DNA of 64,000 bases, from contig NZ_BRVS01000007.1 in assembly GCF_026011795.1 (NCBI RefSeq), positions 124,001-188,000 on the forward strand, read 5' to 3'. Position numbers and translations under genes: made by a program. The notes under the pieces are model-generated. The model was not told where the DNA came from and did no database searches. It was given only the letters and a program-made list of their open reading frames with translations. The stretch is from Arthrobacter mangrovi (GTDB taxonomy: Bacteria; Actinomycetota; Actinomycetes; Actinomycetales; Micrococcaceae). Shown here one piece after another: positions 1 through 64,000 of the stretch; within the stretch, counting starts at the first letter, position 1; each line of letters starts with the position of its first letter.

Positions 1-285
1 GAAGAACGTCTCGAAGATGTCCTGGAAGGCGAAGCCGGCGCCGGAGTAGCCGCCGCCGAAGCCGCTGTCCGTGCCGTTCTCATTGCCGGTCGTGTCGTAC
101 ACCCGGCGTTTCTGCGGATCGGAGAGCACTTCGTAGGCGTGGCTGACGCGCTTGAACTCTTCGGCCGCCTGGGGTCCGTCGTTGACATCCGGATGCAGCT
201 TCCGTGCCAGCTTGCGGTAGGCCTTCTTGATTTCCTCAGCCGTGGCATCCTGGCTGACACCGAGAACGTCGTAGTGGTTGCTCAC
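1..285 (-). CDS. dnaJ: Chaperone DnaJ (5' part only)
   Basis: Hsp40 co-chaperone that stimulates the DnaK ATPase in the cytoplasm. Only the first 95 codons are in the window; the gene runs off the left edge. The start is GTG at 285, preceded by a GGAAAG-type ribosome site. The J domain is complete, with the HPD motif at residues 31-33 inside KLHPDV. From about residue 74 a glycine/phenylalanine-rich segment begins ([10 protein letters not shown]). It lies 68 bp downstream of hrcA on the same strand, so it is probably the second gene of an hrcA-dnaJ heat-shock operon controlled by the CIRCE operator. That pairing is common in actinobacteria, where this copy is usually the second dnaJ paralogue (dnaJ2). 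Confidence 0.93.
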
Positions 286-353
286 CTGGTTAACTTCTTT
301 CCTGGAATCGGTTGGCGGACAGTGACTGTCCAACTGCTGCTTGCTGCCGGCGC

Positions 354-1367
354 TTAGCCAGCGAGGATCCTCGAAAGGTAGCGTGCGACCGCACGTACTG
401 CCGCCATCGTCGTCGGGTAGTCCATCCTGGTAGGACCAAGGATGCCGACCTTCGCGGAGGCATCCGGCCCATAGCCCGTGGCAATCACGGAGGTCTCGGC
501 CAGCGAACCGTACGGGTTCTCGCTGCCGATCCGCACGGAGACACCTCGCGCGTCCTGCTGCATCTCCGAGAGCAGGCGGAGCATGACCACCTGCTCTTCA
601 AGTGCCTCGAGGATGGGCCCGATGGTCAACGGGAAATCCATGGTGGAACGGGCGAGGTTGGCGGTACCGGCCAGCAGGATCCGCTCCTCGTGGGTGGCCT
701 CCGCGAGTCTAACCAGCGCCGCACCGAGCTCCCGTGCCACGGCGGCCGACTCGGGGCGGACCTGCTGCACAGTTCCGTCCACCAGTCCGCGCAGGGCTTC
801 CAGCGGGTGGCCGGAAAGTCCGGACAGGAAGGCGGTCCGCAGGTCGGACAGCTGCTGGTCCGTCACCTCCGCAGGGAGGCCGATGACCTGCTGCTCCACC
901 TTGCCGTTGTCCGCAATCACCACGACCAGCGCCCGGGCCGGTGCCAGCAGGACGAACTCGATATGCCGCAGCCTGGCACGGCCGAGCTGCGGGTACTGGA
1001 TGACCGCGACCTGGTGCGTCAGCTGCGAGAGCAGCCGCACCGTCCGGTCCATCACGTCGTCCAGGTCGTCCGCGCCCTCGAGGAGGGTCTGGATCGCCCG
1101 GCGTTCGGCCGGCGAGAGCGGTTTGACGTCCGAGATGCGGTCCACGAACAGGCGGTAGCCCTTGTCCGTCGGAATGCGGCCGGCGCTGGTATGCGGGGCC
1201 ACAATGAGCCCCTCTTCCTCCAGCGCCGCCATGTCGTTGCGGATCGTGGCCGATGAAACACCGAGGTGGTGCCTCTCCACGAGGGCCTTCGAACCGACAG
1301 GTTCGCGCGAATGAACGTAGTCTTCAACGATCGCACGAAGCACTTCCAGCCGTCGGACTTCGCTCAC
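354..1367 (-). CDS. hrcA: Heat-inducible transcription repressor HrcA
   Basis: Repressor of class I heat-shock genes; it binds CIRCE and depends on GroEL for activity. 337 residues, the usual length. An N-terminal winged helix (about residues 1-75, including [16 protein letters not shown]) is followed by the GAF-like HrcA domain. I place the start at GTG 1367, because a very good ribosome site (AGGAGGTG) sits just before it; the open frame continues 16 codons upstream across the CIRCE half-site, which argues against the longer form. A CIRCE element lies 41 bp upstream, so autoregulation is expected. dnaJ follows downstream. Confidence 0.96.
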
Positions 1368-1408
1368 GGTACACCTCCTGATTCTGCTTGGCCGGCGGGC
1401 GCACAGCA

Positions 1409-1435
1409 TTAGCACTCAACACGCCTAAGTGCTAA
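1409..1435 (-). promoter_or_regulatory. CIRCE operator (HrcA binding site)
   Basis: Inverted repeat TTAGCACTC-N9-AAGTGCTAA, one mismatch from the consensus TTAGCACTC-N9-GAGTGCTAA. On the minus strand it directly abuts a possible -10 hexamer TAGACT (1440-1435), so it would cover the transcription start of hrcA-dnaJ. Confidence 0.95.
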
Positions 1436-1570
1436 GTCTAATACGTTACGGCCGTTGTTAGCATTGTCGGGCGGCCCGAGGCCGTCCCGCGGTTCGCCGG
1501 CGGCCCGGCTGTGGCCTTGGCGCTGCCGCTCCCGTCTTCACTCACTACGGCACGAACAAAGGAAGTCGCT

Positions 1571-2413
1571 ATGAGCAGTTACGGTTGGGGCCCGCAGGAT
1601 CTCGCCGCCCCCAAGGCCCGGCAGCTGCGCGAGGTTCCCGCCGAACCGGGGCTGGTCCTGGAGGACGTCCAATCCGGCTGGGTCGGCGCCGTCGTCCGCG
1701 TGGAAAAGTCCGGTGGCATCCATCTTGTCTCGCTCGAGGACCGACGCGGCAAGACCAAGTCCTTCCCCCTCGGTTTCGGCTTCCTGCTCGAGGGTGAGCC
1801 GGTGAAGGTCGTCGCCGCGGCGCCGAAGGCGAGCCCCGCCGGTCCGCAGCGGACAGCCTCCGGTTCCGTACGGGTGGAGGGGCTCCGCGCCCAGGTCGCC
1901 AAGGCCAGCCGGATCTGGGTCGAAGGCAAGCACGATGCGGAACTGGTCGAGAAGGTCTGGGGGCACGACCTGCGGGTCGAAGGCATCGTCGTCGAACCCC
2001 TGCACGGCGTCGACGACCTGGCCGCCGCCGTCGAAAATTTCGGTCCCGGGCCGGACCGGAAGCTGGGCATCCTCGTGGACCACCTGCTTCCCAACACCAA
2101 GGAATGGCGGATCGCCGAGGCCGCGATGGCCGTGCCGGCCGCCCGCGGAAACGTACTGATCGTCGGCCACCCCTATGTCGACGTGTGGCAGGCCATCAAG
2201 CCTTCGGTCATCGGCCTGGACAAGTGGCCGACGGTGCCGCGCGGCACCGATTGGAAGACCGGAATCCTGACCGGGCTCGGGTGGCCGCACAGCACGCAGG
2301 CGGACATCGCTGACGGCTGGAAGCGGCTGCTGGGCAGCGTCCGCACGTACGCCGACCTGGAACCGTCGCTGCTGGGCCGGGTCGAGGAAGTCATCGATTT
2401 CCTCACCGCCTGA
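1571..2413 (+). CDS. DUF3097 family protein
   Basis: Conserved actinobacterial protein of unknown function, 280 residues. ATG 1571 is chosen because GGAAG lies 7 nt upstream; an in-frame start 20 codons earlier lacks such a site. The N-terminal part (about 30-80) is beta-rich, with GWVGAVVRVEKSGGIHLVSL. Residues 112-172 carry IWVEGKHDAELV and then GILVDHLLPNTKEW, which resembles the glutamate and aspartate strands of Toprim domains (compare RNase M5). That resemblance is my inference. It is monocistronic, divergent from hrcA, and followed by a small DUF4870 gene. No signal peptide or membrane segment. Confidence 0.85.
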   Translation: MSSYGWGPQDLAAPKARQLREVPAEPGLVLEDVQSGWVGAVVRVEKSGGIHLVSLEDRRGKTKSFPLGFGFLLEGEPVKVVAAAPKASPAGPQRTASGSVRVEGLRAQVAKASRIWVEGKHDAELVEKVWGHDLRVEGIVVEPLHGVDDLAAAVENFGPGPDRKLGILVDHLLPNTKEWRIAEAAMAVPAARGNVLIVGHPYVDVWQAIKPSVIGLDKWPTVPRGTDWKTGILTGLGWPHSTQADIADGWKRLLGSVRTYADLEPSLLGRVEEVIDFLTA

Positions 2414-2524
2414 GGGCCGGCGGGACCCCGCGGCAGCCAATCCGCCATTTGCGGCCACTGCGCGCTCAACTTACCCTCATAGGTAGTGAAAACGAGCAAC
2501 ACCACTTATTACGAGGCAGGTCCT

Positions 2525-2947
2525 GTGTCAGACAACACCGCGCGCAACGATCCTTCGGGGCGTCCTCCGGCGCGCCGGACGCAGTACCAAAGCGCCGCCT
2601 CGTCGGCCCTGCCGCTGACGCCGTCCGAGGATCGGCAGTGGGCCACTATGGCGCATTTCGGCGGCATCCTGGGCTGCGTCCCCTCGCTGGTGATCTACCT
2701 GATCTTCAAGGACCGCGGGCCGTTTACCGCGCAGGAATCGAAGGAGGCGCTGAACTTCACGCTGCCGCCGACCATCGTGGCGATCATCGCCAACCTGCTG
2801 ATCCTGATCCCGGCAGTGAGCGGCTTCTTCGCCGTTGTGGCGGCCGCGATCTGGGTCTTCCTCACGGTCTTCTCCGTCAAGGCAGGCATTGAGGTCAACC
2901 GCGGGCGGCCCTACCAGTACCCGCTGAACCTGCGCTTCATCCGCTAG
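2525..2947 (+). CDS. DUF4870 domain membrane protein
   Basis: Small integral membrane protein of unknown role, 140 residues with a GTG start. The start is chosen for the AGGCAGG site 5 nt upstream; an ATG 13 codons earlier is possible but has no ribosome site. After a polar, proline-rich N-terminus of about 35 residues come the DUF4870 signature (WATMAHFGGILG), a first helix at about 41-60, and a hydrophobic pair at about 78-120. The motif FTAQESKEALNF between helices is typical of the family. It is convergent with hemW, with a 48 bp gap holding only a weak 5-bp hairpin (2976-2988). Confidence 0.85.
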   Translation: MSDNTARNDPSGRPPARRTQYQSAASSALPLTPSEDRQWATMAHFGGILGCVPSLVIYLIFKDRGPFTAQESKEALNFTLPPTIVAIIANLLILIPAVSGFFAVVAAAIWVFLTVFSVKAGIEVNRGRPYQYPLNLRFIR

Positions 2948-2995
2948 GCGCGGCCCTCCGGCTCTCCCTTCATTGGGCCCATCGGGCCGCCCGTC

Positions 2996-4225
2996 CTAGT
3001 AGCCGAGCAGCCGGCGTACGACGGCGTCCGCCAGCAGCCTTCCCTCCAGCGTCAGCCTTACCGTTCCGGCGATAGCGGCGGCACCGTCCAGAAGCCCCTC
3101 GGCGATCAGCCCGGCAATGGCCTGGCGCCCATCGGCATCGAGTTCCGCGGTACCCAGTCCGTCAATGATCCGGGTTTGCAGCATGATGTGCTCCATGCGG
3201 CGGGTCTCAGCGTCGAGGGTCTCCCGTCCGGCAGCCGGAGACACCGAGGTCGCAAGCCGCTGCGCATAGGCCGCGGGGTGCTTGACGTTCCACCACCGGA
3301 CGCCGCCCATATGCGAATGCGCCCCGGGGCCGGCGCCCCACCAGTCCGCCCCGCGCCAGTACGCCAGATTGTGGCGGCAGCGGTCAGCCTCCGAACGCGC
3401 CCAGTTACTGACTTCGTACCAGGAGTAACCGGCGGCGCCGAGCAGTTCCTCGGCCCGCAGGTACTTGGCGGCGTGGTCGTCGTCGTCGATCCCGGGCATT
3501 TCCCCCCGCCGGATCCTGGCGGCGAGCTTCGTGCCGTCCTCGACGATGAGCGAGTAAGCGGAGATGTGGTCGGGATCGCAGGCGATGGCCGCCTGCAAGC
3601 TCGCCTCCCAGTCCGCCATGGACTCCCCCGGCGTGCCGTAGATCAGGTCGAGGCTTACCTTCAACCCGGCCTCCCGTGCCCACTGCACGGCCAGCGGCAC
3701 GCGCTCGGGGTCGTGGGTGCGGTCCAGCACCTTGAGCACATGCGGGACGGCCGACTGCATGCCAAAGGACACCCGGGTGAAACCCGCCTCCGCCAGCAGT
3801 GCCAGCGATTCAGGGGTCACCGAATCGGGATTGGCTTCCGTGGTGACTTCGGCTCCGGCCTCGAGGCCCCATAGCCGGTCGGCCCGGCGCAGTATCTGCG
3901 CCAGATCCGCCGCCGGCAGGAGGGTCGGCGTGCCCCCGCCGAAGAAGACTGTCGATAGCTTCCGTTCCGGTAGGCCCGAGGCCGACATCGCGCGGGCGGC
4001 AAAGTCCAGCTCGGCGCTGGCCGTGCCGGCGTACTCGTCCTGCGACGCCCCGCCGCCCAGTTCCTTGGCAGTGTAGGTATTGAAGTCGCAGTAGCCGCAG
4101 CGCACGGCGCAGAAGGGAATATGGACATAGAGGCAGAAGTCGCGTCCTGCCGCTCCCTCGGCAGCCTGCGCCGGCAGCAAGCCGTCTGCCGGCGCAGGAT
4201 CGCCCAGCGGAAGGGTACTAGGCAC
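2996..4225 (-). CDS. hemW: Radical SAM protein HemW (heme chaperone / HemN-like)
   Basis: Radical SAM protein of the HemW family, formerly annotated as oxygen-independent coproporphyrinogen III oxidase; characterised HemW proteins bind heme and deliver it to partners. 409 residues. The 4Fe-4S motif CxxxCxxC is visible as PFCAVRCGYC (Cys39, 43, 46), followed by the SAM-binding FFGGGTPTLL near residue 95 and a C-terminal winged-helix region. The extra N-terminal cysteine typical of true HemN is not seen, which favours HemW. Start GTG 4225 has a weak ribosome site. lepA ends 35 bp upstream on the same strand, so the two are probably co-transcribed. Confidence 0.9.
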   Translation of the reverse strand: MPSTLPLGDPAPADGLLPAQAAEGAAGRDFCLYVHIPFCAVRCGYCDFNTYTAKELGGGASQDEYAGTASAELDFAARAMSASGLPERKLSTVFFGGGTPTLLPAADLAQILRRADRLWGLEAGAEVTTEANPDSVTPESLALLAEAGFTRVSFGMQSAVPHVLKVLDRTHDPERVPLAVQWAREAGLKVSLDLIYGTPGESMADWEASLQAAIACDPDHISAYSLIVEDGTKLAARIRRGEMPGIDDDDHAAKYLRAEELLGAAGYSWYEVSNWARSEADRCRHNLAYWRGADWWGAGPGAHSHMGGVRWWNVKHPAAYAQRLATSVSPAAGRETLDAETRRMEHIMLQTRIIDGLGTAELDADGRQAIAGLIAEGLLDGAAAIAGTVRLTLEGRLLADAVVRRLLGY

Positions 4226-4260
4226 GGCGGCGGACCGCCGTCGTCGTAATGCTCATGCGG

Positions 4261-6114
<1,854 letters not shown>

Positions 6115-6230
6115 AGCGGGTTCCTAACTGTCAAGCGGGGTGCGGGGGTTGGCTGCAACAGATGCCAAGTTAATAGTCTCCCACGAGAATCGCCACGATG
6201 TGCATGGCTCCGCGCCGGACAACCGGACGT

Positions 6231-6236
6231 TAGCGT
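6231..6236 (+). promoter_or_regulatory. Putative -10 hexamer, leaderless MazF-like gene
   Basis: TAGCGT fits TANNNT and ends exactly 6 nt before the ATG at 6243, placing the expected transcription start on the A of the start codon. No Shine-Dalgarno sequence is present. Confidence 0.45.
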
Positions 6237-6242
6237 TGGACC

Positions 6243-6794
6243 ATGGCCATTGATGCAAACACTTTCGGACGCCTTCTGCGCGGTGCCGCCGCGGTCCTGC
6301 GCAACCTGCAGCGCGGCACAACTGCGCCTCCCCCGCCCCGCCGGCGCGGCAGGCAGGGGCAGCCGCCGCGGCCCGAAACCACGAACCTTGGCTCCGCCTA
6401 CCCCGGCGACTTCCGCGGAGCCGCCAGCGCCGTGTACGCCCCGAAGCCGGATGGTCAGCCGGATCCCGGGGAAATCGTCTGGACGTGGGTGCCTTACGAA
6501 GAGGACCACACCCAGGGCAAGGACCGTCCGGTACTGCTGGTGGGACGCAGCGGCGGCAGGCTGCTTGCCCTGATGATGACCACCAGGGACCGCAACAACG
6601 GCCAAAACAGCGATGCCGACTACGTCGATGTCGGGACGGGACGCTGGGATCGTCAGCGCCGCCCAAGCGAGGTCAAGCTCGACCGGATCCTGCAGGTAGA
6701 CCCCGCAGACATCCGCCGCGAGGGAGCGGTGCTGGACCGGGTCCCTTTCGAACAGGTCGCGGCGGAACTGCGCCGCCGCTACGGGTGGACCTAG
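6243..6794 (+). CDS. PemK/MazF-like protein, no antitoxin partner
   Basis: 183 residues. The first 70 or so residues are basic and proline-rich (APPPPRRRGRQGQPP) and not part of the fold. The PemK/MazF-like core starts at PGEIVWTWVPYEED (75-88), followed by GKDRPVLLV (92-100), with the family's basic residue before the strand, and a middle segment MTTRDRNN. Classical members are ribosome-dependent or free endoribonucleases. Here no small antitoxin gene is adjacent: the neighbours are lepA (divergent) and rpsT. It therefore looks like a domesticated, chromosomally fixed relative rather than a mobile toxin-antitoxin pair. Transcription is probably leaderless. Confidence 0.8.
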   Translation: MAIDANTFGRLLRGAAAVLRNLQRGTTAPPPPRRRGRQGQPPRPETTNLGSAYPGDFRGAASAVYAPKPDGQPDPGEIVWTWVPYEEDHTQGKDRPVLLVGRSGGRLLALMMTTRDRNNGQNSDADYVDVGTGRWDRQRRPSEVKLDRILQVDPADIRREGAVLDRVPFEQVAAELRRRYGWT

Positions 6795-6844
6795 GCTCGC
6801 CGCGCCGCGCTGTCCTGCAACGCGCGCACCGGCCGCTGATCTGC

Positions 6845-6850
6845 TAACAT
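6845..6850 (+). promoter_or_regulatory. Possible -10 element of rpsT
   Basis: TAACAT matches TANNNT in the gap between the MazF-like gene and rpsT. It would give a 5' leader of roughly 125 nt. No clear -35 element is visible. Confidence 0.3.
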
Positions 6851-6984
6851 TGTCAGCTGTGTGTCCGCGCAGGTCGACGGGCACCTCAGTTCCGGCTGCC
6901 ATTACGGTATCCCCACGCCGCTCAGTCAATGGCCGGGCCTGACTGCCCTCACCGACCAGTCCGCAATACAAAGAGAGTTTATAA

Positions 6985-7245
6985 GTGGCCAATATTAAGT
7001 CCCAGAAGAAGCGCATCCTCACCAACGAGAAGGCACGCCAGCGCAACGCCGCTGTCCGGTCCGAGCTGAGGACCGCAATCCGCGCCGTCAACACGGCTGT
7101 GGATTCCGCTGACAAGGACGCCGCCTCGGCAGCCCTGACGTCCGCCAGCCGCAAGCTGGACAAGGCGGTTAGCAAGGGTGTCATCCACAAGAACAACGCC
7201 GCTAACCGCAAGTCGGCAATCTCCAAGAAGGTCAACGCCCTCTAG
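6985..7245 (+). CDS. rpsT: 30S ribosomal protein S20
   Basis: Primary 16S rRNA binding protein of the small subunit, 86 residues, basic and helical. Characteristic segments are [18 protein letters not shown] at the N-terminus and a C-terminal [15 protein letters not shown]. Start GTG 6985 with GAGAG about 10 nt upstream. It is followed at 34 bp by a strong intrinsic terminator, so it is transcribed alone. A leader of more than 100 nt may be present. This gene marks the left border of the accessory island that separates it from holA. Confidence 0.97.
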
Positions 7246-7278
7246 GATCCCGGTTTTTCCATGGTCCACAGGACCGAG

Positions 7279-7318
7279 GCAGTAGGGCCCCCGCTCGATT
7301 GAGCGGGGGCCCTACTGC
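7279..7318 (+). terminator. rpsT intrinsic terminator
   Basis: Perfect 18-bp inverted repeat (7279-7296 with 7301-7318) closing a GATT loop; core GGGCCCCCGCTC paired with GAGCGGGGGCCC. Followed by TTAA only, so the U-tract is short. Confidence 0.9.
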
Positions 7319-7344
7319 TTAACCGGTGGACGCCCCACTTAGCT

Positions 7345-7431
7345 AGCGGGAGCCCCGCGCTGTCGGCACAACACGTGGACACCTGGGCCCTGGTGGCAAC
7401 GGAGGCTGCTTTCGCCGCACTGGACACGTAG
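7345..7431 (+). pseudogene. Possible 3' remnant of a lost gene
   Basis: An open frame with no start that reads ASGSPALSAQHVDTWALV and then ATEAAFAALDT before a TAG. It has the composition of a real helical protein C-terminus, unlike the other two frames. I do not recognise the family. It sits just after the rpsT terminator, where the accessory island begins, and may be the tail of a gene removed when the island formed. Confidence 0.25.
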
Positions 7432-7525
7432 CTGGGTACCGGGAGCGGCCAGGCAGGTTCCGCCCCTGCGCGGCCCCTATCCGGCGGGGGCTTCGCCCTC
7501 GGAGGCCGCCGCACCTGCGCTCCTG

Positions 7526-8558
7526 TTATCGTATGCCTTCCTGCGCGTACTCCAGCACGGCCTGCGCATTGGACTGATCGACGATGGCTGGTCCGGTGAG
7601 AGTGGCCTGTCCGCCGCCGATTTTAAATGCCCCGCGGTGGTTTTGCCACAGTGCGTCGACTGACAGGTATCCCTGGAGCCACGGCTGCTGGTCGACGGTG
7701 AAGAGGATGTCCCCGTCTACGATGGCTTGGGCTAGCTCGCCGTTCATGTCAAAGGAACCCACCTTTGCGTCGCTGCCGGCCTCTTCGCGGGATTTCAGGA
7801 CCGCCAAAGCGATCGGAGCGTCCAGGGCTATGACCGCATCGGCGTCCTTGGCTGTTTGCAGTTTCGCGGTAGTGGTGGAGGCGACCTGTGTCATGTCCGT
7901 GCCCTGCACGTACAGGATTTCGGTTTTGGGCAGGACAGACTTTACGCCTTCGCAGCGGGTTTCCAGGCCGACGTTGCCCTGTTCGTGGATCACGCAGATC
8001 GGGTTCTGCAGCCCTTCTTCCTTTAGCTTTTCACCTGCAGCTTCGCCCGCGAGACGTTCGTCGCTGCCGAAGTGGGCGAAGGCGCCGAAGTCTTGGAACT
8101 GGTCTGTACCGGAATTCAAGGTGACAACCGGGATACCGGCTTCCTCTGCATTTTTCAGGACGTCCTGCAGGGCATCGGGTTTGGCCAGAGTGACCGCAAT
8201 GCCGTCAACGTCCTGCTCGATGTACTGCTGCACCAGCTGTGACTGGCGCGCGCCTTCCGGGTCGGAGGCATAAAGCAGTTCAGCGTTGTCCTTGGCCGCG
8301 GCTTCCTCGGCGCCTTTGCGTATCGTGTCCCAGAACGTGTTTCCGGGGGCGGCATGCGTGATCATGGCGATCTTCATCCGCTCGGTCTGGGCAACCTGAC
8401 CGAGCGGCTGCGCCGCCGTCGTTATTCTGCGGCCGTCCGCCGGTGCTGGAGCAGCCCGCCACGGCGAGGGCTGCGGCAAGCACTGCACCCGCCGCGAAGT
8501 ACCGGGCCGACGTTCTAGATGCTGCGTTCTGCCTGCGACCACGCTGTTGCAGTTTCAT
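7526..8558 (-). pseudogene. Sugar ABC transporter substrate-binding lipoprotein, frameshifted
   Basis: A periplasmic-binding-protein (ribose/inositol type) lipoprotein split over two frames. The first frame starts at ATG 8558 behind AGGAAAG and encodes a lipoprotein signal peptide with the lipobox LAVAGC (Cys36). The mature domain lies in another frame: MKIAMITHAAPGNTFWDTI, then typical DVDGIAVTLAKPDALQ and VIALDAPIALAVLKS, ending at 7526. The switch, one extra base or two missing, falls between about 8384 and 8425. An internal ATG (8377) could still express an unexported domain. No permease or ATPase gene is nearby, so the transporter is incomplete in any case. It is the last gene of a minus-strand run after the dehydrogenase and isomerase. 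Confidence 0.85.
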
Positions 8559-8622
8559 GAATCTTTCCTTTCGGGGCGGATCCCGTTGCCGGGTCCATTA
8601 CTTCAGGCGGAATGTGCCGGGA

Positions 8623-9813
8623 TCACCCGACAGGCTGGCCAACCAGGTCGTTCACCGGAACACTGCGGCCTTCTTTGCTTGATTTCAGTGCGGCACCGAC
8701 GACGTTCATCATCCGCAGAGCGGTGTTGAAATCGGTGTCCATGGGGGCCGCTGCCAGGACACAGCGCAGGAACTCCTGGATCTCGGCAACGAACGCTTCG
8801 GCGTAGCCGGTCCCCACGCCCGCACCGGGCATGGCCGCGACATCGAGAAAGTACGGGTGGGCCGGACCGGTAAAGACCCGGCGGGGCCCGTTGAAGGCCG
8901 TGTCCCCGGATTCCGCACGGAAAATGCTGAACTCGCCGGAACTGATGGAGTCGAAGTGGGCGTGGCCCTGGGAGCCGAAGACCTCGACGCCTAGAGAGTT
9001 CGGAATGCCGATAGCGATGCGGCTGAGAGTGATCTGGCCGATGGCCCCGGTTTCCAGGGCCACGGTCAGCAGTGCGATGTCGTCGTTGGTCACCGGACCC
9101 GTTTCGCTGGAAGTCGCGCCGCCGTGTCCGATGGCTCCGGCCGCAGCGAGTGGCCGTTCGGTGATGACGGTGCGCAGCGTGGCGCTGCTGACCTCGCTGA
9201 TCGCTCCGGCAACGAACTGGAGCGCGTCGATCGCGTGGGCTCCGATGTCCAGTAATGCCCCGCCGCCCGCTTGCTCCTGGGAGTAGCGCCAGGTCAGGGC
9301 GCCGGAGGGGTCGGCGGCGTAGTCCGCGTTGTACCAGGCCCGCACGGTGTGGACCTCGCCCAGCAGGCCATGACCGACGGCCTGCTGAAGGGCCGCCAGC
9401 CCGGGCAGGCGGCGGAAAGAGAATCCAACACCCGTAACGGCCGGGGATGCAGCAGCCAGTTCAGCTAGAGCCGCGGACTCTTCCGGGGTGCGACCGATTG
9501 GTTTTTCGGCGAACACGTGCTTACCGGAGGCGATGACGCGGGAGAGCACGTCGCTGTGCAGGAAGTTCGGCAGGGCGACGCTGATGACGTCGACGTCCGA
9601 GGCGATGAGTGCATCGACGTCGGCGGTTGCGCGGGCGAAGCCGTAACGACGGGCAACGGACTGCGCGAGGTCCAGGTTGGGATCGGCGATGGTGTCGAGC
9701 TCGATCGAGATGGGCGTTTCGGAACGGGCCATCATTGCGTTCCGGAAGCCGAAGGCATGGGCCTGTCCGGCCATTCCGGCTCCAATGATGCCAATACGCA
9801 GGGGACGTGACAT
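8623..9813 (-). CDS. Gfo/Idh/MocA family NAD(P)-dependent oxidoreductase
   Basis: Probable sugar or inositol-type dehydrogenase, cytoplasmic, 396 residues. The N-terminal Rossmann fold has GIIGAGMAG (8-16), and the EKP motif (103-105) carries the catalytic lysine. The substrate domain has GGGALLDIGAHAID with Asp189 and His193. Start ATG 9813 behind AGGAG. The substrate cannot be fixed from sequence; the neighbouring isomerase and binding protein suggest a carbohydrate. The reading frame is intact, but both neighbours in the same run are broken and the upstream promoter region appears deleted, so expression is doubtful. Confidence 0.9.
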   Translation of the reverse strand: MSRPLRIGIIGAGMAGQAHAFGFRNAMMARSETPISIELDTIADPNLDLAQSVARRYGFARATADVDALIASDVDVISVALPNFLHSDVLSRVIASGKHVFAEKPIGRTPEESAALAELAAASPAVTGVGFSFRRLPGLAALQQAVGHGLLGEVHTVRAWYNADYAADPSGALTWRYSQEQAGGGALLDIGAHAIDALQFVAGAISEVSSATLRTVITERPLAAAGAIGHGGATSSETGPVTNDDIALLTVALETGAIGQITLSRIAIGIPNSLGVEVFGSQGHAHFDSISSGEFSIFRAESGDTAFNGPRRVFTGPAHPYFLDVAAMPGAGVGTGYAEAFVAEIQEFLRCVLAAAPMDTDFNTALRMMNVVGAALKSSKEGRSVPVNDLVGQPVG

Positions 9814-9864
9814 GGGTACTCCTGATCTGTGAGAAAGAGGTCGGATTTGAATTAGGCCGGTGCG

Positions 9865-10805
9865 TCAGCGGACGCGGGTACGGGCGCCGCAGGATGTGAT
9901 GTGCTGCAGGGTGCGGGTGGCAATGGGCAGCGGAACACCGAAGTCACGCACCGGGTAAAGGTCCTGTTCGACGATCGCGAAGATGTCTGGATCGATGTCG
10001 GTTACCGCGTCCAGAATGGGCGCGAAGTCCGGAACCCCGTTAGGCGGTTCCGTCATGATGCCCTGCCGGACGGCATCGGCGAACGGTATATCGTTCTTGA
10101 GCACGTCAGCCAGAAGCACGGGATCGACCTGCTTAGGTGCAGGTAGCCGATCCTGTCCGGGAAATCACGGATCAGCCGCAGGCTGTCGCCCAGGTAGTAG
10201 GCGAAATGACCGGTGTCCAGGCACAGGTTAACGAATTCGGGGTTCGTTGCCTGGACCAGTCTGGCGACTTCCCCGTAGGTCCCGACCGGGCTCTCGGCAT
10301 GGGAGTGGAACTGCTGGCGCAGACCGAATTCCTCCAAAAGCCGGCGGCCGAGTTCATCGTGTCCGGCAAAAAAGCGGTCCCACTCATCGACGCTGAACGT
10401 CCGGGATCCCCGTACAGCGCCGTCCGGGCCGCGGACCCGCAGCTCGGGGATCACGATCAAATACCGCGCACCCAGGGATTGCACCAAAGCTGCGACTTCG
10501 CGGACGGACGGCCAGACGGCCTCCAGCGCCCCGGCGCCCTTGTGAAGTGCAGTGAAGACCGTCCCGCCCGAAAGCGAGAGGTCGAACCCGGACAGCTGGT
10601 CCCGGAGCCTGGCGGCGTCCGTACCGAGATAGCCGAAGGGACCGAGTTCGGTCCAGTGGTAGCCGGCCTCATGGACCTCCCGCAGGTACTGCTCCGCGGG
10701 CGGCTGCGCCGGGTCCTGCGGGTTCCATACACCCCAGGAGTCCGGCGCCGTTCCCACGCGGACACCGGACGAGGACCTCCTGAAGTTCTCCCGCAGTGTC
10801 CCCAT
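9865..10805 (-). pseudogene. Sugar phosphate isomerase/epimerase (IolE/hydroxypyruvate isomerase-like), frameshifted
   Basis: TIM-barrel isomerase of the AP-endonuclease-2 superfamily. The N-terminus VRVGTAPDSWGVWNP is typical, and HSHAESPVGT, CLDTGHFAYY and GYLHL supply metal ligands. After GYLHL (about 10128) the frame is lost. Restoring one A in the run gives HLKQVDPVLLADV, which continues in the next frame to the stop at 9865 (DIFAIVEQDLYPV). So a single A is missing. The first 14 residues (MGTLRENFRR...) look like antisense LacI sequence, so the original start codon is probably gone too. It was likely the first gene of the minus-strand operon with the dehydrogenase and binding protein. 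Confidence 0.85.
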
Positions 10806-11371
10806 CCTCCGCCCGCCGTGTCCCGGGACTCGACAGCGTCTATTCCGACAATCTGAGTGGAGCGCAGGCCGCCACCCGGCACCTGCTCAATCTCGGGCAC
10901 CGTCGTGTTGTCTTCCTGGCTAACCCCCAGACTGACGGCTACCTCGAACGTCAAAAGGGTTTCGTAACCGTCATGAAAGAGGCCGGACTGACGCCCGAAA
11001 TCCAGCCTTCCGCATACTCACGGACGCAGGCCGCGCGAGATATAGGCCCCCTGCTCGACCACGCCGACCGTCCCACAGCAATCTTCGCCCACAACGACCA
11101 GTCCGCTCTCGGTGTCCTCGATGCCATTGCCGCCAGGGGAATGCGCGCACCATCCGATATTTCCGTGGTCGGATACGACAACACTTCCGCTAGCACTCCC
11201 CCAGGCATAGCGCTGACAACAGTCGACATTCATGCACAGGACTTGGGAAGGACCGCTGCCGAGAAGGCCCTGCAACGACTAACGGAGCCCGGAGCGCCGA
11301 CTATCGATGTGGCCTCGGAACCAACCCTGATCGTCCGCGGCACCACAGGCCCTCCTCCGCACGCCGCATAG
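10762..11371 (+). pseudogene. LacI-family regulator, C-terminal sensor domain only
   Basis: Remnant of a LacI/GalR repressor. The readable part (10814-11371) starts at VPGLDSVYSDN and continues AATRHLLNLGHRRVVFLAN, IFAHNDQSALGVLDAIAARG and VVGYDN, the second half of the periplasmic-binding-like effector domain. In another frame just upstream, DEDLLKFSRSVPIL also fits this domain, implying one more frameshift near 10807-10814. The helix-turn-helix and the first sensor half are absent. The fragment meets the isomerase head to head with no intergenic space, which suggests a deletion that removed both 5' ends and the shared promoter. Confidence 0.8.
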
Positions 11372-11536
11372 ACAAGCGCAACTTGCCCCAATTTCTAGAC
11401 AGTTTGTTATGCCGTTTCCGCGCTGATGACACCAAAATGCACAGACTGTTCACTCCATCAAGGACTGATTGCGCAGCCGATGGGTACAGGCCACACTCAG
11501 ACAAGACCATGATGTCCGCGAGTACTGAGGAGTCCC

Positions 11537-13291
11537 ATGACCGCCGTCGCAGGCCACCCCGCGAAAGCCGCCGCCCCCTTCGCTACCGAGGCCACCGCTA
11601 CGGTCCCGCAGGCCGTGGCCCGGGTCGTGCGTGAGCGTGCCACGACCCTCTTCGGGCTGATGGGCAACGGCAATGCCCATCTGATCAGCGAGCTGACCAG
11701 CATGGGTTTCCCGTTTGTCACCGTGCGTCATGAGGCCGGTGCCGTGGCCGCGGCGGACGCGTTCTTCCGCGCGTCGGGCAAGCTTGGCACGGCCACCGTC
11801 ACCTACGGTGCCGGGTTCACGAACACGCTCACCGCCCTGTCCGAGGCCGCTATCGCGCGTATCCCGCTGATCCTGATCGTCGGCGACGCTCCCACCTCCG
11901 GGCCGCGCTTCTTCGATGTCGACCAGGTCGGCATGGCCGCAGCTGCCGGTGTCGAGACGGTGCGCCTGGACGCCCAGGACCCGGCCGCTCAGGTCCGTGA
12001 GGCCTACGACCGTGCCGCGGCGGAGTCCCGGCCGATCGTCGTCGCCATCCCGTATGACCTGGTGGAGGCCCCGGTGCAGGCCTTCACGCAGCCGGCCGAA
12101 GCACCCCATCTTGAGACGCTGGTCTCCGCCACGCCGGCGGCCACGGAGCTGGAGCCGCTGGTCGCCGCGCTGCGCGGCGCCGAGAAGCCGCTGATTATTG
12201 CCGGCCGCGGCGTCGTCGACTCCGCCGGCGCCCCCGAGGCCCTGCGCCGGCTGGCCGACAGGCTGGGTGCCTTCATTGCCACCTCGGTGATGGCCCGCCA
12301 TGTGGCCGGGCCCGAGGGCGACCTGGGCATCGCCGGCGGCTTCGCCCGGATCGAGCGCGTGGAGATCATGCGGCAGGCCGACGTCGTGCTGGTGGTTGGA
12401 GCGGGCATGAACCCGTTCCAGATGCGCTATGGCACCCTCGTGTCCGAGGACGCCCTCGTGCTCCAGGTAGATTCCCGCGCCGGCCAGCGCGGTGAGCGTA
12501 CGGACCGCTTCCTCGTCGCGGACGCCGGTGCCGCGCTGGCCGCCCTCGCGGCGGCGTTCGGCGCCACCCCGCAGGAGAACGGCCGGCCCGACGGCGGCTG
12601 GCGGGGCCGACAGTCCCTGCCTGCGGCCCCGCGCGTGGAAGGCATGCGCTCGGACGGCTCCGTACAGGACGGGCTGGCCCCGGATGGCAGGCTGAACCCG
12701 CGGACGATGGCGCTGGCGCTGGAGGACATCCTGCCCAGCGAGCGGACTTTCGTGCAGGACGGCGGACATTTCATCGGGTGGATCCCGCTGATGTGCTCCG
12801 TACCGGATGCGCGTTCCCATCTGTTCGTCGGCACGGCTTTCCAATCGATCGGGTTGGGCTTTCCCTCGGCCGTGGGCGCCGCCGTGGCCCGCCCCGACCG
12901 GACCACCGTGCTGGTGACCGGTGATGGCGGAGGGCTGATGGCGCTGCCCGACTTCGAAAGCTTCGTGCGCCAGGCGCGCAGCGGGGTGGTGGTCGTTTTT
13001 AATGATGCCGCCTATGGTGCCGAATTGCATCAGTACGCCGCCCGGGGACTAGACAAAGCGGCCATGTTCATCGAGGAGGTGGACTTCGCCGCCCTTGGCC
13101 GGGCCTTCGGCGCCGACGGCATTAAGGTCCGGAGCCTACAGGACCTTAATGCGCTCAGAGACTGGGTGTCCCGCGGCGCTGAGGGCGTGTTCGTGCTGGA
13201 CCTGCCCATCTCCCAGGCCGTGGTCGCCGAGTACATGGCAGAGTCGATGGCCGGTGCCCAGCCGGCGCCACGTCCGCTGCCGGTGGGCTGA
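11537..13291 (+). CDS. Thiamine pyrophosphate-dependent enzyme, acetolactate synthase-like
   Basis: TPP enzyme of the acetolactate synthase / benzoylformate decarboxylase superfamily, 584 residues, intact. The activating glutamate is in VRHEAGAVAAADAF (Glu66). The TPP/Mg motif GDG is at about 461-463, with the Asn about 26 residues later (VVVFNDAAYG). The three-domain order (PYR, central, PP) is complete. Start ATG 11537 behind GAGGAG. The active-site contacts do not tell me the substrate; the pairing with a GlcD-like flavoprotein 66 bp downstream suggests 2-oxo or 2-hydroxy acid metabolism. No regulatory subunit (ilvN) is adjacent, so a role in branched-chain synthesis is unlikely. Confidence 0.88.
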   Translation: MTAVAGHPAKAAAPFATEATATVPQAVARVVRERATTLFGLMGNGNAHLISELTSMGFPFVTVRHEAGAVAAADAFFRASGKLGTATVTYGAGFTNTLTALSEAAIARIPLILIVGDAPTSGPRFFDVDQVGMAAAAGVETVRLDAQDPAAQVREAYDRAAAESRPIVVAIPYDLVEAPVQAFTQPAEAPHLETLVSATPAATELEPLVAALRGAEKPLIIAGRGVVDSAGAPEALRRLADRLGAFIATSVMARHVAGPEGDLGIAGGFARIERVEIMRQADVVLVVGAGMNPFQMRYGTLVSEDALVLQVDSRAGQRGERTDRFLVADAGAALAALAAAFGATPQENGRPDGGWRGRQSLPAAPRVEGMRSDGSVQDGLAPDGRLNPRTMALALEDILPSERTFVQDGGHFIGWIPLMCSVPDARSHLFVGTAFQSIGLGFPSAVGAAVARPDRTTVLVTGDGGGLMALPDFESFVRQARSGVVVVFNDAAYGAELHQYAARGLDKAAMFIEEVDFAALGRAFGADGIKVRSLQDLNALRDWVSRGAEGVFVLDLPISQAVVAEYMAESMAGAQPAPRPLPVG

Positions 13292-13357
13292 TGCACTGTT
13301 TCCCTATAGATTCATGAAAATTAGTCATTTCCGTACTCCACTACACTCCGAGGACCT

Positions 13358-14737
13358 ATGCCCGTCGACCAGCTTCCCGACACCGTCGAAGCCCTGCATA
13401 CTGCTCTGCCCGGCCGGGTAGACAACGACCCTGCCCTGCTCGCCCCTTACACCGCCGATCGTTCCGGCCACCGCTCCTCCGGGACGCCCCTGGCCGCGGT
13501 CCGGGCCCGCAGCGTCGAAGACGTCCAGGCCGTCTGCCGGATCGCTTCGGCCGCGCGCATCCCCGTGGTCACACGCGGTGCCGGGACAGGCCTGGCCGGC
13601 GGTGCAATCGCCGGGCCCGGCGAAATCATCCTCTCCCTGGCAGAGATGGACCGCGTCCTGGAAATTTCGGAAGAGAACCGGCTCGCCGTCGTCGAGCCCG
13701 GCATCTTAAACGGCCGCCTAAACGCGGTACTCGCCGATTACGGGCTCTGGTGGGCTCCCGATCCGGCCAGCAAGGACATCTCCACTGTCGGCGGGAACAT
13801 CGCCATGAACGCAGGGGGTCTGCTGTGCGCCAAGTATGGGGTCACCCGGGAAGCGGTCCTCGCCCTTAAAGTCGTCCTTGCCGACGGAACCCTGCTTTCG
13901 GTGGGGCACCGAACCGTCAAGGGCGTCACGGGCTACGACCTGTGCGCGCTAATGATCGGGTCCGAAGGAACGCTGGGCATCATCGTGGAGGCCACGCTCA
14001 AACTTCTGCCTGTCACCGAAGGTGAGACAGTCACGATCGGTGCGTTTTTTAACACGGTAGAGGAGGCCGCGGCCGCGGCCTCCTCGGTCACCCGGCGGGG
14101 GCATGTACCAGCCGTCATGGAGCTGATGGACAACCGGACGCTCGAATGTGTCGCGCGCTATTCCGGGCAGGACATCTCCGATCGTGGTGCCTACCTCCTC
14201 ATCCAGTGCGATGGGCCGGCCGCCGCAAAGACAGCCCAGCACATCGCCAGCGTTGTCGCGAATGCCGGCGGGGCCGTCGAGATCACCACGGATCCCGACG
14301 AATCGCGCCGCCTGCTCGACTTCCGCCGCAGCGCCTTCCCCGCCTTGGAAGCCATGGGCACCATGCTGGTCGAGGACATTGCTGTGCCCCGTGACCAGAT
14401 GGCGGCCGCGTTCGCCGCTATCCGGTCCCTCGAGGACAAATACGGCGTACTGATCCCCACGACCTGCCACGCCGGCGACGGAAACCTGCACCCCACCTTT
14501 GTCTTCCAGGGAGAAGAAGTGCCCTCCGCAATCTGGGCCGCGGCCGGCGAACTCTTCACCACCGCCCTCGACCTCGGCGGCACGCTCACCGGAGAACATG
14601 GCATCGGCCTGCTCAAGCGCGACTGGCTGCAGGACGAACTCGGCCAGGACCAGTACGAGATCCAGCGCCGGATCAAACAGGTCTTCGACCCGCTCAACAT
14701 CCTCAACCCCGGCAAAGTCTTTCCCCAGCAAGCTTGA
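13358..14737 (+). CDS. FAD-binding oxidoreductase, GlcD/D-lactate dehydrogenase-like
   Basis: Flavoprotein of the GlcD / D-lactate dehydrogenase family (VAO-type fold), 459 residues and intact. The PCMH-type FAD domain spans about 35-215, with VVTRGAGTGLAGGAI and DISTVGGNIAMNAGGL. The C-terminal FAD-linked oxidase domain has CHAGDGNLHPTF (about 368-379) and GEHGIGLLK (about 411). It oxidises D-2-hydroxy acids such as glycolate or D-lactate in characterised relatives; substrate here is unknown. No glcE or glcF partner follows. Start ATG 13358 behind GAGGA. Probably co-transcribed with the TPP enzyme. Confidence 0.88.
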   Translation: MPVDQLPDTVEALHTALPGRVDNDPALLAPYTADRSGHRSSGTPLAAVRARSVEDVQAVCRIASAARIPVVTRGAGTGLAGGAIAGPGEIILSLAEMDRVLEISEENRLAVVEPGILNGRLNAVLADYGLWWAPDPASKDISTVGGNIAMNAGGLLCAKYGVTREAVLALKVVLADGTLLSVGHRTVKGVTGYDLCALMIGSEGTLGIIVEATLKLLPVTEGETVTIGAFFNTVEEAAAAASSVTRRGHVPAVMELMDNRTLECVARYSGQDISDRGAYLLIQCDGPAAAKTAQHIASVVANAGGAVEITTDPDESRRLLDFRRSAFPALEAMGTMLVEDIAVPRDQMAAAFAAIRSLEDKYGVLIPTTCHAGDGNLHPTFVFQGEEVPSAIWAAAGELFTTALDLGGTLTGEHGIGLLKRDWLQDELGQDQYEIQRRIKQVFDPLNILNPGKVFPQQA

Positions 14738-14875
14738 AGGCGCCCTGAGCACCTATTTGCCGGGCCGCGAAGATCTGCCTGTTTGGGCCCCGGATGGCAA
14801 CTGCCGCAGTCCATTATTGCCTGGAGCGGCACTCGATTCCGTTGGCCGGATGCGGAGAATCGCAAATGGGACGAG

Positions 14876-14906
14876 TGGCCATGCTCCGAACCCGGTTTCG
14901 CCTGCC
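14876..14906 (+). repeat. Imperfect direct repeat A, copy 1
   Basis: 31 nt beginning TGGCCATGCTCCGAACCCGG. It matches copy 2 at 15064-15094 in 26 of 31 positions. Confidence 0.6.
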
Positions 14907-14951
14907 ACTCAGTGCCACAAGCGAATGCCATGAGTACAGGAAGGTCCCCCA

Positions 14952-14995
14952 GAGTAGGGGCATTGACTTTTCCCCGAAGTAGGGGGCTGATGTTT
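14952..14995 (+). repeat. Tandem pair of 19-nt imperfect repeats, insertion-sequence-end-like
   Basis: AGTAGGGGCATTGACTTTT (14952-14970) and AGTAGGGGGCTGATGTTTT (14977-14995), period 25 bp, 13 of 19 identical. Multiple short repeats of this kind occur in the termini of IS21-family elements; no istA or istB reading frame is present, so this would be an end fragment at most. Confidence 0.35.
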
Positions 14996-15063
14996 TCACA
15001 AGATCGATCGGCCATCCTCTTGGTGTGGCCGAAGGTGGTTGCTGACATTTCCGAATGGATGCT

Positions 15064-15094
15064 TGGCCACGATCCGGACCCGGTTTCGTCTTCC
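15064..15094 (+). repeat. Imperfect direct repeat A, copy 2
   Basis: 31 nt beginning TGGCCACGATCCGGACCCGG, the partner of 14876-14906 (26 of 31 identical). Confidence 0.6.
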
Positions 15095-15375
15095 GCCCCC
15101 GCTGGCGATGCCGGGTCCGGTTATCCTGCTGCTCGACTTTCGTGTTCAGGTACGGACCTGAATCTGGCTGGAGCCTGCACATGAGCAGCGCAACCAAGTT
15201 TGAGAAGGCTGGACAAAGCGTCTTAGCCCGCCTGCGTCCGCACCCTCCACTGCGCAAAAGGCTAGGCACGGCAATCCCAGCCCGTGCCTGCACCCGCGCC
15301 AGGCACAAAGCCGAACGGCATCCGAGCAGCTGTAGACGTGAACTCACGCTGCTCTGAATCGTAGGGATTAGTGGA

Positions 15376-15474
15376 TCAGCCGAAGTTGGACAGCCATGCC
15401 CACGATATGAAGATCACACCCAATACGGAAAGTACAGCCACGATAGCGGCGAAACCCCAACGTCCTGTGCTCAT
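15376..15474 (-). CDS. Possible 32-residue single-span membrane peptide
   Basis: A short frame reading MSTGRWGFAAIVAVLSVLG and then VIFISWAWLSNFG: a basic N-terminus, one hydrophobic helix of about 20 residues, and an aromatic end. ATG 15474 is preceded at 5 nt by GGGGGA. The frame extends upstream to 15702, but that part has no protein character. Function unknown; it could be a small membrane protein or the tail of a decayed larger one. It sits alone between the decayed stretch and the DUF418 pseudogene. Confidence 0.35.
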   Translation of the reverse strand: MSTGRWGFAAIVAVLSVLGVIFISWAWLSNFG

Positions 15475-15781
15475 GATTCCCCCAATGCTCAGGAGAGCTT
15501 CCATGCCCTCGTCCGTGCACTTCCATACAGTGTGGCGCGGGCGGGCTAATGCAGCAATAGCCAGGGGCGACTTTTCCGCGCGGGTAGCGGCCGGGAGCAG
15601 ATTCGGGAAGTGGCCTCGCTCGCCGAACTGGTAGTTCCGGTACAGCCTGTAACACCTCACTAACGGGCTCAAGCATTGGCTTGTTCCGGTCTGCTCCGCC
15701 AAATCGGGGCGAGGTGTGTACTACCGCTGGCCCGGCTCCGGTCCCCGCGGCAGGGGCGCGATTCGAGGGAAAGGAACCACC
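15475..15781. other. 307-bp gap with no supported gene
   Basis: Lies between the small membrane frame and the DUF418 pseudogene, which diverge from it. I see no RNA gene, terminator or clear promoter here; only the ribosome site of the DUF418 gene at its right end. Confidence 0.5.
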
Positions 15782-17190
15782 GTGTCCATTGGAAGCGGTC
15801 CATTGGCGACGCCGGAGAGCGGCGTTTCATCTCCGTCGCCGGTCCGTGCCGGGGGCCGGTCCCCCGGCGAGTAGAAGGCGTGGACGTCGCCCGCGGCGTC
15901 GCCCTCATCGGGATCGTCATCATTAATCTGCTGCCGTCCGGAGGTGCGGCCGATGTCGTCTGGACATTGACCGGTGGCCGGGCAGCGGCCCTCTTCGCGC
16001 TGATCGCCGGGTTCTCCATCGCCCTGCAGTCCGGGGGCCGGCGGCCGCCGACGGGCCGGGCGATGACCGCGACCCGGGCCGCCCTGGCCCTGCGCGGGCT
16101 GATGATCCTTGGAATGGGCCTGCTGCTGGGTTACACGGACACCCCGCTCGATATCATCCTGCCCTACTACGGCGTCCTCTTCCTGCTGGCCATCCCGCTG
16201 CTGGGCCTGGGACGACGGACCCTGCTCGCCCTGGCCGTCATCTTCGCGGTGCTCGGCCCGATAGCCATGCAACTGGACCGTGCGTGGTGGCCGGACAGGC
16301 CACAGATCGACGCCGGATACACCTTCGGCCTCGCCGCGGCCCACCCGGGAACCTTCCTCACCGACATGCTGCTCACCGGCGTCTACCCGGCTCTGCCCTG
16401 GCTCGCCTACATCTGCGTGGGGCTCGCCGTCGGCCGCCTGAACCTGGCGTCCCGAAAGGTCGCCGCCGTCCTCCTCGCAGCAGGCACCGCCTTGACCGCC
16501 TTCATGTGGGCCCTGTCGGCGTTCCTGCTGGGACCGGGCGGAGGCTACGAGCGGCTCATCGCCGCAACACCGCTGCTGAACAGGGACCAGATCAACCAGT
16601 TCCTGCTACAAGGCGAAGCCCCGGGCGCGGACGACCTTCCAACCACCACCGGCTGGTGGCTGACCATCCTCACCCCCACACCGACACACCCCCCGCCATC
16701 CTCAGCAGCCTCGGAACCTCCCTCGCCGTCCTCGGCGCGATACTGCTCCTCGTCCCGCACCTGGGCAGGTCCACCGCTCCCCTGGCCGCGGCAGCTCGAT
16801 GACCCTGACCCTCTACTGCGCCCACGCAATCATCCTGGCCACGGACATCCTGGACCCGGCGCGTCCGATCATGGCCATCACCATCCAAATCATCGTCTTC
16901 CTCCTCGCCGCCGTCCTCTGGCGCAGCACCATCGGCAAAGGCCCCTCGAAGCCGTCGCCGCCGCCGCCACCGGATGGCTGCGCACACCCGTCCTCACCGG
17001 CCACCGCCCCGGACGCCGAACCGGTGAAGGCAGACAGGTACCGGAATCCAGCACCAGCAGCGGACATGAGCGCGCTTTGGAGGGCGGGCCAAGAGGCGAT
17101 GACAGCAGGGGCGACGGAACCCCTGCCGGCGAAGCCCAGGAACCGGACCTCGTCACGGGACGCTCAGGGCCGTCCGGTCAGCCTGGTTGA
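15782..17190 (+). pseudogene. DUF418 / acyltransferase-like membrane protein with four frameshifts
   Basis: Multi-span membrane protein of the DUF418 type: VEGVDVARGVALIGIVIINL at the N-terminus and GSMTLTLYCAHAIILA with GKGPLEAV at the C-terminus. Start GTG 15782 behind AAAGGA. The frame is lost four times, each by one missing base at a short G/C run: C5 at 15861-15865, C5 at 16673-16677, a single G near 16794, and C4 at 16942-16945. Adding one base at each gives a continuous, sensible sequence (for example ILTPHTDTPPAILSS across the second site). As it stands the protein cannot be made. The 3' end after GPLEAV is uncertain. Either a true pseudogene or assembly error; see findings. Confidence 0.85.
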
Positions 17191-17398
17191 CAACCAGCCG
17201 GCAGGCTACGGACGAAGAGAGCAGGGCCGCTTAGGTAGGCCCTCAGACGTTAGACGCCGACCGACGAGAGCGAGACCCCGGTGAGACGTTCGGCCTCGGC
17301 CCGTCGGTGCGCGGCAACGTGCACGTCCCGGCGGCGGGCCGACTAACCAGGCCGAACCGCGGCCGGGGATACTTACCTGTTCTGGTCTTCGGGAGGGG

Positions 17399-17824
17399 TC
17401 AGCCCTGGAGCAGCAGGATGGAGCCTGCGACAGACAGCAGGGCCCGTGTGAGGTTGGCACCGCGCCAGGGCCGCTCGAATCCGGACCAGTCGACGGTTGA
17501 ACGGTCCAGTCGGGAGTTCAGCGGGACGTTGACGGCCATGGTCAGCGCCCATCCCGCAAGGTAGCAGACACTCCCGAGGATTAGGACCCCGGAGCCGCCC
17601 GAGCTCAGGAAGAACTGAAGTGTGATTGTCCCGGCACAGGCCAACGCGGTGCCGAAGAACAGCACCATGAACGGTGCCCTGACGGCCTGCTCGTTAATCG
17701 CCACCATCGCGGCTTCTGCTTCACGGGCAGGCCTGCGCCGGAGCGCCGGCATGACCGTCATGCCAAAGACAAGATAGAACCCTCCTACGAGTGCAGCACC
17801 GACCCCGGCGGCAGCTTCCAACAT
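17399..17824 (-). CDS. DUF1772 family membrane protein
   Basis: 141-residue integral membrane protein with about four helices: a first span at the N-terminus (MLEAAAGVGAALVGGFYLVF), then VRAPFMVLFFGTALACAG, VCYLAGWALTMAVNVPLN, and a C-terminal helix. The pattern VNVPLNSRLD...W matches DUF1772 (anthrone oxygenase-like) proteins, most of which have no known function. ATG 17824 follows GGAGGGG; the upstream in-frame ATG at 17884 has no ribosome site. It is the last gene of the accessory island before holA, and its frame is intact. Confidence 0.75.
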   Translation of the reverse strand: MLEAAAGVGAALVGGFYLVFGMTVMPALRRRPAREAEAAMVAINEQAVRAPFMVLFFGTALACAGTITLQFFLSSGGSGVLILGSVCYLAGWALTMAVNVPLNSRLDRSTVDWSGFERPWRGANLTRALLSVAGSILLLQG

Positions 17825-17935
17825 CGTCCCGCCCCTCCCTGTCACCGGAAGCCTAACGGCAGCTGGTTGCCCCGCCATGAACACGACATGTCCGAAAATC
17901 GGTTAAGGGCGCGTGGGCGGGTTCCCAGCGCCGCG

Positions 17936-18943
17936 TCAGTGCCGGGCGACGCTGGAGGCGATGATGCGGACGGCGTGCTCGACGGCGTATTCCGGGTCCC
18001 GCCCTGCGCCTTTGACCTGCGCATCGGTTTCCGCCAGCAGCTGGATGCACCGCGCGAGTGCGGCGGAGTCCCAGGCCCGCGCCTCCTTGCGTGCCTGGTC
18101 GAACTGCCACGGCGCCATCCCCGCGTCCTTCGCGCTGACCGAGGCGCTCTTGACCTTGGCGATCTGGCGCAGCTTCATTGCCAGGACGGCGACGATGGGC
18201 ACCGGATCCAGTCCGGTCGCCAGGGCGTGGCGCAGCATTGACAGGGCCGCTGCTCCCCGGCCGGCGATGGCTGCGTCCGCGACCTTGAAGCCGGTGGCTT
18301 CGACGCGCCCGCCGTAGTACTGGTCGACAGTCGCCTCGGTTACCGTGCCCTGCGAGTCCGAGATGAGTTGGGAACACGCTGCAGCCAGATCCGGAAGCGA
18401 GGCCCCTACCGCCGCGACCAGTGCCTGCCCGGCGGCGGGCTCGAGTCCCTTTCGCGCGGCCTTGAACTCGGCGCGGACGAATTCCAGTTTCTCCGAGTCC
18501 TTCTTCATAGCCTGGCAGTCCACCACCGGGGCGCCGCTGGCTTTGATCGCATCCAGCAGCTTCTTCCCGCGTGTCCCGCCGGAATGGTGGATGACCAGCG
18601 TGACTTCCTCGGCCGGAGCCTTTAGGTAAGCCAGAGTGTCGGACAGGAAGTCGTCATTCATTTGGGCAGCGGAGGCGACTTCAACCAGCTTGGACTCGCC
18701 GAACAGCGACGGGCTCGCGACCATCGTCAGCTGGCCGGCGGCGTAACCGGATGCGTCGAGCTGCGTCAGCTCTACGTCCGGATGGATCCCGCGGACGAGC
18801 GACCGGATCCGGTCCTTGGCACGATGGGCGAGGTACTCTTCGGGCCCGCTGATCAGGACGACGCCGGCGGGTTCGACATCCCGCCAGGATACGGTCCGGG
18901 CAGCGGTCTTGCGGTTCGCCGGACGTGCCGGGCTGGGGTTCAC
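17936..18943 (-). CDS. holA: DNA polymerase III subunit delta
   Basis: Clamp-loader subunit that opens the beta sliding clamp. 335 residues, typical for actinobacteria. The N-terminal AAA-like domain (VLISGPEEYLAHRAKDRI) lacks a functional P-loop, as expected for delta. A short helical linker and C-terminal collar domain follow (AALSMLRHALATGLDPVPIVAVLAMK contains the family's conserved helix). Start GTG 18943 with GAGGAGG about 10 nt upstream. It lies 72 bp downstream of comEC on the same strand, in the comEA-comEC-holA order usual for the group. Confidence 0.93.
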   Translation of the reverse strand: MNPSPARPANRKTAARTVSWRDVEPAGVVLISGPEEYLAHRAKDRIRSLVRGIHPDVELTQLDASGYAAGQLTMVASPSLFGESKLVEVASAAQMNDDFLSDTLAYLKAPAEEVTLVIHHSGGTRGKKLLDAIKASGAPVVDCQAMKKDSEKLEFVRAEFKAARKGLEPAAGQALVAAVGASLPDLAAACSQLISDSQGTVTEATVDQYYGGRVEATGFKVADAAIAGRGAAALSMLRHALATGLDPVPIVAVLAMKLRQIAKVKSASVSAKDAGMAPWQFDQARKEARAWDSAALARCIQLLAETDAQVKGAGRDPEYAVEHAVRIIASSVARH

Positions 18944-19015
18944 TGGTCAGGGCCTCCTCATTCCAATCCTCAACTTTTTCACGGCTACGGCGATTTCCCA
19001 AGTGCGGCATCGGCC

Positions 19016-21793
19016 TCAGGGGAGGCCAGTGACCACCAGGCTCCCGGCACGCAGTTCCAGCAGCACGGTCCCGATCTCGTCGGTTCGGAAGGCAGGGATC
19101 TGATGCCGGGACAGCGCCGACAGGATTTCCGGGGCGGGGTGGCCGTAGTCATTGTCCCTGCCCACCGAAATCAGCGCGGCACGGGGCTGCAGGCGTTCGA
19201 TCATCTCGGTGCCGCCGTTGCGGGCCCCGTGGTGGCTGACCTTGAGCAGGTCAACCACCGGGGTTTGCCCGCCGAGTCCGCGGAGCATGGCCCCGCCCGC
19301 TTCGGATTCCAAGTCCCCCGTCAGCAGCAGCCGCAGGGCGGCACCGCCCTCGGTGCGGACCTCGACGAGCAGGACGATGCTGGAATCGTTCTCGTTTCCG
19401 CCTTTCCCTGCCTTCGTCGGCCAGAGCACATTCCAGGAAGCGTATCCTTCCGTGCCGTGCCGGCCCGCAGTGCCACGTTCGGGAGTGATACCGCGGCGCC
19501 GCAATTCGGTGTCAACCTCCTTCGGGAGGTCCGGCTTCGCGCTGCCAAAGAGCACCGACCCCACCTCGCGGCCGTCGAAGACTCCTGCCATGCCGCCGTA
19601 GTGGTCCAGGTGCATGTGCGTCAGCACCAATGTCCCAACCCTCTCGATTCCGAGCGCGTCGAGGCAGGCGTCCATCAGTCCCGGCTCCGGACCCGCGTCG
19701 ATGACCATGGCGCTGGACGGTCCCGTGCGGACGACTATCCCGTCTCCCTGCCCCACGTCGCAGGCGGCCACGTCCCAGCGGTCCGCCGAAGAAATCGCCG
19801 AGGGCCGGGCACCCAGCCAGCCCGCGAGGGAGCCAACGACCAGCGCCGGCGCCAGTGTCCACGCAACCAGCCGCGCGGCGTCGTTCCGCCTGCCTGCCCG
19901 CAGGGCGGGCCCCTGCGCAGTCCTCCGCCCCGGCCGGCGGGCGGAGCTGTTGGCGGAGCGGACATCTCCGCGGGGCCGCAGCACGAACCGCGCCCGTCCA
20001 GCCACCGCACTCAGCCCTTCGCCCTGCGTCTTCCATTTTGAAGCCAAACCGAGCGCCAGCAGGGCGCCCCCGCCGGCAGCCGCGGCGGCCAAAAAGCCTG
20101 CGCCGCCCTGGAGCCACGGCATGGCGGCAAAGGGCAGCTCGGAAAAGGTCCGCGCGATCCACGCCACCCAGAGCGTCGGGAGGCCGGCCGCGAATACCAG
20201 CGAGCCCGCAACCAGCGGCAGGAGCGGCAGGAGACCCAGCGCGGCCATCGCGGTGACCGTAATGATCGGGACGACCGGGGCAGCCAGAATGTTAGCCGGA
20301 ATGGAGTAGAGGGCCAGTTCGGGCCGGAGCAGGACCAGGACGGGCGTGCAGAACACCTGCGCCGCGATCGGGACGGCCATGGCGACTGCCAGCGGTTTCG
20401 GCAGCCACCGCTGCAGCCATTCAGAGCATCTGCTGCCGAACAGCACCAGGCCCAGCGTCGCCAGGACGGAGAGGACGAAGCTGTATTCCCCGGCCAGCCA
20501 GGGATCGGCCGCCAGCAGCAGCAGGACTGCCACCGACAGGAATGTCAGCGACGCGCGCCGCCGTCCGGTCAGGAGCGCGGCAACGCCCACCGCGCCCATT
20601 ACCGCCGCGCGCAGCACGCTGGGCTCGGGCCGCACCAGCATGACAAATCCCGCCAAGGCGGCCACTCCGCAGACCGCGGCACTCCAACGCGGCAACCGGC
20701 AGGACTGCGCCAGCAGGTACACGAAACCCAGGAGGTAGCTGCAGTTCGCACCGCTCACGGCGAGCAGGTGGGTCAGCCCGGTGCGCCGCATGGCGTCCGC
20801 GAGCTCGTCCGACTGCTGTTCGCGGTCCCCGAAGGCCATCCCCGGCAGCAGCCCGCGGGCGTCCTCGGGCAGAGGCCTCGTCATCGTGATGAAACCTGAT
20901 CGGATGCGGTTGATGGCTTCCGCCGAGGCCGGCGTGCCGGTAACCGCAGGTGCAGCCGACGCGTTCAGCAGCGCCTGCTCGGCCGAGCCCGGTTCGCTGG
21001 CCGTGAGCGTCCCGGCCGTCCGGATGCGGTCCGCGTAGCGCACGGACTTCCAGGCTGCATCGCCGAGGACCAGAACCGGAGTTGCCGCCTCGAACTGCCT
21101 GCCGCCGCCGGCTGCGGACACGATCCGGGCCGAGACCAGATACCGCTCGCCTCCGAACCGGGATGGTGTCCTGGAGCGGGCAGCGTCCGACAGGGCCTGC
21201 AGCTCGACGCTCACGTAGGCCTCGGTCTCGATGGCTTGGGCGATCGGACCGGAAAGGCGTTCAGCGAGCCGCACGCCGGTGACCAGCGACAGCAGCCCCA
21301 GCAAGCAGGCCAACAGCAGGGCGGTGCCTGCGAACAGCCCAAGCTGCTTCCCCCGCCGGCGGCGGAGCACGAGCCAGCCCGCCAGGACCAGCGCGGCTCC
21401 GCAGCAGAACTTGGCCGCGGAAAGGCTTACGCCGGTGCCGGCACGCGCCAGGCCCAGAACCACGAGCCACCCCAGCAGGGCCGCCCCCGCCAGCCGCAGG
21501 TCCAGCCGTGCCCTATCGGGCTCCCGGGCGGAGGGGACTTCCCGATCCCTGTTGAGGACGGCGGCACGCAGGGTAGCCAGGGCGCGGGTGAGCATCCGGA
21601 CAACAATGCGGTCCCCTGCCGTGCGGCCGGGAGCGATCGCACGGACTCCTGGCTCATCGCAGCCCGGCCTCTCCCCATACACCGGCTGATCCCCGCGGCC
21701 CGAAGAATCCCCGGCCCGGTGATTCCCGGAATCGGCTGACGTCCCGTCACGGGCGGCGGCGGCATAGTCGTGCCAGCGCGGCCTGGCCGTCAT
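19016..21793 (-). CDS. comEC: ComEC/Rec2 family competence-type membrane protein
   Basis: Predicted DNA-uptake channel with a C-terminal metallo-hydrolase, 925 residues. After a polar N-terminus come several membrane spans (about 50-130), a DUF4131-like soluble part, and the ComEC competence domain with TGLTHLLAVSGANCSYLLGF. Many hydrophobic helices follow. The metallo-beta-lactamase-like domain has the metal motif LTHMHLDHYGG (about 724-734) and KVSHHGARNGGTEM. The start overlaps the comEA stop by 4 bp. In organisms without known natural transformation the role is open; no pilin genes are nearby. Confidence 0.93.
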   Translation of the reverse strand: MTARPRWHDYAAAARDGTSADSGNHRAGDSSGRGDQPVYGERPGCDEPGVRAIAPGRTAGDRIVVRMLTRALATLRAAVLNRDREVPSAREPDRARLDLRLAGAALLGWLVVLGLARAGTGVSLSAAKFCCGAALVLAGWLVLRRRRGKQLGLFAGTALLLACLLGLLSLVTGVRLAERLSGPIAQAIETEAYVSVELQALSDAARSRTPSRFGGERYLVSARIVSAAGGGRQFEAATPVLVLGDAAWKSVRYADRIRTAGTLTASEPGSAEQALLNASAAPAVTGTPASAEAINRIRSGFITMTRPLPEDARGLLPGMAFGDREQQSDELADAMRRTGLTHLLAVSGANCSYLLGFVYLLAQSCRLPRWSAAVCGVAALAGFVMLVRPEPSVLRAAVMGAVGVAALLTGRRRASLTFLSVAVLLLLAADPWLAGEYSFVLSVLATLGLVLFGSRCSEWLQRWLPKPLAVAMAVPIAAQVFCTPVLVLLRPELALYSIPANILAAPVVPIITVTAMAALGLLPLLPLVAGSLVFAAGLPTLWVAWIARTFSELPFAAMPWLQGGAGFLAAAAAGGGALLALGLASKWKTQGEGLSAVAGRARFVLRPRGDVRSANSSARRPGRRTAQGPALRAGRRNDAARLVAWTLAPALVVGSLAGWLGARPSAISSADRWDVAACDVGQGDGIVVRTGPSSAMVIDAGPEPGLMDACLDALGIERVGTLVLTHMHLDHYGGMAGVFDGREVGSVLFGSAKPDLPKEVDTELRRRGITPERGTAGRHGTEGYASWNVLWPTKAGKGGNENDSSIVLLVEVRTEGGAALRLLLTGDLESEAGGAMLRGLGGQTPVVDLLKVSHHGARNGGTEMIERLQPRAALISVGRDNDYGHPAPEILSALSRHQIPAFRTDEIGTVLLELRAGSLVVTGLP

Positions 21794-22719
21794 ACAGTGA
21801 CCAGCTCGATCAGGTTGGCCAGCATCACCTCCCCGATCCCGGGCACCGCGTCGAGGTCCTCCGGCCGGGTGAACGCGCCGTGCTGTTCGCGGAAGTCGAC
21901 GATCCGCTGTGCCAGCACCGGCCCGACCCGAGGCAGTCCGGTCAGCTCCTCAACGGTCGCGGTGTTGAGGTTGACCTTGCCGGTATTGCCGCTGCCAGCC
22001 TGGCCGCCAGCGGCGCCCGGGCCGCCGGACGTAGCCGGAGGAGCGCCGGCAGCGGCCCCGCCCGGGGGCTGGTGCTGCGGAGACGGTACGAAGATCTGCT
22101 GCCCGTCGCTCACCATTGCCGCCAGGTTCAGCGCGGCCAGATCCGCCTCGGGCAGCGCGCCGCCCGCTTTGTCCAAGGCCTCGAAGACGCGTGCCGTGGC
22201 CGCGAGCCTGACGATGCCAGGCTTCTTGACGGCACCAGCCACGTGCACGACCAGGCCACCGGATCCGGGCGCCTCTGCGGAAGGACCCGGGTCCGCACCG
22301 GCGGGGGCCGCCGTCTCCCCGCGGCCTCCGGGCGCGGCGGCCGCGTCCCCGCCGTCGCCGGGCGGGGCGGCATCATCCTCCCCGTCACCGGGCGCTCCTG
22401 TACCTTTCCCGCCCTCGCCCGCGGCCGCGTCCCCGCCGTCGCCGGGCGGGGCGGCATCATCCTCCCCGTCACCGGGCGCTCCTGTACCTTTCCCGCCCTC
22501 GCCCGCGGCCCCGCTGGCCACGGGCACCGAGGCCAACACATCCGACTCCGCACGGTGCAGGTCTGCGGTTGCCACCACGACGATGCCGTAACCCAGAATG
22601 AGACCGGCGGCCACGAGCGCGGCACCGAGCGCGATCCTCCAGCGCGGCCGCCGGGCAGGCTCAGGCGTCCCGGCGGCCGCGCTATCGGTTGACGCTGCTG
22701 CCCAGCGGTGGCGGCCCAT
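21790..22719 (-). CDS. comEA: ComEA-like helix-hairpin-helix DNA-binding protein
   Basis: Membrane-anchored DNA receptor, 309 residues. A single span (about 28-50, LGAALVAAGLILGYGIVVV) is followed by a long glycine/proline/acidic linker made partly of two identical 28-residue repeats. Next is an SLBB domain (VHVAGAVKKPGIVRL) and the C-terminal HhH pair (VNLNTATVEELTGLPRVGP, AVPGIGEVMLANLIELV). In known systems it binds incoming DNA and passes it to ComEC, its translationally coupled neighbour. The linker length is likely to vary between strains because of the perfect DNA repeat. Confidence 0.92.
   Translation of the reverse strand: MGRHRWAAASTDSAAAGTPEPARRPRWRIALGAALVAAGLILGYGIVVVATADLHRAESDVLASVPVASGAAGEGGKGTGAPGDGEDDAAPPGDGGDAAAGEGGKGTGAPGDGEDDAAPPGDGGDAAAAPGGRGETAAPAGADPGPSAEAPGSGGLVVHVAGAVKKPGIVRLAATARVFEALDKAGGALPEADLAALNLAAMVSDGQQIFVPSPQHQPPGGAAAGAPPATSGGPGAAGGQAGSGNTGKVNLNTATVEELTGLPRVGPVLAQRIVDFREQHGAFTRPEDLDAVPGIGEVMLANLIELVTV
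22337..22504. repeat. Perfect tandem duplication, 84-bp unit, in comEA
   Basis: Two identical 84-bp copies (22337-22420 and 22421-22504), the first six bases repeated once more after the second. In frame, it encodes a 28-residue unit rich in Gly, Asp, Glu and Pro (GEDDAAPPGDGGDAAAGEGG and following). Confidence 0.95.
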
Positions 22720-22826
22720 GCAGCCACCGTAGGCAACGCAACGTACGCCGCAGGCTGCCGTCCGCTCCGATGTGGATGGGTCCGAGCCGGCCGCGGCCTG
22801 TGGAGATCAGGTCCGTTACGCCGGGC

Positions 22827-23780
22827 TCAGGATTCCTGGGCCGCCATGGCCGGTCCGATCACCACGGCCAGCACGCCCAGTCCGGCATGCGCCGCCAGCA
22901 CGGAGGGCAGGGGCGTCAGCAGGACCTCGTTGCTTGCGTGCGCCGCGAGTTCGTCGGCCAGCTCGCGGGCCTCGGATTCATTGCCGAAGTAGTGCACCGC
23001 CAGCTGGGGAGCGTAGTCCAGTTCCTCGATCCCGCGCACGGCCAGCTGCTGGAGGCGGGCCTTCGCCTTGGCCGCGGTCCGGATCTTTTCGAGTCCGACC
23101 ACCGCGCCGTCCTTGATCCCGAGGATGGGCTTGATCGACAGGAGCGTTCCCAGGTAGCCGCTGGCCGGGCTGATCCGGCCGCCCTTCCGCAGCTGTTCCA
23201 GGCTCGGGACATAGAACAGCACCTGCCCGGCCCCCGCCGCCTGTCGTGCCGCAGCCGCGACCTCGGCAGCCGGTTTCCCGGCCTGTGCCGCCAGCACGGC
23301 AGAAATGACGGCAAAGCCCTCGGCCATGGCCACCGTCCTGGTGTCCACGATTTCCACGGGGATGTCCACGTGGGCCGCGGCCAGCGACGCCGCTTCCACG
23401 GTGCCGGAAAGGTCCGATGAAATGTGCACGGAGACGACGGCGTCGAAGCCCTGTGCCGCCAGCTCTTCGTAGGCTTTGCGGAAGAGCCCCGGCGACGGCC
23501 TGGATGTCTTGAGGTCCTTACCCTCCGCCAGCCCGAGCGCCAGCGCTGCGGGCACGTCGTCCACGCCCTCGCCGTAGATCTGCCCCGAGACCATCACCGG
23601 CATCGGCACGACCTGCAGGCACAGCGCGGTGACCGGTTCCTTCGCCCAGGCCGCAGGCAGCGCGGCCGCCGAATCGGTCACCACGGCGACCGAGGGGCGC
23701 GCCGGCTTCGGGCCGGGGAACCGGACCGGCTGGTTCAGCAGTGCCCGGGACCGCCGGACCAGTTCCTCGAGCCACGCCAC
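22827..23780 (-). CDS. DegV family fatty-acid-binding protein
   Basis: 317 residues. DegV proteins bind a fatty acid between two domains; in Firmicutes (FakB) they present it to a fatty-acid kinase. Visible signature: VAVVTDSAAALP near residue 30, PMPVMVSGQIYGEGVD, then HISSDLSGTVEAA with the conserved serines that contact the carboxylate. No fakA-like kinase gene is in the window. The start GTG 23780 lies 13 bp after the leuS stop; a longer frame begins inside leuS but lacks support. Probably co-transcribed with leuS. Confidence 0.88.
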   Translation of the reverse strand: MAWLEELVRRSRALLNQPVRFPGPKPARPSVAVVTDSAAALPAAWAKEPVTALCLQVVPMPVMVSGQIYGEGVDDVPAALALGLAEGKDLKTSRPSPGLFRKAYEELAAQGFDAVVSVHISSDLSGTVEAASLAAAHVDIPVEIVDTRTVAMAEGFAVISAVLAAQAGKPAAEVAAAARQAAGAGQVLFYVPSLEQLRKGGRISPASGYLGTLLSIKPILGIKDGAVVGLEKIRTAAKAKARLQQLAVRGIEELDYAPQLAVHYFGNESEARELADELAAHASNEVLLTPLPSVLAAHAGLGVLAVVIGPAMAAQES

Positions 23781-23793
23781 CTGGTTCCGGTCC

Positions 23794-26283
23794 TTATGCC
23801 GGGACGATGTTGACCAGCTTGGGCGCCCGCACAATCACCGTCCGGATTCCACGGCCGTCCAAGGTCTTGATGATCTGTTCGGAGGCCAGCGCCTTCGTCT
23901 TCAGTTCCTCCTCGGTGATGTCCGCGGCAACTTCCAACCGGTCGCGCACCTTGCCCTGGACCTGGACGACGGCGGTGACGGTCGCCTGCACCAGCAAGCT
24001 TTCGTCGACCTTCGGCCAGCTGGCGTTCGCCACCGAGGGCTCGTGACCGAGCGCGGCCCAGAGGTCCTCCGCCGTGTAGGGGGCGAAGAGGCTCAGGATC
24101 ACGGCGACCGCCTCGGCGGCTTCGCGCACGGCGGGATCCGCTCCCCCGGCACCGCTGTCGATCACCTTGCGGGTGGCGTTGACCAGTTCCATCAGCCGCG
24201 CGATCACGACGTTGAACTTGTGCTGGTCCAGCAGGTCCGCGGCGTCGGCGATCGTTCGGTGGGTCACGCCGCGCAGCTTGGCGTCACCGGTGGCGGGGTC
24301 GACGTTGACGGCAGAGGTAACGTCCTGGCCCAACCGCCAGGCGCGGGCCAGGAATTTCGCGCTGCCGGACGGGGAAACATCGGCCCAGTCGACGTCGTCC
24401 TCGGGCGGCGAAGCGAACACCATGGTCAGGCGCACGGCATCCACACCGAACTTGTCCAGCTGCTCGCCGAGGTCAACTCCGTTGCCGAGCGACTTGCTCA
24501 TGGCCTTGCCGCCGTTGAGCACCTGGCCCTGGTTCAGCAGGGCGCTGAACGGCTCGTCAAAGTCGATCAGGCCCAGGTCCTTGAGCACCTTGGTGAAGAA
24601 CCGGCTGTAGAGCAGGTGCAGGATGGCGTGCTCGACGCCGCCGACGTACTGCCCGACGGGCAGCCAGCGGTTCACGGCCTCGGTGTCGAAGGGGCCCTCA
24701 GTGTAGTCCGGTGATGCGAACCGCAGGTAGTACCAGGACGAATCGACAAAGGTGTCCATCGTGTCGGTATCCCGGCGGGCGGCGCGTCCACAGCTCGGGC
24801 AGTCGACGTTGACCCAGTCCACGGCAGCGGCCAGCGGCGACGTACCCTTGGGCGACAGCGCCTCGCCGCGCAGGTCGTCCGGCAGCCTGACCGGCAGCTG
24901 GTTGTCCGGGACCGGCACCTCGCCGCATTCATCGCAGTGGATGATCGGAATCGGCGCGCCCCAGAAGCGCTGGCGGGACAGCAGCCAGTCACGCAGCCGG
25001 TAGTTCACGGCGCGCTCGCCCGTGCCGGCGGCCTCGACGATCCCGATGGCCTTGGCAATGCCCTCGGTCTTCGACAGTCCGTCCAGTTCGCCCGAATTAA
25101 CCAGGGTTCCCTCGCCGGCTGTCGCGACGCCAGTGGACGCCGGGTCCTCCTCGCCGGTCTCCAGGACCGCGCGCACGGGCAGGTCGAACGTGCGGGCGAA
25201 GTCCAGGTCGCGCTGGTCGTGCGCGGGGACCGCCATGATGGCGCCGGTGCCGTAATCCGCCAGCACGTAGTCGGCTGCCCACACCGGCAGCTTCTCGCCG
25301 TTGAGCGGATTCACCGCGTAGCGGCCCAGGAAGACGCCCGTCTTCTCGCGCTCGGTCGACTGGCGCTCGATGTCGGAGAGGGCCTTGACCTTCTCGCGGT
25401 ACTGCATCAGCGCGTCGTGCTGCTCCGCCGTGACGAGGTCCAGGGCGAGGTGGGCATCGGCCGCGACCACGAAGAAGGTGGCACCGTGCAGCGTGTCCGG
25501 ACGGGTGGTGAAGACCGTGACGTCACGCTCGGGCCGGCTGTCCGCGGCCTCGATCCGGAAGTTGACGTGCGCGCCCTCGGAACGGCCGATCCAGTTGCGC
25601 TGCATGGCCAGCACGCGCTCCGGCCAGTGGCCCTTGAGCTCCTCCATGTCGTGCAGCAGCCGGTCAGCGTAGTCGGTGATCTTGAAGTACCACTGGTTCA
25701 GGCTCTTCTTGGTCACCGTGGTCCCGCAGCGTTCGCAGGCTCCGTTGACCACCTGCTCGTTGGCCAGCACGGTCAGGTCCTTGGGGCACCAGTTCACCGG
25801 CGAGTTCTTGCGGTAGGCCAGGCCCCGCTCGTAGAACCGCAGGAAGAGCCACTGCGTCCACCGGTAGTACTCGGGGTCCGAGGTGTGCAGCCTGCGGGAC
25901 CAGTCGGCGCTGATGGCATAGCGCTTGAAAGAGGCGGCCTGGGTGTCGATGTTCGCGTACGTCCATTCCGAGGGATGGGCGTTGCGCTTAATGGCGGCGT
26001 TCTCGGCAGGGAGCCCGAAGGAGTCCCAGCCGATCGGGTGCAGGACGTCGTAGCCCTTGAGGCGCCAGTAGCGGGCAACGACGTCGCCCATGGCGAAGGC
26101 CTCGGCGTGGCCCATGTGCAGGTCGCCCGACGGGTACGGGAACATGTCCAGCACGTAGCGGCGTTCCTTGGAACCGTCGTCGACGGCGTTGAAGACGCCC
26201 AGTTCCTCCCAGACCGCGGGCCACTTGCCCTCCATCGCTGAAAAGCTGTACTCGTTCTGTTCCGTACCAGCGTGCGTACTCAC
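23794..26283 (-). CDS. leuS: Leucyl-tRNA synthetase
   Basis: Class I synthetase that charges tRNA-Leu, 829 residues. The HIGH motif is HMGH (56-59), and the KMSKS motif appears as AMSKS (about 593-597). The CP1 editing domain is present with [13 protein letters not shown]. Zinc-type cysteines occur in [21 protein letters not shown]. The start GTG 26283 ([17 protein letters not shown]) is chosen because the terminator-like hairpin and leader peptide lie upstream of it; the longer frame to 26595 runs through these. Expression is probably controlled by that leader. Confidence 0.96.
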
Positions 26284-26346
26284 GTTGCCTTGCCCTCGTC
26301 CTCTTGGTTTGCGGTGCACTTGCCGGACTGTTCCGGACACACAAAA

Positions 26347-26367
26347 GCCCCTCGACGCGGGAGGGGC
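26347..26367 (-). terminator. Attenuator hairpin before leuS
   Basis: On the minus strand GCCCCTC and GAGGGGC form a 7-bp stem with a 7-nt loop, followed at once by TTTT. It lies between the leader peptide stop (26396) and the leuS start (26283), in the position of a transcription attenuator. Confidence 0.65.
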
Positions 26368-26395
26368 GGCCGCACTGCGGATTGGAATCCGAAAA

Positions 26396-26428
26396 TCAGC
26401 GCGGCTGGCTAAGCTCAAGTGCAGACAT
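26396..26428 (-). CDS. Putative leuS leader peptide
   Basis: A 10-codon frame, [10 protein letters not shown] then TGA. Both leucines use CTT, a codon that is rare in GC-rich genes such as its neighbours, so charged tRNA supply could easily limit its translation. The 3' codons (GCCGCGC, 26405-26399) can pair with GTGCGGC (26375-26369), directly next to the terminator stem, giving a plausible alternative structure. A -10-like TAAAGT ends 6 nt before its ATG, suggesting a leaderless transcript. Inferred role: ribosome stalling when leucyl-tRNA is low would favour read-through into leuS. Confidence 0.5.
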
Positions 26429-26434
26429 AGGTCT

Positions 26435-26440
26435 ACTTTA
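26435..26440 (-). promoter_or_regulatory. Putative -10 hexamer of the leuS leader
   Basis: TAAAGT (TANNNT) on the minus strand, 6 nt before the leader ATG at 26428. No Shine-Dalgarno sequence and no clear -35. Confidence 0.45.
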
Positions 26441-26492
26441 GCGCAGATCGGGGCCCCTCCCCGCGGCGGCCGCGGCGGCCGCACCGGCACGA

Positions 26493-28007
26493 TCAGCGCA
26501 CGTCCTCGTCCACCCAGTCGAACGTCCGGGACACCGCCTTCCTCCAGAGGCGCATGCGGCGGTCCCGCTCCGCTTCCTCCATGGCCGGCTCCCACCGCCG
26601 GTCCTCGGCCCAGTTGGCCGCCAGTTCGTCCTGCCCGCGCCAGAAACCCACGGCGAGCCCGGCGGCGTAGGCGGCCCCGAGTGCCGTTGTCTCGGCGACC
26701 CGAGGCCGGACCACGGGCACGCCGAGGATGTCAGCCTGGAACTGCATCAACGCATCGTTGGCGACCATGCCGCCGTCGACCCTCAGTTCCTTCAGCGGCA
26801 CGTCGGAGTCGGCGTTGACGGCCTCCAGCACCTCCCGGGTCTGGAAGGCTGTGGCCTCCAAGGCGGCGCGCGCAATGTGCGCCTTGGTCACGAACCGGGT
26901 CAGCCCCACCAAAGCCCCCCGGGCGTCCGGGCGCCAGTACGGGGCGAACAGGCCGGAGAATGCGGGCACGAAGTAGGCCCCGCCGCTGTCCGGGACGGAG
27001 CCGGCCAGCTCCTCGGCCTCGGCGGCGGAGGCCACAATGCCCAGATTGTCGTGGAGCCAGTGGATCAGGGAACCGGCGACGGCGATCGACCCTTCCAGCG
27101 CGTAGCTCGGGGCCTGGTCGCCCAGCTGGTAAGCCACCGTGGCCAGCAGGCCGTTCGCCGACGACACAACCCGCCCGCCGGTGTTGACCAGCACGAAGCA
27201 GCCGGTGCCGTAGGTGTTCTTGGCATCGCCGGGGCCGAACGCGGCCTGGCCGAAGGCTGCGGCCTGCTGGTCGCCCAGGATGCCGGCAATCGGGACCTCG
27301 CGCAGCAGCTGGGACCCGTGGACCGTCCCGTATACCTCGGAGGATGAGCGGATCGACGGCAGCATGCCCGCCGGGATGCCGAAGGCCGCCAGGATGTCCG
27401 GCGACCAGTCGAGCGTGCGCAGGTCCATCAGCAACGTCCGGGACGCGTTCGTGACGTCGGTGGTGTGGACGCCGCCGTCGTTCCCGCCGGTGAGGTTCCA
27501 GACCACCCAGCTGTCCATGGTGCCGAACAGCAGCTCGCCCGCCTCTGCCTGCTCGCGTGCGCCGGGCACGTTGTCGAGGATCCAGCGCAGCTTGGTCCCC
27601 GCGAAGTACGGAGTCAGCGGCAGGCCGGTGATGTCCATGAACCGGTCCGGGCCCGCCCCGGCGGCGAGCTCGTCGCAGATCGCCTGCGTGCGCACATCCT
27701 GCCAGACGATCGCGTTGCTGACCGGCCGGCCGGTCGTGCGGTTCCAGACCACGGTGGTTTCGCGCTGGTTGGTCAGTCCGACCGCAGCAATGTCATGGCG
27801 GGTCAGGCTCGCGCGGGAGAGCGCGGTCCCGACAACCTCGCGCACGTTGTCCCAGATTTCGACGGCGTCGTGCTCCACCCAGCCCGCCCGCGGCAGGAGC
27901 TGGCGGTGCTCCTTTTGCCCGCTGGAGACGATGCTGCCTCCGCGGTCGAAAATAATGGCGCGGGACGACGTCGTACCCTGGTCAATGGCCAGTACGTAAC
28001 CGGGCAT
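26493..28007 (-). CDS. glpK: Glycerol kinase
   Basis: ATP-dependent phosphorylation of glycerol to sn-glycerol 3-phosphate. 504 residues, full length for the FGGY family. N-terminal ADP/glycerol motif [15 protein letters not shown] (7-21), substrate segment [17 protein letters not shown] signature region [17 protein letters not shown], and [18 protein letters not shown] near the C-terminus. Start ATG 28007 behind AAAGGTGG. No glpF or glpD is adjacent. It is divergent from the aldo/keto reductase gene (156 bp gap), and the leuS leader begins 64 bp downstream. Confidence 0.96.
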
Positions 28008-28150
28008 GGCCCACCTTTGCTGTCTGCCTGCTGTTCCCGGGACCGTCGCTCCGAAAGGCCCGGCCCACTGGGCTCGAACCTAGCCGCCGTGCGTGTGGCG
28101 GTCAATGGCGGCGCCGGGAGCGTCGGTCCTCCGGGACAGCCGCCGGTGGG

Positions 28151-28156
28151 TAGAGT
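28151..28156 (+). promoter_or_regulatory. Putative -10 hexamer, leaderless aldo/keto reductase
   Basis: TAGAGT, 7 nt before ATG 28164. No Shine-Dalgarno sequence between them. Confidence 0.45.
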
Positions 28157-28163
28157 TTCTGCT

Positions 28164-29009
28164 ATGGCAACAGCGCACAAGGTGGCACTCAACAACGGCG
28201 TCCTGATGGACCAGGTGGGCTTCGGCGTCTACAAGGTCCCGCCGGCGGACGCTTCGGGCCTGTGCTACCAGGCGCTCGAGGCGGGTTACCGGCATATCGA
28301 CACGGCCGCCTTCTACGGCAACGAACAGGGCGTGGGCGAGGCGGTGGCCAAGTTCACGGCGGAGGAACCCGAGATCAGCCGCGAGGACATCTTTGTCACG
28401 ACCAAGCTGTGGAATGACAGTCACGGCTTCCAAGCCGCGCTAGACGCCTACCGGAAATCACTGGATGAGCTGGGCCTCGAGTATGCCGACCTGTACCTGA
28501 TCCACTGGCCGCTGCCGGGACGCGGACTCTTCATCGAGACCTACCGCGCGCTGGAGCAGCTCTACCATGAGGGAAGGGTCCGGGCGATCGGCGTCTCGAA
28601 CTTCCAGCCCGAACACCTCACGACCCTGCTCGCGGCGACCGAGGTGGTCCCCGCGGTCAACCAGGTGGAACTGCACCCGTGGCTGCAGCAGCGGGAACTG
28701 CGCGAACTGCACGACGAACACAACATCCGCACGGTGGCTTGGAGCCCGCTCGGCCGCGGCGCGGTACTGGAAGACGCAGTGGTGGCCGGACTCGCCGCGC
28801 GATACGGGCGCACGCCGGCCCAGGTCGTCCTCCGCTGGCATCTCCAGCTGGGCAACGCCGTGATCCCGAAGGCCAGTTCGGCGGAACGCATCCGGGAAAA
28901 CTTCCGCATCCGTGACTTCGCCCTGGACGAGGACGCCATGCGGGAACTCGGCGCGCTGGAGCGCGACGGCCGGCTCGGCTCCCACCCGGACGAGGTGAAC
29001 TGGGCGTGA
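28164..29009 (+). CDS. Aldo/keto reductase
   Basis: NADPH-dependent carbonyl reductase of the AKR5-like (2,5-diketo-D-gluconate reductase type) group, 281 residues. The catalytic tetrad is visible: Asp46 and Tyr51 in HIDTAAFYGNE, Lys81 in TTKLW, His114 in LIHWPLPG. The cofactor end has IPKASSAERIRENF. Physiological substrate unknown; related enzymes reduce methylglyoxal and other aldehydes. Start ATG 28164 is chosen from family alignment and a -10 motif; the long upstream frame is antisense to glpK. Its TGA overlaps the GTG of the next gene. Confidence 0.92.
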   Translation: MATAHKVALNNGVLMDQVGFGVYKVPPADASGLCYQALEAGYRHIDTAAFYGNEQGVGEAVAKFTAEEPEISREDIFVTTKLWNDSHGFQAALDAYRKSLDELGLEYADLYLIHWPLPGRGLFIETYRALEQLYHEGRVRAIGVSNFQPEHLTTLLAATEVVPAVNQVELHPWLQQRELRELHDEHNIRTVAWSPLGRGAVLEDAVVAGLAARYGRTPAQVVLRWHLQLGNAVIPKASSAERIRENFRIRDFALDEDAMRELGALERDGRLGSHPDEVNWA

Positions 29010-29887
29010 CCGCCACGAAGGACCGCGCCACGGCGGGCACCGTCATGCTGGAGACCGGCGAGGTGAGCTATTGGGAGTACCCCGCCAGGCAGCCGGGCGC
29101 CGGCGCCGACCTGCTGTTCATCCACGGCTTCCGCGGCGACCACCACGGTTTGGACCTGCTGGCCCGCGCGCTGCCGGAGCACCGCATCATCGCCCCCGAC
29201 CTGCCCGGCTTCGGCGCCTCGAAGCCGTTCGGCGACCGGGAGCACAGCGTGGAAAGCTACGCCGGGTTCGTACAGGACTTTGCGGCGGCGCTGGGCCTCG
29301 GCCCCGAAACGGTCCTGCTGGGCCACTCCTTCGGATCGATCGTCGCGTCCCACCACCTGGCCGCCCGCCCGGGCTCCTTCGCCGCCGCCATCCTGGTCAA
29401 CCCGATCAGCGAACCGGCGCTCAAGGGACCGCGCGCCGCCGCCTCCCGCCTGGCCGAGTTCTACTATTTCCTCGGCGCCCGCCTGCCGGAACGCGCGGGC
29501 CTGGCGCTGCTGCAGCATCCGGCGATCGTGCGGGTCATGAGCATGATGATGGCCAAGACGAAGGAGCCCCGGCTGCGCAGGTTCATCCACGCCCAGCACG
29601 ACGCCTACTTCAGCTCCTTCGCCAACCGCGCCGTGGTGCTGGAGTCCTTCCGAGCGTCCATTTCCCACGACGTGGTCGAGGCTGCTCCGCGGCTCGCACT
29701 GCCCGTGCTGCTCATCGCCGGAGCCAAGGACGACCTCGGCTCGGTGTCCAGCCAGCGGCGCCTTGCCGGGCACATCCCGGGATCGCGCCTGGAGATTATC
29801 GACGGCGTAGGGCACCTGATCCACTACGAGGCGCCCGAAACCGCCGCGCGGATGATCAGCCGCTTCCTCGGGGAGCTCGCCGCATGA
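29006..29887 (+). CDS. Alpha/beta hydrolase
   Basis: 293 residues, alpha/beta hydrolase fold, probably cytoplasmic. The nucleophile elbow is GHSFGS (Ser108); the oxyanion region is LLFIHGFRGD; the acid is probably in AGAKDDLGS; the catalytic His is in GVGHLIHYE near the C-terminus. A basic, methionine-rich cap segment (VMSMMMAKTKEPRLRRF) covers the site. Substrate unknown; esterase, lipase or C-C hydrolase activity are all possible. It starts on GTG in a GTGA overlap with the reductase and ends in an ATGA overlap with the glycosyltransferase, so the three are translationally coupled. Confidence 0.88.
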   Translation: MTATKDRATAGTVMLETGEVSYWEYPARQPGAGADLLFIHGFRGDHHGLDLLARALPEHRIIAPDLPGFGASKPFGDREHSVESYAGFVQDFAAALGLGPETVLLGHSFGSIVASHHLAARPGSFAAAILVNPISEPALKGPRAAASRLAEFYYFLGARLPERAGLALLQHPAIVRVMSMMMAKTKEPRLRRFIHAQHDAYFSSFANRAVVLESFRASISHDVVEAAPRLALPVLLIAGAKDDLGSVSSQRRLAGHIPGSRLEIIDGVGHLIHYEAPETAARMISRFLGELAA

Positions 29888-30987
29888 GGCTGCTGATCGA
29901 CGCCCGCTACACCCGCACGGACCAGCTCGACGGGATCAGCAGGTACGGCGCCAACCTGATTGCGGCTGCGGCCCGGCAGGCGGACGTGCGCATGCTGATC
30001 CATGACGAGCGGCAGCTGCAGTTCCTGCCCGACGTCCCCTGGGTTAAGATCAACAGCCCGCTCTCCCCCGCCGAACTGTTCGTCGCCCGCCGCATCAACA
30101 AGCTGGGGGCCGACGTCGTGGTCTGCCCGATGCAGACCATGGGCAGCTTCGGCCGCCGCTACGGCCTGATCCTGACCATCCACGACCTGATCTACTACCG
30201 GCACCCCAAGCCTCCGGGCTTCCTGCCGCTGCCCGTCCGGGGGCTCTGGCGGCTGTACCACAAGGCCTACTGGCCTCAGCGGCTGCTGCTCAACCGGGCC
30301 GACATGGTGGCCACCATCAGCCGCACCACCAAGTCCCTGCTGGAGCAGGCCCGGCTGACCCGCCGCGACATCAGGATCGTCTCGAATGCGCCGCACTCCC
30401 CCGGCTCGGCCCGCGATCCGCTGGCGCCGGCGGACAAGGACCTGGTGTACATGGGCTCCTACATGCCCTACAAGAACGTCGAGACGCTCGTCGCGGCCAT
30501 GGCGCTGCTGCCGGATTACCGGCTGCACCTGCTCAGCCCGGTGCCCGCGGCCCGGGAGGCGGAGCTGGCAGCCGGTGCGGCCGATCCGGGACAACTGGTC
30601 TTCCACCATGGCGTGTCCGACGGCGAGTATCACCAGCTGCTGCACCGTGCGACGGCGCTGGTCAGCCTGTCGCGCGACGAGGGGTACGGACTGCCGCTGA
30701 TCGAAGCCATGGCCGCGGGCACGCCCGTCATCGCGAGCGACATCCCCATTTTCCGCGAGGTGACGGATGAAGCGGCTCTGCTGGTCGACCCGGACGAGCC
30801 GGAGGCGTTCGCCGCCGCCGTGCGGGCCCTGGAGGATCCGGACCGGCGCGCGCGGGCCAGCAAGGAGGGGGCCGGCCGTGCCGGGGAATTCAGCTGGGAC
30901 TACTCGGCCGCCCAGCTCCTCGCCATGGCGGACGAGGTCCGGCGCCGGCGGCAGGCCCGGCGGGCCGCTAGGGCAGACCGCCGCTAA
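29884..30987 (+). CDS. Family 4-type (GT-B) glycosyltransferase
   Basis: 367 residues. N-terminal Rossmann-like domain begins MRLLIDARYT, with LILTIHDLIYYRHP; the C-terminal donor-binding domain has VYMGSYMPYKNVETLVAAM and the EX7E region DEGYGLPLIEAMAAGTPVIA (about 264-283). These are features of retaining GT4 enzymes using nucleotide-sugars. Acceptor unknown; the hydrolase and reductase it is coupled to do not make the pathway clear. It is convergent with priA, with only 13 bp between the stops and no obvious terminator. Confidence 0.9.
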   Translation: MRLLIDARYTRTDQLDGISRYGANLIAAAARQADVRMLIHDERQLQFLPDVPWVKINSPLSPAELFVARRINKLGADVVVCPMQTMGSFGRRYGLILTIHDLIYYRHPKPPGFLPLPVRGLWRLYHKAYWPQRLLLNRADMVATISRTTKSLLEQARLTRRDIRIVSNAPHSPGSARDPLAPADKDLVYMGSYMPYKNVETLVAAMALLPDYRLHLLSPVPAAREAELAAGAADPGQLVFHHGVSDGEYHQLLHRATALVSLSRDEGYGLPLIEAMAAGTPVIASDIPIFREVTDEAALLVDPDEPEAFAAAVRALEDPDRRARASKEGAGRAGEFSWDYSAAQLLAMADEVRRRRQARRAARADRR

Positions 30988-31000
30988 GCCAGGTCCGAGG

Positions 31001-33154
31001 CTAGAGCAGGTCCAGCCCGTCGCAGCGCACCTGTACCGGTTCCGCCAAGCGCCGGGCGGAGACGGCCGCCTTCCGGGCCCGCAGCGCCTGGGTCACCGTG
31101 TTGCCCTGCCGGTAGGTGAAGAACAGCAGCGTCCGGTGCGTTCCCGCCGATCCGGGGAGCGGCAGCTCGGCCGGTCCCACCGTCCGCACGTCGTCCGGAA
31201 GGTCGAGGCCGTCGAGGAAGACTTCGAGGCTCTCCGCGGCACCGGTCAGCGCGGCGATCCGCACGGCCGGCGGCAGCTGCAGTTCGCGGCGCAGCTCCAG
31301 CTCGCGCGCGGCGGCTCCGGCGGGGTCCCACCGCACAAGGTGCCCGACCACGGCGTCGTGTTCGGCCGTGATCACGACGACGCCGCCCTCCTTCGCCGGC
31401 CGCACCAGTGAGGCTGCGATGAACCAGCGGCGCAGCGCATCCTCGGAAGCGCGCAGGGATTCCCGGGCCAGCATGGCGTTGCCGTCCAGCAGCAGCGCCG
31501 CAGCGTAGCCGCCATCCACCGCGGGCTCGGCGCCGGGCGTGGCGACGACCAACGTGCGTCCCGCCTGGATGCTCTGTTTGATGTGCTCCCCGGCCGAGGA
31601 AACCACCGCGGCCCCCGGAAAGGCCCGGCCGAGTTCCTCCGCTGTGCGCGACGCTCCGACCACCAGCGCACGCAGCCGGGGCGATCCGCACTCGGCGCAG
31701 CGGTGCCCGGTGGCGAGACGCCCGCACCAGCGGCATGCCGGCACTCTGTCACGCCCGGTCTGCGCGAGCGGGCCCTGGCACTGGCTGCAGCGGGCCGGCG
31801 TGCGGCACTCCTGGCAGGCAAGCGCCGGGGCGAAACCGGTCCTGGCCACCTGCACCAGCACCGGGCCGCGCTCAAGCCCCTCGCGCGCCGCCTGCCAGGC
31901 CGCATGTGGCAGCCGCGCGTGCCGCAGCAGCGGGTCACGTTCCTGCTGGAAGGAATCCGCCGTGTTGACCACCCGCGGCGCCGCTGCCCGCACCGCCGGC
32001 CGCTCCGGCTGCAGCGGCTGCGCCCAGCCGGCTTCCACCAGGCGCTGGCTTTCGGTGCTGCGGCTGATGCCGCCGAGCAGCACCGCGCAGCCGGTCTGTT
32101 CCGCGCGCAGCAGCAGTACGTCCCGGGCATGCTGGTACGGGGCCCGTTGCTCCACGTGGAGGTCGTCGCCGTCGTCCCAGATGGCAGCCAGTCCCAGGTC
32201 GGCCACCGGCGCGAAGGCCGCCGACCGCGTGCCGATGGCCACCCTTGCCTGGCCGTGCACGAGCTGGAGGTAGTTCCGGTAGCGAGGCGTCGGCCCGTCC
32301 TCGGCGGTCAGGCGGACAAAGCCGTCCGCGCCGATGCTGCGTTCCAGCTCCGCCGCGAGCACCGACAGGTCCTTGGCGTCCGGCACCACCACGACCGCCC
32401 CGCGGCCGCTGGCATAAGTCGCGTGGACGGCTGCGGACAGCTGCGCCGCCCAGGAGGCGGCGCCATAGGATTTGTGCGCCGACAGGACCGCGCGGGGCGA
32501 GCCTCCGGCGGCCAGATGGGCCAGGAACGCGCCCGCGGCCGGATAGCCGGCAAAAGCCACGGCCGCGTCGGGTGCCTCTCCGCTCGGAGCGCCAATCGGA
32601 GCGCCGTGCGTTTTGTGCGCCGCCGGATCGAGGGCGTCCGCCGTGTTCGAGGCGTCCAGTACGTCCGTCGCCGTCCCCGCCTGCGCTCCGGTTGCCTCCG
32701 CTGCCGGCGGAAACTCCTTATCCACGCGGGCCACGCGCGGCGGGACGGCGGCGCGTACGACGTCGCTGACGGTACCGGCATAGCGCCGGGCGACGGCCTG
32801 CGCCAGCTGCAGCAGCTCGGGCGTCAGCACGGGTTGGGGCGAGACGACCTTGGCCAGGCGGCTCAGTTTGATGCCCTCCGCCGCCTCGGTCTTGCGGCGC
32901 GTGATGTAGCCGGTGACTTCCTGGGCGCCGAAGCGCGCCTTGATCCTCGCGCCGGGCACCGCGTCCGCCGCGAGTTCCGCCGGCACCAGATAGTCGAAAC
33001 CGCGGTCGAGGTGCGGCACGGCCGATTCAATCAGGACTTCAGCCACCGGGTCCTGGGCGGCCGGCAGCGTGGTGCCCCGGGGCTTCGCCGGTGCGCCGAA
33101 CCCCTGCAGCAGGGACAGTTGGACGGCCCCGTCCGCTCCTGGCTCCTGCGCCAT
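31001..33154 (-). CDS. priA: Primosomal protein N' (PriA), helicase motifs degenerate
   Basis: Replication-restart protein homologue, 717 residues. The N-terminal DNA-binding domain (VAEVLIESAVPHLDRGFDYL) and the zinc cysteines (CQECRTPARCSQCQGPL, CRWCGR, CAECG) are kept. The Walker A position reads AVLSAHKSYGAASWAAQL, without a GKT/GKS, and the DEAH position reads AIWDDGDD. So ATP-driven helicase activity is unlikely. Actinobacterial PriA proteins generally share this loss, so it is a lineage feature and not damage. Start ATG 33154, 10 bp after metK. Confidence 0.9.
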   Translation of the reverse strand: MAQEPGADGAVQLSLLQGFGAPAKPRGTTLPAAQDPVAEVLIESAVPHLDRGFDYLVPAELAADAVPGARIKARFGAQEVTGYITRRKTEAAEGIKLSRLAKVVSPQPVLTPELLQLAQAVARRYAGTVSDVVRAAVPPRVARVDKEFPPAAEATGAQAGTATDVLDASNTADALDPAAHKTHGAPIGAPSGEAPDAAVAFAGYPAAGAFLAHLAAGGSPRAVLSAHKSYGAASWAAQLSAAVHATYASGRGAVVVVPDAKDLSVLAAELERSIGADGFVRLTAEDGPTPRYRNYLQLVHGQARVAIGTRSAAFAPVADLGLAAIWDDGDDLHVEQRAPYQHARDVLLLRAEQTGCAVLLGGISRSTESQRLVEAGWAQPLQPERPAVRAAAPRVVNTADSFQQERDPLLRHARLPHAAWQAAREGLERGPVLVQVARTGFAPALACQECRTPARCSQCQGPLAQTGRDRVPACRWCGRLATGHRCAECGSPRLRALVVGASRTAEELGRAFPGAAVVSSAGEHIKQSIQAGRTLVVATPGAEPAVDGGYAAALLLDGNAMLARESLRASEDALRRWFIAASLVRPAKEGGVVVITAEHDAVVGHLVRWDPAGAAARELELRRELQLPPAVRIAALTGAAESLEVFLDGLDLPDDVRTVGPAELPLPGSAGTHRTLLFFTYRQGNTVTQALRARKAAVSARRLAEPVQVRCDGLDLL

Positions 33155-33164
33155 GTGGCCCCGG

Positions 33165-34370
33165 CTACGCGTTGAAGAAGCTGCGCAGCGCGTCCGCGCG
33201 GTCCGTGCGCTCCCAGGTGAAGTTGTGCTGCTCCCGGCCGAAGTGGCCGTGGGCGGCGGTCTGCAGGTAGATCGGCCGCTTCAGCTGCAGGTCATTGATG
33301 ATGGCCAGCGGGCGCAGGTCGAAGACCTCGTGGATGGCGTCGGCGATCCGCAGCGGGTCCACCGTCTCCGTGCCGAAGGTCTCCACATAGATGCCGACCG
33401 GACGCGCCATGCCGATGGCGTAGGCGATCTGGATTTCCGCGCGCCGTGCCAGGCCGGCGGCGACCACGTTCTTGGCGACCCAGCGCATGGCGTAGGCAGC
33501 CGAGCGGTCCACCTTCGACGGGTCCTTGCCGCTGAACGCGCCGCCGCCGTGGCGGGCCATGCCGCCGTAGGTATCCACGATGATCTTCCGGCCGGTCAAG
33601 CCGGCGTCCCCCACCGGGCCGCCGATGACGAATTCGCCGCCCGGGTTGAGGATGTGCCGGACATTCGAGATGTCAAGGTTTGAGGCAGCCAGCACCGGCT
33701 CGATCACCTTGGCGCTCACATCGCGGCCCAGGTGCTCCAGGTCCACGCCTGCCTCGTGCTGGGTGGACACCACGACCGTGTCCACCGATACCGGCTTGTC
33801 GCCGTCGTATCCCACGGTGACCTGGGTCTTGCCGTCCGGGCGGAGGTAGGGCAACACGCCGGCCTTGCGGACTTCGGTGAGCTTCTCGGAGAGCCGGTGG
33901 GCCAGCCAGATCGGCGCCGGCATAAAGACATCAGTCTCGTCGCTGGCGTAGCCGAACATGATGCCCTGGTCCCCCGCGCCCTGCGCGTCATAGTCGTCCA
34001 CCAGCAGGCCCTGCTTGGCCTCCCAGGAGTTGAAGACGCCCGAGGCGATGTCCGAAGACTGCTGGCCGATGGAGACCGAAACGCCGCAGCGGGCGCCGTC
34101 GAACCCCTTGTCCGAGGAGTTGTAGCCGATGTCGAGGATGGTGTCGCGGACGATCTGCGGGATCTCCACGTAGCCCTGGGTGGTGACTTCGCCGGCCACA
34201 TGCACCAGGCCCGTGGTGGTCAGGGTTTCGACGGCGACCCGCGACTCGGGGTCCTCGCGCAGGAGGGCGTCGAGGATCGCATCCGAAATCTGGTCGCAGA
34301 TCTTGTCCGGATGGCCTTCCGTGACGGACTCGGACGTGAAAAGCCGCAAGGGGGTAGCTGAAGAAGTCAC
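33165..34370 (-). CDS. metK: S-adenosylmethionine synthase
   Basis: Makes S-adenosylmethionine from ATP and methionine. 401 residues, the expected length. Signatures are [17 protein letters not shown] (15-31), [12 protein letters not shown] in the middle, and [19 protein letters not shown] toward the C-terminus. Start GTG 34370. The segment before it has no Shine-Dalgarno but a -10-like TAAAGT 6 nt upstream, so a leaderless transcript independent of coaBC (46 bp upstream) is likely. No SAM riboswitch is evident in that short gap. priA follows. Confidence 0.97.
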
Positions 34371-34376
34371 AGCCCT

Positions 34377-34382
34377 ACTTTA
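34377..34382 (-). promoter_or_regulatory. Putative -10 hexamer, leaderless metK
   Basis: TAAAGT on the minus strand, 6 nt before GTG 34370; identical hexamer and spacing to the leuS leader. Confidence 0.5.
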
Positions 34383-34416
34383 CTTGCTCCCGCCGACGGT
34401 TCCGTGCGCGGGCCCG

Positions 34417-35643
34417 TCAGCCCAGTTCTTCGGCCACGCTGGCGATGATCGCCCGGGCCGCTTCGTCCTTGGTGCCGCTGAAGGTCTGCGGCTCGCCACC
34501 GTTGCGGTGCAGGATGCTCACGGCGGTCCGGTCCTGCCCGAAGACGAGGTCCTGCCCCACCTGGTTGAGCACCAGCAGGTCGCAGCCCTTGCGCTCGAGC
34601 TTCTGCCGCGCGTATTCGAGCACGTCGCCGCGGCTGTCCCCGGTCTCGGCGGCAAAGCCGACAATCAGGGCCGGGCCCGTGCCGCTGTCCCGGCGCTGCT
34701 GCACCAGCTCCTGCAGGATGTCCGGATTCCGCACCAGCGTGATCACCGGATCCGCCGCGTCGTCACGCTTCTTGATCTTGGTCCGGGCCTGCTCGGCCGG
34801 CCGGAAATCGGCGACCGCGGCGGCCATGATGACCACGTCTGCGCGTCCCGCGGCATCGAGCGCGGCGGAACGCAGCTGCAGGGCCGTCTCCACGCGGGCG
34901 GTCTTGACGCCCTCCGGCGGTGCGACGTCCATGTGCGCGGCGATCAGCTCCACCTCGGCACCCGCCGCGGCCGCCGCCCGGGCCAGGGCAACACCCTGCT
35001 TGCCGGAGGAGCGGTTGCCCAGGTACCGGACCGGATCCAGCGGTTCCCGGGTGCCGCCCGCCGTGATGACGACGCGCTTGCCCAGCAAGGGCGCGGAAGC
35101 AGCATCCGGCGTCGGAGCCGCGGCGACCTGTTTGAGGGCGAAGGCGAAGATGTCCTCGGGATCCGGCAGCCGCCCCGGACCGGTGTCCGTTCCGGTGAGC
35201 CGGCCGCTGGCCGGATCCATCACGACGGTTCCGCGGCTGCGCAGGAGGGCGACGTTGGCTTCGGTGGCCGGGTGCTGCCACATCTCCGTGTGCATGGCCG
35301 GGACCATAACGACGGCGGCGCGCGTCACCAGGAGCGTATTGGTCAGCAGGTCGCCGGCCAGCCCGGCGGCCGCCTGGGCCAGCAGGTCCGCGGTGGCGGG
35401 GGCGACGACGACGAGGTCCGCTTCCTGTCCGAGCCGGACGTGGTTGACCGTGTCCACGGCGTCGAAGACGGTGGTGGAGACGGGACGGCCGGACAGGGCC
35501 TCCCACGTCGGACGGCCGACGAACTGTTCCGCGGCCGCCGTCGGGATGACCGTGACGTCATGCCCGGCTTCCTTAAAAAGCCGGAGCAGGAATGCGGACT
35601 TGTAGGCGGCGATACCGCCGCCTACGCCTAGGATGATCCGCAT
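34417..35643 (-). CDS. coaBC: Bifunctional CoaBC (phosphopantothenoylcysteine synthetase/decarboxylase)
   Basis: Two steps of coenzyme A synthesis: ligation of cysteine to 4'-phosphopantothenate and decarboxylation of the product. 408 residues. The N-terminal flavodoxin-like CoaC domain (about 1-180) begins MRIILGVGGGIAAYKSAFLL and has the PAMHTEMW motif where enterobacteria have PAMNxxMW. The CoaB domain follows with ITAGGTREPLDPVRYLGNRS and a lysine-rich KIKKRDDAADP. Start ATG 35643, 32 bp after rpoZ, in the usual gmk-rpoZ-coaBC-metK order. Confidence 0.95.
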   Translation of the reverse strand: MRIILGVGGGIAAYKSAFLLRLFKEAGHDVTVIPTAAAEQFVGRPTWEALSGRPVSTTVFDAVDTVNHVRLGQEADLVVVAPATADLLAQAAAGLAGDLLTNTLLVTRAAVVMVPAMHTEMWQHPATEANVALLRSRGTVVMDPASGRLTGTDTGPGRLPDPEDIFAFALKQVAAAPTPDAASAPLLGKRVVITAGGTREPLDPVRYLGNRSSGKQGVALARAAAAAGAEVELIAAHMDVAPPEGVKTARVETALQLRSAALDAAGRADVVIMAAAVADFRPAEQARTKIKKRDDAADPVITLVRNPDILQELVQQRRDSGTGPALIVGFAAETGDSRGDVLEYARQKLERKGCDLLVLNQVGQDLVFGQDRTAVSILHRNGGEPQTFSGTKDEAARAIIASVAEELG

Positions 35644-35675
35644 GCCTGCTCCGCCAGGTCCGCTTCGCGGGCCTG

Positions 35676-35936
35676 CTAGTCGTTCTTCTCTACCGGCTTG
35701 GAAACCAGCAGCCCCTCGTTGATTTCGCGCAGGGCGATGGAGAGCGGCTTCTCGTTCAGCTTGGTGTCCACGAGCGGGCCGACGTACTCGAAGAGCCCTT
35801 CATGCAGCTGGGAGTAGTAGGCGTTGATCTGGCGGGCGCGCTTGGCACCGTAGATCACCAGGGCATACTTCGAGTCCGTCGTCTCCAGCAGGGAGTCGAT
35901 CGGCGGATTGATGATGCCTTCGAGGTTGGTCGACAC
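35676..35936 (-). CDS. rpoZ: RNA polymerase subunit omega
   Basis: Smallest core RNA polymerase subunit, aiding assembly of beta prime. 86 residues. The conserved part is [20 protein letters not shown]; the segment between this and the C-terminal helix ([17 protein letters not shown]) carries the insertion usual in actinobacteria. Start GTG 35936. It lies 48 bp downstream of gmk. Confidence 0.95.
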
Positions 35937-35984
35937 GTATTCTCCAAAAATTCTGTAGGTAATCCTGCGCTGCTTTTCCGGTGC

Positions 35985-36557
35985 CTAACGCGGGTTCGGC
36001 ACGAGTCCCATCAGCGAAACGAGCTCTTCCGCCGCCCGTTGGACGTCGTCATTAATGACGGTGTGGTCGAATTCGGATTCGGCAGCAAGTTCCAGTTTAG
36101 CGGTTTCCAGCCGCTGCTGCTGTTCCTCGGGTGTTTCCGTGCCTCGGCCCACGAGCCGGCGCACCATTTCCTCCCAGCTTGGAGGCGCCAAAAAGACGAA
36201 GTTTGCGTCCGGCATGGTCTGCTTGACCTGCCGCGCTCCCTGGAGGTCGATCTCCAGCAGGACCGACTTGCCCTCGGCCATGGCCCGTTCGACCGTCTCG
36301 CGGATGGTCCCGTAGCGGTTGCGCCCGTGGACGACGGCCCACTCGAGCATTGATCCCTTGGCTACAAGGTCATCGAAGTCGCTGGCGGAGACGAAATAGT
36401 AATGGACGCCGTTGATCTCTCCCGGCCGCGGAGGACGGGTCGTCGCGGAGACGGAGAGCCAGACTTGGGGGTAATGGTCGCGGATGTAGGTGGAGACCGT
36501 ACCTTTACCGACGGCGGTGGGCCCGGCGAGGACAGTCAGGGTGGGTTTGTCAGACAT
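35985..36557 (-). CDS. gmk: Guanylate kinase
   Basis: Phosphorylates GMP to GDP with ATP. 190 residues. P-loop [12 protein letters not shown] (10-21), GMP-binding [13 protein letters not shown] with GVHYYFVS, and lid region [17 protein letters not shown]. The start ATG 36557 (MSDKPTL) fits the family; an ATG three codons earlier (36566) is the alternative. Either way the gene overlaps the end of mihF (8 or 17 bp), so translation is coupled. Confidence 0.95.
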
Positions 36558-36894
36558 GCTTTCCATCTATAGCAGTTCCGCGCGGTTCGAGCAGATCGAT
36601 CAGCGCCTTACGCTGATGGACCCCTAGACCGCGCACCCGCCGGGTCGGTGCGATCCCGACGGATTCCATGATCCCGGCGGCTCGGACTTTGCCGATGCCG
36701 GGCAGTGCTTCCAGGAGCTCGGCCACGCGCAGCCGGCCAATCGACTCCTGGGTCTTGGCCGACTCGATGACTTCGGAGATGCTCGTGCGCCCGTCCTTCA
36801 GCTTGGCCTTGGCTTCGGCGCGCTCGGCGCGGGCCGCGGTGGCCTTGTTGCGGGCTGCCGTTCGTTCGCTGTCCGTCAGCGGTTTCAGACTCAC
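36550..36894 (-). CDS. mihF: Actinobacterial integration host factor
   Basis: Nucleoid-associated DNA-binding protein of the mIHF type, unrelated to the IHF of proteobacteria. 114 residues with a basic N-terminal helix ([20 protein letters not shown]) and a helix-two-turn-helix core with [19 protein letters not shown], then [11 protein letters not shown]. The start GTG 36894 is selected by GGAGAAG upstream; the frame is open further, but without ribosome site or conservation. It follows pyrF (124 bp gap) and overlaps gmk, as in mycobacteria. Confidence 0.93.
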
Positions 36895-37018
36895 AGGCTT
36901 CTCCACATCGTTGCGCTGCCGCCGGCCGCGGCATGGAGCTAATCCACTTGCACTGAACCTAGTGGCAAGGCCCCGGGAAAGCAATGCCTTTTCCGGGGCT
37001 CACCGGCGCTCCCCGGCT

Positions 37019-37859
37019 TCAGCCGGCGACCATCTCCAGGGTACGCGCCACAGCCTCGCGAAGGCCTGCCGCATCCGGACCGGCTTTGAGGATATCGCGG
37101 CTCGACGTCCCCAGCACCTGGCCGAAGGCAGGACCGAAGGAACGGCGCAGGTCCGCCCCGGTGGCGCCCTGGGCCCCGAGGCCCGGAGCGAGCACCGGGC
37201 CGTTCAGGCCGGCCAGGTCGAGGCCCAGCCGGGCGGGTGCGTCGCCGACGGTCGCGCCGACGACCAGGCCGACGGAGCCCAACGTGCCGGCGTCCCGGGC
37301 CGCGGCGTTGTCCGCGGCGGCGGCCCGCACGATCCGGCGGGCCACGGAGTCCTCGCCGCCGACGTGCTGGACGCTGGCACCCTCGGGATTCGAGGTCAGC
37401 GCCAGGACGAACACCCCGCGGCCGGTCTGCTCCGCCAGGTCCAGGGCCGGCCGCAGCGACTCGTACCCGAGGAAGGGGCTCAGCGTCACCGCGTCCGCGG
37501 CCAGCGGGGCACCGTCGGCGAGCCAAGCCTGCGCGTAGGCGGCCATGGTGGAGCCGATGTCTCCGCGTTTGGCGTCGGCAATCGTCAGCACGCCGGCGCC
37601 CGCCGCTGCGGCGAGCACCTTCTCCAGGGCAGCCAGGCCGCGCGATCCGTGGCGCTCGAACAGCGCGACCTGCGGCTTGACCGCGGCGGCCTGCTCCCCC
37701 ACCGCCTCGAGGACGGTGAGGGAAAAGCGCTCCAGTCCCACGGCGTCGTCTTCCAGCCCCCAGGCCTGAAGGAGGCCCGGATGCGGGTCGATACCGACGC
37801 ACAGCGGGCCGCGCGCGGCCATGGCAGCCTGCAGCCGCGCGCCAAAGCTGGTATGCGGC

Positions 37860-37867
<8 letters not shown>
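37019..37867 (-). CDS. pyrF: Orotidine 5'-phosphate decarboxylase
   Basis: Last step of UMP synthesis: decarboxylates OMP. 282 residues, the longer type-2 form found in actinobacteria. The N-terminus has [18 protein letters not shown], and the catalytic DxKxxD appears as [15 protein letters not shown]. Start ATG 37867 overlaps the carB stop by 8 bp, so it is translated from the pyr polycistron. Length and motifs are complete. Confidence 0.95.
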
Positions 37868-41155
<3,288 letters not shown>

Positions 41156-41156
<1 letters not shown>

Positions 41157-42385
41157 TACTTGGCTTCCTTGGCGTCGATGGTGGCTTTGGAGACATCCGC
41201 TGCATCCGTGGACCCGGGCTTCCGCCGTTCCGCTTCCATCAGGTCGATGAACCGGTCGAACAGGTAGGCGGAATCGTGCGGGCCGGCGGCGGCTTCCGGG
41301 TGGTACTGGACGGAGAACGCGGGAATGTCGAGGCACGCGAGGCCCTCGACGACGTCGTCGTTAAGGCTCACGTGGCTGACCTCGACGCGGCCGAACCGCT
41401 CCTCGGGCGCCTTCGTGGCGCCGTCTGTGGGAGCATCGACGGCGAACCCGTGGTTCTGCGAGGTGATCTCCACCTTGCCCGTCCGGCGGTCCATCACCGG
41501 CTGGTTGATGCCCCGGTGCCCGTAGCGCAGCTTGTAGGTGCCGAAGCCCAGCGCACGTCCGAGGATCTGGTTGCCGAAGCAGATGCCGAAGAACGGCAGG
41601 CGCGCGTCGAGGACGTCGCGCAGCAGGCCGACCTGGGCGTCGGCCGTGGCCGGGTCGCCGGGGCCATTGGACATGAAGACGCCGTCCGGGTCCAGGGCCT
41701 GGATGTCCTGGAGGGTGGCCGTAGCCGGCAGCACGTGGACCTTCACGCCGCGCTCGGCGAAGCGCTGCGGGGTCATGGACTTGATGCCCAGGTCGAGGGC
41801 GGCGATGCTGAAGCGCGGTTCGTCCTCCCAGCCGTGGTCGGCGGGGTCGATCACATAGGCGGCGTCGATGCTGACCTCTTCGGCCAGCCGCGAGCCCTCC
41901 ATGGGCGCCTGCGCCTTGACCTGCTCCAGCAGCTCGGCCTCCGGGCGCTGCGCGTCGGCGCCGGAGAAGATGCCGGCCTTCATCGCGCCGCGTTCGCGCA
42001 GGTGCCGGGTGATGGCGCGGGTGTCCACGCCCTGCAGGCCCACGATGCCCTGCTCGACGAGTTCTTCGTCCAGGCTTCGTTCCGATCGCCAGTTCGAGGG
42101 CCGTCGGGCGGCATCGCGGACGATGTAGCCGGCTACCCAGATCCGGCGGGATTCCGCATCCTCGCGGTTCACGCCGGTGTTGCCGATGTGCGGGGCTGTC
42201 TGGACGACGAGCTGGCGGGCGTAGGAGGGATCCGTGATGGTCTCCTGGTATCCGGTCATGCCGGTGGCAAAAACCGCCTCGCCCAAGGCCGTTCCCTGGG
42301 CTCCGTAGCTGCGTCCGCGGAAGACGCGGCCGTCTTCGAGGACAAGCAGCGCCGCCGCAGAAGGAGTGGTTTGGTGTTCAGTCAC
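41156..42385 (-). CDS. carA: Carbamoyl phosphate synthase small subunit
   Basis: Glutaminase subunit, 409 residues. The N-terminal CPSase domain ([19 protein letters not shown]) is followed by a class I glutamine amidotransferase with nucleophile Cys in [16 protein letters not shown] and the catalytic His/Glu in [11 protein letters not shown]. Asn replaces the more common His after the Gly of the elbow (GNQ for GHQ), a variant seen elsewhere. It overlaps both neighbours by a few bases, so it is coupled to the PH-like gene and carB. Confidence 0.96.
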
Positions 42386-42897
42386 GATAGATCCTCATCG
42401 TTGTCCGTTACAGCAGGTACAAAAGTTCTTAGGTGCTCCAGCATGGGCCGCTTCTCGGCGGCATGCCGATTTCGGAAGGCGGTGTCCACGTCCCGGCCGC
42501 CGAGGGACCAGGTGATGACCGCGAGCCCGTCCTTTTCGACGAACTTGCCCACCATGCCGCTCTCGGTGCGGACGCCGCTGATGCCCGACGCCGGGAGGTA
42601 AAGGTCCGGGACGCCGCGGCGCTCGATCAGCACGCCCTGAGGATAGACCCGCAGCAGCGCGTTGGAGCGGATGCCGAGGGAGTGGACCGCGAGCCGGTCC
42701 AGCCAGTCCCCCGCCGTCGTCGTGACGACGTACTGCCCCTCATACGCCGCGACCGGCGCCGGCAGGTCCTCCGGCACCGCCGGCAGCGGCGCGACATCCT
42801 GCTGGCGCTTCAGCCGGTTGCGCCAGCCGAAGTAGACGAGCCCGACGAGCACCACCACCAGGCTCAGCGTGATCAGCCCGGGTCCCAGGTAGTCCAC
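42382..42897 (-). CDS. PH-like domain membrane protein of the pyr operon
   Basis: 171 residues, function unknown. One N-terminal membrane span ([18 protein letters not shown], 8-25), then a basic stop-transfer sequence and a soluble cytoplasmic domain with beta-strand pattern ([33 protein letters not shown]) that matches bacterial PH-like domains. It sits between pyrC (5 bp gap) and carA (4 bp overlap). The same position is occupied by a membrane protein gene in mycobacteria (Rv1382, as I recall). The fixed place in the operon suggests a role linked to pyrimidine synthesis, but nothing in the sequence tells which. Confidence 0.82.
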
Positions 42898-42902
42898 GGG
42901 CC

Positions 42903-44234
42903 CTACGCCCCCTCGGAGGTCAGCGGGGTATTGAGCGCGCCGTCGAGGACCGTGGGGTGGCCCCGGTAGAACGTGGCGACGACGCGGCCGGGCAGTTCCC
43001 TGCCGGCGAACGGCGAGTTGCGTCCCTTGGTGGCCATCCGCTGCGGGTCAACCTGCCAGCGCGCGGCGGGGTCGACCAGCGTGATATTCGCGGCCGAACC
43101 GGTTTCCAGCGGCTGTCCGTGGCCGGCGAGCTGCCCGATCCCGGCCGGAGCCGTGGACATCACCCGCGCGACGTCGTCCCAGCCGACCAGGCCTGACTCG
43201 ACCATGGTGTGCTGCACGACGGACAGCGCGGTTTCCAGCCCGGTCATGCCCATTGCCGCCTGCGCCCACTCGCATTCCTTGGCTTCGCTGGGATGCGGCG
43301 CGTGGTCGGTCCCGACGATGTCGATCGTGCCGTCGGCGAGGCCGGCCCGGAGCGCCTTGACGTCCTCGTCGGTGCGCAGCGGCGGATTGACCTTGTAGAC
43401 CGGGTCATAGCTGCGGACCAGTTCGTCCGTCAGCCACAGGTGGTGCGGCGTGACCTCGGCAGTGACCTTGATGCCTCGCTGCTTGGCCCAGCGGATGATC
43501 TCCACCGACCCGGCCGTGGAAACATGGCAGACGTGCAGCCGGGAGTCCACATGCTGCGCCAGCAGGACGTCGCGGGCGATGATGCTCTCCTCGGCGACCG
43601 CCGGCCAGCCCGTCATGCCGAGGACCGCGGACACCGCGCCCTCGTTCATCTGGGCCCCGTCCGTGAGCCGCGGCTCCTGGGCGTGCTGGGCGATGACGCC
43701 GTCGAACGCTTTGACGTACTCAAGCGCCCGGCGCATCAGGATCGGGTCGTGGACGCACATGCCGTCGTCGGAGAAGACCCGGACCCGGGCGCGCGAATCA
43801 GCCATGGCGCCCAGCTCGGCCAGCCGTTCGCCCGCCAGCCCGACGGTCACGGCGCCTACCGGCCGGACGTCCGTCCAGCCGGCCTTTTGGCCCAGGGTGA
43901 AGACCTGCTCGACGACGCCGGCGGTGTCGGCCACCGGAGAGCTGTTGGCCATGGCGTGGACGGCCGTGTAGCCGCCCAGCGCCGCGGCGCGGCTGCCGGT
44001 CTCGACGGTCTCGGCGTCCTCGCGGCCGGGCTCCCGCAGGTGGGTGTGGAGATCCACGAGGCCGGGAAGCGCGACCAGGCCGTCTGCGTCGATGACCTCC
44101 GCCCCGGATGCGCTGACGCCGGTACCGGTTTCGGCGATGATCCCGTCGCGGACCAGCAGGTCGGTGCGGTCTCCGCCGCCGATGGCGGCTCCCCGGATCA
44201 GGTAGGCCGCGGATGTTTCGGGTGCTGTGCTCAT
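42903..44234 (-). CDS. pyrC: Dihydroorotase
   Basis: Zinc amidohydrolase that cyclises N-carbamoyl-aspartate to dihydroorotate. 443 residues, class I. Metal motif [11 protein letters not shown] (HxH), further ligands in [10 protein letters not shown] and [10 protein letters not shown], and the catalytic aspartate in VGTDHAPHP. It ends 5 bp before the PH-like gene and starts in an ATGA overlap with the pyrB stop. Confidence 0.96.
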
Positions 44235-45226
44235 CTGGTGGCCTCCTGGGTTGGTGCGGCGGGCGTGCTGTCGCCCGAGAGCAGCAGGTACAGCGCAGCC
44301 ATGCGTACGGAGACGCCGTTGCGGACCTGCTGGAGAACTGTGGAACGCGGCGAGTCGGCCGCCGCGGCCGAGATTTCCAGGCCCCGGTTCATCGGGCCGG
44401 GGTGCATGATGATGGTTTCCTTCGCGCCAGCGGCATCCAGCGCGGCGAGCCTCCGGTCATCGAAGCCCCAGCGGCGCGAGTACTCGCGGGTGGAGGGGAA
44501 GAACGCGGCATTCATCCGCTCGCCCTGCACCCGCAGCATCATCACGGCGTCCGGACCTCCGGCCAGCGTCTCGTCGAGGTCGTAGCTGACCGTGCAGGGC
44601 CAGTGCTCCACGCCGACCGGCAGCAGCGTGGGCGGCGCCACCAGCGTGACGTCCGCGCCCAGCGTGCGGAGCAGCCAGAGGTTGGACCGGGCCACCCGGG
44701 AATGCAGGACATCGCCGACGACGGCCACCTTCATGCCGGCCAGGTCGGTGCCCGCCGATCCGGTGCCGTTGACGCGTGCCCAGTTGCGCCGCATCGTGAA
44801 CGCGTCCAGCAGGGCCTGGGTGGGGTGTTCGTGCGTCCCGTCGCCGGCGTTGACGACGGCGGCATCGATCCAGTCCGAGGTCGCGAGGCGCGCGGGGGCG
44901 CCGGAGGCCCAGTGCCGGATAACGACGGCGTCCGCGCCCATTGCCTCGAGGGTCTGCGCCGTGTCCTTGAGCGACTCGCCCTTGGAGACCGAGCTGCCCT
45001 TGGCGGCGAAGTTGATGACGTCCGCCGAGAGCCGCTTCGCCGCGGCCTCGAAGGAGATCCGGGTGCGGGTGGAGTCCTCGAAGAACAGGTTCACCACGGT
45101 GCGGCCGCGCAGCACGGGGAGCTTCTTCACTTCCCGCTCGGATACCGCGGCCATTTCCTCTGCGGTGTCCAGGATCCGGATGGCCTCGGCCTTGTCCAGG
45201 TCTTCGGTCGAGAGCAAATGCCTCAT
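44231..45226 (-). CDS. pyrB: Aspartate carbamoyltransferase catalytic subunit
   Basis: Condenses carbamoyl phosphate and aspartate. 331 residues. Carbamoyl phosphate site [13 protein letters not shown], the lysine loop [10 protein letters not shown], and [13 protein letters not shown]; aspartate site near RVQGERM. No pyrI regulatory gene is present, as expected in actinobacteria. ATG 45226 overlaps the pyrR stop by 4 bp. Confidence 0.96.
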
Positions 45227-45813
45227 GCGCTCCAGTCCTCGATGACGACTTCGTTGACCGGCGCGCCGTCGCGGGCGTCGGTTTCGGCCAGCCGGACGCG
45301 GACCTTCTCGACCGAGGATGTCGGCAGGTTCTTGCCGACGTGGTCCGCCCGGATGGGCAGTTCGCGGTGCCCCCGGTCCACCAGGACGGCCAGGCGCACG
45401 ATCCGGGGCCGGCCGAGGTCCACCAGGGCGTCCAGGGCGGCGCGGATGGTCCGGCCGGAGTACAGGACGTCGTCGACCAGGACGACGACCTTGTCGTCGA
45501 TTCCGGAGGACGGCAGCTGGGTGGGCAGCGGAGCGCGGGTGGGCTGGCGCTTCAGGTCGTCCCGGAACATGGTGACGTCCAGCTGGCCGGTGATGTCGTC
45601 GGCCTTGACGCTGCCGTCGGCGGCCTCGATCTTGGCCGCGAGGCGGCGGGCCAGCGGAAAGCCGCGCCGCGGGATGCCCAGCAGGACGAGGTCTTTGGAG
45701 CCCTTGTTCGATTCAAGGATCTCATGGGCAATGCGAGTGAGTGCGCGGTCGATGTCCGCTTCGGCGAGAACTACACGTGATGACTGCGGCGAAACCGTGC
45801 CGGACGTGTTCAT
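45223..45813 (-). CDS. pyrR: Pyrimidine operon regulator PyrR
   Basis: UMP-sensing RNA-binding attenuation or translation regulator with weak uracil phosphoribosyltransferase activity. 196 residues. PRPP loop [19 protein letters not shown]-terminal [12 protein letters not shown] and [15 protein letters not shown] typical of the family. The start ATG 45813 is chosen for AAGGAGG upstream. First gene of the pyr operon; its leader contains the nested inverted repeats listed separately, a possible control site. Confidence 0.95.
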
Positions 45814-45839
45814 CTGATGCCGCCTCCTTCCCCGCCTCA

Positions 45840-45898
45840 CAGGACGGACTTAAAGGTTGGTTGCCCAACCAACGTACCACAGCGGAAGGACCGTCCTG
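45840..45898 (-). promoter_or_regulatory. Nested inverted repeats in the pyrR leader
   Basis: Inner perfect repeat GTTGGTTG-CC-CAACCAAC (45856-45873, plus-strand reading) inside outer arms CAGGACGG (45840-45847) and CCGTCCTG (45891-45898). On the minus strand it lies about 25-85 nt before the pyrR ATG. A -10-like TACGTT (45876-45871) overlaps the inner repeat. It could be a DNA operator or an RNA structure bound by PyrR; sequence alone does not decide. Confidence 0.6.
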
Positions 45899-45914
45899 CG
45901 CCCGGAACGGCCGA

Positions 45915-45941
45915 AGGTGGCCCCCGTCACGGGGACCACCT
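45915..45941 (-). terminator. Hairpin after nusB
   Basis: AGGTGG and CCACCT enclose a CCCCG-TCA-CGGGG stem with one mismatch between the parts. It lies 37 bp after the nusB stop. No U-tract follows on the minus strand, so termination strength is uncertain. Confidence 0.45.
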
Positions 45942-45977
45942 CCTGCACGGTTTTTCGGGCGCCGAACCGGCGTTCGA

Positions 45978-46400
45978 TCAGGCCAGCAGCGTGGGCTTGA
46001 GCTGCTGCAGCCGGCCCAGGAGACCGTTGATGAACGACGGCGATTCATCCGTCGAGAGGGTCCGCGACAGTTCCACTGCTTCACTGACCGCGACACCGTC
46101 GGGGACGTCGTCGTTGTACAGCAGCTCCCAGGTGCCCACGCGCAGGATGATCCGGTCCACGCTGGGCATGCGCTCCAGCGGCCATCCCTGCGAGTAGGTG
46201 GACAGGAACTCGTCGATGGCCGGCTGCATGGCCATGACGCCCTCGACGATGTCCACCGTGTAGGGATTGATGCTCTGGTCCGTCTTGTCACGCCGGTCGC
46301 GCAGGGCCTCGGTGGGCCGGACCGAGCGCTGCTCGGCCTCGAAGAGGATGTCGACGGCGCGGCGGCGGGCCTTGCCGCGGGCGGAAGTGGGTGCACTCAC
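45978..46400 (-). CDS. nusB: Transcription antitermination protein NusB
   Basis: With NusE binds boxA RNA to support rRNA antitermination. 140 residues, all-helical. N-terminal ARGKARRRAVDILFEAEQR, central MPSVDRIILRVGTWELL, and C-terminal SPSFINGLLGRL are the family's conserved blocks. Start GTG 46400 overlaps the last base of the efp stop. Last gene of the aro-efp-nusB run before the pyr operon. Confidence 0.95.
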   Translation of the reverse strand: MSAPTSARGKARRRAVDILFEAEQRSVRPTEALRDRRDKTDQSINPYTVDIVEGVMAMQPAIDEFLSTYSQGWPLERMPSVDRIILRVGTWELLYNDDVPDGVAVSEAVELSRTLSTDESPSFINGLLGRLQQLKPTLLA

Positions 46401-46963
46401 TAGTCGTTGACTCGTCCCAGGTAGTCGCCGCTGCGGGTGTCGACCTTGACCTTGGTACCGGTTTCCAGGAACAGCGGAACCTGGATCTGGTAGCCGGTCT
46501 CCACGGTGGCGGGCTTGGTTCCGCCGGTGGAGCGGTCGCCCTGCAGGCCGGGCTCCGTGTAGGTGATCTCCATGACCACGGACGCCGGCAGTTCGATGTA
46601 CAGCGGGGTGCCGTCGTGCATGGCGATGTTGACCTTGATGTTTTCCAGCAGGAAGTTCTCGTCGTCACCGACGACGGCGCCGGGTACGGTCACCTGGTCG
46701 TAGTCCTGGACGTCCATGAAGACGAAGTCGTCGCCGTCCTTGTACAGGTAGGTGTAGTCGCGGCGGTCCACCGTGGCGGTCTCGATCTTCAGGCCGGCAT
46801 TGAAGGTCTTGTCCTGGATCTTGCCGGAGACAACGTTCTTGATCTTGGTGCGCACGAAGGCGCCGCCCTTGCCCGGCTTGACATGCTGGAACTCGATGAC
46901 ATTCCACAGCTGGCCGTCCATGACCAGCACGGTCCCGTTCTTGATGTCGTTGGTTGTCGCCAC
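46400..46963 (-). CDS. efp: Elongation factor P
   Basis: Relieves ribosome stalling at polyproline stretches. 187 residues with three OB-like domains. The functional loop is [15 protein letters not shown], the KxPGKGGAF type with lysine at the tip. No epmA/epmB-type modification genes are in the window. Start GTG 46963 with a GAAAGAGAA site. 79 bp after aroB starts a new spacing, so a separate promoter is possible. Confidence 0.96.
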
Positions 46964-47042
46964 AGTTTCTCTTTCGTCGATTCAAGCGCCAGAAAAGTTC
47001 ACGGATTATTCTACCCGCTCGGAAGCCGCCTCTCGTCGCGCC

Positions 47043-48685
<1,643 letters not shown>

Positions 48686-48695
48686 CAGGACGGCA

Positions 48696-49895
48696 CTAGC
48701 TCCCGATCGAGTCCAGCGACGCCGGGATGGCTTCGACATAGCTGCGGATATTCCGGGCGGTCTCGGCGAGGGAGTCGCCGCCGAACTTTTCCGTGACGGC
48801 CTCGGCCAAAACCAGCGCCACCATGGCTTCGGCCACGACGCCGGCGGCCGGCACCGCGCAGACGTCCGAACGCTGGTGGTGTGCCTTGGCGGCCTCGCCG
48901 GTGCTGACGTCGATGGTCTGCAGCGCGCGGGGAACCGTAGCGATCGGCTTCATCGCGGCGCGGACCCGCAGCGTGTCGCCGATGCTCATGCCGCCCTCGA
49001 TGCCGCCGGCGCGGTTGGTGGACCGGACGATGGTGCCGTGCTCGTCGCGGACAATTTCGTCATGCGCCTCGGAGCCGCGGCGGCCCGCCGTCTGGAAGCC
49101 GTCGCCCACCTCCACGCCCTTGATCGCCTGGATGCCCATCAGGGCAGCGGCCAGCCGCGCGTCCAGCCGGCGGTCCCAGTGGACGTAGCTGCCTAGTCCC
49201 GGCGGCAGCCCGTAGGCCAGCACCTCGACCACGCCGCCGAGTGTCTCGCCTTCCTTGTGGGCGGCGTCGACCTCCTGCACCATGGCCAGGGACGTTTCTG
49301 CGTCGAAGCAGCGCAGGGGATCCTCGTCCAGCGCGATCACGTGCCGCGGTTCGGGCACCGGACCGCCTTCCGGGACGGACACGCGGCCGAGGGACACGGT
49401 GTGGCTGACAAGTTCGATGCCGAGGGCCTTCAGGAAGTTCGCGGCCACGGTGCCCAGCGCTACGCGGGCGGCGGTCTCGCGGGCGCTGGCGCGTTCGAGC
49501 ACCGGGCGGGCTTCATCGAAACCGTACTTCTGCATGCCCGTGAAGTCGGCATGCCCGGGACGGGGCCGGGTCAGGGGGGCGTTGCGCGCGGATTCGGCCA
49601 GTTCGGCCGGATCGACCGGCTCGGCGGACATGACCTTCTCCCACTTGGGCCACTCGGTATTGCCGACCTGGATGGCGACGGGGCCGCCCTGGGTCAGGCC
49701 GTGGCGGACGCCTCCGAGGATGGTGACCTGGTCCTGCTCGAACTTCATCCGGGCGCCGCGGCCGTAACCAAGCCGGCGGCGGGCCAGGGCATCCTGGATA
49801 TCCGAGATGTGCAGTTCGACGCCGGCGGGGACGCCTTCGACAATTCCAACCAGGGCCGGACCATGGGATTCACCGGCGGTTAACCAACGCAACAT
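48696..49895 (-). CDS. aroC: Chorismate synthase
   Basis: FMN-dependent last step to chorismate. 399 residues. N-terminal [18 protein letters not shown], the central [14 protein letters not shown], and C-terminal [12 protein letters not shown] are the family signatures. The start ATG 49895 lies 32 bp after aroE, with no clear Shine-Dalgarno. Confidence 0.96.
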
Positions 49896-49927
49896 GCCAT
49901 CAATACTGCCATGCTTGCGGGGACCCT

Positions 49928-50833
49928 TCAGCGCCGGGAGGCACCGACCGCGTCACACATCACATTTGTGACTTCGGCAGCGTTCGTGAACCGCTCCCCG
50001 GCAAAGAGCCGCACCTGCTCCACGGCCTGGTAGATCAGCATCTCAAGCCCATGCACGACGATGCCGCCCTGCCGCTGCCATTCGGCGGCGATCGCGCTGG
50101 GCCACGGGTCGTACGCGGCATCGAGCAGCACTCCCCCGGGACGCCGCCTCGGCGCCCCGGCGAGCCGTTCCGCCAAAGAATCCGCTCCGTGCGGCGGCAG
50201 GGTGGAGATCACGGTGTCCGCTTCGGCAAGGGCTTCTGCCGCGGCATCCCAGCCGCGGACTTCAAGCGGGATGCCGAAGTGCGCGGCGACCGCCTCGACG
50301 CCGGACGCCTTGGCCGGGTCGCGGAGGCAAAGCGCCACCGAGGACGGCTCCAGCGACGCCAGAGCCGCGGCCGCCGCCGCCGCGGTGCCGCCTCCGCCCA
50401 GAATGAGGGCCGGGGCGCCGTCCTGCACGCCGGCGTGCCGCAGCGCCCCGATAATCCCGGCCACGTCCGTATTATGGCCGCTCAGCGAGACCCTGCCGCC
50501 GTCGTCGTACTCTGCCACCACGGTGTTGAGGACACCCAGGACCTGCACCAGCTCGCTGGTCCGGTCCATCAGCGGCACCATGGCCGACTTCAGGGGCATG
50601 GTGACCGAGAGGCCCGCCCAGCCCGGCTCGGAGCGCAGCGTCCGGATGAATCCGGGCAGCGCCTCGGGCGTGACGTCGATGGCGCGGTAGCTGCAGTCGA
50701 AGCCAATCAGCTCATAGGCTGCCCGATGGAGCGCCGGCGACTTCGAATGGCCGATCGGATGGCCCAGCACCGCTGCCCGGCATCCGCTGCGGCCCGAGCC
50801 GCCGGCGGGTGCGGCCGGCATGCTTAGTCGCAC
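49928..50833 (-). CDS. aroE: Shikimate dehydrogenase
   Basis: NADP-dependent reduction of 3-dehydroshikimate. 301 residues. Shikimate-binding [15 protein letters not shown], the catalytic lysine in [10 protein letters not shown], and the dinucleotide motif [16 protein letters not shown] (a run of alanines in place of the usual more varied helix). Start GTG 50833 behind GAGGGA, overlapping the mltG stop by 10 bp; ATG 50821 is an alternative. Confidence 0.93.
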
Positions 50834-52053
50834 CGTCCCTCATCCTGCTCGCTGCACCACTTCAGGTATTCCTTGGTGTAGGCGTTGTGCTCTTCCAGCG
50901 TCTCGGAGAACTTGGTCTCGCCGGTGTCCAGGTTGACCGTGACCCAGTAGTAGTACGGCACGTCGTCCGGATTCGCGGCCGCGTCGATTGCCGGGCCGCC
51001 CGGGGAGTTGATCGGGCCAACCGGCAGGCCGGTATGCGCGTACGTGTTGTACGGGTTGTCCTTGTCCGCTTTCTCTTCCGGCGTGATGTCGTACCCCTTG
51101 CGGCCCAGGCCGTAGGTCACCGTGGCGTCGGACTGGATGAAGCCGTTGGTCTCCGTATTGTCCGGCTTCAGCCGGTTCTCGATGGCGCCCGCCACCGCCC
51201 CGTAGTCCGCCTCGCCCGCCTCGGCCTCGATGATGCTGGCAACCGTCAGGACGTCGTACTGCTGGTTCGGGTCGGTAATTCCGTCCTTTTCCAGCCGCTC
51301 GAAGGTGTTGTCGACCATGGTCTTGAGGATTTCCTCGGCGGTGGCCTCCAGCGGGAAGCGGTACTCCGCCGGGAACAGGTAGCCGTCCAGGTTCCGCGCC
51401 TTGTCCGGCAGGCCGAACGCGGCCGGGTCCTTGGCCAGGGTTTCAAACTCGCTGACGGCAATCCCGGTGCCCTTGGAGAGGGCCTCGAAAACCTCCTGCT
51501 GGCGCCAGGTCCGGTTGATGGCGGCGTAGTTTACGCCTTCTTCCTGGGCGAGGAGGACGCCGGCGGCGTCGGCTGCCTTCATCTGCCGCTTGAGCTTGTA
51601 CTCGCCGGGCTGGACTTCGCGTCCATCGGCCTGGTTGGCCAGTTCGTCGATGAACTTGTCCGAGGAGGCCACGACGTCCTGATCCACCAGCGAGCCGGCG
51701 ATCGCGAGCGGGCCGGCGCCCTGCTCGACGGTGACGGTCACCTCGCCCTCGCCCGGGCCCGGATAGTCCTTCAGGTCATTCATGCCGAGCAGGTTCTGCA
51801 GGAACAGGACCACGCCGACGAGGGCGCCGGCGAAGAGGCCGAAGACCACCAGCAGCGCGATATTGCGGCGACGCCGCCGCTGCCGCTTGATCTTGTTGCG
51901 CCGGCTGCGCTTGCGTGCCGGAGGTTCCGGATCGTAGTCGGGCCCCAATTCGCCCTCGTAGTCCAAGGCGTGCTCGGCCTCGAACTCGTCGAGCGATTGC
52001 CCGGCGGGCCGGTAGTCCGGATAAGGAGGGTTCTCCGGATAGCTTTTGCTCAC
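50824..52053 (-). CDS. mltG: Endolytic murein transglycosylase MltG
   Basis: Membrane-anchored lytic transglycosylase (YceG) that cuts nascent peptidoglycan. 409 residues. About 60 cytoplasmic residues, ending in a very basic patch (RKRSRRNKIKRQRRRRRN), precede one span (ALLVVFGLFAGALVGVVLFL). The YceG domain has the catalytic glutamate in ASIIEAEAGEADYG and the end motif GLPVGPINSPG. Start overlaps the ruvX stop (ATGA). Part of the conserved alaS-ruvX-mltG-aroE order. Confidence 0.95.
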   Translation of the reverse strand: MSKSYPENPPYPDYRPAGQSLDEFEAEHALDYEGELGPDYDPEPPARKRSRRNKIKRQRRRRRNIALLVVFGLFAGALVGVVLFLQNLLGMNDLKDYPGPGEGEVTVTVEQGAGPLAIAGSLVDQDVVASSDKFIDELANQADGREVQPGEYKLKRQMKAADAAGVLLAQEEGVNYAAINRTWRQQEVFEALSKGTGIAVSEFETLAKDPAAFGLPDKARNLDGYLFPAEYRFPLEATAEEILKTMVDNTFERLEKDGITDPNQQYDVLTVASIIEAEAGEADYGAVAGAIENRLKPDNTETNGFIQSDATVTYGLGRKGYDITPEEKADKDNPYNTYAHTGLPVGPINSPGGPAIDAAANPDDVPYYYWVTVNLDTGETKFSETLEEHNAYTKEYLKWCSEQDEGRCD

Positions 52054-52628
52054 CGCTTGTTCTCACCATCATTGTCATGTACGCGTGGAATCTCGGTCTC
52101 GTCTTCCCCTGGACCTGCGCCGGGCGCCTGGACAGGGTCCGGCGCGGCCACGGGGGTGCCCACGTCCCGTCCTTGCGCACGCTGCATATCCAGGGCGTGC
52201 TGCAGGATCTCCACTGCAGCGACCTGGTCAACAACTTTACGGTGGTCACGGCTGCTCATGCCAGCGCCGTGCAGCGTGCGGTGGGCGCTGACGGTCGTCA
52301 GCCTCTCGTCGACCAGGCTGACGGCCGTGTCCAGTCCGGCCGCCGAGAGCGCGGCCGCGAGCCGTTCGGCATAGTCGCGGGCCATCCGGGTGGAGGCCGA
52401 TTCCCCGCCACGCATGGTCCGGGGCAGCCCCACGAAGACCTGGACGGCGGAACGCTCCGCTGCTTCCTTCACCACCAGGCGAATGTCGCTGTCCTTCTTG
52501 GCGTCGCGCTTGAGCGTCCGGATCGGGGTCGCCAGGATGCCCGCCGGGTCCGAGCCGGCCAGGCCCACCCGGGCCTGGCCGACGTCGACCCCTAGCTTGC
52601 TGCCGGCGGGAGCGATTGCGCTGGACAC
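52050..52628 (-). CDS. ruvX: Putative Holliday junction resolvase RuvX (YqgF)
   Basis: RNase H-fold nuclease, implicated in Holliday junction resolution or pre-16S rRNA processing. 192 residues. KLGVDVGQARVGLAGSD carries the first catalytic Asp; further blocks are FVGLPRTMRGGES and LVDERLTTVSAHR, and the C-terminal acid in KVVDQVAAVEIL. It has a polar tail of about 40 residues beyond the usual end. Start GTG 52628, 10 bp after alaS with AAGG upstream. Confidence 0.92.
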   Translation of the reverse strand: MSSAIAPAGSKLGVDVGQARVGLAGSDPAGILATPIRTLKRDAKKDSDIRLVVKEAAERSAVQVFVGLPRTMRGGESASTRMARDYAERLAAALSAAGLDTAVSLVDERLTTVSAHRTLHGAGMSSRDHRKVVDQVAAVEILQHALDMQRAQGRDVGTPVAAPDPVQAPGAGPGEDETEIPRVHDNDGENKR

Positions 52629-52638
52629 GTTGTGCGCC

Positions 52639-55320
<2,682 letters not shown>

Positions 55321-55382
55321 GGTGCCTAATTACCCTTCCGGTGGTACAAAATGCGGCGAGCGGAAAGCTGCCGGAGAAAAAT

Positions 55383-55616
55383 CTAGCGCGTCCGGACGTC
55401 ATCTGCGGAATCGATGCCGAGCGCAACGCGGAGGTCCGCTTCCCGCTCGGTCATGCCTTCCCGCAGCGCGTTCGCGAAATCCGCGATGCTGTCGGCCACG
55501 CCCGCCACGGCGCGGTTAAGGCCCTCGGGGCCAATGGCCTGCTTGGCCGAGTTGAGTTTGCGCATGGCCAGGACGCCGATCGCGATGCCGGCGCCCATCC
55601 AGATGAGCCGCTTCAT
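55383..55616 (-). CDS. Small DUF6167-like protein next to alaS
   Basis: 77 residues. A short N-terminal hydrophobic helix (LIWMGAGIAIGVLAM, 4-18), then a helical soluble part with ADSIADFANALREGMTERE. Position and form fit the DUF6167 proteins found before alaS in actinobacteria; that assignment is from memory. ATG 55616 behind GGAGG. Function unknown; a membrane-tethered accessory to the adjacent DUF948 protein is possible. Confidence 0.75.
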   Translation of the reverse strand: MKRLIWMGAGIAIGVLAMRKLNSAKQAIGPEGLNRAVAGVADSIADFANALREGMTEREADLRVALGIDSADDVRTR

Positions 55617-55638
55617 AATGTGGTTCCTCCCTCAGCCG

Positions 55639-56016
55639 TCAGCGGCTGCGCCGGCCGCGGCCGGTGGACTTGGATCGGGCAGAGAAGGCGGTGCGCACAC
55701 CGTAGGAGAACGCCGCGACCTTGATCAGCGGCGAGCCGATCGTCGCCGCGACCAGCGAGGAGAGTGCCGAAACGTTGGCGGTCGCGTCCGATACGTTGGA
55801 CGAGATTCCGTCGACCTTCTTGAGCTGCTCGTTCGTGGTGTTGACCGTGGTGGTCACCTCATCGATCAGCGGGGTGGTCCCGTCGCTGATGGACCGGATA
55901 GTGGTGCGGAGCTCGTCGAAGACCTTCCCCAGCTTCAAGACCGGGACGGCCAGCAGGGCCACCAGCACGGCGAACACGCCCGCGGCGATCAGACCGGCAA
56001 TATCTCCACCTGACAT
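55639..56016 (-). CDS. DUF948 domain protein
   Basis: 125 residues. N-terminal membrane helix (IAGLIAAGVFAVLVALLAVPVL) followed by a long heptad-like helix (VFDELRTTIRSISDGTTPLI, VTTTVNTTNEQLKKVDGI), typical of DUF948 proteins, and a basic tail. ATG 56016 behind AAAGGAG. Its neighbours are rpsD upstream, separated by a terminator, and the DUF6167-like gene and alaS downstream. Role unknown. Confidence 0.85.
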   Translation of the reverse strand: MSGGDIAGLIAAGVFAVLVALLAVPVLKLGKVFDELRTTIRSISDGTTPLIDEVTTTVNTTNEQLKKVDGISSNVSDATANVSALSSLVAATIGSPLIKVAAFSYGVRTAFSARSKSTGRGRRSR

Positions 56017-56129
56017 GGAACTCCTTTGCAGTTTTGTGCGCGTCCCGCCCGGCCGTTCACGGCACTGGATTCGGCTGGCGACGTCGGTGCTTTGCGTCTG
56101 AAGTGCATCCGCACCTCATATGTACCTTA

Positions 56130-56173
56130 CCTACTGAACAGCCCGCGGCGCTTGCCACGGGCTGTTCAGTAGG
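56130..56173 (-). terminator. rpsD intrinsic terminator
   Basis: Perfect 16-bp inverted repeat, CCTACTGAACAGCCCG with CGGGCTGTTCAGTAGG, loop of 12 nt, 72 bp after the rpsD stop. The downstream side has no clear U-run. Confidence 0.8.
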
Positions 56174-56244
56174 GGTTCCGCTGCTGCGGTATCCAGTTGT
56201 CCGCAGCCGGTCCTCGTCAGACGGAGACCGGCTCCCGGCCGGGA

Positions 56245-56871
56245 TTAGCGTGCGTAGTACTCGACGACCAGCTGCTCTTCGCAGGTGACCGGAACCTCGG
56301 CGCGCTTGGGGCGGCGGACCAGGCGGGCCTGGAGCTTCTCAAGCTGGACATCCAGGTAGGCCGGAACCGTCGGCAGAACGTCGCGGTGGGCGCCGGCTGC
56401 CGCAACCTGGAACGGCGGCATCTTCTCGGAGCGCTCGTGCACGTGCACCAGCTGGCCTTCGGCAACGCGGAAGGACGGACGGTCCACGCGCTTGCCATCA
56501 ACCATGATGTGGCGGTGCACGACCAGCTGGCGGGCCTGGGCGATGGTGCGGGCGAAGCCGGCACGCAGGACCAGCGCGTCAAGACGCATTTCCAGCAGCT
56601 CGATCAGGTTTTCACCGGTCAGGCCGGCGGTGTTGCGGGCCTCTTCGAAGACACGGGTCATCTGTGCTTCGCGGATGCCGTACTGGGCACGCAGGCGCTG
56701 CTTTTCGCGCAGGCGGACGGCGTAGTCGCTGTCCTGCTTGCGGCGGGCACGACCATGCTGGCCGGGACCGTACGGGCGGCGCTCCATGTACTTCTCGGCC
56801 TTGGGGGTCAGGGCAATTCCCAGGGACCGCGAAATGCGGACCTTGCGGCGGGCTCGTGTGTTGTTAGCCAC
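56245..56871 (-). CDS. rpsD: 30S ribosomal protein S4
   Basis: 16S rRNA-binding assembly protein, 208 residues. N-terminal RRKVRISRSLGIALTPKAEK, then RRPYGPGQHGRARRK and a C-terminal S4 RNA-binding domain with LEMRLDALVLRAGFARTIAQ. The N-terminal zinc-type cysteines of some bacteria are absent, as expected of the C-minus form. GTG 56871 is chosen for AAGGA 5 nt upstream. Monocistronic with its own terminator. Confidence 0.96.
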   Translation of the reverse strand: MANNTRARRKVRISRSLGIALTPKAEKYMERRPYGPGQHGRARRKQDSDYAVRLREKQRLRAQYGIREAQMTRVFEEARNTAGLTGENLIELLEMRLDALVLRAGFARTIAQARQLVVHRHIMVDGKRVDRPSFRVAEGQLVHVHERSEKMPPFQVAAAGAHRDVLPTVPAYLDVQLEKLQARLVRRPKRAEVPVTCEEQLVVEYYAR

Positions 56872-57109
56872 GATGTCCTTCCAATTCATGCGGTGAAGTG
56901 ATCTGCTGGCCTCCACGATCGGAGAGCGTTGGTCACCGCTGCCTTCAGCTACAACCGCCCGGAGCGCACGTCCCACCCAGGCGAAAATCCATTCCGGGAA
57001 CGACGGCGCAGAAAGCGGCTTGCCAGTCAGCGAACAATCCTAGCATCAAATGGCGGCGGCCCGGAGCGCCAGAGTGTTGCGCCGGTTGCAGACCGTGGAT
57101 GGACGCAGG

Positions 57110-57919
57110 CTACCGCTGTTCCCTGGGTGGCGCGGGAGGAATAATGTCGGGGCTTCGAACCAGCGAACCGATCAGGACGGACGGGCGGCCCCGGAAGTGA
57201 AGGCCCGCGACGACCGCCACAGCGGCAACCCCCAGGATGCCGCACATCATGTCCGTCACGGTGTCCACCAGGCCCGCATTCTGGGCACGGGTTCCCAGGA
57301 AATGGTCGCTGGTGAATTCGGCGATTTCCCACATTGCCGCGATGAACCCTCCGGCCAGCACCACCCCCGCCACCATCAGGAACGGGGGAAGGGCAAGCTG
57401 CGTCCGTCGGCATGCGACTCCAAGCGCGAACACTGTGGCCCAACCGACCAAAGCGCCTGAAAACGCGTGCACAGGCTTGTCCCACAAAGTCCAGAAAGCG
57501 TAGAGCCGCATCTGGGTGCCAACGAACGGCCCCGCAAGCAGGAACACGAAATAGCAGCCGTGCAGCCAGGTCGGGCACCGGCTATTGAACGCCAGTTCCA
57601 CCGCGGAAGGAATCAGTGCCGCCGCGATCAGCATGGCCGGGACGGCCGAGTCGCTCCAGGCCTGCGCCAGGCCGGCGGCCGCCAGGACACCAAGAAAAAA
57701 CACCTCCACCACAACAAGCATCCTCGTTGCGGGGGCATCCAGGACCGATCGGAGGACCGAACGGAAGGGCAGAGCCGGCACGGCGGCGTGACCCCCCACA
57801 GCGGACGGGTTGCCGTTCACGGGCATGTGGACCGCCGCATGTTCCGGGTTCCCGCCGGCCTGGCCGCGGGTTCCGGCAGTTTCGGCGGGCTCTTCCTGCG
57901 GAACGGGATCGGAGTGCAT
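57110..57919 (-). CDS. YjdF/DUF2238-like membrane protein
   Basis: 269 residues. After a polar N-terminus of about 50 residues, six or so membrane spans follow (LVVVEVFFLGVLAAAGLAQ, VPAMLIAAALIPSAVEL and others). Conserved polar positions in the membrane part, FWTLWDKPVHAFSG, AAMWEIAEFTSDHFLGT and VDTVTDMMCGILG, match the YjdF family pattern (E...D, DT..D). Function unknown. ATG 57919 is chosen for GGGGGAG upstream; a TTG five codons earlier is less likely. It stands alone between rpsD and dtd. Confidence 0.75.
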   Translation of the reverse strand: MHSDPVPQEEPAETAGTRGQAGGNPEHAAVHMPVNGNPSAVGGHAAVPALPFRSVLRSVLDAPATRMLVVVEVFFLGVLAAAGLAQAWSDSAVPAMLIAAALIPSAVELAFNSRCPTWLHGCYFVFLLAGPFVGTQMRLYAFWTLWDKPVHAFSGALVGWATVFALGVACRRTQLALPPFLMVAGVVLAGGFIAAMWEIAEFTSDHFLGTRAQNAGLVDTVTDMMCGILGVAAVAVVAGLHFRGRPSVLIGSLVRSPDIIPPAPPREQR

Positions 57920-58151
57920 GGCATTCTCCCCCAATCGGACGCGGCCGCCGTTCGCGTTAGGCCCGGCCCTGCGGACCTGCCCCTAGAGCCACCCCGCCAC
58001 CCCGCGGCGGTGCGGCACCCGGACGGACCGGCAGCAGTCACAAAACCGAACCGGCCTTGTCCGTCACACCTTGAGTGTAACGATGGCCACACGCGGGAGG
58101 AATGATATGCGTCATCGTTTTCCGACACGGGCTTCTGCATGGCCCCGCCAC

Positions 58152-58157
58152 TACGCT
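58152..58157 (+). promoter_or_regulatory. Putative -10 hexamer, leaderless dtd
   Basis: TACGCT, 6 nt before ATG 58164. The intervening GGAGGA looks like a ribosome site but is too close to the ATG to act as a normal one. Confidence 0.4.
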
Positions 58158-58163
58158 GGAGGA

Positions 58164-58616
58164 ATGCGAGCCATACTCCAGCGGGTCAGCCGCGCCAGCG
58201 TCAGCGTCGAGGGAAAGATTGTCGGAGCCATCGACGAACCCGGCCTGCTGGTGCTGGCCGGTGCCACCCACACCGACAGCGAGGCCGAGGCGGCATTGCT
58301 TGCGCAGAAGATCTGGAACCTGCGCATCCTGGAGGGCGAAAAATCCTGCTCCGACGTCTCGGCCCCGCTGTTGGTGGTCAGTCAATTCACCCTCTACGCC
58401 GACACCCGGCGCGGCCGGCGCCCGTCCTGGTCTGCTGCCGCACCGGGCGAAACCAGCGAGCCGCTCATCGACAGCCTCGTGACCGGGCTCCGGGACCTCG
58501 GCGCGCGCGTGGAGACCGGCATCTTCGGCGCGATGATGGAGGTTGAGCTGGTGAACTCCGGCCCGTTCACGATCAGCCTGGACACCGAGGACTTCGCGAA
58601 GCCACGCCGGGGCTGA
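58164..58616 (+). CDS. dtd: D-aminoacyl-tRNA deacylase
   Basis: Removes D-amino acids (and glycine mischarged on tRNA-Ala) from tRNA. 150 residues. N-terminal [18 protein letters not shown], active-site [19 protein letters not shown] (SQFTL), and the C-terminal [15 protein letters not shown] containing the NSGP motif of the cross-subunit site. ATG 58164 fits the family; the frame continues upstream without conservation. Convergent with rarA. Confidence 0.95.
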
Positions 58617-58622
58617 CCGGAA

Positions 58623-58677
58623 ACCCCGCCGGCAGCGGCAAGCTGCCCGTTCCACCGCCCTTCGGCGGAGGCGGGGT
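58623..58677. terminator. Nested hairpins between convergent dtd and rarA
   Basis: Inner CCGCC-CTTC-GGCGG (58655-58668) inside outer ACCCCGCC (58623-58630) and GGCGGGGT (58670-58677). It lies in the 85-bp gap between two stop codons and may serve both strands. Confidence 0.55.
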
Positions 58678-58701
58678 CGGAGCGTCCCGGCCTGCGGCAG
58701 C

Positions 58702-60114
58702 CTATTTTCCGCGGATGATCTTGCGCAGGCGGTCCAGCCGCGCCGAGATCTCGCGTTCCGCCCCGTTGCCGTTCGGCTGGTAGTAGTCGCGGCCGACGAG
58801 GTCGTCCGGCGGATACTGCTGCCGCGCGATGGCGTGCGGCTCATCGTGCGAGTAGACGTACCCCTTGCCGTGGCCCAGCTGCTTGGCTCCGGGATAGTGG
58901 GAATCGCGCAGGTGCGTCGGGACCCCCTGGCCCCGGCCGGCCCGTACGTCCGCGACCGCCGCGTTGATGCCGTTGTAGGCAGCGTTGGATTTCGGCGCGG
59001 TGGCGATGTGGACCACGGCCTCGGCGAGCACGAGCCGCCCCTCCGGCATCCCGATCAGCTGCACCGCCTGGGCCGCAGCCACGGCGGTCTGCAGCGCCGT
59101 CGGATCCGCCATGCCTACGTCCTCCGCCGCAGAGATGATGATCCGGCGCGCCACGAACCGGGGGTCCTCCCCCGCCTCCAGCATCCGCGCCAGATAGTGC
59201 AGGGAGGCATCGACGTCGGAGCCGCGCATGGATTTGATGAAGGCGCTGGTGACGTCGTAGTGCTGGTCGCCCGCCCGGTCGTAGCGGAGCGCGGCGCGGT
59301 CGACCGCCTGCTCGGCGTGCTCCAGCTCCACTAGGACCGGACCGGCGGTATCCGGCGAGCCGGCCTCGCTCCATGCGACGCCGGCGGCCGCCTCCAGCGC
59401 GGTCAGTCCGCGGCGGGCGTCCCCGGCGGCCAGGCGGACCAGATGCTCCAGAGCCTCGGGCGCCAGCTCCACGGTACCCGCCAGCCCGCGTTCGTCCTCG
59501 ACCGCGCGCAGCAGCAGAGCCTCGATGTCCCCGGCGGTCAGCGGCTTCAGCGTCAGCAGCAGGGATCGCGAAAGCAACGGAGAAACCACCGAAAAGGACG
59601 GGTTCTCGGTGGTGGCGGCGATCAGGACCACCCAGCGGTTTTCCACCCCGGGCAGCAGCGCGTCCTGCTGGGCCTTGTTGAAGCGGTGGATCTCGTCCAG
59701 GAACAGCACCGTGGTGGTCGAGTGGAGGTCGCGGGCGGTCAGCGCGTCGTCCATGACGCGCCGGACGTCCTTGACGCCGGCCGTGATCGCCGAGAGCTCC
59801 ACGAACTTCCGTCCGGGGCCCCGGGCGATGACGTGGGCCAGCGTCGTCTTGCCTGTTCCGGGCGGTCCCCACAGCATGACGGATGACGGACCGGCGGGCC
59901 CCCCGGCGCTGCCCCCGGCAGCCAGCATCCGCAGCGGCGAACCCGGCTGCAGGAGATGCTGCTGGCCCACCACCTCGTCCAGGCTGCGCGGCCGCATCCG
60001 GACCGCCAGCGGACTCCGGGGCCGCCCGGATCCGGCACCACCGTCCGCGAAGTCGCCGGCACCGCCGTCGTACTCATCCTCATCGCCCGCGGCGGCACTG
60101 AACAAATCACTCAC
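58702..60114 (-). CDS. rarA: Replication-associated recombination protein RarA (MgsA)
   Basis: AAA+ ATPase acting at stalled forks. 470 residues. Walker [17 protein letters not shown] (about 82-97), Walker [16 protein letters not shown], sensor 1 in [11 protein letters not shown], and the C-terminal tetramerisation domain with [12 protein letters not shown]. Start GTG 60114. The N-terminal 30 residues are acidic and lack the usual ubiquitin-binding element. Transcription is probably leaderless. Convergent with dtd. Confidence 0.95.
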
Positions 60115-60120
60115 CCCTCA

Positions 60121-60126
60121 AGGCTA
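60121..60126 (-). promoter_or_regulatory. Putative -10 hexamer, leaderless rarA
   Basis: TAGCCT on the minus strand, 6 nt before GTG 60114, with no Shine-Dalgarno at the normal distance. Confidence 0.45.
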
Positions 60127-60184
60127 TTACGTTGGCGCGCCTCCGCCGGGACGCTGCTCCACGCGGACGGCGCTCCGGGACGCT

Positions 60185-60220
60185 GAAAGGGAGGCAAGCC
60201 AATTGGCTTGCCTCCCTTTC
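60185..60220 (-). terminator. aspS terminator, perfect 36-nt palindrome
   Basis: GAAAGGGAGGCAAGCC-AATT-GGCTTGCCTCCCTTTC, 16-bp stem with the T-run inside the stem end. It lies 27 bp after the aspS stop and upstream of the rarA promoter. Confidence 0.85.
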
Positions 60221-60247
60221 CTGTGCGTTCCGGTGCGCCGGGACGGC

Positions 60248-62074
60248 TTAGTTCGCTGCCTTGCCCTCCGCTGCCTTGCCTTCAGCAGTCTTGCCTTCAG
60301 CGGCCTTCGGCTCCTTGGGCTGCGGCTTGAAGTCCACGCCGGCTTCCTTGCGCTGCTGCGCCGTGATGGGCGCCGGTGCAGCGGTCAGCGGGTCGAAGCC
60401 GCCGCCGGTCTTCGGGAATGCGATCACTTCGCGGATGGATTCCTCGCCGGCGAGCAGCGCGACCACGCGGTCCCAGCCGAAGGCAATGCCGCCGTGCGGC
60501 GGTGCGCCGTACTTGAAGCCCTCGAGCAGGAAGCCGAACTTCGTCTGTGCCGACTCCTTGTCCAGCCCCATGACCTTGAAGACCCGCTCCTGAACATCCC
60601 GCTGGTGGATACGGATGGAGCCGCCGCCGATCTCGTTGCCGTTGCAGACGATGTCGTACGCGAAGGAGAGCGCGGACTCGGGATCCTTGTCGAAGCTGTC
60701 CATGAACTCGGGCCTCGGCGACGTGAAGGCGTGGTGCACGGCGGTCCACTTGCCGCCGCCCACGGCCACGTCCCCGGAGGCCACCGCGGCCTCGGCCGGC
60801 TCGAACATAGGGGCGTCGACGACCCACAGGAACGACCAGTCGCCGTCCTTGATCAGGCCAGTGCGGTGTCCGATCTCCACACGTGCCGCGCCGAGCAGCG
60901 CACGCGACGGCGCACGCTCGCCGGCGGCGAAGAAGACGCAGTCGCCGGGCTTCGCGCCAACGGTGCCGGCCAGGTTTTCGCGCTCGAAGTCGGTGAGGTT
61001 CTTGGCCACCGGGCCGGTCAGCTCGCCGGACTCCTGGACCAGCACGTACGCCAGCCCCTTCGCGCCGCGCTGCTTGGCCCACTCCTGCCAGGCATCCAGC
61101 GTCCGGCGCGCCTGCGATGCGCCGCCGGGCATCACGACGGCGCCGACGTACGGAGCCTGGAACACGCGGAAGGTGGTGTCCTTGAAGAATTCCGTCAGCT
61201 CGGTCAGCTCCAGGCCGAAGCGCAGGTCAGGCTTGTCCGTGCCGTACTTGTCCATCGCCTCGGCATAGGTCATCCGCCGGATCGGGGTGGGGATTTCGAC
61301 GTCGATCAGCCGCCACAGCGCCTGCACGATCCGCTCGCCCAGGCCGATGATGTCGTCCTGCTCCACGAAGCTGGCCTCGATGTCCAGCTGGGTGAATTCC
61401 GGCTGCCGGTCGGCACGGAAATCCTCGTCCCGGTAGCAGCGCGCGATCTGGTAGTACTTCTCGAAGCCGCCGACTTGCAGCAGCTGCTTGAAGAGCTGCG
61501 GCGACTGCGGCAGCGCGTACCAGGAGCCGGGGGCCAGGCGGGCCGGGACCAGGAAGTCGCGGGCGCCTTCCGGGGTGGAACGGGTCAGGGTCGGCGTCTC
61601 GATCTCGACGAAGCCGTCCTCGTGCAGCAGCTGCCGCGCGACGCGGTTGGCTTCGGAGCGCAGCCGCAGGGCCGCGGCGGGGCCGGGGCGGCGCAGGTCG
61701 AGGTAGCGGTGCTTCAGGCGGGCTTCCTCGCCCACCTCCACGTGCTCGTCGATCTGGAACGGCAGCGGCTCGGAGGAGCTGAGTACGACGACGTCCTCGG
61801 CGATCACTTCGATCTCACCGGTGGCGAGGGCCGGGTTTTCGTTGCCCTCGGGGCGCTTCTCCACGGTGCCCTTGATCTGCAGCACGTATTCGTTGCGCAG
61901 GCCGTGGAAGACGTCCTCTTCCCGGACCACGACCTGGGCGACGCCGGAGGCATCGCGAAGGTCGAGGAATGCCACACCGCCGTGGTCGCGCCGCCGGGCC
62001 ACCCAACCGGCGAGGGTGACGGTCTGTCCGATGTGCTCGGCCCTCAACGAGCCGAGTTCATGTGTGCGCAGCAC
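60248..62074 (-). CDS. aspS: Aspartyl-tRNA synthetase
   Basis: Class II synthetase, bacterial type, 608 residues. N-terminal anticodon OB fold ([20 protein letters not shown]), motif 2 with [20 protein letters not shown], the bacterial GAD insertion, and motif 3 [13 protein letters not shown]. The last 15 residues are a low-complexity tail built from near-repeats of AEGKA, beyond the usual end. Start GTG 62074 behind AAAGGA. Whether it is discriminating or also charges tRNA-Asn cannot be told here; no gatCAB genes are in view. Confidence 0.96.
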
Positions 62075-62273
62075 AGCATTCCTTTCAGTTGCCTCACTTC
62101 CTGGGCGGCTGCGGGACTCCGCGCCGGCGGCAAGTGATTAGAGTAGTTCTCGAGATGAGTCGTGAACGAGTTTACCGTCGATCGGCCCGCTGTCCGGACA
62201 GCAGCCGGACCAGCCTCGGGGCAGCAGCACCGGCCGGGCACGATCCGGAAGTATCGATGGGCGGAAGAATCCT

Positions 62274-63527
62274 GTGAGCAGTGAATCGGCATTGGAACGC
62301 AGACTCGGCGGCTTCGACGCCACCACGGTGGGCGTGGGCTCCATGGTGGGCGCCGGCGTCTTCGTGGTCTTTTCCCCCGCCGCCGGCGCGGCCGGCAGCT
62401 GGCTGCTGCTGTCCCTGGCGGTCGCCGCCATCGTCGCCTACTGCAATGCCATGGCGTCCGCGCAGCTGGCCGCCATCCACCCCACCAGCGGCGGCACCTA
62501 CATCTACGGGCGCCGCCAGCTGGGCGAATGGCCCGGCTTCCTGGCCGGCTGGGGGTACATCACGGGCAAGACGTCCTCGTGCGCGGCCATGGCGCTGGCC
62601 TTCGGCCTCTACGCCTTTCCGGCCTATGCCACGGCGGCCGCGGTAGCCGCCGTCGTGCTCCTGACGGGAATCAACCTGATGGGCATCACGCGCACGGCCT
62701 GGATGACGCGCTGGTTCGTCTCCATCGTGGTGGCGGTCCTGGTGTTCCTCGTGGTGGTCGCCTTCGATGCCGCGCCCATCGGAGGGACGACGGCGGCCGT
62801 CGAGACGAGTCCCTACGGCGTGCTCCAGGCGGCGGGACTGTTCTTCTTCGCGTTCGCCGGCTATGCCCGGATCGCCACCATGGGCGAGGAGGTCCGGGAC
62901 CCGGCCAAGCTGATCCCGCGCGCCATCATGGGCGCCCTCGCCTTCACCCTGGTGCTGTACGTCGCCCTGGGCCTGGCGCTGCTGGACTTCATGGGCGCGG
63001 GCCTGCTCGCCGCGACCCCGGCCCCGCTCCTGGCGGTGGGTGAAGCCGTCGGCGGCGGGGTCGGCACTGCCGCCGTCACTATTGCCGCCACGCTGGGCAG
63101 CCTCGGCGCCCTGCTGGCCCTGATCGCCGGCGTCAGCCGCACGATGTTCGCGATGGCGCGCGAGGGGGACCTGCCGCGGGGCCTGGCCACGGTCTGGCAG
63201 CGGTTCAAGGTTCCGTACCTCGCGGACCTGACCGTCGCCGTCGTCGTGATCTTCCTGCTCCTGACGCAGGACGTGCTCGCCGTGGTCGGCTTCTCCAGCT
63301 TCGGCGTGCTGATCTACTACGCCGTCACGAATGCCTCCGCCCTGACGCTCGAGAACCGGCCCTGGTACGCGCCGAAGGCGCTGAACATCCTCGGCCTGGC
63401 CGGCTGCCTGCTGCTGGCCTTCACGCTGCCGCTGGCCTCGGTATTGACGATGGCGGCCGTGCTCGCCGTGGGGCTGCTCGGACGGGCGGTGCTCAAGCCG
63501 GGCGGCCGTGCCCGGAACCACTCCTGA
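62274..63527 (+). CDS. APC-family amino acid permease
   Basis: Secondary transporter of the amino acid-polyamine-organocation superfamily, 417 residues and about 12 spans. TM1 has the unwound GVGSMVGAGVFVVF motif, typical of substrate-binding backbone. TM6 region FFFAFAGYARIATMGEEVRDP is also family-standard. Substrate unknown. Start GTG 62274 behind GGAAGA. It is divergent from aspS (199 bp gap) and convergent with hisS. Confidence 0.9.
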   Translation: MSSESALERRLGGFDATTVGVGSMVGAGVFVVFSPAAGAAGSWLLLSLAVAAIVAYCNAMASAQLAAIHPTSGGTYIYGRRQLGEWPGFLAGWGYITGKTSSCAAMALAFGLYAFPAYATAAAVAAVVLLTGINLMGITRTAWMTRWFVSIVVAVLVFLVVVAFDAAPIGGTTAAVETSPYGVLQAAGLFFFAFAGYARIATMGEEVRDPAKLIPRAIMGALAFTLVLYVALGLALLDFMGAGLLAATPAPLLAVGEAVGGGVGTAAVTIAATLGSLGALLALIAGVSRTMFAMAREGDLPRGLATVWQRFKVPYLADLTVAVVVIFLLLTQDVLAVVGFSSFGVLIYYAVTNASALTLENRPWYAPKALNILGLAGCLLLAFTLPLASVLTMAAVLAVGLLGRAVLKPGGRARNHS

Positions 63528-63546
63528 GCCCCGCCCGCAGAGCGGC

Positions 63547-63560
63547 CGGGGCCGGCCCCG
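63547..63560. terminator. GC palindrome between convergent permease and hisS
   Basis: CGGGGCCGGCCCCG, a short perfect palindrome in the 39-bp gap between two stops. It may act as a bidirectional terminator; no U-run. Confidence 0.35.
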
Positions 63561-63566
63561 CCGGCG

Positions 63567-64000
63567 TCAGTCCCGCGGGCCCGCGGCGACGATCTGCGGC
63601 TGCAGGTCCTCGGCCGGCGGCGTCCACAGCGCCGGGTCGGCAGGCACCTGCTCGCCGGAGCGGATGTCCTTGACCTCGTGGACCACTGCGCCGCCGTCGT
63701 CCGTGGTGAACCAGACGAACGGGATGCCGCGCCGGTCCGCGTACTTGATCTGCTTGCCGAACTTCTCCGCCTTGGCCGCCACTTCCACGCTGATGCCCCG
63801 GCTGCGCAGCTGGGCGGCGACGTCCTGGGCCTGCGACCAGCTGTCGTCATTGGCCAGGGTGACCAGCACCGCCGTCGGCACCTGGCGGGAGGCTGTGGCG
63901 AAGTCCTGGGCCAGGATCCGCATCACGAGGCGGGTGACACCGATGGACAGGCCGACGCCGGGGAATTTCCGGTTCCCCTTGGAGGCGAGGGCGTCGTAGC
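63567..64000 (-). CDS. hisS: Histidyl-tRNA synthetase (3' part only)
   Basis: C-terminal 143 or so codons of a class II synthetase; the gene continues past the right edge. Motif 3 region FPGVGLSIGVTRLVMRIL is followed by the anticodon-binding domain (TAVLVTLANDDSWSQAQDVA, KQIKYADRRGIPFVWF). The frame has no break. It ends in a short polar tail and is convergent with the permease. In actinobacteria hisS usually lies near aspS, consistent with this order. Confidence 0.93.
   Translation of the reverse strand, partial: YDALASKGNRKFPGVGLSIGVTRLVMRILAQDFATASRQVPTAVLVTLANDDSWSQAQDVAAQLRSRGISVEVAAKAEKFGKQIKYADRRGIPFVWFTTDDGGAVVHEVKDIRSGEQVPADPALWTPPAEDLQPQIVAAGPRD

Follow-up and report, generated by a model that had tools for sequence, protein, structure and literature searches.

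The leucyl-tRNA synthetase gene leuS of Arthrobacter mangrovi is preceded by a short leader frame containing leucine codons, a hairpin (P1) and a terminator stem-loop (P2) which together, as judged from sequence comparison, very probably form a ribosome-mediated transcription attenuator, with leuS induced when leucyl-tRNA is scarce. The window analysed is the whole stretch of 64,000 nucleotides, which has a G+C content of 68%, and the nearest named relatives of its leuS (among the best 80 of 588) belong to Arthrobacter and Pseudarthrobacter. An earlier note, made from the letters of the window, had placed a -10-like TAAAGT, a 10-codon frame and a 7-bp terminator stem with TTTT before leuS, and all of these were found at the positions given, as part of the following arrangement.

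26493 to 28007, same strand as leuS: FGGY-type carbohydrate kinase gene, the upstream neighbour, 52 bases before the -10 box.
26435 to 26440, minus strand: -10 hexamer TAAAGT, read in the sequence; a leaderless start is predicted at the A of the leader ATG, with 6 intervening nt.
26396 to 26428, minus strand: leader frame of 10 codons, ATG TCT GCA CTT GAG CTT AGC CAG CCG CGC TGA, predicted to be leaderless, with its ATG at 26428.
26417 to 26419, minus strand: control codon 1, CTT (Leu), 14 nt before the P1 base.
Between control codons 1 and 3, minus strand: control codon 2, here GAG (Glu).
26411 to 26413, minus strand: control codon 3, CTT (Leu), 8 nt before the P1 base.
26369 to 26405, minus strand: P1 hairpin of 9 bp, GCCGCGCTG (26405-26397) with CAGTGCGGC (26377-26369), called from folding and covariation, with the TGA stop inside it.
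26347 to 26367, minus strand: P2 terminator stem-loop of 7 bp, GCCCCTC-CCGCGTC-GAGGGGC, called from the terminator scan and covariation; the single base 26368 lies between P1 and P2.
26343 to 26346, minus strand: terminator U tract TTTT, from the sequence and the terminator scan.
23794 to 26283, minus strand: leuS, leucyl-tRNA synthetase, with a GTG start (Pfam leucyl-tRNA synthetase editing domain, E 7.7e-61).

The two marks of an amino-acid attenuator, a short frame with codons matching the controlled gene and a predicted intrinsic terminator between frame and gene, were thus both found. Within 25800-27000 the terminator scan returned one terminator-like site against 0.6 expected from shuffling, and a simple promoter scan of the same interval found no two-hexamer promoter, so that the call of a leader promoter rests on the -10 hexamer and its conservation. 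The folding energy had a z of -2.7 (3 of 200 shuffles folded equally well). CTT, which the note had considered rare in such GC-rich DNA, proved to be so, making up 0 of the 74 Leu codons of leuS and 4% of the 349 in five minus-strand ORFs. The pairing of GCCGCGC with GTGCGGC that the note described also exists, within the larger 9-bp helix of P1; its role as a possible alternative stem was not upheld, since P1 and P2 are both present in the predicted minimum-energy fold of the window and the TGA stop lies inside P1. No T-box match to Rfam was obtained in the window at the gathering score, and a search of 26200-26600 with E up to 5 gave one chance-level match, which was not a T-box. Upstream of the -10 box, GGAGGGGCC at 26452-26460 could pair with a terminator arm in read-through RNA.

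Comparison with close relatives, fixed beforehand as the check that could count against the proposal, revealed strong conservation of the frame, its Leu codons and the hairpins. The relatives' leuS loci were the best 80 of 588 named ones plus 10 genomes of the genus (its own included), and a regular-expression (regex) script that required three features, a hexamer resembling a -10 box, a short frame holding one Leu or more and a terminator, recovered the layout in 83 of 112 upstream regions. A covariance model, R1, built from 27 of the regex-found sequences (Micrococcaceae-family and Propionibacteriaceae loci), matched the window once, each of the 10 genus genomes sampled, the window's own among them, and 50 of the best 80 of 588 named leuS loci, with 17 of these 50 among its training sequences and 33 of the 63 non-training loci matched. 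Further afield, R1 matched 149 of 394 genomes and 67 of 138 genera in the class (E 0.01), 56 of 198 genomes and 31 of 73 genera in the order, and 37 of 296 genomes in the phylum (E 0.1). The element seems to have been lost, changed or carried below detection in parts of the Micrococcaceae, because the 30 loci without a match among these best 80 of 588, two of which (L064 and L080) have fewer than 75 bases upstream, include Kocuria, Rothia, Micrococcus, Nesterenkonia, Yaniella and Glutamicibacter.

Both hairpins were supported by covariation. In a MAFFT alignment of the 27 sequences, where the terminator T run is followed mostly by GTGTG, 94.7% of cells pair, both-side changes occur in 6 of 9 P1 pairs and 1 of 7 P2 pairs, and cells with such changes number 38 against 11.3 when shuffled. 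When 74 sequences were aligned to the model, a fit that leans to structure, both-side changes were found in 7 of 9 P1 pairs and 6 of 7 P2 pairs, with 129 such cells against 21.7 shuffled (0 of 500 shuffles reached this count). Five leuS loci titled Glutamicibacter or Arthrobacter (L039, L041, L044, L049 and L054) have a hairpin adjoining the terminator, a called leader with a single Leu and no R1 match, and their elements are possibly decayed or re-specified. A record titled Sporosarcina beigongshangi (L034) has a leuS and a leader resembling those of Arthrobacter (leuS at 84% identity over the query), and looks mislabelled or contaminated.

For measurement, the 83 regex-found elements and 106 R1 loci were pooled into 189 elements, 177 of them distinct. 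The R1 loci comprised 68 fetched from the phylum, class and order searches and 40 more, with L168 and L192 left out; of the 30 phylum-search loci, the classification left aside L116 and L117 (already in the set), L132 (E 1.4e-5, cut by a contig end) and L140-L145 (E 0.0065 to 0.025). Of the distinct elements, 18 had no called frame and 12 an unexpectedly placed stop codon; the other 147 served for distances (61 regex-found and 86 found by R1 alone), and 126, mostly from leuS with cimA and ilvB ones included, were used for folding.

A TAnnnT hexamer ends 6 nt (101 elements) or 7 nt (26) before the start codon among the 147, in 61 of which, the regex elements, a -10 hexamer and one Leu had been required. 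Among the 86 R1-only elements, a TAnnnT stood 4-9 nt before the called start in 72, against 0.02 of shuffles run through the same caller, which favours leaderless starts. A leaderless start is also reported for the homologous leader of S. lividans (PMC8079986). Leu, Ile or Val was found at control codon 1 in 92% of 143 elements, at control codon 2 in 90% of 147 and at control codon 3, the best conserved, in 97% of 147 (four, three and two codons before the P1-base codon, respectively), compared with 34% and 14% at the codons neighbouring the run; R1 includes the control-codon columns, and the regex set alone, which asked only for one Leu, gave 54/57, 49/61 and 57/61 at the control codons against 29/57 and 8/61 at the neighbours. 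Control codon 3 is mostly U-ending (118 CTT and 10 ATT of 147), and the first two mostly end in C or G.

Two stop arrangements dominate, with either a TAG at the P1 base (frames ending LLLS or LLLT) or a TGA inside P1 (frames ending SEPR or GPR, and SQPR in the window). Leaders vary within the genus (MSALLLS, the 10-codon leader of the window, and MFAHSLS), so that the window copy has two of the three Leu codons. As the window has CAG where its genus relatives have TAG, its leader reads on for three codons to the TGA, and since the SQPR tail is this read-on, a search for leader peptides ending in PR gave no counterpart of the leader among the best 80 of 588 named loci, only a few unrelated short frames. 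A pairing of CTGCACT with AGTGCGG inside the window's leader frame, seen by eye, was judged unconserved on inspection of relatives and discarded.

The same layout was found before other genes. Assigned by tblastn, the 106 R1 loci lie before leuS (81), a citramalate/isopropylmalate-synthase-type gene (15, of which 14 are taken as cimA) and ilvB (9), with 1 unassigned; the NCBIfam citramalate synthase model was the best for fragments of three of the 15 (E 2.7e-63 to 8e-57), the acetolactate synthase model matched fragments of two of the nine ilvB loci, and L135 reads by eye as a leuA-like gene. At leuS, the last control codon is Leu in 68/68 R1-found elements and in 57/61 regex-found ones, the other four being cases in which the script placed P1 differently; at cimA it is Ile in 11/11 elements passing the frame filter, and at ilvB Ile in three, Leu in two and Val in one (n=6). 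Read back from the TAG, 13 of 14 cimA loci gave frames such as HRIRIP, TAIIIP, SIIIIT and PALLIT (L198 was unreadable in this way). Because the layout recurs with matched codons at leuS (Leu), cimA (Ile), ilvB (Ile/Leu/Val) and once at a leuA-like gene, codon identity may be exchangeable and the geometry fixed, and for cimA the shared layout predicts control by isoleucine. The cimA-type genes preceded by Ile-codon leaders together with this hairpin and terminator are those at L182, L183, L193-L201 and L210-L212. A search for cimA in the window's own genome, run without a positive control, found none at E 1e-6.

Spacing within the element was measured across the 147 elements with a finder restricted to small P1-P2 gaps and built to keep the two hairpins separate, and with R1, itself favouring the same geometry, as the source of many of them. 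P1 begins on average 7.5 nt after the last control codon (sd 1.2) and spans 34.3 nt (sd 10.3, range 18-62), and the gap to P2, limited in size by the finder, averages 0.9 nt (sd 0.8). Because of this limit the geometry was rerun without requiring P1 on 75 distinct regex elements, in 74 of which the gap was 0-2 (0.52 in shuffles); a gap of 0-2 together with a P1 partner at the stop codon was found in 65 (0.083 in shuffles), and the 10 exceptions include the window and its two nearest relatives, with the stop inside P1, and five of Glutamicibacter type. If P1 is folded and taken as a single base, the first control codon lies 8-19 nt from P2 in 147/147 elements, against 30-71 nt unfolded, and the stop codon lies 19-64 nt from P2 (less than 27 nt in 45 of the 147). 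The corresponding values in the window are 16 nt folded, 52 unfolded, and 31 from the stop. P1 has a median length of 35 in the elements whose stop it contains (n=59), against 30 in the others (n=88; P 1.5e-6), and the distance from stop to P2 is alike for both arrangements (29 vs 33, P 0.35), these P values being too strong because the sequences are related.

The course of regulation may be pictured as follows. RNA polymerase would start at the ATG of the leaderless frame and a ribosome would translate it; with leucyl-tRNA plentiful, the ribosome would reach the stop codon and leave, P2 would fold and transcription would end before leuS, and with leucyl-tRNA scarce, the ribosome would stall on the control Leu codons and leuS would be transcribed. 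The earlier note had proposed ribosome-mediated attenuation of this kind, possibly sensing leucyl-tRNA, and the comparison backs a leader-peptide transcription attenuator; the switch between alternative pairings, with its antiterminator, was not found.

The antiterminator was sought by masked folding, in which the transcript was cut just before the 3' arm of the terminator and ribosome-covered bases were held unpaired, with nested structures only. In the E. coli controls, the terminator 5' arm was free at 0.25 (thrL), 0.40 (leuL), 0.29 (trpL) and 0.36 (hisL) when the ribosome occupied the control codons, and at 0.99, 0.99, 0.97 and 0.36 respectively when it occupied the stop, so the switch was detected in three of the four, hisL giving the same value in both states. 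For the 126 actinobacterial elements, the median was 0.85 with the ribosome on the first control codon of the run and 0.67 with it on the stop, and taking the worst of the last three control codons with footprints of 8-16 nt gave medians of 0.76 to 0.64. Between 0 and 8 of the 126 dropped by more than 0.3 relative to the stop state over these footprints (8 at 16 nt), and 33 of the 126 fell below 0.5 free at 16 nt, the folding contrast being weaker with larger footprints. In the window the values were 0.73 and 0.77 at the two Leu codons and 0.78 at the stop. Nested folding of the 126 elements, set against the four E. coli controls, thus found no competing antiterminator overlapping the terminator 5' arm and, within the limits of such folding, speaks against classical alternative pairing. 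Two candidate pairings were rejected by inspection or count: that of the P1 5' arm with the terminator 3' arm amounts by eye to at most AGCC/GGCT and is broken in TAACCGC sequences, and an upstream GAGGGGC as partner of a terminator arm was abandoned on the count of upstream complements given below.

Without a competing antiterminator, the likeliest route, to which we would give almost an even chance, is that the stalled ribosome is docked by P1 against the terminator. A ribosome stalled on the control codons would leave P1, whose base is mostly 8-14 nt further on, free to fold; folding would remove 18-62 nt and, with the far end of P1 abutting P2, bring P2 within 8-19 nt of the ribosomal A site, where a ribosome would hinder the terminator hairpin from closing. 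Once at the stop codon, a ribosome would unfold P1, would sit 19-64 nt off along the RNA, mostly too far to interfere, and on leaving would set P2 free. Docking is favoured because the folded and unfolded distances fall either side of about 27 nt, a threshold that comes from E. coli, from moving ribosomes, and depends on sequence. The E. coli terminator tR2 is reported to be repressed near a stop codon and to reach full efficiency beyond about 27 nt, with termination of about 0.8 at 18 bp in one series and 0.12 at 17 bp in another (PMC4824070). At pyrL in vitro, a trailing ribosome is reported to have cut termination from 21.5% to 9.9%, and elongation inhibitors to have suppressed this effect of the ribosome (PMC10135430); a halted ribosome is therefore not always able to block a terminator. 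More tentatively still, the elements may make up a distinct class of actinobacterial attenuator, in which a linker hairpin and not an antiterminator performs the switch by docking the starved ribosome at the terminator.

The main rival to docking, which we consider unlikely, is that P1 acts as a pro-termination or pause hairpin, holding RNA polymerase or stacking on P2 and so making termination efficient; a ribosome at the last Leu codon would then cover the base of P1, P1 would fail, termination would weaken and leuS would be switched on. In keeping with this, conservation is highest at the last control codon, and in the window a ribosome there with a 12-nt footprint covers the P1 base and abolishes P1 (probability 0.03), so that P1 could survive a ribosome at that codon only with a shorter footprint. 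The rival stays alive because the folding of P1 depends on the footprint and because the best conserved codon is the last. However, a ribosome that stalls at the earliest of the three codons it meets would leave P1 folded and termination on, and the prediction for P2 is that it folds whether or not P1 does (median probability 0.99-1.00 in three states). Pyrimidine-G steps are of a kind found at pauses, and such YG steps are common 10-12 nt after P1 (0.30-0.35 of 147), although they are also frequent at other offsets (0.20, 0.22, 0.29 and 0.26 at 9, 13, 14 and 15). A pause-site reading of this step, which is present in the loop and not sharply placed, was set aside as such and kept within the rival. 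A hairpin upstream of the terminator is also needed for L4-mediated attenuation of the E. coli S10 operon, going by the title of a paper cited in PMC8269248. A longer P1 where the stop lies inside it, with an unchanged distance from stop to P2, is what either reading needs; docking is retained as the main proposal and pro-termination as its main rival, and the sequence evidence here fits both.

Classical trp-type attenuation, with an antiterminator missed by the folding (a pseudoknot, a triplex or a protein-aided structure), we regard as improbable. Published proposals lend it weight: antiterminator hairpins were given for Streptomyces leuS by Seliverstov et al. (2005, PMC1262725), antiterminators have been proposed for the ilvB attenuators of Corynebacterium and Mycobacterium (PMC11857589, PMC13236596, PMC10272879), among them a C. 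glutamicum ilvB antiterminator next to the terminator and overlapping it by three bases, GCC (PMC11857589), and an M. tuberculosis ilvB1 pair described as mutually exclusive (PMC13236596), and a 2016 paper mentions helix chains and triplexes in attenuators (PMC4833913); the 8 elements that drop at the 16-nt footprint point the same way. Against this, the called P1 helix could be lengthened into P2 by 1 bp in 8 of the 147 elements, by 2 bp in 1 and not at all in the other 138, complements to P2 upstream of the leader show no excess (3 of 147, with 3.2 expected), and over the set the accessibility of the terminator arm does not fall at the control codons, unlike in E. coli thrL, leuL and trpL. 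That P2 is merely the ordinary intergenic terminator of the upstream kinase gene, accompanied by a chance short frame, is hardly credible, for although the kinase gene is on the same strand and 52 bases before the -10 box, the frame, spacing and both hairpins are kept before leuS across genera and the codons match the downstream gene.

A leuS attenuator is in itself not new, since such attenuators, called classical, were predicted in Streptomyces coelicolor and S. avermitilis in 2005 (Seliverstov et al., PMC1262725) and in 2021 an RNA-seq study of S. lividans reported LeuL2, a leaderless leuS leader peptide reading MRAVRLLLSEPR followed by a stop (PMC8079986); the remark of the earlier note that it knew of no description for leuS in this group therefore holds only narrowly. 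R1 matches before leuS in genomes whose leader peptide equals LeuL2, and the Streptomyces elements share with ours the site before leuS, a leaderless frame (ending LLLSEPR, and LELSQPR in the window) and a terminator with a U tract. They differ in that the 2005 description has terminator and antiterminator, whereas P1 here is compatible with the terminator, and the range now reaches many genera of the class and cimA. Our search of the literature, mostly open-access, found no account of a Micrococcaceae leuS leader, of attenuation at cimA or of any attenuator with this geometry. Further attenuator cases may be listed by Lopatovskaya et al. (2010), a paper cited in PMC4833913 and PMC8269248.

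With the E. coli trp, his, thr and leu attenuators the element shares a short frame rich in cognate codons and a terminator before the gene, and it differs from them in having no antiterminator that could be found, in being leaderless and in placing three control codons at a fixed distance from a linker hairpin. In E. coli pyrBI (pyrL) a nearby ribosome is described as preventing the terminator from folding (PMC10135430), which is the block proposed here and one that the measured distances would fit; pyrL senses UTP through polymerase pausing, whereas here the ribosome would park at amino-acid codons and be brought near by the hairpin. The C. glutamicum ilvBNC attenuator (PMC11857589) and the ilvB-II motif (PMC10272879) resemble it in their leader peptide, their hairpin directly before the terminator and their link to branched-chain amino acids, but are reported with an antiterminator overlapping the terminator (GCC in C. 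glutamicum), a P1 extension being absent here in 138 of 147 elements. The actinobacterial LEU element before leuA also has a run of Leu codons before a leucine gene, but is described as a pseudoknot in which the Leu codons pair with the leuA Shine-Dalgarno box (PMC1262725), in contrast to the terminator and the consensus fold of two plain hairpins found here. As reported in PMC13236596, changing the control codons LVVI of M. tuberculosis ilvB1 to AAAA gave low expression and no response, which directly supports the sensing of codons by an attenuator related to this one; changes to candidate leader codons of S. coelicolor ilvB, as related in PMC1262725, had no effect on regulation, and this counts against the proposal.

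Matches in 67 of 138 sampled genera suggest that leader-peptide control of leuS is common in the actinobacterial class and not a speciality of Streptomyces. If the docking reading of the geometry is true, the element would unite codon sensing and ribosome proximity, the two textbook concepts of attenuation, by means of a hairpin that removes distance, and would offer a compact, exchangeable sensor for high-GC bacteria.

The ilvB gene of the window's own genome (L237, ilvB match at 39982) is preceded by a frame rich in branched-chain amino acids, MQIVVVVVLIERVA followed by a stop, with a possible hairpin GCGCGTG/CACGCGC at the end of the frame and a terminator-like stem soon afterwards, and this leader is a candidate attenuator as read from these letters. 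This leader gave no R1 match and its terminator-like stem was not listed by the terminator scan; in the unconstrained minimum-energy fold the leader codons pair with the 3' side, the GCGCGTG/CACGCGC hairpin is absent and the terminator stem is present. At two further loci (L136 and L137), a leader of the leuS-element kind lies before a gene for a small uncharacterised protein (107 and 91 aa, with no NCBIfam match for that of L136), which itself lies before ilvB.
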